Below, one piece after another: positions 1-64,000 of a DNA stretch of 64,000 nt. Position numbers and translations under genes: made by a program. The notes beneath the pieces are model-generated. The model was not told where the DNA came from. It saw only the letters and a program-made list of their open reading frames with translations, and ran no database searches. The DNA is taken from contig OZ020589.1 in the NCBI GenBank assembly GCA_963971535.1, positions 91,895,188 to 91,959,187 on the forward strand, read 5' to 3'. Origin of the DNA: Notolepis coatsorum. Taxonomy: Eukaryota; Chordata; Actinopteri; Aulopiformes; Paralepididae. Each line of letters starts with the position of its first letter. The stretch's first letter is position 1.

Positions 1-455
1 GCCTATGGCATAACCCTTAGTGTTCAACATCACCCACTACCCTACAGCCCCCTTATCTTTTATATATACATTATATTCAGTGTTCATTATTTTAATATTA
101 CTATTCATCATTATGTGCCGTGCCTCCCTGGGATAAATAGTGTGATATACGCCCAGGCTTTTGCCGTGAAGTGTGAGAAAGTGTGTGGTGATACTTTGGA
201 CAAGTAGTGTGATAGTGTCCAGACCTGTGTGCAGTGCAGCACCTTCTCTCACGTGTGTAGTGGTTTAGGGGCAGGGCAAGTAGGTGGGTGGGAATAACAG
301 CTGGGGGGGTTGACCTATAGTGCAGGGAGCGTCTCCTTTCTTAACTACCCTAGGCCTAAGGGCATGGTATTTTAGTTTAGTCTAGTAAATTGTTATTTAA
401 ATAAACTTATGAATTTGTGTGCTATATATTATATTTTGTAATAAAGTGTTACGTA

Positions 456-499
456 TTGTTTCTCGAACATTCTCTCCTTGTCTTGCTTGTGGTCCTGGG
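456..499 (+). repeat. Inverted repeat, left arm (partner at 1899-1942)
   Basis: This 44-base stretch, starting TTGTTTCTCGAACATT and ending GGTCCTGGG, recurs in reverse complement at 1899-1942 with one mismatch that I can see. An AATAAA sits just upstream (about 441). The word order resembles the tail of an LTR, but I cannot identify the family. The rest of 1-600 carries no open frame or repeat that I recognise. It may be part of the same unidentified element. Confidence 0.6.
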
Positions 500-604
500 G
501 GAATCTGGTATGGGATGATCAGCTGAGCTCTTTGGGAAAGTACACCCGTACGCTTGCACCTCCTAGCTGTAGACTGGGGTACTTCCCATTGGGGTCTGGT
601 GACA

Positions 605-1070
605 TTCTTTTTTTTTATCCACTTTTTCTCCCATTTTCTATTTTTCTCCCATCCCAATTTTTCGTATCATCCAATTCAACCCTCCCCTGTCTGTGAACGT
701 TGTTTCATGCCTCCCACAAGCCGGCTGCAATGTGGACTAAGTCATGCATAGCACGAGTCCCCTCCGATACTCGAGGTAACAGCAGTCGCATCTTTCCACC
801 TGCGCGGCTCAATCTTTCAGCGTCAGGGGTCTGGGCTTTGGAGGGGCCCCGCCCCCGTCGCTTCCTGATTCTACTGCGCAGGCGCACCAACCGACCTGTA
901 GGAGTCGCTGTCCACAACGCCCGATCCCCACCCATCAGTTTCCCTCCCCCTAATACTGCCAATGTGTATTAGTGCGGACGACCAGCTAAACTGAAAGCAA
1001 TGTGGAGCGCTGGGCTCGAAGAGTGCCAGCGACGACATATCTCGTTTTATCAGCCCCCCCGGTGAGTGCC
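605..1070 (-). mobile_element. tRNA-derived SINE, long form, degraded
   Basis: Read on the minus strand, this copy ends in an A-rich tail (the T-run near 609) preceded by the same tail block seen at 5645-5733 and 45270-45363 (GGGATGGGAGAAAAATAGAAAA). Its body, about 840-960, matches the middle of the full copy at 44906-45363, including GACAGCGACTCCTACAGG-like sequence. A weak B-box-like TTCGAGCCC lies near 1013. No clear target duplication was found. Substitutions and the worn head suggest that it is older than the 44.9 kb copy. Confidence 0.7.
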
Positions 1071-2655
1071 GCCAACGACAAATGTTGTTTATTTTTATTA
1101 GCGATCTGAATTCATATTTCATCAACTGAGTCTCCCGTTGGTCATCTATCCCTGTGTAACTGCAGGTCAGTCGATTAGACTGACCTGGGATCTGTAGATC
1201 TGTAGAGGTGGAGCCAACTGGCTCCATTGTGCTGGCGAGCCATCTGATCAAGAGGGATCTGATCGCGAGACGGAAAGCAGCGTGGAATATATATTTACAG
1301 CAGCCAATAATCAATCAATAAGCGTGATCGATATTTGGAATGGCGATCAGGAATTGGAATAATCTTTTTGGAGAACATCTGATCTAAGGTAAGGGAGTCT
1401 ATGTTACCAGTCTTGGGGTAATCGGAGCTGTATTCACTGAGATAACAGCGTGTCCCCTATGTGTGTATGTGTGTGTGGCTGTGTGATCTTGAGGAAAGGA
1501 GAGAATAGATTTCTCAGCTCGCGTCTATAGCGTGCATAAGTACACATAATACTATCGATAATCTAGCGTTTATTTGAAAACGATTCATTATTAGGCCGAC
1601 AAATGATAACGTGCAGTGTATTCGAGAATATTCCAATAAATGCCGTTTATGGGGGAATGTTAAAATGTTCCAAAAGATTTAGAGAGAACGATAGCTTTTC
1701 GAAATGCTATAAAAAAAAAAAAAAAATCCGTTTCGACAATGTTGACTGCAAACAAGTCATTGATAAGCGACGGGCAGATTAGACACATAGCCATAATTTA
1801 AAACATAGATTAGGCGTTTTTAACGCTAACATTGAAGTGGGTGGTGGCATTCAACGGGGTAAATCAACGTTAATCAAAGGCACTGAAAGTGTTAAAGACC
1901 CAGGACCACAAGCAAGACGAGGAGAGAATGTTCGAGAAACAAGTGCTTTGATTAATTTCCTCACTTGCGTTATTTGTTCTTAGGCAGCATTCTAGATAGC
2001 AGTAACTGCACACGGCATGGCCCACAATGGCGGGGCAACAGGGTCTCAGTGGTCTGGTCTTGTATGCAGTGGGCTTGGCAGAATGTATTGTTGAAAGTGA
2101 AAGACGAGGAGGAGACTATAGTTTGCAACTAACTGCTACGTTAATGTTAGCATTAGCAACTAGCTAGCTGTCAAATCATCTCTAATTTATTCTCGCATCC
2201 CTTTACTTCTCACGCTGGACACTAATGCAGGAAACAATCCCACCATTGCCACCAATGTAACCGAGGAATAGTCCGCCTATACTTTCAAACTATACTGTAG
2301 TAAAATCAAATCACGGGAGAATTGATGTGTGTGTGTGTGTGATATAGAGGGGGGGTGAGAGAGATGAGGAAGGGGCAAGAGAGAAAGAGAGCTGGGAGAG
2401 TTCTCAGCCCTTGTGTGGGTTAATGTAACAAGTTCCTAACGTTTTCTTTCCCCTATTATTTCATGCACTTTATTCATTGTTTTAAATTATTATTTTCTTT
2501 TAAGTTATTTTGTGCATCACTCTGTTTTGAATTTGATGCAAATTTGCAATACATGAGGGTCATCCTTTTGTGTTAAATGGCTGCATAAAGCAAGCATTTG
2601 TTGACTCATGTTGATAAGAATATTAAAACTGAAAAATATCAGTTTATGGTAAAAA
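1071..2655. other. Gene-free stretch, nothing recognised
   Basis: This stretch holds no supportable coding region. It contains the right arm of the 44-base inverted repeat (1899-1942), a short GT run near 2326-2341 and AT-rich sequence. Open frames here are short and lack family signatures. Confidence 0.6.
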
Positions 2656-2750
2656 AAAGAAAATGCGATTAAATTGTGATTAATCGCGAGTTAACTATGG
2701 ACAATCATGCGATTAATCCAGTTAAATATTTTAATCGATTGACAGCACTA
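2656..2750 (+). mobile_element. hAT MITE right-end remnant
   Basis: The sequence is rich in alternating GATTAATCGCG-type words and ends TTTTAATCGATTGACAGCACTA, split here as TTTTAATCGATT and GACAGCACTA. This is the end of a very common fish hAT family whose termini read TAGTGCTGTCAA. No matching left end is present upstream, so the copy is truncated. Confidence 0.5.
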
Positions 2751-3024
2751 ATAATAACATAGAACACATTAAATAGCTTACATAAGTCTAACCAGCTAGC
2801 ACTAACATTAGCTTGTTTTTGTTTAGAAAAAGCTCACGGCAATTTATGAGGCTGTAACTGAGTGGCGAGACTGAACAAAAAAGTCTAAATCGAGACTAAA
2901 CGAATAAAGGTGACTAAATATGATAAACTAAAAAGAGCATTTGACACATGACTAAGACTAAAACAACATTTTTAAATAGCTGACGAAATTAACACTGGTC
3001 TGAATAGACGATGACACACCAGGG

Positions 3025-4598
3025 CAGTGGGGGCTGGTGAATTCTTCTCCAGGGGGGGCGCTATACCAAAAATGTTGCAAACATGTACCGAGGACGTATC
3101 ACAATGTCACACACAAACACGCGTGTGCACGCATTGGCGAAACCACACACTGAGTATAGCCTACTATCACCATTGCCATCAATCAATATATGATCACAGT
3201 CCATGTAGCCAGGTTTCCAATAGCGCCTACACAAACACGCACACCCCGATCTCGCTCTCTCTCGTATTCAGAATCCGTCCAATAATAATCACAGATGTAT
3301 ATCTTGTCATTTGAAACAAGTTACCAGCTATCGTTACAAGACCTAGTATACAGTATATACCAGTGCGTTTTGTCTAGCGCCCTGGATGCCCGACGTCAAT
3401 CACAAACGAGGGGGAGGAGATTAGAATAGCATGCAAAAAACAATGATTTATACTATATTTATTGCTATATTAACGTTATTGTGCATTCTAACACTATGAT
3501 CGCCGGGAACGAGTTTTCACGTCATTCCGAGCCATGCTCATTCTGCCGAAGACACCGTAACTCGTCTTTGATGTCAATATTTAAAAAATCTGTCATCGAA
3601 ATCATATTTCCTTTCCGGAGCCCTGAGACACAGTGCAAAGCTCCACTCAACTCTCTAGCGGTTCAAGAGCGCCATCTGGTGGCCGATCGGCAGATCGCCA
3701 GCCGGAAATTAACCTTTGAACCGGTAGTGCTCATCCATATGTGGTCCGGCCACTCGCTATCGTTAGAGAGACTCCGTATATTGACAGTGAACATCGATCG
3801 GTGCAAATAACTCTAAAAAACAACATGATTTGGACGTATATACTATTATACAACCTGGAAATGGATCGGGCATTTCTCCATCCCATAATAGAAAGAATTC
3901 TGTTCCACGCTCATCTGCCAGCGGCGCGAGGAAGCCACGGTGAGTTTCAACGTTATTTTCTAACGTCTTCTATACTAACTGATCTGATGAACATATGACC
4001 CACTCTGGATGAATCATCTAACGCTGCCCACGGAATTATAAACGATCCTCCGCCCATCCGGTCATCATCAGATGATACGTAGAAACTTCTAGAAGTACCT
4101 CCAGTTGAAATTTATTATCTGGCACAGATCGCTATCAAACTGTATTTCATCATGCATATAATGCATTTGGAGCTATAAATCAAGTTCTGGAGAAAGCTGC
4201 AGAAAACGATAAAAACATACTTATACTTTAGACCATATTTTAGTATGAATATGTGAATGAAAAAGTTTAACGTTGCTACACCCTGAACAATACATATAGG
4301 ACATTGAATGGGCCATAATAATGGCAATTTAGCAATAGAATTTAAAAAGTTATAGCCCTGCAAAGAAGGGGAACTTCTCCATAGACAAATAGAGCTGGCG
4401 AGGGATGGTAAATTATGAATTTAACCCATGGCGATTAAAGTGCTATTAGTAATTATTATTCATTTTAAACATGTTTAGTTTATTTTTAGGGCTTCAAGCC
4501 TTCAAAATATCTAAAATAAAAAAACAAGTTCTTCTTCTCCTACTCTCTTATTGCTCTCAACCAGGGGGGGCGGCGCCCCTAGTGGCGAGTCGCCACTG
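3025..4598. mobile_element. Non-autonomous hAT transposon, 1.57 kb
   Basis: The element is bounded by an exact 8-bp target duplication, CACCAGGG, at 3017-3024 and 4599-4606. Its ends are imperfect inverted repeats starting CAGTGG (left CAGTGGGGGCT, right in reverse complement CAGTGGCGACT). Eight-base duplications and CAG-type ends are diagnostic of the hAT superfamily. Open frames inside (for example 3481-3810) show no transposase signature, so it would depend on an enzyme made elsewhere. Confidence 0.82.
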
Positions 4599-4606
4599 CA
4601 CCAGGG

Positions 4607-5090
4607 AAGACGGCCCGGGAGTGGCTCTATGGTCCCGGACTCGCCCGGCGACCCGTATTCCACCTCCACAGACTGCCCGCTTTGCTCGGTGCACTGAGTG
4701 TAGGCTTCAACCCAGGGCCGGGGGTCCCTCTCCCGCGAGAAGGACTCACCACAACCACGGGGCAGCTTGAGCCCTCCACCAACCGCTGCAAGCTCTCCTC
4801 GGGCTCCAGCGATCTTCCGGGGAAGGATCGCCGGTCCAGGAATACTCCATGACGAGCGGCGGACAACAAGCACTGAAAGTGCTGGGGGAGTCCTGAAAAG
4901 GACTTTTTGGGTGGTGGTATATCCATCTCTAGCTAACGGTAACAATAACACAAACTCTCAATGCTGCAGGTGCTTGTGAACAGCCTTTTCGCGTGAAAAA
5001 ACTAGGAACGGTGAGCATGGCCACTACACCGAGTTATATACTACCGGAAGTGGGTGTGGGTATGTAGATAGGGAGCATGAAAGTTTTTTT
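4607..5090. other. GC-rich unassigned stretch
   Basis: This CpG-rich block carries overlapping open frames on both strands (for example 4511-4951 minus), but none has a domain that I recognise. Frames on all strands are expected by chance in DNA of this composition. It forms the right flank of the hAT element. It could be part of an older element, but nothing here settles which one. Confidence 0.4.
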
Positions 5091-5214
5091 TCAATGTGCG
5101 CCATAGGCGTGAGCCTAATTCTATCTTTCATGGAATACTCTTCAGCTGCAGGCTGTCTCTCGCTGACTCGGTATTTGTATTCTAGATATTTTCATAGCGA
5201 GCTCCAAGAATGTT

Positions 5215-5472
5215 TGAATGTACCCCTCCAATGTACAGGTTCTTCCCCTTCGGATGTATATTTTTTTCATGGTCTCTTTTTCTTACACAGTACCGTATTT
5301 GTATGGCTTGTATGTCATAAATGTCTTGATGAATTGAAAATGGAGGACCCTTATGTAAACAAGACTAAAGTCCTTTTCTGGTCTTCATCCTCTTAGCAGT
5401 TGTTAGTATTGAGCTGTACTGTATTGTACCCATTCTGCAATCTGTTAATACAGTTTTCAATCAATCAAAACA
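5215..5472 (+). mobile_element. LINE family A, 3'-end fragment
   Basis: This piece contains only the 3' untranslated tail of the LINE whose coding copies lie at 27684, 30970 and 53440. It carries CCTCCAATGTACAGG near 5226, then TTGAAAATGGAGGACCC, CATTCTGCAATCTG and an AATCAATC-type terminal repeat. A 5'-truncated copy consisting only of tail is the usual product of target-primed reverse transcription. It is more diverged than the other copies. Confidence 0.75.
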
Positions 5473-5579
5473 ACAGAATCAGATAATATAATAAAATGTT
5501 ATATATCATTTTATATTGAGTAACATTATAATTTACTTAATTTTGAGGTGATATAAATGGTATAAAAAGGTGATAGTGT

Positions 5580-5733
5580 AAGGCGTGGCTGGGTGGCGCA
5601 GCGGACATTGCACTTGTCACCAACACAAGATACATGCAAGCAACGTTCAAGACAGGGGAGGGGATAATTGGCACGGCTAAAATTGGGATGGGAGAAAAAT
5701 AGAAAAGAGGAGAAAAAGTGGATAAAAAAAAAA
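5580..5733 (+). mobile_element. tRNA-derived SINE, short form
   Basis: The head reads GGCTGGGTGGCGCAGCGG, an A-box-like sequence shared with the copy at 22013-22216. It is joined directly to the conserved tail block (CAAGACAGGGGAGGGG, then GGGATGGGAGAAAAATAG) and an A-rich end. The approximately 300-base body of the long form is missing. The flanks share AAAAGGTGA-like sequence, but the duplication is not clean. Confidence 0.72.
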
Positions 5734-6127
5734 GGTGAGTGAGTTTGAAATGTTCCTCCATTTCCTCCCTTTGCACCTAATCTACACATCGCGAAGAATT
5801 CACAAAAATATATAAAATAATAATTTACTTATTTAAATCCATTGTTCCCAAGACATTATGACGACTTGCACCTTTGCAAACGGTGTTCATTTCTTAACCC
5901 TGATTGTTGGTGAAGAATACTCATGCCAGTCGGCACACACTGAAATAATTGTATTCAATGTCACTGACCAGGGCAGGACATGTCCCCCCATCTGCAGCAT
6001 ATAAGCCTTTGCAACAGTTTATTTTCCCGCTGGAAGAGCCACTGGGTAGGCTTAAATGCCCTGATCGAGGAGCCAATCCGGTGCTTCTGTCACAGGTCGA
6101 TGAAATCAACCTGGACTTGGTTCTTTA

Positions 6128-6285
6128 GACTCCCAACACAGTAACACAACAGGACAATAGATTAAGGTGTAACACAGTAACACATCAGGACAATAGATGA
6201 AGGTGTAACACAGACAGTAGTATAACACAGCAGATGATGGGGTAACACAGTAGGACAACAGATGGAGATGTAACAAAGGTTATCC
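6128..6285. repeat. Minisatellite, left block
   Basis: Direct repeats of about 30-40 bp are built from ACAGTAACACA, GGACAATAGATGAAGGTG and variants. The same unit continues at 8098-8490 on the far side of the DIRS-like fossil, which suggests that the two blocks were once one array. Confidence 0.8.
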
Positions 6286-6314
6286 TATAACCCTAGTTAC
6301 ATGAGTTCTTGCAA

Positions 6315-8084
6315 GCGTTCTGCTCTATGGGATATTACCTCATTACTTTGAAAGATTCCCGGGAGGCGCTGTAGGCTGCGCTGGCTGCAGCTCTGTGGCG
6401 CCGTGCATTGGTGGCCGCCGACGTCGGGGGGGGGGGTCGAAGGGAGTGTTGGCAGGGGACCGACCGCTGCTCCTCCATCTCCCTGCAGGTGACCATCACC
6501 TCTTCGATGGCGGAGCCGAAGAGACCATCCTCGGAGAGGGGGGCCAGGAGGAGGGGCAGTCTCCTCCGCTCGTCCAGCGACGCCTGCTCCAGCCACAGGT
6601 GCTGTTTGGTCAGGGTGGCCAGAGCGCACATCTTCCCCGCAGCTATGGCCTGGAGCTGGGTCAGGTGCAGGATTGCACCCAACGCCTGCGCATGGAAATA
6701 GCGCTGCTCCGGGCCCATGTCCTCCCCGCTCGCCATCGGCCCCGACTGGAAGCGCGCCAGCTGTGCGATGTTGGTCATCGCTGCTAGGTTCTGGGTCGAG
6801 GCGATGTAGGGCTGGTCGGACCAGTAGGCCAGCTGCCGGGCCGTCCTCCCCTTCGGTAGAGGCTTCTTCCGGGGCTCCCACACCATCTCAGGGCAAAGGA
6901 CGGATGCCAGCGGTTTATCCAGCCGTGGCATGCCGTCCTTCAAACCCTGGACCAGACCCTCTTACCTGTGTAAACGGCAGGTAGGAGAGGGTCAGGCCTA
7001 TGATGCGGGTCACCACCTGTCCCCGAGCTACGTACATGGCTGGGAAGGCCGGGCACACTACGCTTGGCTCACCCAGCGGGTGGTGCTGGAAGACATGGCC
7101 CACCATGGCATCGGGGACAGGCGTCGGCAACGGGGGTAGTTGGCAACGGGATGCTGTTGGCGCGCGCCGCTGCCATGAGCTCGGGGAAGAAGAGAGCCAG
7201 CAGCTCTCCCTGCCGTCTTTCCAACGCCGCGCTCGCATCTCTTGCGGTCGGGGAGCTGAACTCACTTGGCAGGTGGGAGCTGAACCCTGACGCAGCTGAA
7301 GAGGCGTCCCGCCACGGAGCTGGGGACTCAAACCCCGACTCCGTGAGCGAGGTTTCGTGGCGTGGAACCAGGCCCGGGGTCCCGATTCCGCTGGGGCGTC
7401 GAAAAGAAATCCCCCCGCCCCCTCCATATAATCCTCAGTCTCCATCGGATGCAATGGAGAGGAAACGGGGGAACCGCCCTCCGGTGCCAGCTCCTCCGCA
7501 GAACCGAACGCCTCCGGTCCTGCGTACTGTACTCCGTCGCCAGACCACCCGCTCCATTCGCTCACCGCCGGATGGCGGGAGCGAGCAGAAGCGGAGAGCT
7601 TGCGCCGCAAGTCATCCTCCACCAAAGAGACCACACCCGGGCTAGCCGGGGGTCTCCCGATGTGGACGCCGGAGCCGGAGGGCCTCCTCATTGAAGAGGG
7701 GTGCTCAACGGACTCCGGGCGGTGCGCACCCAGCTCCGCATACCGCCGGGGCTCACCCTCTCGCCACGAACGTGGGAGTAGGGAACCCCTGCAGTGCACA
7801 GAGGCGGTTGCGATGGAGAACCGCTGGTGGAGCCCAGAAAAATGCTTCCCGGGACCCGATGGTGATGCCATTCTTCGTAAAAAGCAGCAACACAAAAACG
7901 AATCTATAAACACTCGCTTGCCGTGTGCCTGTAGCAAAACACTTCCTGAAGTGAAAGAAACGGGAAGGCGGAAGTATGGTCACACCCCTCGCTTATAGGC
8001 GGACAGGGTGTGGCCGGACAAGTGTAAAGTGCATGTAGCGGAATCTTTCAAAGTAACGAGGTAATATCCCATAGAGCAGAACGG
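6315..8084 (-). mobile_element. DIRS-like retroelement fossil (broken, non-autonomous)
   Basis: The element is bounded by inverted repeats of about 45 bp (6315-6359 and 8040-8084, both containing CTATGGGATATTACCTC). Inverted rather than direct ends are a hallmark of the DIRS order. The GC-rich interior encodes a minus-strand stretch of about 200 residues (6335-6943) containing AAGKMCALATLTKQHLWLEQ and LLAPLSEDGLFG, which resembles the capsid-like ORF1 of fish DIRS elements. I see no reverse transcriptase or tyrosine recombinase, so it is broken or a non-autonomous derivative. Its ends are about 95 percent alike, which points to a moderate age. It sits within a minisatellite. The ORF1 assignment rests on remembered family likeness. 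Confidence 0.62.
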
Positions 8085-8097
8085 GAGCAAGGAACGA

Positions 8098-8490
8098 AAT
8101 GTAACAGCAGACAACAGATGAAGGTATAACACCGCAGGATAACAGATGAAGGTGTAACACAGCAGATCAACAGATGAAGGTGTAACATAGTAACAGCAGG
8201 ACAACAGATGAAGGTGTAACACAGCAGACAACAGATGAAGGTGTAACAGTAACACAGCAGACAACAGATGAAGGTGTAACACAGTAACACTACAGGACAA
8301 CAGATGAAGGTGTAACACAGTAACACTACAGGACAACAGATGAAGGTGTAACACAGCAGGACAACAGATGAAGGTGTGACACAGTAACACTACAGGACAA
8401 CAGATGAAGGTGTAACACAGTAACACTACAGGACAACAGATGCATGTGTAACACAGCAGGACAACAGATGAAGGTATAACACACAGTAAT
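8098..8490. repeat. Minisatellite, right block
   Basis: About ten direct copies of a 30-40 bp unit contain GGACAACAGATGAAGGTGTA followed by a variable number of ACACAGTAAC words. Units differ mainly by gain or loss of the ACAGTAACACT part. The spacing is irregular, and every unit is near-identical throughout, so no spacer-like unique sequence is present. Confidence 0.88.
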
Positions 8491-8817
8491 CAAATTATGT
8501 TAAGTAAAACCTACAGTCCAATAAATGCCATTTATACAGGGGGGAACTACGTTAAAACTAACCATTCTCATACAAAAAAAGCTTTATTTTGCACATAACA
8601 GATGTCAACAAATATTTACAACACAAATCTGTTTTTGTGTGATAATTGTTAGTTTTAACGTAATATTGTGCAAAATCGTGCTTTTATTTTGAAGAAGTCG
8701 GGCCGGAAGACATCATCTTGTTTTCGCTGGATGAACACAACACACAGGCTACGAAACACAGTAGCTAATGGTTTAGCTTCGGAGCGAATCATAATTGTCT
8801 TATTTGATTCTTGGAAA

Positions 8818-8977
8818 ATGTCTAGAATACAAATACTGAGATTGGTAGTTAATGAGCGACTAACTGCAGCCGTTGAAGACATATTTGGGTTCTTTGAAAG
8901 AGTTGTTGTGGAATATGAAGGAGAGATTAATCGCCAGCGTAAACTGCTGAATCTGCTAATGCCTGAGATGAGAACAG
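8818..8977 (+). CDS. First coding exon of a fish C2H2 zinc-finger gene
   Basis: The exon encodes 53 residues beginning MSRIQILRLVVNERL, then AVEDIFGFFERVVVEYEGEI and NRQRKLL. This is the conserved N-terminal helical block that begins many teleost multi-finger proteins, usually seen as an LRALVEQRLTAAAEEIFGLF-type sequence. The exon ends ACAG with a GTTTGT donor and leaves one overhanging base. The zinc-finger exon at 22615 starts with two bases that complete a GAT codon, exactly as required. The start was chosen at 8818 because the family homology begins there. The upstream in-frame ATG at 8668 adds 50 residues without family likeness. Pairing with 22615 across 13.6 kb of transposons is inferred. 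The likely product is a nuclear DNA-binding protein. Confidence 0.72.
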
Positions 8978-9203
8978 GTTTGTAAACATTACATAGTCCT
9001 TTGAACGTGAAGTTATTCTCACACCATGTATCTTATTGACGGAGACCAGCCGACCATTTCACAATGTCGGAAGTAAACAACTTCCTAGGGCGCTGACTGG
9101 GAACCTAGAATTCCAAAATTATTTTCGACTAGGACGTGTGACTACATAGAATTCGGTGCAGCATTCGAATCCAGATGGAATACTTAGTTTTCGCTGCGAA
9201 TTT

Positions 9204-9246
9204 GGATCCGAAATGCAGCCAAAGCCTTTGGTTGCATTTCGGATCC
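9204..9246. repeat. 43-base near-perfect palindrome
   Basis: Two 21-base arms around a central C match with one mismatch. The left arm begins GGATCCGAAATGCA and the right arm ends TGCATTTCGGATCC. Shorter flanking complementary words, CCAGATGGA at 9171 and TCCATCTGG at 9255, could extend the hairpin. It lies in the inferred intron of the zinc-finger gene and is probably a relic of a palindromic element. Confidence 0.7.
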
Positions 9247-9555
9247 GGATCCAATCCATCTGGTTATCTACACGGGAGGAAGGACAAGCCAAACACCACC
9301 ATTGGAAATTGAACGGCCCATATTATGATATTTGCTATATTAAACTTTTTTCATATGGCTCTTCCTCAAATAGAGCTAGCGTTACGTAATCTGACACTTG
9401 CACTGCATTTGCAGGTGATTTGTTATGCCAAAATAAGTGGTAACTTAAATGATCGAAACACATAGGAAAACGTCATGGTGCATTCGGTCGGTCTTCTTCA
9501 AGTCGGAAATGTATCACGTGACCAAAGGGTTTATACGAGGTGATGGCGTTCGGGC

Positions 9556-11273
9556 GAATGAATGAATGAAAACTTTATTTAACAGATTGCAGAATGGGTA
9601 CAATACAGTACGGCTAAATAATTGTTAAGGGGATGCAGACCTGAGAAAGACGTTTGTCTTGTTTCCATCAGGGTCCCCCATTTTCAATTCATATAGACAT
9701 TTATAACATACACAACATACATGACATTTATGGCATAGGGACATATAGGTATTTAGTACTGATACATTTGTGACATAAGCGGTATTCAAATATACAGTAC
9801 TGTTACCCCTAGATCCTGACAGAGTATATACATATGATGGGGAGGGGACTGTACATTAGGAGGGGGTGGGTGGGTGGGAGGGAAATATACATACGGCGGG
9901 GAGGGAATACATGCGGTGGGGAGGAGACTGTCTATTAGGAGGTGGTGGGGGTTTTGGGCATTTACGGTGGCCAGTTTCGAATTGCAGCCTCCCGTAGGTG
10001 CTCTTTAAGAGCGGTTTTGAATGTGGGCAGGGATTCACATTCCTTTACAGCTTTGGGTAGGGCGTTCCACATTGTTGTGGCATAATTGCGAAACGTGTTT
10101 AGTCCCTTGTTTGAGCCGAATCTGGGTTTAACATGATTTGTTGAGCTTCCTCTGGTGTAGTGGTTGTGGTATTCACTGACCTTTGGGAAGTATTTTGACA
10201 TGTACATGGGCACCCCGGTCGTATAGTGTATCTTGTAGACCAGGCCCATTGCAAGTTGCTGTACTCTGTCGTCTACTCTAAGCCATCCTAGGTTGTCAAA
10301 GTGGGCAGGGGTGAGGTGGGTTCTGGGGTTCAGGTCAAGTAGTAGTCTGACCAGTCTGTTTTGTGATGTTTGTAATTTTGTTTTAAGCGCCTTTGAGGTG
10401 CTTTGGTACCATGAGGTGCACGCATAGTCATAGTCAGTGGTGCAGTGGCAAATTGACAGTAGGTCAAACGCTCCACGCGCGTGTGCGCGCGCATGCACAG
10501 TTTTTTTTGGCTGCTCTCGTCCTGCAGCTGGATACTATTGCCTCACAGCGCGGCCGTCAGCGCGCGGCCCAGAGAGCGCCGCTGGCTCTGCGGCTCTGCA
10601 GCTGCATGCTTCTCCGGGAGTCCGGTTGGATAATGCCATGTAAAAAGCGATTGCGCGTACTTCAGCCTCAGTGACCGAGGTATAACGCCGTTATACCGAG
10701 TTATACCAGCACTGCACCACTGGTCATAGTACCCTTGAATGAGTGCTCCTGCCAGAGTCTTCAGGGTATTCTTGTTTACCAGAGAGGAGATCCGGTACAA
10801 GAATCTAGTTCGTTGGTTGACTTTTTTTATTACATTGGATGCCATTTTGTCACAGGAAAGATTTGCCTCTAGGATGGAACCCAGGTAGGTAATTTCGTCT
10901 TTCCTTGTGACAATATTGTCACCCACTGTGACTGAGAAGCCGTCGGTCTTGCTGAGTTTGTTATTTGAACCGAAGAGAATGGACTCTGTTTTGCCCATGT
11001 GTAATGATAGTTTGTTATCAGCGAGCCATATGCAGATTTTGCCTAGTTCCGTGCTGAGGGTTTTTTCAACCTGCAACTTGTTCTTGTTAGAGACCAGCAG
11101 GGCTGAGTCGTCCGCAAACAGGAACAAGTTGCAGTCACAGGCTGACGACATGTCATTTGCATAAATTAGGAAGAGTAGCGGCCCTAGTATGCTTCCTTGT
11201 GGAACACCACAGCTCACTGTGAGGGGGGGGGATAGGGTACCGTTTACCTCTACCATCTCTCCCCTCCAGGTAG
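9556..11273 (-). mobile_element. LINE family A, 5'-truncated copy on the minus strand
   Basis: The 3' end is at the left, with GAATGAATGAATGAA (ATTC repeats on the coding strand). Coding sequence covers the reverse-transcriptase palm and the C-terminal region: GVPQGSILGPLLF, FADDSALLVS and the thumb-side KSTS/YYDYACTSWYQ region, then FRNYATTMWNALPKAV. The frame is interrupted at 10435-10722 by a hAT MITE. The family belongs to the jockey superclade (CR1/L2/Rex1-like); I cannot name the clade with confidence. Copies at 27684, 30970 and 53440 are close relatives. Confidence 0.85.
10435..10722. mobile_element. hAT MITE, 288 bp, inserted in the LINE
   Basis: The element has perfect 13-bp inverted ends, CAGTGGTGCAGTG, and an exact 8-bp target duplication, GTCATAGT, at 10427-10434 and 10723-10730. 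The pre-insertion sequence is confirmed by other LINE copies, which read continuously through this site (GGTACTACGACTATGC on their strand). The interior is CpG-rich and has no transposase. Confidence 0.93.
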
Positions 11274-11814
11274 TTAGGTAAGTAAAGTCAGCACCAATCA
11301 TATGTAAGGCATCATATTCAGCCTTCATTTCATGATGCAGGTGGTTTTGAGCTATCTTTAGGAATCCCAGCATGTCAACATCATGTTTCCAATGATGTTT
11401 CATGGTACACAATGTTCATGAAGTATGTTTGCACCACGTAAGGAGAAGGGTCAGTGAAAAGTCATAACTCATAAACTTGGGTATCATGGAACCTGTCTGT
11501 GTTTACTACTGGTATTTACCATTTGATCCTAGTGGAAGTTGCACTCAAACGTGTTGATGAGGACCGACTGAAGGCATGATTATTTTGGCATGGCAAGTCA
11601 CCTGCAAATGCAATCATGTTACAGATTACTTAGCTCAGTTTGAGGAATATGCAGTGCTATATAGTATGATAGAATATTGCAACTTCACTGCCAATATCAA
11701 AGTCAACAAAGTAATTTCATGTCTTTACATTAAGTAAAGGTGAGCATTTGTTTTCTGGCCTGTTATGTTCTCACAAACTCATACTATGTGGTTGAGGCAA
11801 AATTAAGGGACTGT

Positions 11815-11981
11815 AAATTTGGCTTTTGCTCAAACAGCTATGTAATCTGACACTTGACCGCATTGCTGGTGATTTGCTATGCCAAAGTGACCTGGCAGGT
11901 TCAATTAGGGAAACCCATAAGAACCCTTAATTTGGCATAACGGGTCACGTGCAAATGCAATGACGTGTCAGATTATGTAGC
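11815..11981. mobile_element. Short hairpin-like MITE
   Basis: Inverted halves share TAATCTGACAC, GCATT, GGTGA and TATGCCAAA. They are the same terminal sequence as the pair at 9361 and 11578. The right side continues at 13240, because a hAT element has inserted into it (11982-13239). Confidence 0.5.
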
Positions 11982-13239
11982 CAGGGCTGTACGTTAACTT
12001 TTTTTGCACATAGCACTGGTGCTACAGAGGTTTATAGTTTTGTAGCACAGGCCAAAATCTTGTAGCACAAGTATAAAACGTGTTATATTTGTAACAGTCA
12101 CAAATGTGCCTATTGTATTTGTGTTATTTAGTTGCAGTGCCATGTTTGGCTGTCATTTAGTATATCGCCATGTGTTATTATTACTATGATACTCTCATAT
12201 GCTATTTTCAATTAATATCATAAACAACATAAGGAATATTAGCATAATTTTGAGTGGACTGAAGGAATGAGTCAGCGTTAATAGTTTTAAATGCAAATAA
12301 TTTATTGAAACATAGAAGTGGGGTCGGTTGGGACACACACACACACAATGGGGGACCCTGATGTAAACAAGACAAACGTCTTTCTCAGGTCTGCATCCCC
12401 TTAACAATTGTGTGTATTGAGCCGTACTGTACTGTACCCATTCTGCAATCTGTTAAATAAAGTTTTCATTCATTCATTCACACACACTGTTTCAACTCAC
12501 CACCCCTGCATCATATTGTAGTCTAGTCTGTCTTCAAACTTCCACTCCTCTCGAAACTTGTTTATATTTGAATATCAACATTATCTGTCCATCCTCAGTA
12601 CTATAATATACTCCTGTCCTGACTAGTGACTTCATCATCTTTCCAAACGCACGCACACACACACAGGGAAGGGGAGAGAGTGCCCCCCCATTTCCCTTTC
12701 CCCAGTCCACACTGTGTCTGCTGGCTCTGCCTGTGATCAGGATTAGCTTGTTAGCTTGCTAACGTTGTAGTGATTGTAATGGTACATAAACGTTCATTTC
12801 GGGCAATGTGCGCATAAAGGAATGGCGACGGTGCAAAGCATGTAGATGCATTTGACCCGTTGCGAGAAAAAAAACCCACCACGGACTTATTTCGGGACGT
12901 GTAGGCGCACTGCTGTGTTAACGCAGCAGTGCGCAGCAACCGACCAACGCGCTGCTCTGCTTGCAGAAGGCGCACGGATAGGGCGGATATGACTCGTCGA
13001 GTTGTCACAAGAGTTTTTTCAAAATAAGATTATCATATGCACCTGAACGTTGCTAGCTTTCGGAGCCTAGCTGGAGCTGCGCGTGGGCAGAAATGAGACC
13101 CGCTACAGGATTTTCAAAATAAGAGTATCTATATGAACCGAATCCCTATCGCACCAGTGCTACTGAAGTAAATCCATCCATCGCACAGACCGCTGTTGCT
13201 GTAGCACGTGCGATATATATGTCGCACTGTACAGGCCTG
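11982..13239. mobile_element. Non-autonomous hAT element, 1.26 kb
   Basis: The ends read CAGGGCTGTAC at the left and GTACAGGCCTG at the right, an inverted match with one mismatch. The flanks TATGTAGC (11974-11981) and ATGTAGC (13240-13246) give 7 of 8 duplicated bases. Host sequence resumes as GTAGCTCTGTTTGAGG, matching a related copy at 11627-11646 and confirming the boundary. The subterminal TAGCACTGGTGCTAC-type words are repeated in inverted order at both ends. It contains a LINE tail at 12347-12480. Confidence 0.75.
12347..12480 (+). mobile_element. LINE family A 3' tail, nested in a hAT element
   Basis: This 134-base tail fragment runs from AATGGGGGACCCTG through CATTCTGCAATCTG and ends in ATTCATTCATTCA. 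It lies just after a CA run, and it is inside the hAT element at 11982-13239, so it inserted later than that element. Confidence 0.82.
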
Positions 13240-13426
13240 ATGTAGCTCTGTTTGAGGAAAAGTGATATGCAAATAGTGATGGGATTATAAGCAGTGCACT
13301 TGACTTTACAAACGATCAAGTGAATATTGCAACTTGAGTATTGCAATGATAAAGCCAGTGAAGTCATATTTAACTTTAAGTGTCCGTACTCTGCCCACTA
13401 CACTTTTTTTTTTTTATCTACTTTGA

Positions 13427-14395
13427 GATGTTCCGATACCATTTTTTCCTTCCCGATCCGATTCCGATACCTAAGCTTTGGGTATCGGCCGATACCGATA
13501 CTGATCCGATACCAGTGCATACATTAAAATAATTAAAAAATAAAAAAAAATATATAAATTATAAAACGTATTATTATTTTTTTTATACAGCTACTGTTTT
13601 ATATATACTGTTTTTTTTTAGTAATAACTATAAAGTAATGGTATTTATTCAACAACAGGTGATTGTATAGATTAGTATTAGTATCAGTAATTGAAAACTA
13701 TCTCAATGAGTTCACCCACGGAAAGGTTGTTGGCACATTAGTTCCACACGGACATTATTCGTTGCTGCACTTGCTTCCACAAGAAGGCTCCATTGGCTCT
13801 GTTGTTGTGATTTTTGCACAATAAATATTCAACATTCTCTTTTGAGACTCCGCCTCAGACTCTTATCATTTGGCACTAAAAGCTAAACATTGTCACCGAT
13901 ATGCTGTCCACAACATGTCATTAATTGTGTACGCGAGGTGGTCGATCAGTGATGACGCTAACGTGAGCTAGGTTAGCTAGCATGAGCTACCGGTAGATGG
14001 AAAGACTAACGTTACTGGTGAAAATGTGATTTAACTTGGAATACTCCTTTGCCAACTTGCTCTACTTTGCTTGCAGGTCTGCAGCCATTATTGCTGGATT
14101 ATGAATAGCCCCAATTTTAGCCAAGGTAACGTTAAAGCTAGCTTTCGGTTAGCTGTTCAATGCTAATAACACCAGCCACCAAGCGAACCCAAAGAGCTCC
14201 CCGTCAACAGCGCTCTGTCGGGACGATGGCATTTTAAGAAAGTATCTGTTCTGCTGTTAAAATGACAAATGGCTTTGACACTTTAATTCACGGTCGATTA
14301 AGCACACGTTTGTTTTATAATGCGAGTAGGGTATATCTGCAGAGCCACAGAGCCCAACGTCCGCAGTGTTGATAAATTACGTCATATGGTATCGG
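13427..14395. mobile_element. hAT-like relic abutting an L2 LINE
   Basis: The left end reads GATGTTCCGATACCAT, followed by repeated GATACCGATA and GGCCGATA words. The right side carries ATGGTATCGGAG, the inverse of CTCCGATACCAT. This is the pattern of a widespread fish hAT family. The right terminus merges into L2 coding sequence near 14396, without a clean end or duplication. No transposase is present. Confidence 0.6.
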
Positions 14396-14540
14396 AGCAA
14401 GGCTGTTAAACTTGCTAAGAGGATGTATGCCGACAAGATGGAGGCACAAATGGCACAGAATGACACAAGAGGCTTATGGCAGGGACTGAGGACTATAACT
14501 GACTACAAAGTCAGCGCCCCCTCAATGGGGAGCGACGACG
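14396..14540 (+). mobile_element. Older L2 LINE, segment 1 of 3
   Basis: This segment encodes [20 protein letters not shown], then [17 protein letters not shown] and SAPSMGSDD, the linker before the reverse transcriptase of fish L2. The next residues, ASLADQLNTFYARF, are found only at 15826, beyond a younger L2 copy. The copy is 5' truncated or has lost its 5' part at the hAT junction. Confidence 0.85.
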
Positions 14541-15825
14541 ACTGGGTACTGGACTTTCTGAGTGAAAGACCCCAGGCGGTCAGGGTGGGCGGTCAGACCT
14601 CCAACACCATCACCCTGAGCATCGGGTCCCCCCAGGGCTGTGTTCTAAGCCCCCTGCTGTACTCACTCTACACACACGACTGTGTGGCCAAGTTCAGCTC
14701 CAACTCCATAGTGAAGTTCGCAGACGACACGGTGGTGGTGGGGCTGATCTCGGACAACGACGAGAAGGCCTACCGGGAGGAGGTTGAGGTACTGGAACGC
14801 TGGTGCCAGGACAACAGCCTGCTCCTGAACATTGGTAAAACCAAGGAGCTGATCGTGGATTATAGGAGAGGACAGCAGGAGACGCACACACCACTGATGA
14901 TTAACGGGGCTACCGTGGACAGGGTGAGCAGCTTTAAGTACCTGGGGGTCCACATCTCAGAGGACCTGACATGGTCAACACACATAGACACAGTAGTAAA
15001 GAAGGCGAAACAGCGCCTCTACCACCTGAGACAGTTAAGGAAGTTCAGAGTATCGGGCAAGATACTCCAGTCCTTCTACTCAGGAGCTGTAGAGAGCATC
15101 CTGACCGGAAACATCACTGCCTGGTATGGAAACAGCACGGCACAGGACAAGAAGGCCCTACAGAGAGTGGTGCGCTCAGCCGAGCGTACCACGGGTATTG
15201 CACTACCCCCCCTGCAGGTTCTATACAACAAGAGGTGCAAATCCAGAGCCTGCAGGATAATGAAAGACCCTCACCACCCCAATAACAGCCTGTTTCAGCT
15301 GCTGAGGTCAGGCAGACGCCTGCGAACCCCAGCTACTAGGACAGAGCGGCTTAGGCTCAGCTTCTTCCCCCAGGCCATCAGAGCCATGAACAATGAACAT
15401 TGAGTGCTCAGAACATTGAACTATCCACACACAAGCACACATGAACACACACACGACACGCACGCTGTGCACGCTCACACACGAGCAGCCACTTAACACT
15501 TTAACATGAGCGGGCACACACTCATGTCGCACACACGCACACTTATGGCCAAAGGAAAGGACACTTTAAATTAGAATAACAGGAACAGTGTATTGCACTA
15601 CCAAAGCTAACTAGCATGTCCCATATGCTCTGTAAATAACTATGTACAGATACCGAGATGTCACTCCATGTTACCTGTTACCTGTTCACTGCACAATGTT
15701 GTTTTTTCATTTTTTGATTCTATTATATGTTGTACCACTGTATTGCACATCGTTGCGGGCAAGACCACCCGCATTTCATTGTATACCTGTATGCCGTGAC
15801 AATTAAAACTCTTGACTCTTGACTT
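14541..15825 (+). mobile_element. Younger L2 LINE, 5'-truncated, inserted in the older L2
   Basis: The insert begins inside the reverse transcriptase ([17 protein letters not shown]), carries [20 protein letters not shown] and FADDTVVVG, runs to the natural C-terminus [13 protein letters not shown] at 15403, and ends in the L2 3' UTR with CTTGACTCTTGACTT. The target base quartet GACG is present on both sides (14537-14540 and 15826-15829). Removing the insert restores the L2 reading SMGSDD-ASLADQL in frame. Its sequence is very close to the older copy, so both are young on an evolutionary scale. Confidence 0.88.
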
Positions 15826-16055
15826 GACGCCTCCCTTGCGGACCAGCTCAACACCTTCTACGCGCGGTTTGGTGCAAACAGTGGCGCTGCTAGCTCAACG
15901 GCTAGTGACGTCACTGGTGCGCCGGCTGTTGTGGAGGGGGGGGGGCATCCGCGGGGGGGCGGGGACGCTCTCTCATTGACGGTACACAGTGTGAGAAGAG
16001 CATTTATGCAGGTGAACACCAGGAAGGCGGCTGGCCCAGATGGAATAACAGGACG
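15826..16055 (+). mobile_element. Older L2 LINE, segment 2 of 3
   Basis: Coding sequence ASLADQLNTFYARF continues through VRRAFMQVNTRKAAGPDGI, the classic start of an L2 reverse transcriptase. It stops at the ACAGGACG target of a hAT element and resumes at 17301. A G-rich low-complexity insertion near 15930-15965 is local to this copy. Confidence 0.88.
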
Positions 16056-17300
16056 TAGGGCTGGGCGATATGGCCTAAATATGATATCACGATATTTTCT
16101 GACCTTTCGGCGATACACGATACACATCACAATGTTTTTCCTTTTTTCCCCAAACAATTCATTATGAGGCTTACCAAGACAGTATTTGAGTTTGCAAGCG
16201 AACATTAAAGACAAAAGACTCATGCATTTAGCATTTTTATATTATATATTAGATTTAGATTATTGGATTCTTAGATTATATATTTAGCATTTTAGCCTTT
16301 CGTTTTTTTATATTATATATTAGATTAGATTTAGATGATTAGATTACATATTGTAACTATTTATTTATTTACATGTATGTATACATTTATTATTTGAACG
16401 GCTTAAGGCTATATCTGTACTTGATGTTTGTTTGTTGTGTTGCATACTTGAAATAAACTTCAATCAAATCAAACCCCCCCTCTTAAAAACAAAAACCTGT
16501 GTTTAACCTAGCCATCTATAAAACATCATGCTAAAACTGTGAAACAAATGTCCTACTCCCCTAAAGAAAGAAATACATAGCAAACATGACTCAGTTATCC
16601 AATAGTGCTGCTGCTTTTTATTTTGTTAAAATCTTTTAGTTAATAAGACTAAAAGACTACAATATATATGACTACAAGGGCCAGAAGCCCACTTCATGAC
16701 GGCTTCCTGTCCTCTCATTCCATTTCCGGTTTTCCGGTTAACGTTACATTTTCAACAACAGATTGCTGCTAATTAAACACTTCATGGAAACGGAGTAACG
16801 TTAACGTTATGTCGAGTTCATACGTGTAGTGTAGTATGAACTCCACATAACGTTAACATTACTCCGTGTCCACTGTTGCTGCCACTGTTGCGTCGCAGAT
16901 GCATGGTACACTCTGTTAGCTCCGTAGCTAATCCGCTCATAAACTAACTTACAGATAGCAGTACCGTTAACGCCGGAGTTTACTCCTGGGTTTCAGGGGG
17001 CATCCCTAGCACCGAGCCACCACCGCCTCTCTGGCTAGGTGTGTGCGCTTGCGTGCGTGTATGTGCGTGTAGATGACGTAATTTTGGCAAGTGTGTGTGT
17101 GACTGACTTTTTTTTTCTGCGAGAGGGAGAGGCGAGAGAGAGAGGAAAGCATTTAGCACTGCGCTTGTAAGTCTCATCTCAGCCGCGGCGGACTCTAACG
17201 CGAGGGCAAAACATCACGATATCCGCGATACGTTTAAAAAGTGTATCGTTAATGAACTGTACCCGATATTTATATAATATCGTCATATCGCCCAGCCCTA
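16056..17300. mobile_element. Non-autonomous hAT element, 1.25 kb, inside L2
   Basis: The element has 17-bp perfect inverted ends, TAGGGCTGGGCGATATG, and an exact 8-bp target duplication, ACAGGACG (16048-16055 and 17301-17308). Both ends are dense in ATCACGATAT/CGATAC words. A 33-base palindrome pair lies inside at 16791-16866. No transposase was found. Excising it restores the L2 reading frame [19 protein letters not shown]. Confidence 0.95.
16791..16866. repeat. Palindrome within the hAT element
   Basis: Arms 16791-16823 and 16834-16866 are reverse complements with two mismatches in 33 bases, separated by a 10-base loop. The left arm begins CGGAGTAACGTTAACG and the right arm ends CGTTAACATTACTCCG. 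Confidence 0.85.
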
Positions 17301-18889
17301 ACAGGACGCATACTTAAGTCCTGTGCTAACCAGCTAGCCCCTGTGTTCACCACCATATTTAATCGATCCCTGAAGGAGTCAGTGGTCCCTGCCTGCTTCA
17401 AGATGTCTACCATTATCCCGGTACCAAAGAAACCCTCCCCAGCAGGTCTCAATGACTACAGACCGGTGGCACTCACCTCTGTGGCCATGAAATGTTTCGA
17501 GAGGCTGGTCAAGGATCACATTTGTGCCTCCCTCCCCAGTGATATAATGGACCCTATGCAATTTGCATACAGGCCAAGCAGGTCCACTGACGATGCGGTC
17601 TCCCAAGTACTGCACAGCACCCTCTCTCACCTGGACCGTCAGAAGGGGGGCTATGTGAGACTGTTGTTCATTGACTACAGCTCAGCGTTCAACACCATAG
17701 TCCCCACCAGACTGGTGGACAAGTTGATCGAGCTGGGTCTGAGCTCCGCTCTGAGCGCCTGGATACTGGACTTTCTGAGTGAAAGACCCCAGGCGGTCAG
17801 GGTGGGGGGTCAGACCTCCAACACCATCACCCTGAGCATCGGGTCCCCCCAGGGCTGTGTTCTGAGCAGCCTGCTGTACTCAATATACACACACGACTGT
17901 GTGGCCATGTTCAGCTCCAACTCCATAGTGAAGTTTGCAGACGACACGGTGGTGGTGGGGGGGCTGATCTCGGACAACGACGAGAAGGCCTACCGGGAGG
18001 AGGTTGAGGTACTGGAACGCTGGTGCCAGGACAACAGCCTGCTCCTGAACATTGGTAAAACCAAGGAGCTGATCGTGGATTATAGGAGAGGACAGCAGGA
18101 GACACACACACCACTGAGGATAAACAGGGCCACCGTGGACAGGGTGAGCAGCTTCAAGTACCTGGGGGTCCACATCTCAGAGGATCTGACATGGTCAACA
18201 CACATAGACACAGTCGTAAAAAAGGCGAAGCAGCGCCTCTACCACCTGAGACAGTTAAGGAAGTTCAGAGTATCGGGGAAGATACTCCAGTCCTTCTACT
18301 CCGGAGCTGTAGAGAGCATCTTGACTGGAAACATCACTGCCTGGTATGGAAACAGCACGGCACAGGACAAGAAGGCCCTACAGAGAGTGGTGCGCTCTGC
18401 CGAGCGTACCACGGGTATTGCACTACCTCCCCTGCCGGTTCTATACAACAAGAGGTGCAAATCCAGAGCCTGCAGAATAATGAAAGACCCTCACCACCCC
18501 AATAACAGCCTGTTCCAGCTGCTGAGGTCAGGCAGACGCCTGCGAACACCAGCTACTAGGACAGAGAGGCTTCGGCTCAGCTTCTTCCCCCAGGCCATCA
18601 GAGCCTTGAACAATGAACACTGAACTCTCCACACACAAGCACACATTAGCACACACACGACACGCACGCTGTGCACGCTCGCACACTAGCAGCCACTTTA
18701 ACATGAGAAAGCACTCACTCATGCTGCACACGCCCACACTTATGGCCACAAAGGAAAGGTCACTTTAAAAATAGTATAGTAACAGTGTATTGCACTACCA
18801 AGGGACCTAGCATGTCCTTCATGCTCTGTAAATAACTATGTACAAATACCGTGATGTCCCACTATGTTACCTGTTTATTGCACAATGTT
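17301..18889 (+). mobile_element. Older L2 LINE, segment 3 of 3 (reverse transcriptase to 3' UTR)
   Basis: The open frame runs from the hAT target through to a stop at 18623. It encodes [20 protein letters not shown], the finger motif [54 protein letters not shown] and the catalytic FADDTVVVG, ending [13 protein letters not shown]. The 3' UTR matches the younger copy up to GCACAATGTTG (18889), where hAT transposase sequence takes over, so the terminal L2 repeat is missing. Reverse transcriptase would copy L2 RNA at a nicked target. The endonuclease domain is absent from the window, so this copy cannot act alone. Confidence 0.9.
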
Positions 18890-19099
18890 GACAAGGAGGC
18901 AAGTGCAGCCATGAAAGGGAGGGCAAAGCTTGTGCAGCAGTCCCTGAAGCAGTACAAAATGCTGCTATTCATCCACCTCATGCTGTATGTCTTGCAAGAA
19001 CTGAAGCAGCTCAGCCTCTTGTTCCAGCGGGATGGCCTCACATTGCAGATGGTGTTGGATGGACTGCAGACAACAACACTCGCTCTTGTGGCCATGCAG
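18890..19099 (+). CDS. hAT transposase, exon fragment (ZNF862-like)
   Basis: The fragment encodes DKEASAAMKGRAKLVQQSLK, then LLFIHLMLYVLQELKQLSLL and GLTLQMVLDGLQTTTLALV, matching the mid-region of hAT transposases related to vertebrate ZNF862/KIAA1586-type proteins. It ends GCCATGCAG with the donor GTGAGA at 19100, in phase 0. The upstream part, including the BED finger and the first catalytic residues, is absent. Confidence 0.72.
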
Positions 19100-19483
19100 G
19101 TGAGAAAAGCATAGATGTGAAATATTAGATAGATTCATATTGGTAATTCATATTGAGACATACAATGGAAATGGACAAAAGCGTTATCCTATTATAATAT
19201 ATATGATGTATTTTTTTTAGGGTCCAAAACCAACATTTATCAAAAAGCTGATATATTTAGCTGATTCTAGTGATGGGAAATACATAGAAAACATTCATTT
19301 TAAAATAGGCAATGTGTTTACACCACCTGACCTTTGACATGCATATTTAAAATAATATTTGATAGTTACATAATTGTATTTAATATTGTCACAGCTCAAT
19401 AGGCCTACTAAAAGGGCTTTTTTGTAATAAAAATTACTAAAATATTCTTAACATTCTTCTATATTTTTATTTTTTTTAACTAG

Positions 19484-20182
19484 ACAAACCCAGGCCCAAG
19501 GCTACACCAGTTTATGGAAGAGGTTGGGCCAGGAAGCATCTGGCAGGGTGTCCAGCTCAGCAGGACCAATGCTGACGATGACACCTTCAACACACTGAAG
19601 CTTCGCCTCATCAACAGCTTCTGTGAGTTTGTCTCAGAGCGCTTCAAGAGTCTGGAGACCGGCGTTCTGAAGGCAACCTCCACACTATTCGACATATCCA
19701 ACTGGCCAGAAGACACCACCAATCTGGCAACATTTGGCACAGCTGAGCTGAATGCCTTCATGGAGCATTTCCATCCAGTTTTAAAAGAGTGTGAGGACTT
19801 TGAATCGGTGGAGGCAGCTAGGCGAGAGTGGCTTGACCTCAAGGTGCTCATTGCCCGCTGCTACAGGCACCTTGATTCCCAGGTGCTGTGGCAGCGGCTG
19901 ACTCAGGGTGCCATCGGAAGGGATGGTCAGTTCCAGCACATGCAGGTGCTTGCAGAGATCAGCCTCGTCCTCCCCATGAGCACCTCTTGTTGTGAGCGCG
20001 GCTTCTCCAGCATGAAGAGGATCAAATCAGACTGGAGGTCCTGCCTCTCCAATGAGATGCTCAACTGCCTCCTGCAGATATCGGTTCATGGCCCTCCTGC
20101 ACAGGACTATGACTCTGTGAAAGCCGTGACTAAATGGTGGCGCAGTGGCTGCAGGTCACGAAGACCTCAGTACAAAGACTGA
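19484..20182 (+). CDS. hAT transposase, terminal exon with dimerisation domain
   Basis: The acceptor TTTTTTTAACTAG precedes TNPGPRLHQFMEEVGPGSIW, in phase 0 with the donor at 19100. The exon continues without a stop for 232 codons. The C-terminal hAT dimerisation signature is clear: ISLVLPMSTSCCERGFSSMK followed by RIKSDWRSCLSNEMLNCLL. The family does cut-and-paste transposition as a dimer. With the 5' half missing this copy is not a working gene. Domestication is possible in principle, but nothing here supports it. Confidence 0.82.
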   Translation, partial: TNPGPRLHQFMEEVGPGSIWQGVQLSRTNADDDTFNTLKLRLINSFCEFVSERFKSLETGVLKATSTLFDISNWPEDTTNLATFGTAELNAFMEHFHPVLKECEDFESVEAARREWLDLKVLIARCYRHLDSQVLWQRLTQGAIGRDGQFQHMQVLAEISLVLPMSTSCCERGFSSMKRIKSDWRSCLSNEMLNCLLQISVHGPPAQDYDSVKAVTKWWRSGCRSRRPQYKD

Positions 20183-20511
20183 GACAACTGAGACTTGATT
20201 CTCACAAGTATTCACATACTCTCACAGTATTCAAGAAAGGTGTTTAAACTTTCAATTGGTTGTTTTGTTGTTACCCGTTGTTACCTGTTGGTCTATTGTT
20301 CAAATAAATAATTATTTCAAATAAATACAATTAATCTATTTCCTAATCATTTGAATGGTGTTTCTTATGGCAATAACAACTATAGACGACAAAACCAAAG
20401 TAAAGAAACGACATTTGATTTTTGGGACGGTTACATTCACTTTGGGACGGTTAAAATTGTATTTCGGGACGGTTCTGGGACGGTGGTGAAAAAAGTTAGT
20501 CTGGAGCCCTG

Positions 20512-20640
20512 GTGTGTGTGTGTCTTTAAATGTAAATGAGATGCGCTCTGCTCGAGGTCATGGTGAGTTGAAAGTGTGTGTGTGTGTGTGTGTGTGTGTG
20601 ACTTTAAATGTAAATGAGATGCGCTCTGCTCACGATGTCA
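20512..20640 (+). repeat. GT microsatellite with a flanking short duplication
   Basis: A GT run (about 20573-20600) separates two copies of CTTTAAATGTAAATGAGATG and the following GCGCTCTGCTC (about 20523 and 20602). The duplication probably arose by slippage around the GT run. Confidence 0.8.
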
Positions 20641-20967
20641 AGTTTGTAACATGAGACGCACATGAGGTCTTACATCACCCTTTAGCCTACAAGAAAACGC
20701 TGCAATCGCGTTTTTGATTGTGCTCTGATATTTTACTATTTCGCATTTGACCAAATATGTGGAGAGGCATATTCCCTGCAACAGGTTCAAAGATAACTTC
20801 ACATTTATTGGCAATTCGTTTCCTTATATCGCTTCCTCCAGGGTTCCTTCCAACTTGTGTTGACAAAACACCTGGGCTGCTCAGCTACGGGGAATCAGCG
20901 CTCTCTCTCTAGACTAGAAAGGTGCACTCAGTAGAGCACAGATGTCCACCAGGGCGGCAGCCACACA

Positions 20968-21240
20968 TAATAATAATAATAATAGATTGGATTTGTAATG
21001 CACTTTTGTGCTACACTACATGGTTAAAACAGTTAAAAAAATAGAAATAAAATAATTATTAGTAAAACAAATAAAATAAAATACAGAATCAAAATAAGAT
21101 AAAAATAGAACATAGTTAATTAAAAACATAGTATAAACAGACAATTTAAAAACAAAAGCACAATAAAATTAAAATAAAAAGCTAACAGTCAAAGGCCTTT
21201 TTGAACAGGTAGGTTTTCAGGCCTGCCTTCTCTCTCTCTC
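20968..21240 (-). mobile_element. LINE 3' tail on the minus strand
   Basis: An AAT run (20968-20983) is followed by GATTGGATTTGTAATGCACTTTT, split here as GATTGGATTTG and TAATGCACTTTT, then an A-rich stretch and AGGCCTTTTTGAACAGGTAGG. That is the reverse of a LINE end with a GCACTTT...TTATTATTA tail, as in fish CR1/L2-type elements. No coding sequence is present. Confidence 0.5.
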
Positions 21241-22012
21241 TGTTCAATAATTTAAAGTGGCCAAACGTTACAATATAAATACTAATTGGATTTTTGGCTG
21301 GTAAAAAATCTGCCCGGCTAGTAGTTTTTAAAATCTACCAGCCAAATGGCTGGTAAGTCAAAAAGTTAAGTTTGTTCCCTGCCTGTAGGGAATAGCGCTC
21401 TTTAAATGTTTAAGCTGCATAAACATTTCACCTGCTTAGTTCATACAATCTAATTGTAACTAAGAGAGTTGCTGGAAAAAGATAATTGCTTTTGTGCATA
21501 GATCACTAGATTTATCAGCTTATACATTTCAGTTGCAGGGCTGTAATGCCCATAGGGCCAGGCAATAGCAATCTTTAAATGCTTGAGCTGCAAATACTAA
21601 AATATTCACTGGGGGGAAATGTTTTAATGCATAGCTCAATTAACAATAAAAAATGGTTTGTGCTGCACATTTTTGAAAATGTCAGTTGAAATTAAATACT
21701 TGATAATTCTGAATGTTCAGCGCCGCAAGCAACCCCCTCCAAAGTCCCTGCACTTCAGAAAAGTCCTACCCCCAAAGTAGGACCCTCTCCCGGACCCTCT
21801 GCTTAGACCCTGGTCCCTGCAGTGCAAACGCACTGACTTCCTGAAAAAGTCCCTCGTTCTGGGGGGAATTTCGTAAGAATGATATCCCTAACGAGGTCAT
21901 ATTCTAGCTCCTTTTAAATGGACTAGTAAATTGGTTCTCAAAAGTAGGTCTGGGGACCCCAAGAAGACCTTCAAGAGTTTTAATTTTATTTAACAATGAC
22001 CACAGTGGGAAT

Positions 22013-22216
22013 CTTTTTTTATCCACTTTTTCTCCTCCTCCTTCTGTGTTTTTCTCCAATGCCAATTTAGTCGTGCCAATTCCCCCCTCCCCTGTCTTGA
22101 TCGTTGCTCGCATGTTCCCCCCACTGGTCATCGTAGGGAGGGTTGAAGAATCTATTGCATGTCCCCTCCGATACATGCAGAGTCATGCGCTTAGACCGCT
22201 GCGCCACCCAGCCGCC
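22013..22216 (-). mobile_element. tRNA-derived SINE, short form, with target duplication
   Basis: On the minus strand it begins GGCGGCTGGGTGGCGCAGCG and TCTAAGCGCATGAC, a tRNA-like A-box region, and ends in the shared tail GTGGATAAAAAAA. A perfect 13-base target duplication, CCACAGTGGGAAT, flanks it at 22000-22012 and 22217-22229. The clean duplication shows retroposition with little later change. Confidence 0.9.
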
Positions 22217-22614
22217 CCACAGTGGGAATTTATCTGTCAATCTTTCCATTTAGGGGTCATGTGATCCTTGACATAAATCAAATGTTTTAGAACATGTCTT
22301 GAGGAATAATATCTGGAGGAAGTTACATGGAGTCACGTCGTTCCAGGAGAACCACCACAAACATGCATTCTGGGTAGCTCCTGCCGTCGCCCTTGACCAA
22401 GGTACTGTCACTACAACTGGACTTGGTCCCCTGGTGTTGCACTGTGTGGCTGCCCACTGCTCCATAATAGTTAGGATGGGTAAAATGCCGTAAAAATTTC
22501 CGCAAGGGGATTGATAAAAGTATAACTTAAAAATGTTTGACTTGACGCTTTACCTTTTTTATTATAGGTAAAGGTACCAACAAAGTTTGAATAATCTTCT
22601 GTTCCTCTCTCTAG

Positions 22615-23484
22615 ATGCCCTCCCTCCGCAGTTCCTTGTGTGTGAAGACGAGGTCCACGTCCACCCTGAGCAGCAGGAGAGGAGCCCCAGTCCTTTTGAA
22701 GACCTGGAGCCGTCTGGTTTTGGAGAGCTCCCATTCAATCCGGTTTCTGTGACGTGTGAAAATGATGGGGATAATAAGACCCGGTCCTCACAGCTCAGAC
22801 AAACCCAGGAACCAGATCCCCTACAGACTAAAGATGGACCACTACTTCAAGGGCTAGAAGGAGTTGATGGCTCCAGGATCACAGGACATCCAGTGAAGTG
22901 TGAAGATGGTCAAGAGAACGCTCTCCCCTTTCAGCCTGTTCAAACCCAGAGGGAGAAAAACAGAGAGGCGTACTGTTTACCCAGCACCTCGACTGAACAG
23001 ATGAAAACAGAATCCGATGGAGAGGACTGTGGAGTATCGGAACCAGCTGGTGATGTAGAACCAACTAGAGACGGCCAGCTCCTCTACTCTGACTGCTTTG
23101 GAACTGACACTGAAGACAGTGATGAATGGGAGGAGGGTGGAGGACCTCAGTCAGGTTTAAAGACATTGCAATCAAAGAACGCACATAAAAGACAATGGGT
23201 GTCTCACAGCGGCACTGGGTTCAGCAAGAAGGGAGATCACAGACACATGAGAACTCACACCGTTGAAAAACCGTTTAGTTGTCCAGTCTGTGCGAAGGGG
23301 TTTAGTAGGAAAGGGGATATGAAGAGACACATGAGAACTCATACGGGAGAGAAGCCATATCGATGTCCGGTCTGCGGGAAAGGGTTCACTCAGAGCGGGA
23401 ATCTGGATCGACACATGAAAAGTCAAAAGAACCATTTAGTTGTTCAGTTTGTGGAAAACGATTCAGTAGGATGGGAGTTCTGAA
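22615..23484 (+). CDS. C2H2 zinc-finger exon with few fingers, 3' part frameshifted
   Basis: The acceptor CTCTCTCTAG precedes AT GCC CTC, which needs one base from the previous exon, as supplied at 8977. The acidic linker region (FLVCEDEVHVHPEQQERSPS, then CLPSTSTEQMKTESDGEDCG) closely parallels the minus-strand gene at 46624. A worn finger (SGTGFSKKGDHRHMRTH) lacks its cysteines. Two good fingers follow, CPVCAKGFSRKGDMKRHMRTH split as CPVCAKGFS and RKGDMKRHMRTH, then CPVCGKGFTQSGNLDRHM. After this a short deletion near 23422 shifts the frame: finger sequence CSVCGKRFSRMG continues in another frame to about 23581, while the open frame ends at 23484. This is a shortened gene or an early pseudogene. 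Confidence 0.72.
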
Positions 23485-23581
23485 GAAACGCACAAGAATT
23501 CATACTGGAGATAAATCATTGAATTATTTAGTTTGTGGAAATGGGTCCAATGAGAACTCAGATCTGAAGAAACACTTTTAA
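23485..23581 (+). pseudogene. Out-of-frame zinc-finger remnant
   Basis: In the next frame the DNA still encodes EPFSCSVCGKRFSRMG, RIHTGDKSLNYLVCGN and NSDLKKHF, one finger plus a worn one, directly continuing the upstream array. This shows that the ancestral exon had at least two further fingers. Confidence 0.75.
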
Positions 23582-23773
23582 TTGTTCAGTTTATGGCAAA
23601 TTAATTATAATTTATTACACACAGTTGCAAAGTTTGTGGGCCAAGTTATCCTGATTTGTCAAACTTGAAACATCACACAGTGTCATACTTTTAAAACACC
23701 ACAAGGTGTCATACCTTTAGCAGCCGTGGGTAAGCCTGCAGAGGTGGAGCTGAAATAATGTTTATTTTCCCTT

Positions 23774-23965
23774 AAAGGAACATTCCAACATTTAGCGAAA
23801 TACACATATTTGCCAATTTCCCCAGAGTCGAGACAAGACGATCAATATCAGTTTCATCTTCGGTGTGTCTAGTAGCCCCAGAGAGAAGCTAGCTTAGGTT
23901 AGTGCATGGACTGAAAACGGTAGGGAGCAGCTAGCCTAGTCAAAAGAAACTTCCAACAACTCCAA
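23774..23965. mobile_element. MITE-like fish repeat
   Basis: The sequence TTAAAGGAACATTCCAACAT with GCGAAATACACAT and GAGACAAGACGATCAATATC is of a type that I recall as repetitive in many fish genomes. I did not find its second end or a duplication, so the class and limits are tentative. Confidence 0.3.
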
Positions 23966-24290
23966 ACGTCATCTAATAGGGCAGTCTATTTAAACTGCAA
24001 CACAATGTAATCTAATAGGACAGTATTTAAACTGCAACACAACGTCATCTAATAGGACAGTCTATTTAAACCAACACAGCGCCATCTAATAGGACAGTAT
24101 TTAAACTGCAACACAATGTCATCTAATAGGACAGTATTTAAACTGCAACACGTCATCTAATAGGACAGTATTTAAACTGCAACACGCCATCTAATAGGAC
24201 AGTATTTAAACTGCAACACAATGTCATCTAATAGGACAGTCTATTTAAACTGCAACACAACATCATCTAATAGGACAGTATTTAAACTGC
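23966..24290. repeat. Minisatellite, about 9 units
   Basis: Units of 30-40 bp contain CATCTAATAGGACAGT, TTTAAACTGCAACAC and a variable CTA or AATGT insert. Units are near-identical and in one direction. The array follows the zinc-finger exon by about 0.4 kb. Confidence 0.9.
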
Positions 24291-25205
24291 AAGCCCAGTG
24301 TCTCACTCTTACCTGCTGCTTGCTTGTGCATTTTTTGCTCCCAACACCCAGGATCCACATGTGGTCTCTGCTTCTCCTGGTCTGAGAAGGATAAGGCTTT
24401 ATATGATATTGTATGGTTCCCCCTAGTGGGGTTCTGTAATTAAATAACTCCCTGCTCTTATGGTTCGCAGGGAGGAATTTAGAAATAGCCTTGATACCAC
24501 GATAAAAAGTATTTAAATTTATTCTCAATGCAATTCTTATTTCAATACTTGAGTTGTCCGACTGAACTTGATTATGAAACGTCACACTCATACACAAGAA
24601 CAGGATATGTCGGGTCAACTGGCTCCCCCTTGTGGTTGGTCCTTTATTTCAGATCTACAGTTAGTAGCAGTGTTGTAGTAGTCATCGTTGGTCTTTATTG
24701 CCAGTGTCAAAGTTTAAATGGAGACCAAAAGACAAACTCAGAATGTTGGTAAATAAAGGGCTTGGAAATACTTCTGGGGTGGATAACACACAATTACACA
24801 GAGCTGCTTCTCGGTCTGCACGCCATACACAGGTTGAAACTGGTGTCATTTTAACTGCTTTTATTGCTAACTGCCTATGAAATGGTAATATAATAAAACG
24901 TTTATATTGTATTGTATTGTAATCTACTCAGCACCTACAACAAGATGGATGTTCAGATGTCTACTTGAGAACTATGAAAAGTTTAAACCATTGGATACAT
25001 TGAGAAACACTCACCAGCTAAATTGTCTAATTATCTGCCTGTGTTAAAAGAAAACTCAAAACAGTTCATAGCAGGAGGGGGGAGGGGAGGTACAGGAATG
25101 GGCCGGGTAATAGAAAGACATACATATAGGCAATATAATTGGATATGAATATAAAAATAAGCAGTGTAAACAAAGGCGCAGATGAGGGTCTGGATGCCCT
25201 ATCGG
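24291..25205. other. Gene-free stretch
   Basis: No coding or repeat family was recognised. Open frames are short and without signatures. A G-rich patch lies near 25076-25090. Confidence 0.5.
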
Positions 25206-25207
25206 TT

Positions 25208-25748
25208 ACCGTAATTCCTCTAATAGTAACCCCGGCTTGTATTTGTTTCAACTGTAGCGGATACCAGGCTTGTATTAGGAGGAGGCATGTATAAGAGAGA
25301 GGCCTATATTTCTAATTTTCAAACAGATCATAATGAATAAATCAACATTTTGTCAGTTTGAACCCAGTAAAATGGACTGGGTTCATTTATTGAAACCAAG
25401 CAAGCAAGTACTGTATGAAATACGGTAGTAAACAGTGCAATTACAGGTGGTCAAAAAAAGTAAAATAAAGTAAAATAGTGCAATCACAATACTGGTATAA
25501 TAATAATAATAACTTCGTTTTATACAATTCTGAGGTAGGCTTACTCTCTTGGTAAACATTAACACCATACCATTATATGGCATTTACTGCACAGCCAGGC
25601 CAGCATATAACAACAATAACTCTAATATACATGAAACCCGGCTTGTATTAGGAGGCCGGCTTATAATTGCTTAGCTCAACAGTGCACCCGGTCATTAATA
25701 GAGACCCGGTTTTTAATTGAATACCGGTTACTATTAGAGGAATTACGG
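25208..25748. mobile_element. MITE with 23-bp perfect inverted ends and TA target
   Basis: Left CCGTAATTCCTCTAATAG followed by TAACC is exactly inverted at the right end (25726-25748), and TA flanks both sides (25206-25207, 25749-25750). A TA duplication points to the Tc1/mariner or pogo group. Subterminal GGCTTGTATTAGGAGG-like words occur at both ends. The 541-bp interior has no transposase. Confidence 0.85.
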
Positions 25749-25917
25749 TATATTATGTTACAATAAATAATTTAAATCTGAATATATATACTATGAGTAA
25801 AAGTAAACAATATACACAAGGTGCAGTATACACAAGGTACCCTAACTGGCATGATATATACTGTACATCATATGTTGTTGGATAATTCACTTTACTAGAA
25901 GAACATGTCAAGTTTCA

Positions 25918-26001
25918 GCAGTCTTACCTCCATCTAAGGTCATCAGTCTTACCTCCATCTTAGGCCATCAGTCTTACCTCCATCTTAGGTCATCAGTCTT
26001 A
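25918..26001. repeat. Short tandem repeat, 3 units of about 26 bp
   Basis: The unit CAGTCTTACCTCCATCTTAG plus GCCAT is repeated three times with one or two changes. Confidence 0.85.
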
Positions 26002-26021
26002 TGGCCTCCTATACATATGGG

Positions 26022-26155
26022 CAGTGGTGGAAAGTAACTAAGTATTTTTACTCAAGTAATGTACTTAAGTACAATTTCAAGCTACTTATACCTGAGTATT
26101 TAAATTTTAGGGAACCTTATACTTTTACTCCACTACATTTCAAGGGAAATAATAT
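26022..26155. mobile_element. Common fish MITE fragment
   Basis: It starts CAGTGGTGGAAAGTAACTAA, then CTCAAGTAATGTACTTAAGT and TTTTACTCCACTACATTTCA, a very widespread fish repeat terminus. The other end is not present before DIRS-like sequence begins. The superfamily is not certain. Confidence 0.55.
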
Positions 26156-26164
26156 TTTTTATTA

Positions 26165-26335
26165 TATCCCTTGAAATGGAGGATGCATATTTTCACATCC
26201 CGAAATTTTCACATTCTCTTTCGGGGAGTAGCGTACGAATACCAGAGGATGCCGTTCGGCTATTCTCTGACCGTGCGCACTTTCACCAAGTGCTTGGAGA
26301 CCGCGCTAGGACCTCTACGTCATCAGGGAATGTAA
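26165..26335 (+). mobile_element. DIRS-like reverse-transcriptase fossil fragment
   Basis: A short, broken fossil. The first residues read MEDAYFHIP, and downstream words resemble the YQRMPFGYS and RTFTKCLETAL region of fish DIRS reverse transcriptases. No ends or other parts are visible. It could derive from the same family as 6315-8084, but this cannot be tested here. Confidence 0.6.
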
Positions 26336-26437
26336 TGGCATCCTGTACACTACTATACAATATAGTTTTTACTCTATATCCTTATGCTATACTTGCTATA
26401 TCTAAACTATACTATACAAGAACCACATCGGTTCTTT

Positions 26438-27258
26438 CCTTAAAGTGACCTTTCCATTTAGTTTAAAGTGACAGTTTGTGTGTGAGCGATTGCAGCAATG
26501 TGTGTTGTGTTGTGTGTGTGTGTGTGTGTGGAGAGTTCAGTGTTCAGATGGCCTGGGGGAAGAAGCTGAGTCAGTCTTTCTGGATTTGCACCTCCTGTTA
26601 TATAAGTCCTGCAGGGGTGGTAGTGCAATACCCGTAGTATGCTCTGCTGAGCGCACCACATTCTGTAGGGCCTTCCTGTCCTGGGCCGTGCTGTTTCCAA
26701 ACCAGGCAGTGATGTTTCCTGTCAGAATGCTCTACAGCCTCGGAATAGAAGGAGTGGAGTATCTTCCCGATACTCTGAACTTCCTTAACTGTCTCAGGTG
26801 ATAGAGGCGCTGTTTCGCCTTTTTTTAACCACAGGGTCTATGTGTGTTGTCCATGTCAGGTCCTCTGTGATGTGGAATCCCAGGTACTTAAAACTGCTCA
26901 CCCTGTCCACGATAGCCCCATTTATCCTTTCCCCTGCTGTATTCTCCTAAAATCCACGATCAGCCCATTGGTTTTACCAATGTTCAGGAGTAGGCTGTTA
27001 TCCCGGCACCAGCGTGCCAGTACATCAACCTTCTCCCGGTAGGCCTTGTCGTCGTTGTTAGAGATCAGCCCCACCACCACCGTGTCGTCAGCAAACTTCA
27101 CTATGGAGTTGGAGCTGAACCTGGCCACACAGTCATGCGTGTACAGTGAATACAGCAGGGGGCTTAGAACACAGCCCTGGGGGGACCCGATACTCAGGGT
27201 GATTGTGCTGGAGGTATGACCCCCCCCCCCACCCTGACCGCCTGGGGCCTGTCACTCA
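26438..27258 (-). mobile_element. L2 LINE, 3' part on the minus strand
   Basis: This holds the 3' UTR (AAAGGTCACTTTAAG-type sequence on the coding strand) and the C-terminal half of the L2 reverse transcriptase: [20 protein letters not shown] and [19 protein letters not shown]. The frame is broken by several small indels (for example at the FRRIQQGKG segment, where the frame ends). The 5' continuation lies at 29920-30228, beyond an inserted element. Confidence 0.82.
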
Positions 27259-27682
27259 GGCAGAGGTTACACCTTTCGTATCATCTTCGTATTGTTTTCT
27301 TATGCGTATCGCCGCGACGTCGTGCGCCTGAGTCACACTTTCGTTTTTTTTTCGTTTTTGTCAGCCAAGCACACTGATGTAGTACACTGCCAAAGCAGTA
27401 GGTGGCAAACATGAAGGCAATTTCAACCAATCAGAACGAATGTGCCAATACACTTCCTGGTGGAAGCTCCAGGAAAGAAATGTCAATAAGGCAGGCGCCT
27501 ATGCCGCGCCACCATCTTGCTTGCTCACTCAATGCAGCAATTCTTTTTTCAGCAAAGCCTAATAAAAGTGCAATAAACAAAACGGATACATTCACTGTGT
27601 GTTCTGCCTGTCATTTGTTGATGAAACAAAACTAACATCAACACAAGTGACCACCAAGAGCAGATAGTTTAGCAGATAGTTT

Positions 27683-29165
27683 AGTGAGCTGTGGTGTTCC
27701 ACAAGGAAGCATACTAGGACCGCTACTGTTCCTAATTTATGCAAATGACATGTCGTCAGCTTGTGACTGCAACTTGTTCCTGTTTGCGGACGACTCAGCC
27801 CTGCTGGTCTCTGACAAGAACAAGTTACAGGTTGAAAAAACCCTCAGCTCGGAACTAGGCAGAATCTGCATATGGCTCGCTGATAACAAACTATCATTAC
27901 ACATGGGCAAAACAGAGTCCATTCTCTTCGGTTCAAATAACAAACTCAGCAAGACCGACGGCTTCTCAGTTACAGTGGGTGACAATATTGTCACAAGGAA
28001 AGATGAAATTACCTACCTGGGTTCCATCCTAGAGGCTAATCTCTCCTGTGACAAAATGGCATCCAATGTAATAAAAAAAGTCAACCAACGAACTCGATTC
28101 TTGTACCGGATCTCCTCTCTGGTAAACAAGAATACCCTGAAGACTCTGGCAGGAGCACTCATTCAGGGGTACTACGACTATGCTTGCACCTCATGGTACC
28201 AAAGCACCTCAAAGGCGCTAAAAACAAAATTACAAACATCTCAAAACAAACTGGTCAGACTACTGCTTGACCTTACTCCTAGAACCCACCTCACCCCTGC
28301 CCACTTTGACAACCTAGGATGGCTTAGAGTAGATGACAGAGTACAGCAACTTGCAATGGGCCTGGTCTACAAGATACACTACACGACCAAGGTACCCATG
28401 TACATGGCAAAATACTTCCCAAAGGTCAGTGAATACCACGATCACAACACCAGAGGGAGCTCCACAAATCATGTTAAACCCAGATTCGGCTCAAATAAGG
28501 GACTAAACACATTTCGCAATTATGCCACATCAATGTGGAACGCCCTACCCAAAGCTGTAAAGGAATGTGGATCACTACCCACTTTCAAAACCTCTCTCAA
28601 GAGACACCTACGGGAGACTGCAATTCAACACTGGCCCCTGTAAATATCCTAACCCAACCCCCTCCAATGTACAGTCATTTACCTAGTATGGTTTTGTCAA
28701 TAGTCCAATGTACAATTTTGTTTGTTTGTACAGAGTCTCCCCCCCCTCAATGTACAGTTTTGCTTGCTTATACAGTGTGCCCCCCCCCCCCCCAACCACC
28801 TCCAATGTAAATTACCCAGTATGGTTGTCAATATCCCAGTGTACCCAACCCCCCCCACCCAACCTCCTCCAATGTACAGTTTCTACGTCAAATGTATATA
28901 CTCCCTTTTCTTGACTCCTTCTGTATCACAAACAGTACTGTATTTGCAAATCTGGTATGTCATAAATGTATAGATGTAGCAGTACTGACTATCTGTATGT
29001 CATGTATGTCATATGTCCTGATGAATTGAAAATGGGGGACCCTGGTGTAAACAAGACGAAAGTCTTTCTCTGGTCTGCATCCCCTTAACAATTGTGTGTA
29101 TTGAGCTGTACTGTATTGTACCCATTCTGCAATCTGTTAATAAAGTTTTCAATCAATCAATCAAT
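27683..29165 (+). mobile_element. LINE family A, 5'-truncated, ORF end intact
   Basis: This copy starts inside the reverse transcriptase at the GVPQGSILGPLLFLIYAND motif and runs through 3' UTR with C-rich tracts separating CCTCCAATGTACAGTTT words. It ends CATTCTGCAATCTG, AATAAAGTTTT and AATCAATCAATCA. It is the best-preserved coding copy of the family in the window. Confidence 0.9.
27684..28643 (+). CDS. LINE family A reverse transcriptase, C-terminal 319 residues
   Basis: The frame is open from the truncation point to its natural stop. The catalytic FADDSALLVS lies at about residues 33-42. Downstream are LSLHMGKTESILFGSNNK (thumb region), RFLYRISSLVNKNTLK and the C-terminal FRNYATSMWNALPKAVKE. 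Family members copy their RNA at the insertion site. This fragment lacks the endonuclease and the fingers domain, and its listed ATG is only the first methionine after truncation. Jockey-superclade (CR1/L2/Rex1-like); clade not resolved. Confidence 0.85.
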   Translation: MSCGVPQGSILGPLLFLIYANDMSSACDCNLFLFADDSALLVSDKNKLQVEKTLSSELGRICIWLADNKLSLHMGKTESILFGSNNKLSKTDGFSVTVGDNIVTRKDEITYLGSILEANLSCDKMASNVIKKVNQRTRFLYRISSLVNKNTLKTLAGALIQGYYDYACTSWYQSTSKALKTKLQTSQNKLVRLLLDLTPRTHLTPAHFDNLGWLRVDDRVQQLAMGLVYKIHYTTKVPMYMAKYFPKVSEYHDHNTRGSSTNHVKPRFGSNKGLNTFRNYATSMWNALPKAVKECGSLPTFKTSLKRHLRETAIQHWPL

Positions 29166-29479
29166 CAGTCTAAAAACGATCGGTAGCATTGTTAGCTGCA
29201 TGCTAACGTCAATGGAGTATGCCATTATAACTATAGCATTGTGGCTAGAAGCTAACGTTAGCTCACGCTACTTAGCCAGCACGAAACTAATGATATCGCG
29301 AGCTATCAGTAGTTAGATAACATTAGAGACAACGCTGTGTGTATTAAACAAAGGTGAATAGATGACTGGGCCATTTTGTTTAATGCTTGTTAAGTTGAAA
29401 GAGGAACTCTGAGCTAACAGGGTCTGAATCCTGATAGCTCACGTTAGCCAGCTGCTCATGCTATCGGTAATGCTAGCAG

Positions 29480-29570
29480 AATGAATGGATGTAAACTTTA
29501 TTTAACATATTGCATATGGGTACAATACAATACGGCTCAATACAAACAATTGTTAAGGGAATGCAGACTG
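29480..29570 (-). mobile_element. LINE family A tail, reverse orientation
   Basis: GAATGAATGG, ACTTTATTTAACA, GGGTACAATACAATACGGCT and GTTAAGGG match the reversed 3' end of family A, as at 9556. Only the terminal 90 bases are present. Confidence 0.75.
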
Positions 29571-29919
29571 TTGTAGCTTGGACTGGGGTCCTTATAACAA
29601 TAACTTGACAACACATGGTAGCTGAAGCTATTGGGACACGGAGCTCTGTCCCAAACACACACACACACACTGTTGTCACCGGAAGGGCACGCAGATGGTA
29701 TCTACTGCGCATGGGCGTTTTCGCAACAACGGCTAGCGTGCTGACTACACGCTGTTGTCGACTCGTTTTTTTTGCGTATCTCCAAACGCAAACACAATTT
29801 TGCGTTTCAGCCGTATCCACAAAAAAACGCCAAAAAACGCGTTTCTGTGTAGATAGGACATGATACGTCGTCAAAAACGTATAAAAAAACGCCAGGAATA
29901 CACTAGTCTAACCTCAGCC

Positions 29920-30228
29920 TCAGAAAGTCCAGGATCCAGGCCTGCGCTCATGGCGGAGCTCAGACCCAGATCGATCAGCTTGTCAACCTGTCTGGTGGGG
30001 ACTATGGTGTTGAAAGCTGAACTATAGTCAATGAACAGCAATCTCACATAGCCCCCCTTCTGACTGTTAAGGTGAGAAAGGGTGTTGTGTAGTACCTGGG
30101 AGACCGCGTCGTCAGTGGACCTGTTTGTCCTGTATGCAAACTGCAATGGGTCCATGTTACTAGGGAGGGAGGCACAGATGTGATCCTTGATCAGCCTCTC
30201 AAAGCATTTCATTACCACAGAGGTGACT
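29920..30228 (-). mobile_element. L2 LINE, middle part on the minus strand
   Basis: It encodes [39 protein letters not shown] and [19 protein letters not shown], the fingers and palm of L2 reverse transcriptase. It abuts exactly the residues missing from 26438-27258 (LDPGLSEAEV versus consensus [11 protein letters not shown], altered at the insertion point). Confidence 0.85.
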
Positions 30229-30239
30229 GAATCTTAGTC

Positions 30240-30535
30240 GTTAAAGAACCCAGGACGCCTATCGTAAAGAGTAAGGGGGTTCCCCAACGTCCCTGGCCAA
30301 ATTCCAAATCAGGTCTCTGACATCAACGGCACCTAATCATCCCTTCCCCTTAATGGGTTGATATCAATCCCTGTCTCCTGAGCCGTTCAGCCATTGTGAT
30401 GTGTGCCTGGTGCCAGTGTAGCCCAAGGTTGGGTGCTACCAGTGGTGGTGAAGGAGGTCATTTCCACCCTACATTGTGGGGAGCACTTTGAGTGTCTAGA
30501 AAAGCGCTATATACATTTAATGAATTATTATTATT
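30240..30535 (+). mobile_element. LINE or SINE 3' end with TTATTATT tail
   Basis: GTGCCTGGTGCCAGTGTAGC, GCACTTTGAGTGTCTAGAAA and AGCGCTATATACATTTAATG lead into a TTATTATTATT tail. This GCGCTATATA block is a common fish retroposon end; the reverse of a related block is seen at 63703-63740. No coding sequence is present. Confidence 0.55.
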
Positions 30536-30825
30536 TGTTAACTACACTTGTCTAGTCTAAAAATGTATCTCCCAGGGGACACGTGGTAGGCTACCCTGAA
30601 TACTAGACTAATACCTACCTAGTTACATTCTATACATTCCTGACACATTAGTATTTAATGTTGTTCTATCACAAAACATAAAATAATTCCCCATGTAAAT
30701 CTTTTATAATAAGTGGGTTAATTTGTCTTTCTATGATGTCTGGTTCAGAAGTTAAGTGAATCCTCCATATCATAAAAAATCAGTAGGCAACAGGGCTTTT
30801 CTACCATGCCGCCTGTGGAAGAAGC

Positions 30826-30969
30826 TTCCTACCCTACATTTCGACACAGTCGACCACACCATCCTCCTCGATAGTCTTCTTCACTCCACCATAGGACTCT
30901 CCGACTGCACTCCACTGGTTCACCTCCTACCTCACAGACAGAACTGAGCGTGTCTCCTTGGGAGGTGTT
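30826..30969 (+). mobile_element. LINE family C, segment 1 of 2
   Basis: It encodes FDTVDHTILLDSLLHSTIGL in one frame and then drifts into another. The next stretch, with RVSLGG, continues at 32584 after the inserted family A copy. The duplicated TGTT (30966-30969) marks the insertion point. Confidence 0.75.
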
Positions 30970-32583
30970 GGTCATGGTCATGCTGGACCTACAAAAGGCC
31001 TTCGACACTGTCAATCACTCCATTCTGATAGACTATCAAAACCATTTGCTTTTAGCTTGTCAATCAGTGAGCTGGATGCAATCCTACCTTGAGGGGAGAG
31101 AACAGATGGTGGAGGTAAACGGTACTCCACCCCCCCCCTCACAGTGAGCTGTGGTGTTCCACAAGGAAGCATACTAGGACCGCTACTGTTCCTAATTTAT
31201 GCAAATGCCATGTCGTCAGCTTGTGACTGCAACTTGTTCTTGTTCGCGGACGACTCAGCCCTGCTGGTCTCTGACAAGAACAAGTTACAGGTTGAAAAAA
31301 CCCTCAGCTCAGAACTCGGCAGAATCTGCACCTGGCTCAAACTATCATTACACCTGGGTAAAACAGAGTCCATTCTCTTCGGATCAAATAACAAACTCAG
31401 CAAGACCGACGGCTTCTCAGTTACAGTGGGTGACAATATTGTCACAAGGAAAGATAAAATTACATACCTAGGTTCCATCCTAGAGGCAAATCTTTCCTGT
31501 GACAAAATGGCATCCAATGTAATCAAAATAGTCAACCAACGAACTAGATTCTTGTACCGGATCTCCTCTCTGGTAAACAAGAATACCCTGAAGACTCTGG
31601 CAGGAGCACTCATTCAAGGGTAGTACGACTATGCTTGCACCTCATGGTAACAAAGCACCTCAAAGGCGCTAAAAACAAGATTACAAACATCACAAAACAA
31701 ACTGGTCAGACTACTACTTGACCTTACTCCTAGAACCCACCTCACCCCTGCCCACTTTGACTACCTAGGATGGCTTAGAGTAGACGACAGAGTACAGCAA
31801 CTTGCAATGGGCCTGGTCTACAAGATACACTACACGACTAAGGTACCCATGTACATGTCAAAATACTTCCCTAAGGTCAGTGAATACCACGACCACAACA
31901 CCAGAGGGAGCTCCACAAATCATGTTAAACCCAGATTCGGCTCAAACCAGGGACTAAACACGTTTAGCAATTATGCCACATCAATGTGGAACGCCCTACC
32001 CAAAGCTGTAAAGGAATGTGAATCACTACCCGCTTTCAAAACCACTCTCAAAGAGCACCTACGGGAGACTGCAATTCGAAACTGGCCCCTGTAAATGTCC
32101 TAACCCAACCCCCTCCAATGTACAGTAAATGTCCTAACCCAATAATACACGAGACCCTATTCTTGGGACCAAGTAAGGTTTCGTCGATATTCCAATGTAC
32201 AGTTTCCCCCACCTGCCTACCCAACCCCCCACCCACCCACCCAACCACCTCCAATGTACAGTTCCCCCCCCCCCACCCCACCTACCCAACCTCCTCCAAT
32301 GTACAGTTTCTACGTCAAATGTATACTCTCTTTTTAGACGCTTTTTGTATCACAAACCTGTACTGTATTTGTAAATCTGGTATGTCATAAATGTATAGGT
32401 GTAGCAGTACTGTCTATCTGTATGTCATGTATGTCATGTTATGATGAATTGAAAATGGGGGACCCTGATGTAAACAAGACGAAAGTCTTTCTCTGGTCTG
32501 CATCCCCTTAACAATTGTGTGTATTGAGCTGTACTGTATTGTACCCATTCTGCAATCTGTTAATAACATTTTCAATCGATCAA
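30970..32583 (+). mobile_element. LINE family A, 5'-truncated, inserted in LINE family C
   Basis: It begins MVMLDLQKAFDTVNHSILID, earlier in the reverse transcriptase than the other copies, followed by YLEGREQMVEVNGT, GVPQGSILGPLLF and FADDSALLVS. The frame is open to 31623 and then broken by a stop (GGGTAGTACGAC in place of GGGTACTACGAC). It resumes through FSNYATSMWNALPKAVKE to a stop at 32094. The end is AATAACATTTTCAATCGATCAA. TGTT flanks it on both sides (30966-30969, 32584-32587), and its removal restores the host LINE frame SLGG-VNSWTQ. Confidence 0.87.
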
Positions 32584-33640
32584 TGTTAATTCCTGGACAC
32601 AGCCTGTCACCTGCAGCCCCACCCTCTTCACACTATACATGCTCCCCCTTGGTCGTGTCATCAGTCGGCATGGGATATCCTTCCATTGCTACGCTGATGA
32701 CAAATCTATCTCAGGACTGCCCCACTCCCCTCTGCCCCCCTGCCGTCACCACCTTCGTCACCTTCATCCACACTGACCACCTGCCTTGAGGAGATAAAGG
32801 TGTGGATGACTCACAACTTCCTGCAACTTAACAGCTCCAAGACAGAAGCCATTCTAATCGGCACTCCACACCAGATCAAATCATCCTCAATAACCAGCAT
32901 CACCTTTTCCAGCCAGAACCTGTAGTCACCAACCTGGGTGTAAAAATGGACCCCCACCTGACCTTTGACTCCCACATTAAACACCTGTGCAAAACCTCAT
33001 TCTTCCACCTCAGAAACATAGCCAGACTCCGGCCCACACTCACCCAGCCAGATGCCGAAAAACCTGTTCACGCCTTTATCCTCAAGGCTTGACTACTGCA
33101 ACACACTGCTCATCAGGGTCCCTAGAAAGAGCATCCAGAACTGTGCTGCTAGGATCCTGATGAGAGTGCGGAAATATGAACACATCACACCCATACTCTA
33201 TTCTCTACACTGGCTTCCCGTCTCCTTCAGGATAGAGTACAAGGTCTCCCTCCTATCTAAAGGAACTCATCGCTCCCCCGACCTCCACCCGCTCCCTCCG
33301 CTCTGGAAACCCAAACACAAGATGAACCGGGCCTTCTGCTCAGCTGCTCCTCGGCTGTGGAATGCCCTCCCGACCATCTGAGAGCACCACAGTCCGTTGA
33401 GGCGTTTAAAAGGGGACTAAAACATTTATTTTTAACAAGGCATTTGCCTAAATGGACCAACTGATGCCTTGTGTGTTTTTACAAAACGTGATATTTATTT
33501 TATTTTTTGGCTGTCTAGAGCTGACTTTTGTCTGAATGTTTTTCATTTCATTGGTTGTTTTATTCATTTAACCATTTGACCTTTATCTCCTTTCATGTAG
33601 CACTATGATTGTTACAAATAAAATGTATTATTATTTACAT
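32584..33640 (+). mobile_element. LINE family C, segment 2 of 2
   Basis: Broken coding sequence includes LFTLYMLPLGRVISRHGISF, HCYADDKSI (catalytic YADD), LQLNSSKTEAILIGTPHQ in shifted frames, then RKSIQNCAARILMRVRKYEH, ITPILYSLHWLPVSFRIEYK and FCSAAPRLWNALPT. The 3' end has AATAAAATGTATTATTATT. Several frameshifts and stops make it a pseudogene copy. Jockey superclade; clade not resolved. Confidence 0.8.
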
Positions 33641-33790
33641 TTAGTCATTTAGCTGACGCTTTTATCCAAAGCGACTTACAAGTTCTGTACGACAAGTCAG
33701 CAGGAAGGGTACAACTCTTACAGCTGAGTAACAATGTTCATCAAACAGTGCTGAAACTTTGGTGCTGCAGTGTTGAGTGCATAGTAGTAG
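33641..33790 (+). repeat. Common fish repeat block
   Basis: ACATTTAGTCATTTAGCTGA, CGCTTTTATCCAAAGCGACT and TACAAG form a sequence that I recall as highly repeated in fish genomes. Its element class is not evident here. Confidence 0.45.
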
Positions 33791-34181
33791 AGAGAGAGAC
33801 ATATTAGCCTGTTATGCTGTAGCCCTATTTTCAGAAATCTCACCTAAATGGAAGATTGCTCCACTTCTACAAGCTCAATTAGCATGTTCATGTTCAACAT
33901 CTAGGGACCTGGGGGTATGTATTCCCAGTGTCAGAAATATTGTGTCTGTTACTAGGCTTGAGTAAATTGTAATGAAAAAAAGGAGAATATAAATGATTTT
34001 TTTTGCATCTGTGCCGGTGAATAACACCATGAAAACATTGAGATTATTTTGATTTCGCTCACTGAGCTCATTCACCACCTGCTTGAGATCAAGTGTACAA
34101 AAGATCTAAGCAAATGAATAAAGGGAAGATGATTAAACAGAAGGATTTGTAGATACAGTAATAAATGATAATCCATTTTAA

Positions 34182-34194
34182 CACTTTGGGTGCC
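34182..34194 (+). repeat. piggyBac left terminal inverted repeat
   Basis: CACTTTGGGTGCC, directly after TTAA at 34178-34181. It is an exact inverse of 41955-41967. A short interrupted palindrome, CCAGGATTCCTGG, lies about 25 bases inward and differs from the subterminal motif at the right end. Confidence 0.95.
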
Positions 34195-34529
34195 GGCCAA
34201 AAATCCGGAAAATGACTGTGGGTTGCCAGGATTCCTGGACGATTCTAGCATATCTCATGATCTTAGCGGAGCTATTTCTATATTTTATATTATAACTATG
34301 GGGAAATGGTTGGGCTCATTTGAAGACGACAAGTTGATGTACACAATGCAAAAAAACGTTTGTTTCTGCATGTCTTCGTTCGTTCACAATTACAAGTTAA
34401 AAAAGGTCAACACAAGGTAAAAATCCAGGTGGATTCTTTAGAACAGAAGTTACAGGCACTTTTATGAAAGGTGTGCCGGCGGGGTGATAATAGGTACTGA
34501 ACGTGTTATAAAGCAATTTAGACTGGGAT

Positions 34530-35325
34530 GGATGGATGGATGGTTTGATTGATTGATTGATTGTTTTATTGGTTTGATTGATAGAATGTTTGATTGTTTT
34601 GTTGATAGTTTGATTCATAGATTGATGTTTGATTGATTGATTACTTTGTTGGTCATTTGATTGATAGAATGTTTGATTGTTTTGTTGATAGTTTGATTCA
34701 TAGATTGATTTGTTTGATTGATTGATTACTTTGTTGGTCATTTGATTGATAGAATGTTTGATTGTTTTGTTGATAGTTTGATTCATAGATTGATTTGTTT
34801 GATTGATTACTTTGTTGGTCATTTGATTGATTGTTTTGTTGGTAATTTGCTTGATAGAATGTTTGATTGTTTTGTTGATAGTTTGATTCATAGATTGATT
34901 TGTTTGATTGATTGATTACTTTGTTGGTCATTTGATTGATAGAATGTTTGATTGTTTTGTTGATTCATAGATTGATTTGTTTGATTGATTGATTACTTTG
35001 TTGGTCATTTGATTGATAGAATGTTTGATTGTTTTGTTGATAGTTTGATTCATAGATTGATTTGTTTGATTACTTTGTTGGTCGTTTGATTGATAGAATG
35101 TTTTATTGTTTTGTTGATCGTTTGATTCATAGATTGATTTGTTTGATTGATTGATTACTTTGTTGGTCATTTGATTGATAGAATGTTTGATTGTTTTGTT
35201 GATAGTTTGATTCATAGATTGATTTGTTTGATTGATTGATTACTTTGTTGGTCGTTTGATTGATAGAATGTTTGATTGTTTGATTCATAGATTGTTTGAT
35301 TGATTGATTGACAGTCCGACTGACT
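34530..35325. repeat. Minisatellite of about 80-bp units inside piggyBac
   Basis: About ten units are built from TTGATTGATTACTTTGTTGG, TCATTTGATTGATAGAATG and TTTGATTGTTTTGTTGATAG plus TTTGATTCATAG. They vary in length through loss of GATT-type words. The sub-repeat GATT or TTGA pervades the unit, so slippage and unequal exchange both seem likely. Long minus-strand open frames (34397-34891 and others) are by-products of the periodicity. Confidence 0.93.
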
Positions 35326-35814
35326 GACAAACTTGAAATGCAGTAATACTATTATATCGATCAGGTGAGAATATATTGTATTGATCAGGTTAGTAGATAT
35401 TGTACCGATCAGGTATTATAGATCATGTGCATGCAATAAACTAAACAAAAAAACATTTTGACTGTTTCTCATTCATGTACTGTGCATAATCTGCTCCTGT
35501 GTTGTAGACACTGTGTTGCTCTGTACCTACCCGTTTTCCAATTTATTCGTCCATACATGATAAACACATTCATAAAGTAATAATATCTTGTATTGATAAT
35601 ATATCAATTAGTTTCACCTGGAAATACTACTACCTCATCAACCACCATGCCTGGCGCTAATGAACAAGTAAGTTATAACTACTGGTGTAGGTCCAGACAA
35701 CATTATTATAAAATACAGAATACTTTACAATGCAGAAAACTTGAAACTTTGATGCCATGAACATTTTTATTGTAAAATATGTTCAATAAACTGGGTGACA
35801 AGTCATCAGTACCA

Positions 35815-36500
35815 ACCATTGTTGCTGTGCATTATATGCTGGTAACATTCACAGTATAGGATTATGGTAATTTACCAAGACAATACCTTATAAAAAGTGA
35901 ACACTGTAATGATAACCAACCATTGTTTCAGTGCATTTAGGAGTTTGTTGGTAACATTCACAGTATAGGATTATGGTAATTTACCAAGACAATACCTTAT
36001 AAAAAGTGAACACTGTGATGATAACCAACCATTGTTTCAGTGCATTTAGGAGTTTGTTGGTAACATTCACAGTATAGGATTATGGTAATTTACCAAGACA
36101 ATACCTTATAAAAAGTGAACACTGGAGGATAATCAACCATTGTTTCAGTGCATTTAGGAGTTTGTTGGTAACATTCACAGTATAGGATTATGGTAATTTA
36201 CCAAGACAATACCTTATAAAAAGTGAACACTGGAGGATAATCAACCATTGTTTCAGTGCATTTAGGAGTTTGTTGGTAACATTCACAGTATAGGATTATG
36301 GTAATTTACCAAGACAATACCTTATAAAAAGTGAACACTGGCTGATGATAACCAACCATTGTGTCAGTGCATTTAGGAGTTTGTTGGTAACATTCACAGT
36401 ATAGGATTATGGTAATTTACCAAGACAATACCTTATAAAAAGTGAACACTGGAGGATAACCAACCATTGTTTCAGTGCATTTAGAAGTTTGCTGGTAACA
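35815..36500. repeat. Tandem array of about 108-bp units inside piggyBac
   Basis: Six to seven units each contain AACCATTGTTTCAGTGCATT, TAGGAGTTTGTTGGTAACAT, AGGATTATGGTAATTTACCA and ACCTTATAAAAAGTGAACAC. Spacing is 106-112 bp, with differences mostly in a GGAGGATAA/TGATGATAA segment. Units are near-identical, so the array is young or homogenised. Confidence 0.92.
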
Positions 36501-36509
36501 TTCACGTCA

Positions 36510-36625
36510 CATGAACTACAGGGCATATCTTACTTGGTCTCTCGCATCGATGACTGCATTGTCCATTGATAAATGGATGAAGCGCCAGATGATCTGTGGA
36601 CCAAAAAATATCCAATACATGCTTC
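36510..36625 (-). pseudogene. Decayed piggyBac transposase relic, minus-strand piece
   Basis: The plus-strand sequence AACTACAGGGCATATCTTAC followed by GATAAATGGATGAAGCGCCA parallels 38279-38360 in the intact gene (GACTACAGGGCGTACTTTGC, then GTGGAGGAATCGCCAGATCA) in the same orientation. On the minus strand, CERPSKICPVVHV matches the intact RDKLCKVRPVVDHV. It is too diverged to be a recent duplication. Confidence 0.6.
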
Positions 36626-36859
36626 CAAAGTATATAAATAATAGGCCAATGGACTGCATTAGAAAAGTGTGGTATGTTACCTACAGTATATACTTTTATA
36701 AACTGGGTGACTGTCAGCAACCATTGGTTCTGTGCAAACGGTAAAAATGAGGGGGGAAAAAGATAAAAAAAAAAAAAACTATATACACACACAATGCAAA
36801 TTATGAATGGAGTCGATACAGCTAGATCGCTAACATAACGTCTCATCTGCAAGTGGTCC

Positions 36860-36955
36860 AAACATGCCTATGCAATATCGACAACCGTGGCCCAAATACA
36901 TGTGTTCAACGCATTTGTCTTGTACAGAAAACAGTGCAACTACCCATACACTATA
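36860..36955 (+). pseudogene. Decayed piggyBac transposase relic, plus-strand piece
   Basis: The plus-strand frame at 36887 reads AQIHVFNAFVLYRKQCNYPY, closely matching the intact transposase segment IQICMFNAFVLYKKKHPQGHY (in the gene at about 37530-37590). It lies in the opposite direction to the intact gene, so an inverted or separately inserted second copy has decayed here. Confidence 0.72.
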
Positions 36956-37006
36956 CTATACTATACTATACTACAATATACTATACTATACTATACTACA
37001 CTATAT
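36956..37006. repeat. CTATA microsatellite
   Basis: Tandem ACTAT units (about nine copies with a few changes) follow the relic. They are followed by a short direct duplication, TTATTTAGAAGTA, at about 37012 and 37048. Confidence 0.85.
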
Positions 37007-37093
37007 GATGGATTATTTAGAAGTAATCTGTACTTCTGTGTGCCGGATTATTTAGAAGTAGTCTGTACTTCTGTATGACAACTAATAAAGAAA

Positions 37094-40000
37094 CTATTTA
37101 GAGAAATCCCTCTTTGTGTGGTACAGAGCGAAGCATTTGTCACGATGCAGGGGGACTTTGCACGATGTGCAAAAATATCTGGTCTCACTCCTGATGCCAC
37201 GCCTACTGCAGACACGACATTTCCTACACGGTAGCTTTTTCTTCGGGGTGGCTTTGTATGCAACCATTACATGCTTCACAAAGCCACCCACTAATCTGCT
37301 CTGCGGGTCCCCCAGTGGGACCCTAGGGTCGACACGCCCCACCTGCTCAGCCCCTGCCTCCTCCTCATCCTCATCCCCACCCCCTGCCTCCTCCCCTGCC
37401 TCCTCCCCTGCCTCCTCCCCTGCCTCCGCCTCCGCCTCCATCTCCGCTGTCACCCCAGGAATCTTCTTCTCCTTACCGTCTGTGTAGGTCCGCGCCACAG
37501 CCCTGGTGAACCGGAAGAGGTTGGAGTAATGCCCTTGTGGGTGCTTTTTTTTGTACAAGACAAAAGCGTTGAACATACATATTTGGATCAGATACATCAC
37601 AAACTTTTTGGTCCACTTTCCAGTCTTACGTGTAACCGGATAGTACGATATATTCTGATCCAGCTGATCGACGCCGTTCATGAATTTATTGTACTCCATG
37701 ATTGATGATGGCTTGAGCATCTCCACCCTCAGCGCTTTGCCCTTCTTCTGCTTCTGCCACACCATCGCCTTTTCCATGGTGTCCTCGTGGAAGCTGCTGA
37801 TGGTCTTCACGATTCTTTTATCACGCCATGCCACGATCATGACCTCCTTGTTGTTGACCGCAATGCGCTCCCCCACACCAATGTCACATTTGGTCATGTT
37901 CTTGATGATGGCTGGCTCGCCCCGGTGCTTCCTGAGGGTACCACAGACGTCGGTCCTCAACTGTCGGAGCCTGGCGGACATACGTACAGAGTTGTAGAAG
38001 TTGTCCATAAAGAGCGTATAGCCGGCCCCAGACAGACGTCCAAGCAGACCGACGACCGTGTCCCCCAGGAGCGAGCCTTCCCGACAATATGGCCTAAATG
38101 AAAAGCAATATCCTGTGCGAGATTCGCACAGGAAGTAAGACTTGATACCATAGCGGGTGGGCTTGTTTGGGTTGTAGACCCGGAAGGTCAGGCGGCCTCG
38201 CCATGCCATCACCCCCTCGTCAATGGCGAGCTCGCGTTCAGGCTGGTACAGCTCCTTGCACCTCGTGTTTACATGGTCGACTACAGGGCGTACTTTGCAC
38301 AATTTGTCTCTAACCTCCAGGGAAGTATTGTCCGCAAAGTGGAGGAATCGCCAGATCAATTGAAACCTGTTGCGTGGCATGGTCTCAGAGTAGTATGGTG
38401 TGCACATCATGTCGTCAGTGGTCCACATCTGGTCCACGCGAGGCTTCCGCAGGACACTGCTAAGGAAATTGAGTCCGAGGAACTTCTTCAGCTCCTTCAA
38501 TGTGAGGGGCTTCCAAAGCAGTGCCCTGCTACTGGTTAGCGTGGGGTCCAGCCGGGCAATGGACTGCTCAGCGTAGAGGTTGGACTGGGCAACAATAGAG
38601 TTCAGAAAAGCATCGGTCAGGAACAGATCCATCCATTTCGCAGGCCGGTAAGATCTGAGTGCCATGGCGTCCTGGAGCAACCCCGGTTGGGCTGTGAAGG
38701 GGATCCTTTGAGGCACCCAGCCCTCACGAGACCAGGCATTCTCCTCTTCCTGGCGGATCGCAGCCCTGCTCTTCGCTCCTCCACGTCGCACGCCACGACC
38801 TGTCAATTATACAAATATACTATAACACCCCTACTGTAGACATTCATATGCCACGTAGTTACAAACTGTGTGAGTGAATGAGTGAGTGTGTGTGGGGTTC
38901 AGATGTCAGAGCTGGACGTGGTGTGGGGGTCAGAGGTCAGAGCTGGAAGTGGTGTGCAGAGTGAGGCCAACTTACCTCTCTTAGATTTGCGTTTCCGCCC
39001 TGCAACGGGTTCCGGCATGTCCAGACTAGCATCCAGTTCTAGAATCACATGATGTAATACATTACACTAGGGCAACGTATTGTCATTGTATTTACCACCA
39101 TCACCACCAGACCAGGCCCTGCAGCAGCCAGTCACCACCAGGCCCAGGCCCTGCAGCAGCCAGTCACCACCAGGCCCAGGCCCTGCAGCAGCCAGTCACC
39201 ACCAGGCCCAGGCTCTAGCAGCAGCCAGTCACCACCAGGCCCAGGCTCTAGCAGCAGCCAGTCACCACCATGTACAATTACCTGCAGGAGTAGAATGTGA
39301 TCCCATGTCGTTGCCAGTCTCAGCGTCACTATCGGCAGGGTCTGCGCCAGAATCTGAATTGGATTAAATTCATTCAGTAAGTAAGTCTCACAAAACACAA
39401 TAGTAATACATTTACACATACATAAATGTAGTTAGTACATACCCAAGCATGTTGGTGTATTGGCCCCGGATTCGGTTTCGGAGCCTGTGTGAACACAAAA
39501 TAAATCAGCGGCCATTGTACATCAAAGCATGTACATGTGTGTGTGTTGTAATCAATGGAATTTTACATATGATACACAACCATGCATTTAAATATAGGCC
39601 TCACCATGTGCCCATGCCATTGTGTGTGTGTATGTGTGTGCTGTAATCAATGGAATTTGCATATAGAGGCCTCACCATGTACTGCGAAGTTCAAAGGTGT
39701 TGGAGAGGATTCATGCCTTTTGATCTTGTGTGTGTGTGTGTGTACACACACTGCACACACACACACACATACACACACATCAAAGGGCATGGACACATGG
39801 TGAGGCCTGCATCTACACACACACACACATCCATGTAACTAAATGTAGACAAACTTCAAAGGGCTGGCATCTACACACACACACATCCATGCAACCAGTG
39901 CAGCACATGGCCATCAATCAACTATATCGATTTGAACATAAAACAATATTCACATTGCAACATGATAACACATTGATAGCTACACACTTCAAATGGCGTG

Positions 40001-40986
40001 CACATGCACACACATACACACACACATCAAATGGCATGGGGTGAGGCATCTACACACACACACACATCCATGTAACTAAATGTAGACAAACTTCAAAGGG
40101 CTGGCATCTACACACACACACACATCCATGCAACCAGTGCAGCACATGGCCATCAATCAACTATATCGATTTGAACATAAAACAATATTCACATTGCAAC
40201 ATGATAACACATTGATAGCTACACACTTCAAATGGCGTGCACATGCACACACACACACACACATACACACACACATCAAATGGCATGGGGTGAGGCATCT
40301 ACACACACACACACATCCATGTAACTAAATGTAGACAAACTTCAAAGGGCTGGCATCTACACACACACACACATCCATGCAACCCGTGCAGCACATGGCC
40401 ATCAACTATCGATTTGAACATAAAACAATATTCACATTGCAACATGATACCAATTACCACGTCGACCACCACCACGTCGTCTCATGCCCAGCATGCAACT
40501 ATTATCACTTACATTGATAGCTACACACTTCAAAGAGCCACTTCAAAGGGCGTGCACATGCACACACACACACAAGACCATTACAACCTAACGTGTAGCA
40601 CATGGTGGCCTGTACATGCCTACTATATCCTATATCATTCAACTATCGATTTGAACATGCACGTAAAACAATATTCACATTGCATTAGTAAACATGACGT
40701 ACCATTGCCCCGTCGACCACCACCGCGTCCCACGTCTGAATCGTGCGATGAATCAGACTCATACCTCCGACCCAAGCCGAGATCATCGTCAGATGATTCC
40801 GGAGCTAGAATATAATAAATGCATATCAGCGTTGGTTTGGCGAACTAACGTTACATAGTCACAGAATAAGCGTTAGGTAAATCATCAAATACACGTTTCA
40901 CACACACACAATCACATGCATATCGGCGTTGGTTTGTCGAACTAACGTTACATAGTCACAGTATGTAAATCATCAAATACACGTTT

Positions 40987-41022
<36 letters not shown>

Positions 41023-41353
41023 AGACCGTGTAATTACCTGGTGGTTCCCAATCGGCGCTCCCATCAGATTCGTGGGCGGTCGAATCGCTGTCCCCTGACT
41101 CGCATGAAGAAGCTATGACCACAGCGGCAGCCTTCCTCTTCCTCGAACTGCGTCGGGTAGAGCCGCTCCCGGTCCCGGGGCGAGACGCGTTACTGGGCCC
41201 AGCAACGGTCTCACGGCTCTCTCCGATCGGAGCTACCAAAGTCGTTGGTGCTGCTGCTACTCGAACAACCGCGGGTCCAAACGCCAGCTTCGTCTGAACA
41301 AAGCGACCCGCCGCCGGATTGTCCCCTCGCTTACCTACACTACGTCTCTTCAT
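37094..41353 (-). CDS. piggyBac transposase (PGBD4-like), six exons, 766 residues
   Basis: Exons in reading order are 41353-41038, 40804-40703, 39484-39443, 39353-39282, 39038-38976 and 38799-37094. All introns are GT-AG and all junctions are phase 1. The joined length is 2301 bases with no internal stop. Exons 1-4 are acidic and serine-rich (SCESGDSDSTAHESDGSADW, PESSDDDLGLG, DSGADPADSDAETG). Exon 5 gives a basic patch (GRKRKSKRG), a likely nuclear signal. The last exon carries the catalytic core: aspartates in AIDEGVMAW (D392), LFMDNFYNS (D464) and NGVDQLDQ (D576), the piggyBac DDD triad. A GEEA-rich stretch follows, then the Cys/His-rich C-terminal domain (CRKCRVC, RYFCTSC, LHRDKCF), which in this family binds the terminal repeats. 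The enzyme cuts and pastes at TTAA. Exon borders are read by eye from splice consensus and frame. Confidence 0.88.
39095..39270. repeat. Minisatellite in the fourth intron of the piggyBac gene
   Basis: About six units of 30-33 bp contain CAGTCACCACCAGGCCCAGG and CCCTGCAGCAGC or CTCTAGCAGCAGC. It lies between the exons at 39282-39353 and 38976-39038. Confidence 0.9.
39832..40450. repeat. Tandem repeat of about 243-bp units in the second intron
   Basis: Two and a half copies each contain TGTAACTAAATGTAGACAAA, CTTCAAAGGGCTGGCATCTA, a CA run, CAACCAGTGCAGCACATGGC and TCGATTTGAACATAAAACAA. Copies 39832-40072 and 40073-40318 are nearly identical. Embedded CA runs vary in length. Frames across it are artefacts of the CA runs. 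Confidence 0.9.
40447..40490 (-). pseudogene. Decayed duplicate of piggyBac exon 2
   Basis: On the minus strand, CGTGGTGGTGGTCGACGTGG, then TAATTG and GTATCATG, parallels the 3' half and donor of exon 2 (CGCGGTGGTGGTCGACGGGG, then CAATG and GTACGTCATG). The 5' half is not recognisable. It implies that exon 2, with its flanks, was once duplicated. Confidence 0.6.
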
Positions 41354-41576
41354 ACTGATCTAATAATCTAAATGAAACTACTAACTGATCAAACTACTAT
41401 TACTACTACTGAAATATACTACCTAGACTACACACTAATCCCTCGAATAGTACTACTACTTAGCACGACTAAGTACTTTCTAAAGCACAGCTGAAACCTT
41501 ACAATTAGTCTGATACTACCACTATACTGTATAACACTATAAATATAGACTATAGGCTGATCTCAATTCAAATATC

Positions 41577-41633
41577 TCTCTCAATCTCTCTCTCTCTCTC
41601 TATCGCTCTATCTATCTCTCTCTCTCTCTCTCC
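41577..41633. repeat. TC microsatellite upstream of the piggyBac gene
   Basis: An interrupted CT/TC run lies about 225-280 bases upstream of the transposase ATG. A GA-rich strand here could affect promoter structure, but no TATA box or other promoter element is convincing. Confidence 0.8.
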
Positions 41634-41891
41634 TCCAAAACCTCGTCGATTCTGGGATCGCGCTAACGTTTTATACCTGTGGTTACATTGGCCAGGTATG
41701 CTGGCCAATCAAATGCCAGATTCATTGTGGGGTACAATATTCCCCCTATTGTGATAGTGTTAGAAAATAGGGGGACACTGCCACCTAGTGAAATTTTAGA
41801 GGAAATGCAGTTTCCGGTTCAAATTTTCTTCCAAAAGCTCGGCGGTGAAGTTCAGACGGGGAAAATCGAAAAAAGATGTAAACAGATCAAA

Positions 41892-41949
41892 GACGCTGTA
41901 CAGCGTCCTCGGCAACTTGAGCATGGCCGGGAATGACGCTGTAAAGCGT
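41892..41949. promoter_or_regulatory. Paired palindromes next to the right piggyBac end
   Basis: GACGCTGTACAGCGTC (41892-41907) is a perfect 16-base palindrome. A near copy, GACGCTGTAAAGCGTT, sits at 41934-41949, 42 bases on and 5 bases from the terminal repeat. Repeated subterminal motifs in piggyBac elements often serve as transposase-binding sites. That role here is inferred. The left end lacks this motif. Confidence 0.6.
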
Positions 41950-41954
41950 TTCTA

Positions 41955-41967
41955 GGCACCCAAAGTG
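41955..41967 (-). repeat. piggyBac right terminal inverted repeat
   Basis: GGCACCCAAAGTG, the exact reverse complement of the left end, followed by TTAA at 41968-41971. Confidence 0.95.
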
Positions 41968-41971
41968 TTAA

Positions 41972-42649
41972 TTACAAATTCATATTTGACCTTGAACTTG
42001 ACCTTCACCTTATTATGGCCAAATCATACATCTATTGATAGGGAAAAGGCTCCTCTTTCCAATGGCAGTGTTAAATCTGAATTTAGTCATTTCCTCACGG
42101 TTTTAAGATAAGAGATATAATTAGAATTTTTTTGGTAAATTCTTATTTTCGGTAAATCGCTGTTTTGATAGGGTTAAGGGTTTTACTCTTGGCTACATTT
42201 GAAAAAAAAACACAACATTAAGTTAATTTAACATCCAAGGGCCCTCATGAGGACGATTCGCGACGCGCCAACCTCTAGCGGCTCGGGTGTGCATTTCTTT
42301 TAATACAATATATAGATATAATTAAAGCCATATTTGTTGCCAGTCGATTGCCCTTTCAGATGACAAAATCTGTTCAGCGGTTCTCGAGTTACATACAGAT
42401 ATGTGAGGCGTGCGCCAAAGTACACATTACCACCCGGGGCTCTAGCTCCGTCAATCATTTGGCGATCTCGAAAATGTTTGGACAGGGTTGTAGCCAATGA
42501 GTGTGGCTTTCCAATGATACCCCATGATATAATTGGGGATCTAATACGGTCTCTATTGATCGATTTATGATAAAGAAAAGCAGGGTCCCCCAATTGGCTT
42601 AACAAGTTAATTAGTATAGTTGGTAGTAATATAGACAAGGAATATGAAT
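41972..42649. other. Gene-free stretch
   Basis: No coding region or repeat family was recognised. It contains frames without signatures only. Confidence 0.5.
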
Positions 42650-42699
42650 TAGTGGAAAAGTGCACAATAGAAGACGACAGTAAGAAGGTTAGTAGTTTT

Positions 42700-43050
42700 T
42701 ACTTCTTTCATTTCAGATATTGATTGAAGAAGTGCGTTTTTAGTCAACGGCAAAAGATTGATCGGGTTTCGGCTCCTAACTGTGGTGGGAAGTTCGTTCC
42801 ACCATTGTGGAGCAAGGACCGAGAATAGGCGGCTTCTCGTTGATGATAACGAGGCGGCAAGGTCTCTAGATATCTTTAAATCCAAGCTTAAAACCCATCT
42901 ATTCTCTCTCTTGTGGCCTACCATCGCCTTGCCTGGTCTGCATTAACACAGCCTCTCGGAGCCTCTTCGTGTATTACTAGTGTCAATGATGAACTTACTT
43001 GATGATGAACAATGTTTGGTGTGAGATTATCGTTTCCACCAGATTAACCG
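42700..43050. mobile_element. Inverted LINE C-terminal fragments
   Basis: The minus strand at about 42720-42855 encodes RSRLFSVLAPQWWNELPTTV, a LINE C-terminal motif. The plus strand at about 42855-42945 encodes SLDIFKSKLKTHLFSLLWP, the residues that normally follow it. The two pieces face in opposite directions, as if one half was inverted. The family is not identified. Confidence 0.45.
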
Positions 43051-43559
43051 TTTTATCCTCTTAAGAGATGTCAAAAATTTGTTAGAAATGGCAGGAAATC
43101 CATCTTGAGGCAAATTTGTAGAGTGAGCATAGATGAATGTCTGTAGAAGGTTTTGTGTAAATCAAATTCCCAGTGTAGGAGTTTTGCCTTTTCAAAGTAA
43201 TATTTTTACCCTTTAATCATAGCGTGCCCATTAGGCCGATCAGGGTAATATTTTTTGGGCAGCACTTGCACACGACTTCCAATCAATGGGCAGAATTGTA
43301 TATCTCTACTATTTACCATCTCACAGGATGGCTAGATCATACAAATACAAAAGAACAGATATTTTGAAGACACAAACAGTTTATTAACACCAGGGTATCT
43401 GTAGGTTTCAACAAGTTCAATTTAAGACTTTTTAATACCACTTGCAAAATGTAATATCAATTTCACAACCATACTAACAAAAAAAACATCACAGCCAATT
43501 ACAATTATTGTGCGTTCCATACAAGCTCTCACCAGATGCACCAAGCCCAGCAAAAAACG

Positions 43560-43700
43560 GTTCTAAAATGTAGTTTTTTGTTGTTGTCCCCTTTCCCCGT
43601 TACCCTTCGAGAGGCCCCTTTGTCCTCTCGCCAGGCCATCATTGTAAATAAGAATTTTTCTAAATTGACCTGGCTGGTTCAATAAAATACATAACATTTT
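43560..43700 (+). mobile_element. Retroposon 3' tail
   Basis: GGCCATCATTGTAAATAAGA, ATTTTTCTAAATTGACCTGG and CTGGTTCAATAAAATACATA are the tail of a very common fish retroposon. Only this end is visible. Confidence 0.5.
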
Positions 43701-43852
43701 TTTTTGATAAGATTCCTTTATTTTTTCTCCCCCTTGGGGGAAATTAGTTGGGTTGGGTTATTCACAACACATCACCTTTGGTATGCTAAGACTTTTACCA
43801 GAATCGAGTAAGTAAGCAGATTGTCACCGTTTACAGAATTATGCAGAAACTA

Positions 43853-44089
43853 TAGTGATGCACCGATGTGAAAATTGTGGCCGATACCGATAACCGATAT
43901 TAATATTGCTGTTCTGGCCGATACCGATATTTACCGATGTCGATATCTCTGTATAGAAAACACTTTTTTATGATAATCAAATAAAGAGCTATTTTCCAAA
44001 ACGCATAATTTTTTTACTTTTGTAACTTATTTTCAGAAATTACTGATATTTTGAAACTATTTAAGGCCAAAACATGTAAAAAGAAAAAA

Positions 44090-44131
<42 letters not shown>

Positions 44132-44231
44132 AAATATCGGCCCTATCTTGATATCGGTCCGATACCGATGTGTAAAAAAACGGCCATATCGGCCGATATT
44201 ATATCGGCGTCCGATATATCGTGCATCACTA
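43853..44231. mobile_element. hAT MITE, 379 bp
   Basis: Exact 8-bp target duplications AGAAACTA (43845-43852, 44232-44239) flank inverted ends TAGTGATGCAC. Subterminal sequence is dense in GGCCGATA and CCGATATTA words. A poly-A run of about 30 bases lies inside (44097-44128). There is no transposase. Confidence 0.95.
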
Positions 44232-44905
44232 AGAAACTACATTATCAGGCTGGGATAGAAAAACATTTGTCCTTTGGGGGCAACAAGCTATGTCTTCACA
44301 GTGTTCTTTTAGCAAACAAATGGCTTTGACAGGATAAGCAACAGTCTCAATGAGTCTGTCTGTAGTGGGGCTGAAGACTGTATGTACAAACATAAAAAAT
44401 CCAGCCAACAGTATCCACAAGGCCATTCACGTGCTGTAATCTCCTATCAGCATTTCAATCTACTGTTGTAAAGACACTCTGGGTGTGTAGCAGCTGCTAC
44501 TGCAGGTCATTTAGCCAGGGAGGCTAGTGGCAGCTTTAGTGTTGGTTCATCACTAGTACACTCCACAAGTTAGTTCCACAAACTCTGCATGGATCTTGTG
44601 AGAAAATATGTTGGTCCAATCCACTAGATGGGCCCTGTCCAGTAGGTCAGGCGAGACCGTGTGGTTGTCCTTGGCTCAGTGGGCATGACTTAGAGTTGTC
44701 CCAGAAGCCTGTTTTTGGGATTCAAACTTCGCCAGGGTTTTTTGAACGGACGTTTGAACCATCGTTTTTAATCATGCAAAAAATGTGCTCCTAAATATTT
44801 TTCTGGTTCAGTACTGTAGTCTCGACTTCAGGCACATAGCGCATTTACACATATAACGTAGCGCATATGGGCATGTTGCTGCGTTATTAAGAGTAGTAGT
44901 ACCTA

Positions 44906-45363
44906 GCGTGGTGGTGGTGGTGGTAGCGGAGATTGCGCTCGTCACCAATGCAAGAGACTCCGGTATCGAATCCCAGTCTCAGCATTGCCTTCGGCTTGGG
45001 CCGGCCGTCGTACTGGCTCATTTGGCAGAGTCAGTGGGTGGAAGTCGATGGGTGGGGATTGGACGTTGTGGACAGCAACCCCTACAGGTCGGTTGGGAGA
45101 CGCCTGCACTAAGTGGCGAGGGTAGTGTGAGCCTCCCATGCATTACACCTCGCCAATGAGTCCGCTCTGGCAGGCGAAAAGATGACAGGCTGCCTCGTGT
45201 ACCGGAGGGAACACGTGATGCAAGGCTTCTATCCTCTCTACAACCGACCAGTGGGGGGCATAGTAGTCGAGCAACGTTCAAGACAGGGGAGGGGAGAATT
45301 GGATACACAAAATTGGGATGGGAGAAAAATAGAAAATAAGGAGAAAAAGTGGATAAAAAAAAG
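44906..45363 (+). mobile_element. tRNA-derived SINE, full-length long form
   Basis: The head carries GGTAGCGGAGATTGCGC and a B-box-like GGTATCGAATCCCAG (44962-44976), which are internal RNA polymerase III promoter elements. An approximately 300-base body and the conserved tail follow, ending in an A-run. A perfect 13-base target duplication, GTAGTAGTACCTA, lies at 44893-44905 and 45364-45376. This is the reference copy for the truncated relatives at 605, 5580 and 22013. Confidence 0.88.
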
Positions 45364-46329
45364 GTAGTAGTACCTACTTACTGGTCACGGGAGGCGTTTG
45401 GAATTTCTGAATACATTTGTTGAAACAACATCTTTGTTGGCCGACAGCTCTTGCTATCTTAACGTTAGCAAGCTACAGTAAACGTGCATAGCTTAATTAA
45501 CGTGCATAACATACCTGTGTAACGTTAAGTAACTTGTGTTCCGCTGGGAAAGTTCAGCATCACTGCATACACTTGGTTTAATCCAAACGTCCATTCGGAA
45601 ACGTTGTATTATTATATGAAATAAGACAGGTGAATGTGAGTCACTCAACTCTCTTTTTTGCATGATTAATTCATTTCCTGATAATGTATGACAGTGACCC
45701 CTCCTCATCTCGAGTGACGACTAGACTGTTGTTCTGTCTGTGTTTGCGGGTGACTATTGTAAACACAACATAGTACTGCGATATTCTGATATATTCTGAA
45801 AGATATTATCTTTCGTGTAACATTAAAAAAAAAAAAAAAAAAAAAATGTAAGCGGAGGTTCGAACCCATTAATTAAGATTCAAATGCCAAAGTAACGAAC
45901 GAAGGTCTGAACGTTTGGGCTCAGCCTTAGCATGACTACGAGCTAATTGAACCATCATGCAGGGCTGGGTTGTAACAGTGAATTCTACACAGCGTGCCAA
46001 CACTGCCTCTAAAAGATAGTAAGATTGAGGCACACATTAATAACCAATTTCTTTATACTCAATAAAATCATGAATTATTATGCACCAAACAAGACTTGTT
46101 TCTTCCATAGCGGTCTGTCAATTTAATTTAGTATAATTAACAAATATTCTACATGCTACAATTTAACATACAGATGCATGCAAACTATAAGAGTTCTCCA
46201 ATGATCCTTGGTAGAATACTCAGTCCAACTCTTTATTATTTCCATATTTGGGTCAGTTTGTGGGTTGGTGGGAAACTCCCACATCTGTAGGGCTCCGGTT
46301 GTTCCAACCCCTCACTGTGAGCTGCTGAG
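45364..46329. other. Gene-free stretch
   Basis: Only a poly-A run (45823-45846) stands out. Frames are short and have no family signature. Confidence 0.5.
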
Positions 46330-46540
46330 AGGGTAGGACCTCATGGATCACTGCGCTGGGAGAAGATCTGGGAGAAGACATCTGAGCTTTGGGCTGGGAG
46401 AGGACAGGCGAGAGGACATTTGGGCTGGGAGAGGATCTGGGAGGACATCTGAGCTTTGGGCTGGGAGAGGACAGGCGAGAAGACATCAGACCTTTGGGCT
46501 GGGAGAGGACAGTTGACCTTTGGGCTTGGAGAGGATCATT
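46330..46540. repeat. Tandem repeat downstream of the zinc-finger gene
   Basis: About six units of 30-45 bp share GGGCTGGGAGAGGACAG, GAGAGGACAT and CTGAGCTTTG. It lies just beyond the stop codon of the minus-strand finger gene, in its likely 3' untranslated region. Confidence 0.85.
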
Positions 46541-46623
46541 GACTTTGAATCAAACTGCTCAGGTATCAAAATATAAAAGGTGTAACTGTGGATGGGGTTT
46601 CAATGCACCACAGGAGTCCATGA

Positions 46624-48383
46624 TCATGTGTCCAATAATCTTCCGGAAACTGAACTAAAAGGTTTCTCTCCTGCATGACTTATCATGTGTCTCCTTAAAT
46701 TACCTTTATCACTGAACCACTTTCCACAAACTGAACAACTAAAGGGCTTCTCTCCTGTATGAGTTCTCATGTGGTTCTTCAGATTTCCACTCTGACTGAA
46801 TCCTTTTCCACAAATAGAACAATTAAATGGTTTCTCTCCTGTATGACTTACCATGTGTCGCTTCAAATTACCTTTATCACTGAACCACTTTCTACAAACA
46901 GAACAACTAAATGGTTTCTCTCCAGTATGACTTCTCATGTGTGTCTGCAGATGTAACTTCCTACTGAACCCTTTCCCACAAACAGAACAACTAAATGGTT
47001 TCTCTCCTGTTGGTGAACAACTAAAGAGCTTCTCTCCTGTATGACTTCTCATGTGCATCTTCAAAGTTTCCTTCCGAATAAATGTTTTGCCACAGACTGA
47101 ACAACTAAATGGTTTCTCTCCAGTATGCAATCTCATATGTTTCTTCAGATTACCCTTCTCACTGAACCCTTTCCCACAAACTGAACAACTAAAGGGCCTC
47201 TCCCCCGTATGAGTTAACATGTGCATCTTCACCTTTCCCTTTTGTGCAAATGTTTTGCAACAAACTGAACAACTAAATGGTTTCTCTCCTGTATGAATTC
47301 GCATGTGTTTCTTCAGATTTCCTTTGTGTCTGAAACCATTTCCACAAACTGAACAACTAAAGGGTCTTTCCCCTGAATGAGTTCTCATGTGGCTTTTCAG
47401 ACCGCCTTTCTCACTGAACCCTTTTCCACAAAATGAACAACTAAATGGTTTCTCTCCTGTATGTGTTCTCATGTGTATCTGCAGATGTATCCTCCATTCA
47501 AACTCCTTTCCACAATCACTGCAAATAAATGGTTTCTCCCCACTGTGACTTCTCATGTGTCCTACAAATTCAATATGTGTAGTAAATTCTTTAACACAAA
47601 CGGTACATGTCCTGTGGGATTCAAGGTGAAGCTTCAAGCTCTCTGTGGGATCTAAATGTTTTCCACACAAACCACAATCACTAGAATGAATGTGAATATG
47701 CAACATTAAAGACACCTTATCAAGAAAAGATGATCCACACACTTTGCAATAAGGTGTGGACAGGATGTGACTGGATGATTCGAGTTCATGGGACAATTCC
47801 ATAGATCTGCTGTTAGATAAATTTGGTATTTTCTGTCTCTTTAAACCTGACTGAGGTTCCTCACTCTCCTCCCATTCATCATTGTTATCAGTCTCAGTTC
47901 CAGAACAGTCTGAAGAGAGGAACAGGCGATCTCTAGTTGGTTCTAAATCACCACCTGGTTCTGATACTCCAAAGTCCTCTCCATAAGATTCTGTTTTCAT
48001 CTGTTCAGTTGAGGTGCTGGGTAAACAGTAAGCCTCTCTGTTTTCCCCCCTCTGGGTTTGAAGAGACCGGAAGGACCGAGTTTTCTCTTGGCCATCTTCA
48101 CGCTTCACTGGGAGTACTGTGATCCTGGAGCCATCATCCTCCTCTAGATCTTGTAATAGTTCCTCCTGTTCCTCTTTAATCTGTAGGGGTTCTGGGTCCT
48201 GGGTTTTGCCAACTTGTGAGGACAGATTATTCTCACCGTTGTTTTCACATTTCACAGAGTCAGGACATGATGTGAGCTCTATGATATCAGGCTGCTCCAG
48301 ACCTTGAAGGAGACTGGAGCTCCTCTCCTGCTGCTCAGGATGGACCTCCTCTTCACATACAAGGAGCTGCATAGGGAAGGAGT
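46624..48383 (-). CDS. C2H2 zinc-finger protein, terminal exon with 13 fingers
   Basis: The acceptor CTCCCTCTAG ends at 48384. The exon begins AC TCC TTC, needing one base from an earlier exon, the same phase as the plus-strand relative at 22615. About 585 residues follow. The acidic linker (QLLVCEEEVHPEQQERSSS, CLPSTSTEQMKTESYGEDFG) holds no KRAB or other known domain. Thirteen C2H2 fingers run from YCKVCGSSF to CSVCGKWFSDKGNLRRHMISH (split CSVCGKWFSDK, GNLRRHMISH), most joined by TGEKPF linkers. Between fingers 9 and 10 is a finger stub (TGEKLFSCSPTGEKPF), the footprint of an in-frame finger loss. The protein is likely a sequence-specific nuclear regulator. Its 5' exons are not found in the window and may lie in the gap or beyond it. 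Confidence 0.9.
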
Positions 48384-50163
48384 CTAGAGGGAGGAGCAAA
48401 CAAACATTATTCAAACAGCTTATTTAACTATGTTTTTACCTTTGGTTTAATAATAATGTTAAAAGGGTAAGTTAATTATTTGTGATCCCTATACCTATTT
48501 CTTACTTGAAGTTGTCCATCAGTAGTCCTTTTCTCAGCACAATCCATGCTGATCTTCATATTGGATACCTGCAGCGCTGGCTAGTTAGTTACCAACCAAA
48601 CTAATGTAAACTAGTCAATGTGACAGCACTCCAGTCTGTACAAGCCCTGAAATAAACAATCATGCCTACTTTGAGTTCACTGTGGATTAGGTTTCAGCAT
48701 TTATTTCAGGGCTTGGACAGACTGGTTGGTGGCACCATTGATTTTGTATTAGTTGTATCCAGTATGAAGAACAGCATGGACTAGGGTTTAAATTATCCTG
48801 CAATTAGTTTTGTTTTTACGGTTAAAATCAGTTGAAGGCCAACACATTTACATTTCTCCAGTTGTAATGTCCTGTGAAAATAATTCCCTCTTATTTTTAT
48901 TTGGTTACCAAGTAATGTACATCCACTCAAAAGTGCTTGTTTTCACAGAAATCAAGAAATTAGAAACAGAAATCTAGATCAAACAAACAAGTCTCACTCA
49001 GAAATCCTGTGAGGTGTGTGTGTGTTTGAGAACACAAAAGAGGATTCTATGGACTGGAGTAGCATTACCACTAAACGTTTGTTGTGTTAGAATACACTAC
49101 AGCTACCATAGCATTATATAAAAAGATACAAACAATGGTTCATGTTTGTGCATTTCCCAATTTTACCAACATGTCACCTACTTCACGTAGCGTTCATAGA
49201 CTATTGATACGGTCGAACATGCTTATGTTGTGGCTAGCTTCTGCTACATGGATCCAACCACTTCAGACATCCTAGCTGTACCAAAACACTTTTTTCTCAA
49301 GACATCTGCCGTTCCGTGAGTGGAGAGAGCTGCTGCAGTGCAGACAGAGTGGAGGTAATGTAATGTTAATTATTACAATTGATATGGATGGACACGCTGA
49401 CGTTGTAGCTAGCTCTTAGTTATGCTATATGGACCCAAACACTCAAGGCATCTGGGTTGTACCAAAACAAACAGGTTTCTAAAGAAATGTGTTTCTTTTA
49501 AATTACAAAAAAGCTGGCTAGATATCCAGACATCTCATTGTCCCCAAATCAATCAAATGTTCACAAACAAAATGTGTGAATTAGTCATGTGCTATATTTC
49601 TTCGTTATCGTTTACCCAAGTGGCATCCTGCTAATGTATGGCAAACTAAATAAATACTGCCTCCCAATAGGGAGGTGTAGTGGTTACGTCATTGCCGTTT
49701 TTCGTGTTCCACCCTCTGTCCAACGCAATGTATTTCCCCATTGCCCATTTCTAAATCACCTCGTTTAAAACAAATAAAGCATTAACATTGGCATGGTGTA
49801 CCTTTCTGTGCTTATTCATCCACAATCTATAGCTCAACATGAAAATATTCGACAGTAGATGTGCATAATACTATAGGAGACCAGGCAGGAAGTGAGGTGA
49901 CAGACCAGGAAGTGACACACAAAATGGAGTGAGATGCTTGCTAGGTAGCCTGCTGCTCCAAACTATAATCTACTGAGAGAACAAAAGAGAGGAAAACTGG
50001 ATAAAATAGTAAGAATAGAAAGGTTTATTGACAACGCCTTTCTGACAATGTCAGATGACAACAAGAGAGTAAGAGGGGATGCATTTTCCACAGAGAGTGA
50101 GGGAGATGCTCAACCCTCTAAAATCAGCAATACCCTGACATCTTCTCAAACCACCAAACTATA
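48384..50163. other. Intron or intergenic stretch upstream of the zinc-finger exon
   Basis: No exon matching the usual first exon of this gene family was found on the minus strand here. A minus-strand frame near 48508-48560 (MKISMDCAEKRTTDGQLQ followed by GTAAGA) has a plausible donor but the wrong phase for the next exon. Confidence 0.45.
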
Positions 50164-50229
50164 GCAATGGAATTCAACAACAAACTCATCATGGACGTAC
50201 AGAAGGACAACAGTGAGCTCCGCAAACAG
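50164..50229 (+). other. Exon-like segment before the gap
   Basis: MEFNNKLIMDVQKDNSELRK ends at AAACAG followed by GTAGATCG, a plausible donor. It has a short helical, coiled-coil-like heptad character. There is no clear homolog, and the reading frame before it contains stops. It could be a true small exon or a LINE ORF1 piece. Confidence 0.25.
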
Positions 50230-50236
50230 GTAGATC

Positions 50237-50294
<58 letters not shown>
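50237..50294. repeat. TC microsatellite at the edge of the assembly gap
   Basis: Uninterrupted TC dinucleotides run straight into the N block. The repeat probably caused the assembly break. Confidence 0.95.
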
Positions 50295-50494
50295 NNNNNN
50301 NNNNNNNNNNNNNNNNNNNNNNNNNNNNNNNNNNNNNNNNNNNNNNNNNNNNNNNNNNNNNNNNNNNNNNNNNNNNNNNNNNNNNNNNNNNNNNNNNNNN
50401 NNNNNNNNNNNNNNNNNNNNNNNNNNNNNNNNNNNNNNNNNNNNNNNNNNNNNNNNNNNNNNNNNNNNNNNNNNNNNNNNNNNNNNNNNNNNNN
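50295..50494. other. Assembly gap of 200 N
   Basis: Two hundred N in a row. A round number suggests a placeholder rather than a measured length. Open frames that cross it are meaningless. Confidence 0.97.
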
Positions 50495-51231
50495 GCTGGC
50501 CACCTGGGATCTGTCAAACAACGTTTTCATTCATTCACTCATTCAGCTGCGTTAGCGTCCTCAGCTGTGTCAGCTGCTTGTATCAGCATTTGAACCAGGT
50601 GAAAGTTCCTGCTCGCTGACCCGTATGGCCTGATGCGCGAGTTATTTCATTTACAATGACACAGGAGTACCTCATATCCCTCGGTTATTTTGTCCTTATC
50701 TGACGGCGCGTTCAGCCACTCTTCTGCCGCCGCCCGTGGTTTGTAACTGTGCAGCTTTACTCCCGCTGCTGGGGTGAAGGTATGGACAGGATGCCACTCA
50801 GTTGTAAAACGGTTTTAATTCTTTTCTCCAACAGGTTACAAACCTTGAAACAAAACACACATCCAATCAATAACTACCACAATACTACTATCATTCTTAA
50901 AACAAATCGCTTACACACATTCACTCACCAGTCCTCACTCGTTTCCCTTCGCTGCTGTCAAATTCCCCGCAACTTCTTGTTTACTGTTTCACTGACACCA
51001 CGTGACGTATCTCGACCAATTACAGCCCACTCATCGCTACGTCCCTGGATCACATGTGAATGAATACACCTCCATTCACAACTTTAACCAAGCATACAGT
51101 GCCTCCATACATCCGAAATGACAACATAATTATAACCATAGCTCAACTACCACTAATCAACATTCACATAAACGCAAAGCATAAAAAACAACACAAAAAA
51201 AAACATTACTTATTTACAAACACAGACCAAA

Positions 51232-52059
51232 GTGCACCTAACCTCCACCACCACAATAGAAAGCTGCACAGTGTGGGTTGAAGGCGACCTGCTGAGTCCT
51301 ACCCAGAGACTTCCTCAGAACGAACCAGACGATGATGATGATGGGGACGGTGAGGAGGAGGACAACGTTGATGAAGAGGAGGACGCCGATGACGAAGGCA
51401 GAGAGGAAGAAGCAGTGACAGAGGAAATCACTGTGTCAGACGCCGAGAGGGAGAGGTACAGTGTGGCAGCTGTGGGGGAGAGTGCTGCAGAGGAATTGCA
51501 GGAAGAACCTGAAACAGCACCAGCAAAACCAACCATTGACTCTGCTACATGGGCACCTGATGAAGACGAGGATGAGGAGGATGATGAGAGAGAGGAATCA
51601 GATGACTCCACAGATGAGGAACGTACTGGGAAACCAGATGATGTGTGCGGCTGCAGCTCCTCAGAGAGTGAGGCAGAGGAGGAGGAAGATGCACATAAGG
51701 AAGATGCACACAACAGGGCCACTACTGAACCTCCAGTGTTTAAAACGAGAGCTCTCAGAAGCAAAACAGCAGCAGTCACAGCCAGTCCAGGAGGGCTGAC
51801 CGGGCGGCACCATCCTGAGGAGGAGAGGGACGGCAGCATGGAGGTGCATCTCCCGAGACGTGGCTCTGCTCTGCAAGGACCTGCTGAGGACGGGAGTGTT
51901 GGAGGAGATGACGAGCCGGTGGAGGAGCAACTGCCTAAACAAGCTTATCAAGTGAAGCCCATGGAAGCCCATGGTGTTACCGGGGCCGGTGATGGCCAAA
52001 CACTTTTGTATATGCCAGTTTCCAAGAGGAGAAACTACAAAAGACGACGGCGTAAATGA
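51232..52059 (+). CDS. Acidic open frame of unknown function
   Basis: This 275-codon frame starts with a weak leader. An acceptor-like CACCACAATAG lies just before AAAGCTGCACAG, so the true exon may start near 51261. Residues from about 34 to 160 are strongly acidic (DDDDDGDGEEEDNVDEEED, DEDEDEEDDEREESDDSTDE), and the end is basic (SKRRNYKRRRRK). No domain was recognised. Codon-like composition and a length over 800 bases argue for selection at some time. Simple GAN repeats could also hold a frame open by chance. It could be a transposon or host exon; a function is not proposed. Confidence 0.35.
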   Translation: MHLTSTTTIESCTVWVEGDLLSPTQRLPQNEPDDDDDGDGEEEDNVDEEEDADDEGREEEAVTEEITVSDAERERYSVAAVGESAAEELQEEPETAPAKPTIDSATWAPDEDEDEEDDEREESDDSTDEERTGKPDDVCGCSSSESEAEEEEDAHKEDAHNRATTEPPVFKTRALRSKTAAVTASPGGLTGRHHPEEERDGSMEVHLPRRGSALQGPAEDGSVGGDDEPVEEQLPKQAYQVKPMEAHGVTGAGDGQTLLYMPVSKRRNYKRRRRK

Positions 52060-52860
52060 AACCTGGGGAAGAATGGCTGAAACCTCCTGACCGACTTACC
52101 GCAGAAAGTCCTGACGACTCCGATGGAGAGTCACAACCAGTGGACATTGGCTGTATGCCTATCAGAGCCATAGGGCTCTGTTGAACTTTGAATATACATT
52201 GGCTATAAGCCTATCAGAGCTATATGGCTCTGTTTGTTAAAACAAAAAAACACTTTGAATAATATCATTGAGTTATCTTGACTGTTATTTGAATGACTAA
52301 TTAATTTGTTCTTCCCATGCACAGGGACAACAAGCAAAAACCAGAGCCCCAGTCAAGCTTCTTCGTGTTTAGAACTATGATTTGAAATTGATTATTATTG
52401 AGGATTGCCAGCTATAATGAACACTCACCGACCATGTTATTTGTTTTGTAATTGTGTAGGCACAATTAGGGGCCGGTGTAAAGGCCAATGAGTGTTCTTG
52501 TTATAGATTATTATTATTAGTATTAGTATTATTATTATCTATATATTATATTATATATTAGATCAATGCACTGTTTTAGACTGTCTTATTTATGTTTGGA
52601 CACTAGAGGGCTCACCACCCATTACAGCCCACTCCTATAAATAGCCAAGGTGATCACTGCGATCTTTGTGCACCTGTGTTAGGATACAATTTTCGACCTG
52701 TTTCACTGTTGGATCTGAGCAATTGACAACTGTTCTCTTTAAACCCTTCACTCACTATCATTTACCTTTGGACAACAATAAACCCTGTAAACCGTAAGAG
52801 GAGCAACTTTGGACATTCAATTCATTCAACATCACAACTTTGGGACTGAGTAGGATAAGT
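52060..52860. other. Unassigned stretch with LTR-like promoter words
   Basis: A TATA box-like CCTATAAATAG (about 52634) is followed about 140 bases later by an AATAAA (about 52779). This spacing is seen in small LTRs. Boundaries and a matching second copy were not found, so this may be a solo LTR fossil or coincidence. Confidence 0.25.
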
Positions 52861-52920
52861 AATAGCGGGTGCACCGTGGACGCTTGTCGATTCACTGGGG
52901 AGCGACAAGCGGCCACTACA

Positions 52921-53204
52921 ATGGGTTTAACACATCTTTACAGTGTGGTCTGGAAGCTCGGAGTTGCTAATAAACAGTTTAAAACATTGTTACTCAACGA
53001 GTGCTACTCACAGAGCGAGCCGTGTATTTCCGCCTGTAATGCCTGGACCAGGCAGCCAAATGCCTGGTGCGCATGCGCGGTGACACCAATGGCGGAAATA
53101 CACGGCTCGCTCTGTGAGAACCACTCGTGGAGTAACAATGTTTTAAACTGTTTATTAGCAACTCCGAGCTTCCAGACCACACTGTAAAGATGTGTTAAAC
53201 CCAT
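52921..53204. repeat. Long near-perfect inverted repeat (114-bp arms)
   Basis: Arms 52921-53034 and 53091-53204 are reverse complements with only a few mismatches (around the AACGAGTGCTACTC segment), around a 56-base loop. The left arm begins ATGGGTTTAACACATCTTTA and ends CGTGTATTTCCGCC. The loop contains GCATGCGC. The arms hold overlapping open frames on both strands, which follow from the symmetry. A foldback MITE or a hairpin-forming relic is likely; no target duplication was established. Confidence 0.92.
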
Positions 53205-53439
53205 ATTGTACGCTGGGTATCTTTGAAATTCATATCTGATATATTTTTGACCCACCGCGAGCCCCCCGTCCACGCTTGGTACCTTATTATGACACTGGTT
53301 GCGGTCTACGTGAGAGTGACTGCGGTACAGCCCCAGGCTACACGCAGTCACGAAAGGGGCTAGGGCGAAACTAGCGTAGATAAGTGGCCAATCAGAGCAA
53401 TGCGGAAGGACAAGCCAGTTGCCTAAAGCATAGACGCGG

Positions 53440-54784
53440 AGGCGAGAGAACAAATGGTGGAGGTAAACGGTACACTACCCCTCCCAGTGAGCTGTGGTGT
53501 TCCACCACAGGGAAGCATATTACTAGGATTGTTACTGTTCCTAATTTATGCAAATTACATGTCATCAGCTTGTGACTGCAACTTGTTCCTGTTCGCGGAT
53601 GACTCAGCCCTGTTGGTCTCTGACAGAAACAAGTTGCAGGTTGAAAAAGCCCTCAGCTCTGAACTCGGCAGAATCTGCACCTGGCTCGCTGATAACAAAC
53701 TATCATTACACCTGGGTAAAACAGAGTCCATTCTCTTTGGATCAAATAACAAACTCAGCCAGACCAATGGCTTCTCTGTTACAGTGGGTGACAATATTGT
53801 CACAAGGAAAGATGAAATTACATACCTGGGTAAGTACCTTGCCCTAGAGGCAAATCTTTCCTGTGACAAAATGGCAACCAATGTAATAAAAAAAGTCAAC
53901 CAACGAACAAGATTCTAGTACCGGATCTCCTCTCTGGTAAACAAGAATACCCTGAAGACTCAAGTCTAACAGGCACTCATTCAAGGGTACTACGACTATT
54001 CTTGCACCTCATGGTACCAAAGCACCTCAAAGGCACTAAAAACAAGATTACAAACATCACAAAACAAACTGGTCAGACTACTGCTTGACCTTACTCCTAA
54101 AACCCACCTCACCCCTGCCCATTTTGACAACCTAGGATGGCTTAGAGTAGATGACAGAGTACAGCAACTTGCAATGGGCCTGGTCTACAAGATACACTAC
54201 ACCACTAAGGTACCCATGTACATGTCAAAATACTTCCCAAAGGTCAGTGAATACCATGACCACAACACCAGAGGGAGTTCCACAAATCATGTTCAACCCA
54301 GATTCGGCTCAAACAAGGGACTAAACACGTTTCGCAATTATGCCACATCAATGTGGAAAGCCCTACCCACAGCCGTAACAAAATGTGAATCCCTACCCAC
54401 CTTCAAAACCGCTCTCAAAGAGCACCTACGGGAGGCTGCAATTCGAAACTGGCCCCTGTATATATCCAACCCCCCCACCCAAACCCCTCCAATGTACAGT
54501 TTCTTCCCCCTCAAATGTATATACTCTCTTTTAGAAACTCTGTCTCTTAAACAGTACTGTATATTTGTATATATTGTATGTCATAAATGTCTGGATATAA
54601 CAGTACTGTTTATCTGTATGTCATGTATGTCATAAATGTTACGATGAATTGAAAATGGGAGACCCTGATGTAAACAAGACGAAAGTCTTTCTCTAGTCTG
54701 CATCCCCTTAACAATTGTGTGTATTGAGCCGTACTGTATTGTACCCATTCTGCAATCTGTTAATAAAGTTTTCAATCAATCAAT
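53440..54784 (+). mobile_element. LINE family A, 5'-truncated
   Basis: The copy starts near MVEVNGTLPLPVSCGV, carries FADDSALLVSDRNKLQVEKA and then has a small insertion (GKYLALEANLSC for GSILEANLSC) and a stop at 53918. Later parts include MGLVYKIHYTTKVPMYMSKY and FRNYATSMWKALPTAVTKC. The tail has AATAAAGTTTT and AATCAATCAAT. Frames are interrupted, so it is a dead copy. Confidence 0.87.
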
Positions 54785-55080
54785 ACAGTAGATAGGTGGA
54801 GAGTGTCTCAGCCAATCACAGCGCGATATCGGAGGCACGGCATACTCAATCCCCATACTTTGGGATCTATGTTTGGGAACCTATAGACCACTGCACTTCC
54901 GCGTTACATTGAGCTCATGGGGGAGAGAGAGCGGGGGAAGAAAATGAATGAATGTGGATGAGAGCCTTGACATTAAGTGGTTGTAACTACAGCTGTGGGG
55001 GTAAGATTCTACGGGAGTCCCAACTTAAAGGTGCATTACCGCCACCTGCTGCTCCGGAGTGTGAAACAGCATACTATATC
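54785..55080. other. Gene-free stretch before the Ty3-like fossil
   Basis: Nothing is recognised here with confidence. The words AAAGGTGCATTACCGCCACC near 55027 look like those of a common fish MITE end. Confidence 0.35.
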
Positions 55081-55251
55081 TGTAGAATGATCGTCTGGAG
55101 GCTATGACTTGGTGCAAGCTCGTTTATTGACAACTTCAGTATGCAGTACCAGACAGACTCCTTCACGTTCCGTGTAACAATATATAACTCCAGATCAATG
55201 CGCATGCCTTAGAACTACCCCTGCATATCTTATATACTTCCGTATATGACA
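55081..55251 (-). repeat. 3' LTR of the Ty3-like fossil
   Basis: It begins TGTCATATACGGAAG on the minus strand and ends GATCATTCTACA. It includes a TATAAGATATG promoter-like word and AATAAACG. Its partner at 59449 differs at only a few sites over about 145 bases. Confidence 0.9.
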
Positions 55252-58200
55252 TCTCCCCTTTTCAGCATGTTATCTCTAACATCATAGGAACATTCCAAAT
55301 GAAAAGTACTATAGGCTGAACATACCTTTTTAACTTAAATCTGAGACATCATCACACATTCTGGTCTCTGTCTAAAACAATGAACTGTTTAAGCTTTCAA
55401 GTGTTATTATTACAGTTAAATCACCAACCAACATTTCAACATCCAATACAACATTCCTTTCTTTTTTCCTTTTTTTTTTTTAACATTGTACCCAAAACTC
55501 TGCACAGTCCGTTTTACCCGACCAATCTACAGGTCAAGTCTCTTGACTGGCTTACTCAGTTGTCCCGATCAGGTCACCGTTTGACCAGACAACGGGGTTG
55601 TAGGTGTAGCTGTAGCCACACTCTGACTGGCAGGAACAGTCTCTAACAAGGTGTGTCTGTCAGAGTGGGAGTCTGTCCCTGCGCACTCACCAGGCGTTGC
55701 TGGGGTTGGCTGCATCGCAGGCACTGTTTGCAGGTGGCGGCGGTTACGCCGCAGCTCTGTTCCTTGCTGTGTCTGGATGACGAAGGATCTCGGGGTGCTG
55801 CTCTCGCTGGAGATCACTGCTGGCAAGGACCACTTCTTGTCATGGTCCAGCTTGGAGAGTACAACGTCTCCTGGTTGCAGGGCGGGTAGGGCCCTGGCCC
55901 CATGACGGCGGTTGAAGTAGAAGGCCTGTTTAGCTTTTTCCTTCTGATCCTTCTCTCGCACAGCTGCCTTGCTGGGCCATTTTGGGGTGAGGTTTTTCTC
56001 AAGAGTGGGGAGGGTGGTTCTGAGTTTCCTCCCCATCAAGAGCTCCGCTGGGCTGTAGCCTATGGAGGAGCACGGAGTAGACCTGTAGCTCAGTAGAGCC
56101 ATAGCTGGGTCATCTTGCTTGAGGATTTTCTTTGCCGTCTGCACGGCTCTCTCTGCATGCCCGTTGCCTTGCGGGTGATGAGGGCTGGACGTGTAGTGTT
56201 TGAAGTCCAGTTGCCTAGCCAGCTCCTTGAACTCCATACTTGCAAACTGGGGTCCATTGTCACTCACCACTTCCTCAGGAATTCCGAATCTCATGAACAC
56301 GGCCTTCAGCCTCTGAATGACTTGTGTACTGGTTGTGGAAGACAGGTGGAGTATCTCGATGAACCTAGAGTAATAATCTGATATTACTAGGTAGTTGTTG
56401 TGCTTGTACTCACAGAGGTCCATGGCGATCCTCTTCCAGGGTCGCTCTGGGAGTGGCGTGGAGAGGAGAGGCTCTTTTTGTTGAGTTCTTTTCAGTTCAC
56501 AGCACACCTGGCACGACGCCACAAGCTGGCTTAACTCTGTGGAGAGACCAGGCCACCATACTGAGGAACTCGCTCTCTCCCTACATTTCACTAGGCCCTG
56601 GTGCCCTTCATGGATTCTCTGAAGGATCTCTCCTCTCATCTGTCTCGGCATGACAATCCTGTTCCCTCTTAGGACAAGTCCATTTAGCTCTGACAGCTCT
56701 GATTTCACTGGGCCATAGGGTCTCGCCTCGATAGGCACCTCGGCTAGGTGTTCAGGCCATCCCTTTTTTATGAGTCTGGCGACTGACAACAGTTCGGCGT
56801 CAGCTGCTGTGGCCGCTCTGATCTCGTCCATCTTGCTTGTGGACGCTGGGATCCCCTCCATTACACTAGCCACATAGCATGCCACCTCACGCTGTGTGTC
56901 CAAGTCTGCATCTGTGTTGGCCATTGGGCTGCGTGACAGAGTATCTGCGACAACCAGTGTCTTTCCAGGAGCATACTCTGCCACCGCGTTGAACCTCATG
57001 AGCCTCATGAGGAGTCGCTGGCATCGGAGAGGCTGCGAGTGTTAATGAGAGGTACAAGGGGCTTGTGGTCAGTTATTAGCTTGAACTGGCCCAGTCCACT
57101 GAGGTACCGGTCGAACCTCTCGCACGCCCACACGCCCGCCAGACCTTCTTTTTCAATCTGGGCGTAGCGCGTTTCTGCTTTGGTGAGGCGTCTTGAGCAG
57201 TACGCCACAGGTTTCCACTGCTCGCCATGAAGTTGAAGTAGCACGCCCCCTAACCCGTAACTGCTTGCGTCGGCAGACACAGCGGTGGGCTTGCTCACGT
57301 CGTAGAAGGCGAGTACTGGTGCTGTGGTCAACAGCTCTTTGATCCTCTGAAAAGCTGTTTGCTGGGCATGGTTCCATGTCCATGCATTCTTGTGCTTCAG
57401 GAGCTCATACAGCGGTTGTCCTACTGTTGAGAGGTCTGGGACGTACCTGCCGAGATAATTCACCATTCCCAGCACCCTCCTCAGCTGCCGGATAGCCTCC
57501 ACTTTTGCTGGGTCAGGCCGGATCCCGGACTGGTCGATGATGTGCCCGAGAAACCGTAGCTGACTTTGCTTGATGGAGCACTTTTCTCTATTCAGCTTCA
57601 GGCCAGCCGTCTCTATGCGCTGCATCACCTTCTCCAGGCGACTGTCATGCTCTTTTTCTGTGGCCCCGTAGACGAGAATGTCGTCCATGAAGATCTCGAC
57701 GCCCTCTAACCCGTCCAGGGTCTCCATCATCTTCCTCTGGAAGATTTCCGGCGCACTTGTGATCCCGAATGGCAGTCGCTTGAAGTTGAACCTGCCAAAC
57801 GACGTGATGAAGGTGGTGAGCTTACAGCTGTCTGGGTGCAACGGGATTTGGAAGAATCCACTGGCGGCATCGAGTGACGTGAAGACTGTGGCCCCGCTTA
57901 GCTTTGCTGTGATCTCGTTGGTAGTGGGCAGGGTGTACTGTTCTCTTTTAACAGCCTCGTTCAGCCTCTTGAGATCCACACAGATGCGGGCTTTGCCTGT
58001 GCTCTTCAGGACCGGCACCATGGGTGCACACCAATCGGTAGGCTGTGTCACCTTCTCAATGATGCCATTCCTCTCCATCCTTTGGAGCTCCTCCTTGACC
58101 TTCTGCAGCATAGGGAGAGGTACACGTCGCGCTGTGTATACCGCGTACGGCTGGGCGCCATCTTTCAGCAGTATTCTTACTGGTTCAGTTTGTAATGTCC

Positions 58201-59448
58201 CATGCAAATGTAATGTATGCCTGCAAATGTTCATTTTTCCCGCTGCTGCTCACCGTTTCCTCCACTCTTCTCACTAAATTCATTTTCACTGACATTGGCC
58301 TGCTGAGTAGGTTGTTTACTGTAGGCCCCCGGATGACATAAGCTGTGAGTGGGTGTGTCTTACCCTTGTAGGTCACAGTACTCTGGATCTGTCCTATGCA
58401 ATGCAGCTCGCCACCTGGGCTGTCCAGTGGTATTTCCGCAGGCTCCAGCGGTCTGTTTGGCATGAGTGAGTGGTAGGTCTCCTCGCGAATGATGCTCACA
58501 TCCGCCCCAGTGTCGATTTTAAACTCGACCGGTGTGGAGCCCATCAACACCTTGACGGCCCACCTCTTTGGCGACCCACCTGCTTTACTCACTTCCCCCA
58601 TGTAGTACCCATCTTCTGACCCAGAGTCCTGCTGTTGTTGCTGCACTTCTTTTTGTTCTCTGACCTCACGTACTGCTTTCCTATTTCTACACACTTTGCT
58701 CCAGTGCCCTACTTTGTCGCAGGTATTACATGTGGACTTTTTAGCTGGACAGTTCTCATCTCTACTGTGCCACGCTCTCCCACATTGTCTACATTGTCCT
58801 CTGTCGCCCCCTTGTGGCTTACCCTGGCGGCCATTTCCTTTGTAGCGCTTGTTGTGAGTCACCTCGTGTATCGCCCTGCCTCCGGCTGTCTCTCCTTGCA
58901 TGCTGATCTGCGCCGCAACCTCTTCAGACTGCCTGACAGTCTCTATGGTCAGCGCGAGTGTCAGATCTCTCGTCATCTGCAACTTACGGGAGACTTCTTT
59001 GTCGAGGACTCCAACGACGATTCTGTCACGGATGTTCTCATCCTTGCTCGCGCCGAAATCACAATGCACAGCCAGTTCATACAAAGCCCTAATAAAAGTC
59101 TCTGCTTTTTCTCCTGCTCTCTGTACCCGTTGATGGAAACATGCCCGTTCGTGTATGACGTTCCGTCGCGGTACAAAGTCATCGAACTTCACTAGCACTC
59201 TTCTAAAGTCATTTTGATGTGGTACTACTTCAAATTCAAACGAACGGAATATATTCTCCGACTCGCTTCCCATAGCATATATCAGACTGCTAACCTGCAC
59301 GGTACCCTCTTCCTTATCCAACTTGGTAGCCGTTCTGAATCTCACAAAACGCTGCTTCCATTCGGGCCATTCTCCTGGTTTGTCGAAAGGAAAACTCGCC
59401 GGCGGTTGAAATTTTGCCATTTTTTTGTCTACTTTACTTCTGACACCA

Positions 59449-59600
59449 TGTAGAATGATCGTCTGGAGGCTATGACTTGGTGCAAGCTCGTTTATTGACA
59501 ACTTCAGTATGCAGTAACAGACAGACTCCTTCATGTTCCGTGTAACAATATCAATCCAGATCAATGCGCATGCCTTAGAACTACCCCTGCATATATCCCT
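59449..59600 (-). repeat. 5' LTR of the Ty3-like fossil (partial)
   Basis: It matches the inner part of the 3' LTR and directly abuts the primer-binding site. The end near 59600 is less certain than the inner edge. Confidence 0.8.
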
Positions 59601-59869
59601 TCCTTTAGTCCTCTATCTTTTTACAAATCTAAAAAGAATTGTGCAACAAGCACTATTGAAGATATAATGTTTTGTAAGGAGCCACGTTATCCAAAACAGC
59701 ACAACCCCGGTCAGAGAGCGGACACAGACACAGAACAGTCCTTTGCAGTTTAATTAGGATATCTTGTTGTCATAATCTGAACTATCTGGACACATATATA
59801 CTCTGCCACCCTCTGGCGCTCTGTTTGCGGTACTGCAGGAGTGCCTACTCTGGAGATTATTGAATGTGT

Positions 59870-61370
59870 GTATTAATGTGTTCCCCTTGTATTTGTTATC
59901 GGTCCTGTGTGCTCCCCAGTATGTTCAGATGTCTGCCTATTAGTCTAGTGTCCTTGTATTCATTGTATTATGTGTCCCTATTATCCCTGTTATTGTTAGT
60001 GTCTAGTCTTGTCCCCTCTGTGTATTCATGTTCCTGTGTGTATCCATATTCATGTTCCTCTCTTCCCCAGCTGTTCCTGTTTAGTAGGGATGCCCCGATC
60101 ACGTTTTTTGCCACCGATACCGATCACCGATCGTCGTGAGCCATATCGGCCGATACTGATCCGATACCGATTGTTTTTGATTAAAAAGAAATTAAAAATT
60201 ATTTTATATATATATTTTTTTTATAAAATATATATATTATATAATTAGACTTGTACTTGTATTATCTGCGAGACATCGCCACCACGCAACAAGTCAAAAT
60301 GCTCGCTATCTGCAAACAGCTCCACTGTCTGTGTGTACTCTAGTAGCCTCCAGCTCCAAAAAGGATTCTCCGGCGCTGCAGCTGGACCCTATTGGTAACG
60401 TTACGTTCTTTGGTCATTTCACATTCAGCAAGCCCTCAGCTCCAATACGCATTGAATCAATGTTATAAGACATTGATATCAAGAGCTATCTGTAGCTACT
60501 GCTAGCCGGCTAGATGACGTTAAGACAGAACTTTAGTTCAATGGGACATTTCGTTTTGAACAGAGAACTAACGTCAGCTAACGCAAGCTAACGCAAGCTA
60601 ACGGAGGTATGCACATGGACTACTAGACTTTCTGGATCATTTGTTGATATCAGGAGCTATCAGTAGCTAGCCGGCTAAATACCGTTAGACAATGCCTACT
60701 AAGCGTGAATAGTTGACTGGGTAATTTTGTTTAAACAGTAACGATAGCTAGGTAGCTAACGTTAGCTCAGGTCGAATGCACTACAGACTCGAGCAGGGGA
60801 GCCTCCTCTCAGTCCTCAGTGTTTACAAACTCTACACGGGGCGGGCGGGGCTAGGGAGGAGGAGCAGCGGCAGTTTGCAGGTTGTGTGTGTCTGAGACAG
60901 ACAGCGAGTGAGACCTTCGCTTGATCGGTTTCCGCTATCGGCGAATATGACTCATTATCGGAATTCACAGATTGCATATTTATACTGAGTATCGGCCGAT
61001 AACGATCGGTGGCCGATCGATCGGGGCATCCCTACTGTTTAGTAATCAGTGTGATTATTCTGTGCTGTCCTGTTACTTCCCTGTCGGTTTGTAAACGTAT
61101 CTTGTGTCGTCCGTTGTTGTCAGAACATTATTATACCATTGTGGTTGTGATTCAGCACCCTTCCGTGTTGTCTCTAATTCGTACCCTTTGTTATATAATC
61201 ATTATCTGCCAGCTTAGGCTGTGGTACTCGTCTTTATTGTTTTGTTGTTGTAGTTGTACTCCAAAGAAGTGAAGTAAAGCCTCTTCTCAACTAGACCCCG
61301 CTTGTGTCCTGCCTCTCTCTCATTCCTGTATTGCGCCTGGGTCCACACACCAACAACCAGATTCTTACAC
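59870..61370 (+). mobile_element. LTR-like fossil split by a hAT MITE
   Basis: The stretch AAGTAAAGCCTCTTCTCAAC, CCCGCTTGTGTCCTGCCTCT and GCGCCTGGGTCCACACACCA ending TTCTTACA has the character of a fish Ty3-like LTR end with its polyadenylation region. The left part (59870-60084) has the pyrimidine-rich CTTGTATTTGTTATCGG-type upstream sequence. No second LTR or coding part is visible, so it would be solo. The outer limit on the left is uncertain. Confidence 0.4.
60085..61034. mobile_element. hAT MITE, 950 bp
   Basis: The inverted ends match exactly for 16 bases, TAGGGATGCCCCGATC, and an exact 8-bp duplication, CTGTTTAG, flanks it (60077-60084, 61035-61042). Both ends contain GGCCGATA and CCGATAC words. 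The centre contains repeated AGCTAACG words and a CpG-rich patch. There is no transposase. Confidence 0.95.
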
Positions 61371-61740
61371 TTGCTGAATGAGAGTGATCTCTCAGAGTGA
61401 TTGAGTGTTTCAGAGTGAGTGATTTCCATCCAGGTTGTAAGGCTGGATGAAATAGTGAGAGATTGAGTGAGTGGTATTGAGTGGTTTCTGCAACACATAA
61501 GCAGAATACACAAGGAATTAGCAGAATACATATTTAGTCTATCATAACATGCTGGCATCTAGAATATATACATAACTGAAACAATGCTATATAGCATATT
61601 CACATTAGCATAGCATTAGCTCAATTAGCCGCATGGACAAAACATAACACAAAGTAGCAACAGTCATAGTAATACACATAAGTCACCTAACAACCTAATT
61701 GCAGGCAGTGTATAATGCATAATACATGACCTTTACCCAT

Positions 61741-62457
61741 TGTCATGTACAGAGGTCTAACGACCGCACAGAATAGTAGCTGGAGCAGGCTGTACATGAA
61801 CAGAAACAGCCCCTCTCAGTAAATGCTTTTCAAACAGTCCCGTGTAGGCAGATAGTAAACGAAGATGTTTCAAATGGTAAATAATATTTATTGTATAGGG
61901 TAGGAATTCAAACCTCCACGGCTTTTCCCAAAGGGAAAAGAGATGTTATTTCAGGGGATTTAAACCCAGTCCACACAAAGGGAAAAAGGTAAGGGGAGAA
62001 CAAACACGGTATACATACAGACAAACAAACAATTAACAAGATAACTGCGTGTCCGTTATAGGACACCACCACAAACTAGGATCGATCCACACCAAGTGGT
62101 CACTAACACAAAGCCACCATGTATATCGCTTCCACCACGACAGCTAGCAGAGAAGGCAACCTCCTCACTCCACTCTGAGACGTGGCAGTGACTCCAATGA
62201 GGCGCCCCCGTGTGTGTGCCATCTTCCAGGTTATATCCACTCATCCAACTGACTGCCCACAGGTGCAATCAAGCAGGTGCAATCAGCTCAATCAGGAGGA
62301 TGAGTGGTATCTGGGAAAGGAGAAAGAGAAACAGGATTAGAAGATGACACATCACACAAACAAGAATAACATAACACATACTAATGATACTAACCTGATG
62401 TTCACATGGTCTTCCAAATACAGTAATAATGATAATGACCAACCCACATACGTCACA
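61741..62457 (-). repeat. 3' LTR of the second Ty3-like remnant
   Basis: The TG..CA ends are placed by the adjacent purine tract (TTATGGGGGGAGG) and by TACATGACA at the far end. It contains CAATAAATATTATTTACC about 170 bases before its end. Confidence 0.75.
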
Positions 62458-63669
62458 CCTCCCCCCATAAGAGCGAACCCGCAGGGTTAGCAAAACATTA
62501 TCACTTATTATTAACCAACATCAGATTAGCACCAACAGAACAGAAATAAATAAAAATCACCCTCCATATAGGCCACATGCCCCTATTTTGGGCCCACACG
62601 GTCAACCACCACATCACCCAAAATACATATACCGGCCTTAGGCACACCTCCCAATACCAGATGCATCAGCCGTCGGACGTGGCTGGTGCATTCCTCATAC
62701 CGAGGCCATGACGGTATACTGTAGTCAACCATACGCAAATTGCTCAATGGGGTTCGCACTCCCAACATCAACACCGTGCGTCCTGTAAGGCACATTAGAA
62801 CACAACACAGCATGTGAAACAACAGTCCTGTCACATCTCAACTCCGACGAGACGCGGGCAGGACTTTTCATTAGCCTATTCACATGACACCAGCGTGTCC
62901 TTCTCCACCGCTCGGGCGTACACAACTTATACTTAGTGGCAGACACCCTTTTCTTTACCACATAAGGTCCTGAGAACCGGGCAGTGAGCACAGTACCAGG
63001 CGTGGGCAGCACAATAAACACCTCATCCCCCGCCTCAAATTGTTGCTCCACCGCCACTTTGCAAAACTCACCACAGACAGAGTCACCCAATGCTAGACCT
63101 CGGTCTCGCTTCCGCCCCTGTGCCCTAGTGACAGCACAAATGGAAGAAACATTGGGGTGATTATCAATCAACGCATCACACAATGAGTCAGTAAATGGAG
63201 CGTTTTCAACCTCCAACACAGGGACGACTTTACCCCCAGCGATATCATTCCCCATGACGAAATCCACGGCCTTTACGGGAAAACATGGGCAAACCGCGAC
63301 CGGAAAACAACTTGTGATCAGTGCAGACTGTACATGCACCTTATGCAACGGCACGCGCACACACCCCATGTCAATACCTCTCACCAATTCACTCGACTGA
63401 CAGGAGTCCACATCCAATGGTAATACATCAGCCAGGATGAACGATTGAGAGGCTCCTGTATCACAGAGTATTCTCACCCGTTGGTAGCCCCCAACTTTAC
63501 CCGACAGGGACACAACCATCAAACAAAAAGGGTTCAAAAGAGCTATTCTGGTCAGGACATGACACTGTACCAATCAACCCCACCCCTTTCGGTTCCTGGG
63601 CTGACTCCCTGGTCTCCTGTCGATCCCTTAGCGCATGACAGTCCCTCATAAAATGCCCTTCTTTCTTAC

Positions 63670-63670
<1 letters not shown>
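61741..63670 (-). mobile_element. Ty3-like LTR retrotransposon remnant with 3' LTR
   Basis: On the minus strand the interior reads a CCHC knuckle (CKKEGHFMRDC), an aspartic protease (ILCDTGASQSFILADVLP) and the C-terminal integrase region (FEAGDEVFIVLPTPGTV, FSGPYVVKKRVS). It then has a GGGGGGAGG purine tract and the 3' LTR at 61741-62457 (717 bp, TGTGACG to ACATGACA, with AATAAATATT). Much of a full element is absent and it is clearly broken. The far side is cut by a LINE tail, so the 5' LTR is not seen. Age cannot be judged from one LTR. Confidence 0.82.
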
Positions 63671-63704
<34 letters not shown>

Positions 63705-64000
63705 ATCTATTTTATATAGCGCTTTTCCAGGTGCTCAAAGACACTTCACATGGGCAGGAGAGACAAACTATGGCAAAACAAAAAAACAGAACAAAACAGA
63801 ACAAAAATAATACATGACAAAATAAAATAAAACCGACAGAATTAGAGGTCAAAAGCAAGATTGAAAAGGTGGGTTTTGAGGGCTGATTTAAAAGATGTCA
63901 GGGTGTTTGCATCACGGATATGGCTGGGGAGGGCATTCCAGAGGGAGGGGGCAGCAGCAGCAAAGGCCCTGTCGCCCCAGGTCCGGAGCTTGGTCGTGGG
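63671..64000 (-). mobile_element. LINE 3' end, minus strand, running off the window
   Basis: An AAT run (63671-63701) is followed by CTATTTTATATAGCGCTTTT, CCAGGTGCTCAAAGACACTT and then sequence reading, on the minus strand, like the LINE C-terminus (CCTGGGGCGACAGGGCC, GGAATGCCCTCCCCAGC, i.e. a GNALP-type word). It has interrupted the Ty3-like remnant. The rest of the LINE lies beyond 64000. Confidence 0.65.

Follow-up and report, generated by a model that had tools for sequence, protein, structure and literature searches.

Elements of the piggyBac superfamily described in PMC10813416 measure 1.23-9.51 kb and carry single ORFs. The same account gives the piggyBac of Trichoplusia ni (PDB 6x67/6x68) as ~2.5 kb long, and its CRD dimer is reported to bind a palindromic internal repeat lying within the left end at bp 17-33 (PMC7351741). 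The piggyBat element of Myotis lucifugus (PDB 9c0f) is described in PMC11707139 as a single 572-residue ORF between 15-bp ends, with the catalytic residues named as D237, D309 and D413. In human PGBD1, PGBD2 and PGBD3 (CSB-PGBD3), the transposase is reported to occupy a single 3'-terminal exon that follows a 3' splice site, with several exons upstream, and PGBD3 has TTAA and 13-nt ends that recur in the numerous short MER85 elements (PMC2268245, PMC3902484). Among fishes, Teratorn of medaka and other teleosts is a piggyBac-superfamily element reported to be active and described as a 180-kb fusion with a herpesvirus (PMC5822658).

The locus studied here, in a 64-kb stretch of the Notolepis coatsorum genome (the window), appears from its sequence to be a recently active, piggyBat-like piggyBac with many short non-autonomous partners, whose transposase gene is predicted to be spliced from six exons. 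Its piggyBac kind is already known; what is unusual is a transposase gene in six predicted exons. The complete element covers 34182-41967 (7786 bp), with its gene on the minus strand. An earlier note had claimed perfect 13-bp inverted ends with TTAA on both sides, and this was verified at 34178-34194 and 41955-41971: the left (34182..34194, plus strand) and right (41955..41967, minus strand) terminal inverted repeats match at 13/13 bp with the sequence CACTTTGGGTGCC, C first, between TTAA target sites at 34178..34181 and 41968..41971. There are seven TTAA-anchored exact 13-bp pairs in the window, and the element's own is the sole one whose match ends at base 13 inwards and at TTAA outwards; the other six extend further because they belong to other inverted repeats. 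No comparable TTAA plus 13-bp pair occurred in 20 simulated 64-kb sequences.

The predicted transposase matches Pfam DDE_Tnp_1_7 (4.6e-80) and zf-Tnp_2 (1.7e-05; 25.7 bits, the cut-off being 24), with Cys/His at 723-759. A solved-structure search gave just two matches, piggyBat 9c0f (2.8e-101) and, more distant in sequence, T. ni piggyBac 6x67 (9.2e-34, DDE domain); the former far outscores the latter and is probably the nearest solved relative. Residues D392, D464 and D576 align with piggyBat D237, D309 and D413, D579 being aligned too, and the alignment covers the DDE part as well as the cysteine-rich tail. The catalytic aspartate triad and the cysteine-rich tail, both listed in the earlier note, are therefore present, the triad by this alignment and the tail by the zf-Tnp_2 match together with the alignment to the piggyBat tail. 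An AlphaFold2 single-sequence model of exon 6 had a mean pLDDT of 35 and was set aside. The locus thus shows the traits of the superfamily, namely DDE_Tnp_1_7 with a DDD triad, TTAA at both ends, short C-initial TIRs and a zinc-binding tail. It departs from the typical single-ORF structure, in that the domain lies in one exon and five more exons, backed by copy comparison, are predicted upstream.

Tandem arrays make up 2626 of the 7786 bases and so supply much of the large element size. The 3' noncoding stretch (34544..36505) holds two main arrays, of ~85-bp units (34544-35311) and ~109-bp units (35837-36505), while intron 2 (39485..40702) contains a ~245-bp array (39809-40449) and intron 4 (39039..39281) a 32-bp array (39101-39270). 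A putative promoter inside the element (41669..41709, minus strand), recognised by motif match, consists of TATAAAA (41675) with upstream CCAAT (41691) and ATTGG (41709). No AATAAA polyadenylation signal was found within 1.3 kb downstream of the stop codon, and the element has a single gene, with no viral genes found, in contrast to the herpesvirus fusion of Teratorn. Two subterminal palindromes lie near the gene-proximal right end: ACGCTGTACAGCGT at 41893..41906 (bp 62-75 from the right end), and one with a single mismatch at 41936..41949 (bp 19-32). The latter recalls the T. ni repeat in position; that palindrome is present at both ends of T. ni piggyBac, whereas no copy was found at the left end here, a candidate at bp 45-57 having been dropped as within chance expectation. 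As reported for piggyBat, where the palindromes lie at left end bp 19-30 (PMC11707139), they occur at one end only. Unlike piggyBat, the present family combines 13-bp ends and 766 codons in six predicted exons with a length of 7.8-9.3 kb among full-length copies, tandem arrays included. This agrees with the earlier note, according to which piggyBac elements are mostly smaller and have fewer introns, and is consistent with the accounts in PMC10813416 and PMC3902484.

Further close copies with TTAA flanks, which the earlier note had named as possible support, were found in number. Exact TTAA plus 13-bp ends occur 2756 times in the 3.42-Gb genome, in which RAG2 marks a jawed vertebrate, an exon-6 26-mer has 451 exact matches and a 26-mer of one subfamily has 110, with none for the reversed-pattern control of the ends or for the control of either 26-mer. 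Eight full-length copies were fetched, both ends exact, from among the matches listed on one chromosome, a selection that biases the sample toward young copies. All ten splice dinucleotides are kept in 8/8 of them and the six-exon frame is intact in 7/8; six intact copies differ by only 0-2 per 2286 coding bases (mean 0.87). Of 24 other copies, 20 have an intact exon 3-6 frame (30 tried; six could not be bounded). Broken copies occur, namely L032, with a 61-nt deletion in exon 6, L010, L020, L028 and L048, whose frame is broken in exon 1; the exon-6 loci L010-L028 had been chosen as best matches. TTAA flanks all 13 copies examined, eight full-length and five short, every one of them selected by exact TTAA plus TIR. 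Apart from the common 13 bp, all that the short non-autonomous copies retain is the first 79-83 bp at the gene-proximal side, both palindromes included. No spliced (processed) copies were seen among 40 scored of 1084 candidates, which gave exon-by-exon pieces only. Outside the genome, no relatives were found in phage records, in viral contigs (single-sequence patterns) or in prokaryote contigs, and a literature search for the 13-bp end sequence matched only papers titled on human genes.

The many close, still gene-bearing relatives indicate that the family moved very recently, and the insertion of the window copy itself can be traced. Its joined flanks form a single TTAA, common to the other copies of the surrounding repeat, and match uninterrupted in 40/40 scored copies of this invaded repeat, which shows the pre-insertion empty site; four empty copies read base by base have a single TTAA there. 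The empty site, which the earlier note had sought in a sister individual, was thus found in paralogous, uninterrupted repeat copies, whose single TTAA speaks for the pre-insertion state only. The earlier suggestion of a recent insertion, possibly mobile in the lineage, is supported by the close TTAA-flanked copies and the empty sites, but the window copy lies outside the youngest burst. It is ~2% from that burst in coding sequence, carries 6 changes of its own among 1883 coding bases and has no near-identical sister, the closest among the copies examined, L014, differing at 13/1871 positions (0.7%); it is older than the six near-identical full-length copies. It is conceivable, though we consider it unlikely, that a recent burst has left a young relic, with the window copy and its sisters now immobile. 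The 0.7% distance to the nearest sister would suit such a relic, and what the ends require in cis can be judged by analogy only; against it, 7/8 full-length copies are coding-intact and six of these are nearly identical.

In the predicted model, the minus-strand gene runs from the start codon in exon 1 (41038..41353) through intron 1 (40805..41037), exon 2 (40703..40804), intron 2, exon 3 (39443..39484), intron 3 (39354..39442), exon 4 (39282..39353), intron 4, exon 5 (38976..39038) and intron 5 (38800..38975), which is nearly invariant among copies, to exon 6 (37094..38799), where the entire DDE transposase domain and the C-terminal cysteine-rich zinc finger lie. The six exons and one frame of 766 codons of the earlier note were reproduced as a predicted model, with a stop codon and five GT-AG introns, all of phase 1, and are backed by copy comparison. 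Exons 1-5 would encode the N-terminal region, which in its second half is acidic and has many predicted CKII sites, and exons 2-4 (phase 1-1, in-frame) carry 9 of the 11 predicted CKII sites of this region. The model may nevertheless be wrong at its 5' side, exon 6 alone, or with fewer or other exons, being coding and the upstream exons chance open stretches. Exon 6 contains the complete conserved domain, piggyBat is described as a single ORF (PMC11707139), and an altered model may use a candidate donor at 41334 within exon 1. Under a loose splice score, with generic site frequencies, 515 exon chains are frame-legal, the six-exon model ranks 14th among 189 five-intron chains, and the best eight chains listed all include an extra exon at 39605-39640. 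The donor GT of this top-scoring extra exon is GC in 6/7 other copies, the seventh not being aligned there, and the exon was dropped; GC donors occur, but rarely, and the substitution therefore argues against the exon without fully excluding it. The score of the six-exon chain was attained in 0/100 simulated interiors. Exon indels relative to the window copy are multiples of 3 in 7/8 full-length copies, whereas outside the exons 23-28 of each copy's 30-35 indels are of other lengths, and dN/dS between the window copy and L031 is 0.28 in exon 6 and 0.55 in exons 1-5 (13 changes only), with 0.44 in exons 1-5 between L031 and L048. The predicted junctions are supported by conserved splice sites, in-frame exon indels and a dN/dS below 1, and a wrong 5' model is regarded as improbable.

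Near-identity of the copies need not reflect transposition; segmental duplication, gene conversion or assembly error could also produce it, and some matches do come from unplaced contigs of small size (C715, C4096, C4118). Gene conversion could likewise account for introns 3 and 5, where variation is lower than expected. For intron 5, shared variable sites number 0/168 non-CpG against 7/210 non-CpG fourfold sites (P 0.019) and any variable sites 2/168 against 16/210 (P 0.003), both in 24 copies, whereas the comparison without CpG correction, 0 against 13.4 expected, overstates constraint; for this low variation, gene conversion is an alternative to constraint. The fold of intron 5 is less stable than 200/200 shuffles. 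Among the eight full-length copies, however, no two 200-bp flanks cross-match, and all eight sit between TTAA at unrelated sites; segmental duplication was therefore rejected for them, and copying by such routes is very unlikely to account for the family. Least credible of all is a domesticated piggyBac-derived host gene under selection: an intact frame, dN/dS below 1 and the multi-exon host genes PGBD1, 2, 3 and 5 of vertebrates (PMC3902484, PMC2268245) would fit, but a single-copy PGBD gene without ends at a conserved locus is contradicted by exact TTAA-flanked ends, by close copies that number in the hundreds and occupy independent sites, and by empty sites. In PGBD1-3 the element is domesticated and the upstream exons are part of the host gene, whereas in the present family the mobile element contains these exons and carries them along.

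Taken as a whole, we place a probability of about 0.93 on a full-length, coding-intact piggyBac-superfamily copy of a young multi-copy family, with a homology-based mechanism and transposition that may be ongoing. Exact ends, TTAA duplication, a frame complete under the six-exon model, independent close copies and empty invaded repeats are direct observations, and the steps of the mechanism follow by homology with piggyBac and piggyBat. The promoter in the gene-proximal end would drive a spliced mRNA, and the transposase would bind both ends, paired cysteine-rich domains occupying the gene-proximal palindromes. Its DDD centre would then excise the element and join it into a new TTAA, while short non-autonomous elements sharing the ends would be mobilised by the same transposase. 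Amplification of the youngest subfamily is so recent that transposition may continue today.

A more far-reaching proposal, which we regard as doubtful, is that the element is transposing now and thrives partly by means of its own intron-bearing 5' leader. Introns are reported to protect transgenes from HUSH (PMC8770142), and removal of N-terminal CKII sites to raise piggyBat activity (PMC11707139). If the proposal is true, the introns would guard the transcript against silencing of the HUSH type, which acts on long genes lacking introns, and skipping of exons 2-4 or retention of the nearly invariant intron 5 could switch the transposase between restrained, hyperactive and truncated forms. With copies so nearly identical, many of them coding-intact, and with short partners, the family would offer a natural system for a piggyBac invasion in progress. 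The short elements, which keep so little of the gene-proximal end, point to the DNA needed by the enzyme, and the gene structure would provide a direct test case for intron and exon-skipping regulation of a DNA transposon.

The perfect 13-bp inverted ends that the earlier note had claimed for the piggyBac element at 34182–41967 were confirmed, with TTAA flanking each end. The window contains seven exact 13-bp pairs anchored at TTAA; this is the sole one whose match ends at base 13 inward and at the TTAA outward, the remaining six being parts of longer inverted repeats; no TTAA-anchored pair of such kind occurred in 20 simulated sequences. When the 200 + 200 bp flanks of the window copy were joined at one TTAA as an empty-site query, all 40 scored places (the best 40 of 4152 first candidates) matched at 91–93%, unbroken over the junction, and four of these were checked base by base. 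The window copy was therefore inserted into an older repeat, at a TTAA found in the other copies of that repeat. The older repeat around the element (33982–34181 and 41972–42171) has, by these first candidates, thousands of candidate copies genome-wide.

The transposase gene on the minus strand was likewise borne out as proposed, with six predicted exons joining through five GT–AG phase-1 introns into 766 codons plus a stop. Everything conserved sits in exon 6, which matches DDE_Tnp_1_7 (4.6e-80), zf-Tnp_2 (1.7e-05) and two solved relatives, piggyBat (2.8e-101) and T. ni piggyBac (9.2e-34). The transposase aspartates D392, D464 and D576 align with the catalytic D237, D309 and D413 of piggyBat, as given in PMC11707139. 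Splice-signal scoring gave 515 legal chains, among which the proposed chain ranked 14 of 189 with five introns and had a score reached by 0 of 100 simulated interiors; splice signals alone thus leave the exon choice loose, and comparison of copies settles more. Eight full-length copies, selected by an exact match at both ends, all come from a single chromosome, within its first 134 Mb. All ten splice dinucleotides are kept in all eight, and the six-exon frame, with the window's exon limits applied, is intact in seven (761 or 763 codons). Relative to the window copy, exon indels in these seven are all multiples of three, and 23–28 of the 30–35 non-exon indels per copy in all eight are not, one 6-base difference at the exon 3 start being scored as non-exon. 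Exon 6 is shortened by a 61-base deletion in copy L032; in copy L048, at a distance of about 5%, a single-base shift affects exon 1 and the exon 3 acceptor is ambiguous. The dN/dS between the window copy and copy L031 was 0.28 for exon 6 and 0.55 for exons 1–5 (the latter from 13 changes), and between L031 and L048 it was 0.22 and 0.44, respectively. An extra exon favoured by the splice scores is less likely, as its GT donor is lost in six of seven copies. Because no spliced copy was found among the best 40 of 1084 candidates scored, the exact 5' exon structure remains a prediction, with good support from the sequence comparison. As well, a piece of exon 2 including the donor boundary is repeated within intron 2 (40402–40478 vs 40639–40729, 79% over 92 bases), which resembles the duplication of intron/exon boundaries that PMC3902484 reports for PGBD5 of lancelets. 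Intron 5 (38800–38975) is less variable across copies than fourfold sites, CpG left out (P 0.019 and 0.003), which may reflect constraint, gene conversion or chance.

The kind of element is already known, and the variation is a mobile piggyBac with five small upstream exons of its own. In human PGBD1-3, according to PMC2268245 and PMC3902484, the transposase is likewise one 3'-terminal exon behind a splice site, whereas the exons ahead of it belong to the host. Among the open-licence papers searched, few of which were examined in full, none turned up that describes a vertebrate piggyBac both mobile and with a gene of this structure, and the evidence of novelty is therefore weak; the family may already stand in repeat libraries.

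Two 14-bp palindromes lie in the right, gene-proximal end, at bp 19–32 (one mismatch) and bp 62–75 (perfect); the left end yielded no copy. A palindrome at bp 17–33 of T. ni piggyBac is bound by a pair of cysteine-rich domains (PMC7351741), and in piggyBat imperfect palindromes are confined to the left end (PMC11707139). Both 13-bp ends are also present in the short elements L037–L040 (943–958 bp) and L041 (1868 bp); L041 also contains the interior of the shorter elements. Beyond these ends, all five have only the first 79–83 bp of the right end in common with the autonomous element, and a 30-mer from their other end has 371 exact occurrences. Judged by their sequences, they are as expected of non-autonomous elements moved in trans, and the 79–83 bp stretch would be the site that matters for such movement.

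The window's own 3.42-Gb assembly contains RAG2, which marks it as that of a jawed vertebrate. In it the TTAA plus terminal repeat 17-mer occurs 2756 times (reversed control, 0), and a 31-mer from the autonomous left end occurs 270 times. A 26-mer common to all 25 aligned copies has 451 exact occurrences, while one restricted among these copies to the young subfamily has 110. In the exon 6 search, the best 40 of 946 first candidates were scored, every one being 98–100% alike. Among six of the eight full-length copies, each pair is separated by 0–2 changes in 2286 coding bases (a mean of 0.87, 0.038%) and by 0–2 in the introns, and the 200-bp flanks of these young copies do not cross-match. With a substitution rate of 0.5–1 x 10^-8 per site and year, this group is estimated to be a few tens of thousands of years old. 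The window copy belongs to a different subfamily and differs from L031 at 48 of 2271 coding bases; its closest relative among the copies read is L014 (13 of 1871). Its six private changes in 1883 coding bases give, at the same rates, an upper age of some 0.3–0.6 million years. Exons 3–6 are frame-intact in 20 of 24 other copies (30 tried, six without definable bounds, most picked as best matches). The full-length copies are 7786 to 9289 bases long, and roughly one third of the window element consists of tandem repeat (2626 of its 7786 bases, counted over selected array rows).

Elsewhere in the window are minus-strand retrotransposon-like neighbouring open frames with reverse transcriptase, RNase H and integrase domains (55569–59564), a minus-strand C2H2 zinc-finger frame of 596 codons with many fingers (46624–48414), and a fragment with a hAT dimerisation region (19514–20182; 0.00016).

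Transcription of the element would begin at a putative TATA/CCAAT site, a sequence match within the right end (41669–41709), and would be followed by splicing, assembly of the transposase on the ends and, presumably by the piggyBac route, excision and integration at TTAA. Exons 1–5 encode 198 residues; the stretch 106–198 is predicted to have a pI of 4.47, and exons 2–4 contain 9 of the 11 CKII sites predicted. According to PMC11707139, there are disordered N-termini that bear CKII sites, and activity rises when these sites are removed. Since exons 2–5 are phase 1-1, skipping any one would preserve the frame, and retention of intron 5 would stop the predicted protein at codon 224, upstream of the DDE domain.

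A DDE_Tnp_1_7 search of the same genome gave 2365 first candidates, of which the best 116 were scored; 11 of the matches listed contain an internal stop. Match lengths are 1077 bases for the family of the window element and also 1131, 1137, 1083 and 1071 bases, and further piggyBac families with intact domains therefore seem to be present. In a copy of another length class (L065, G000:C13:111374186-111375486), short Ser/Asp/Glu-rich open stretches lie upstream after acceptor-like TATAG sites, and split N-termini may thus be common to several piggyBac families.
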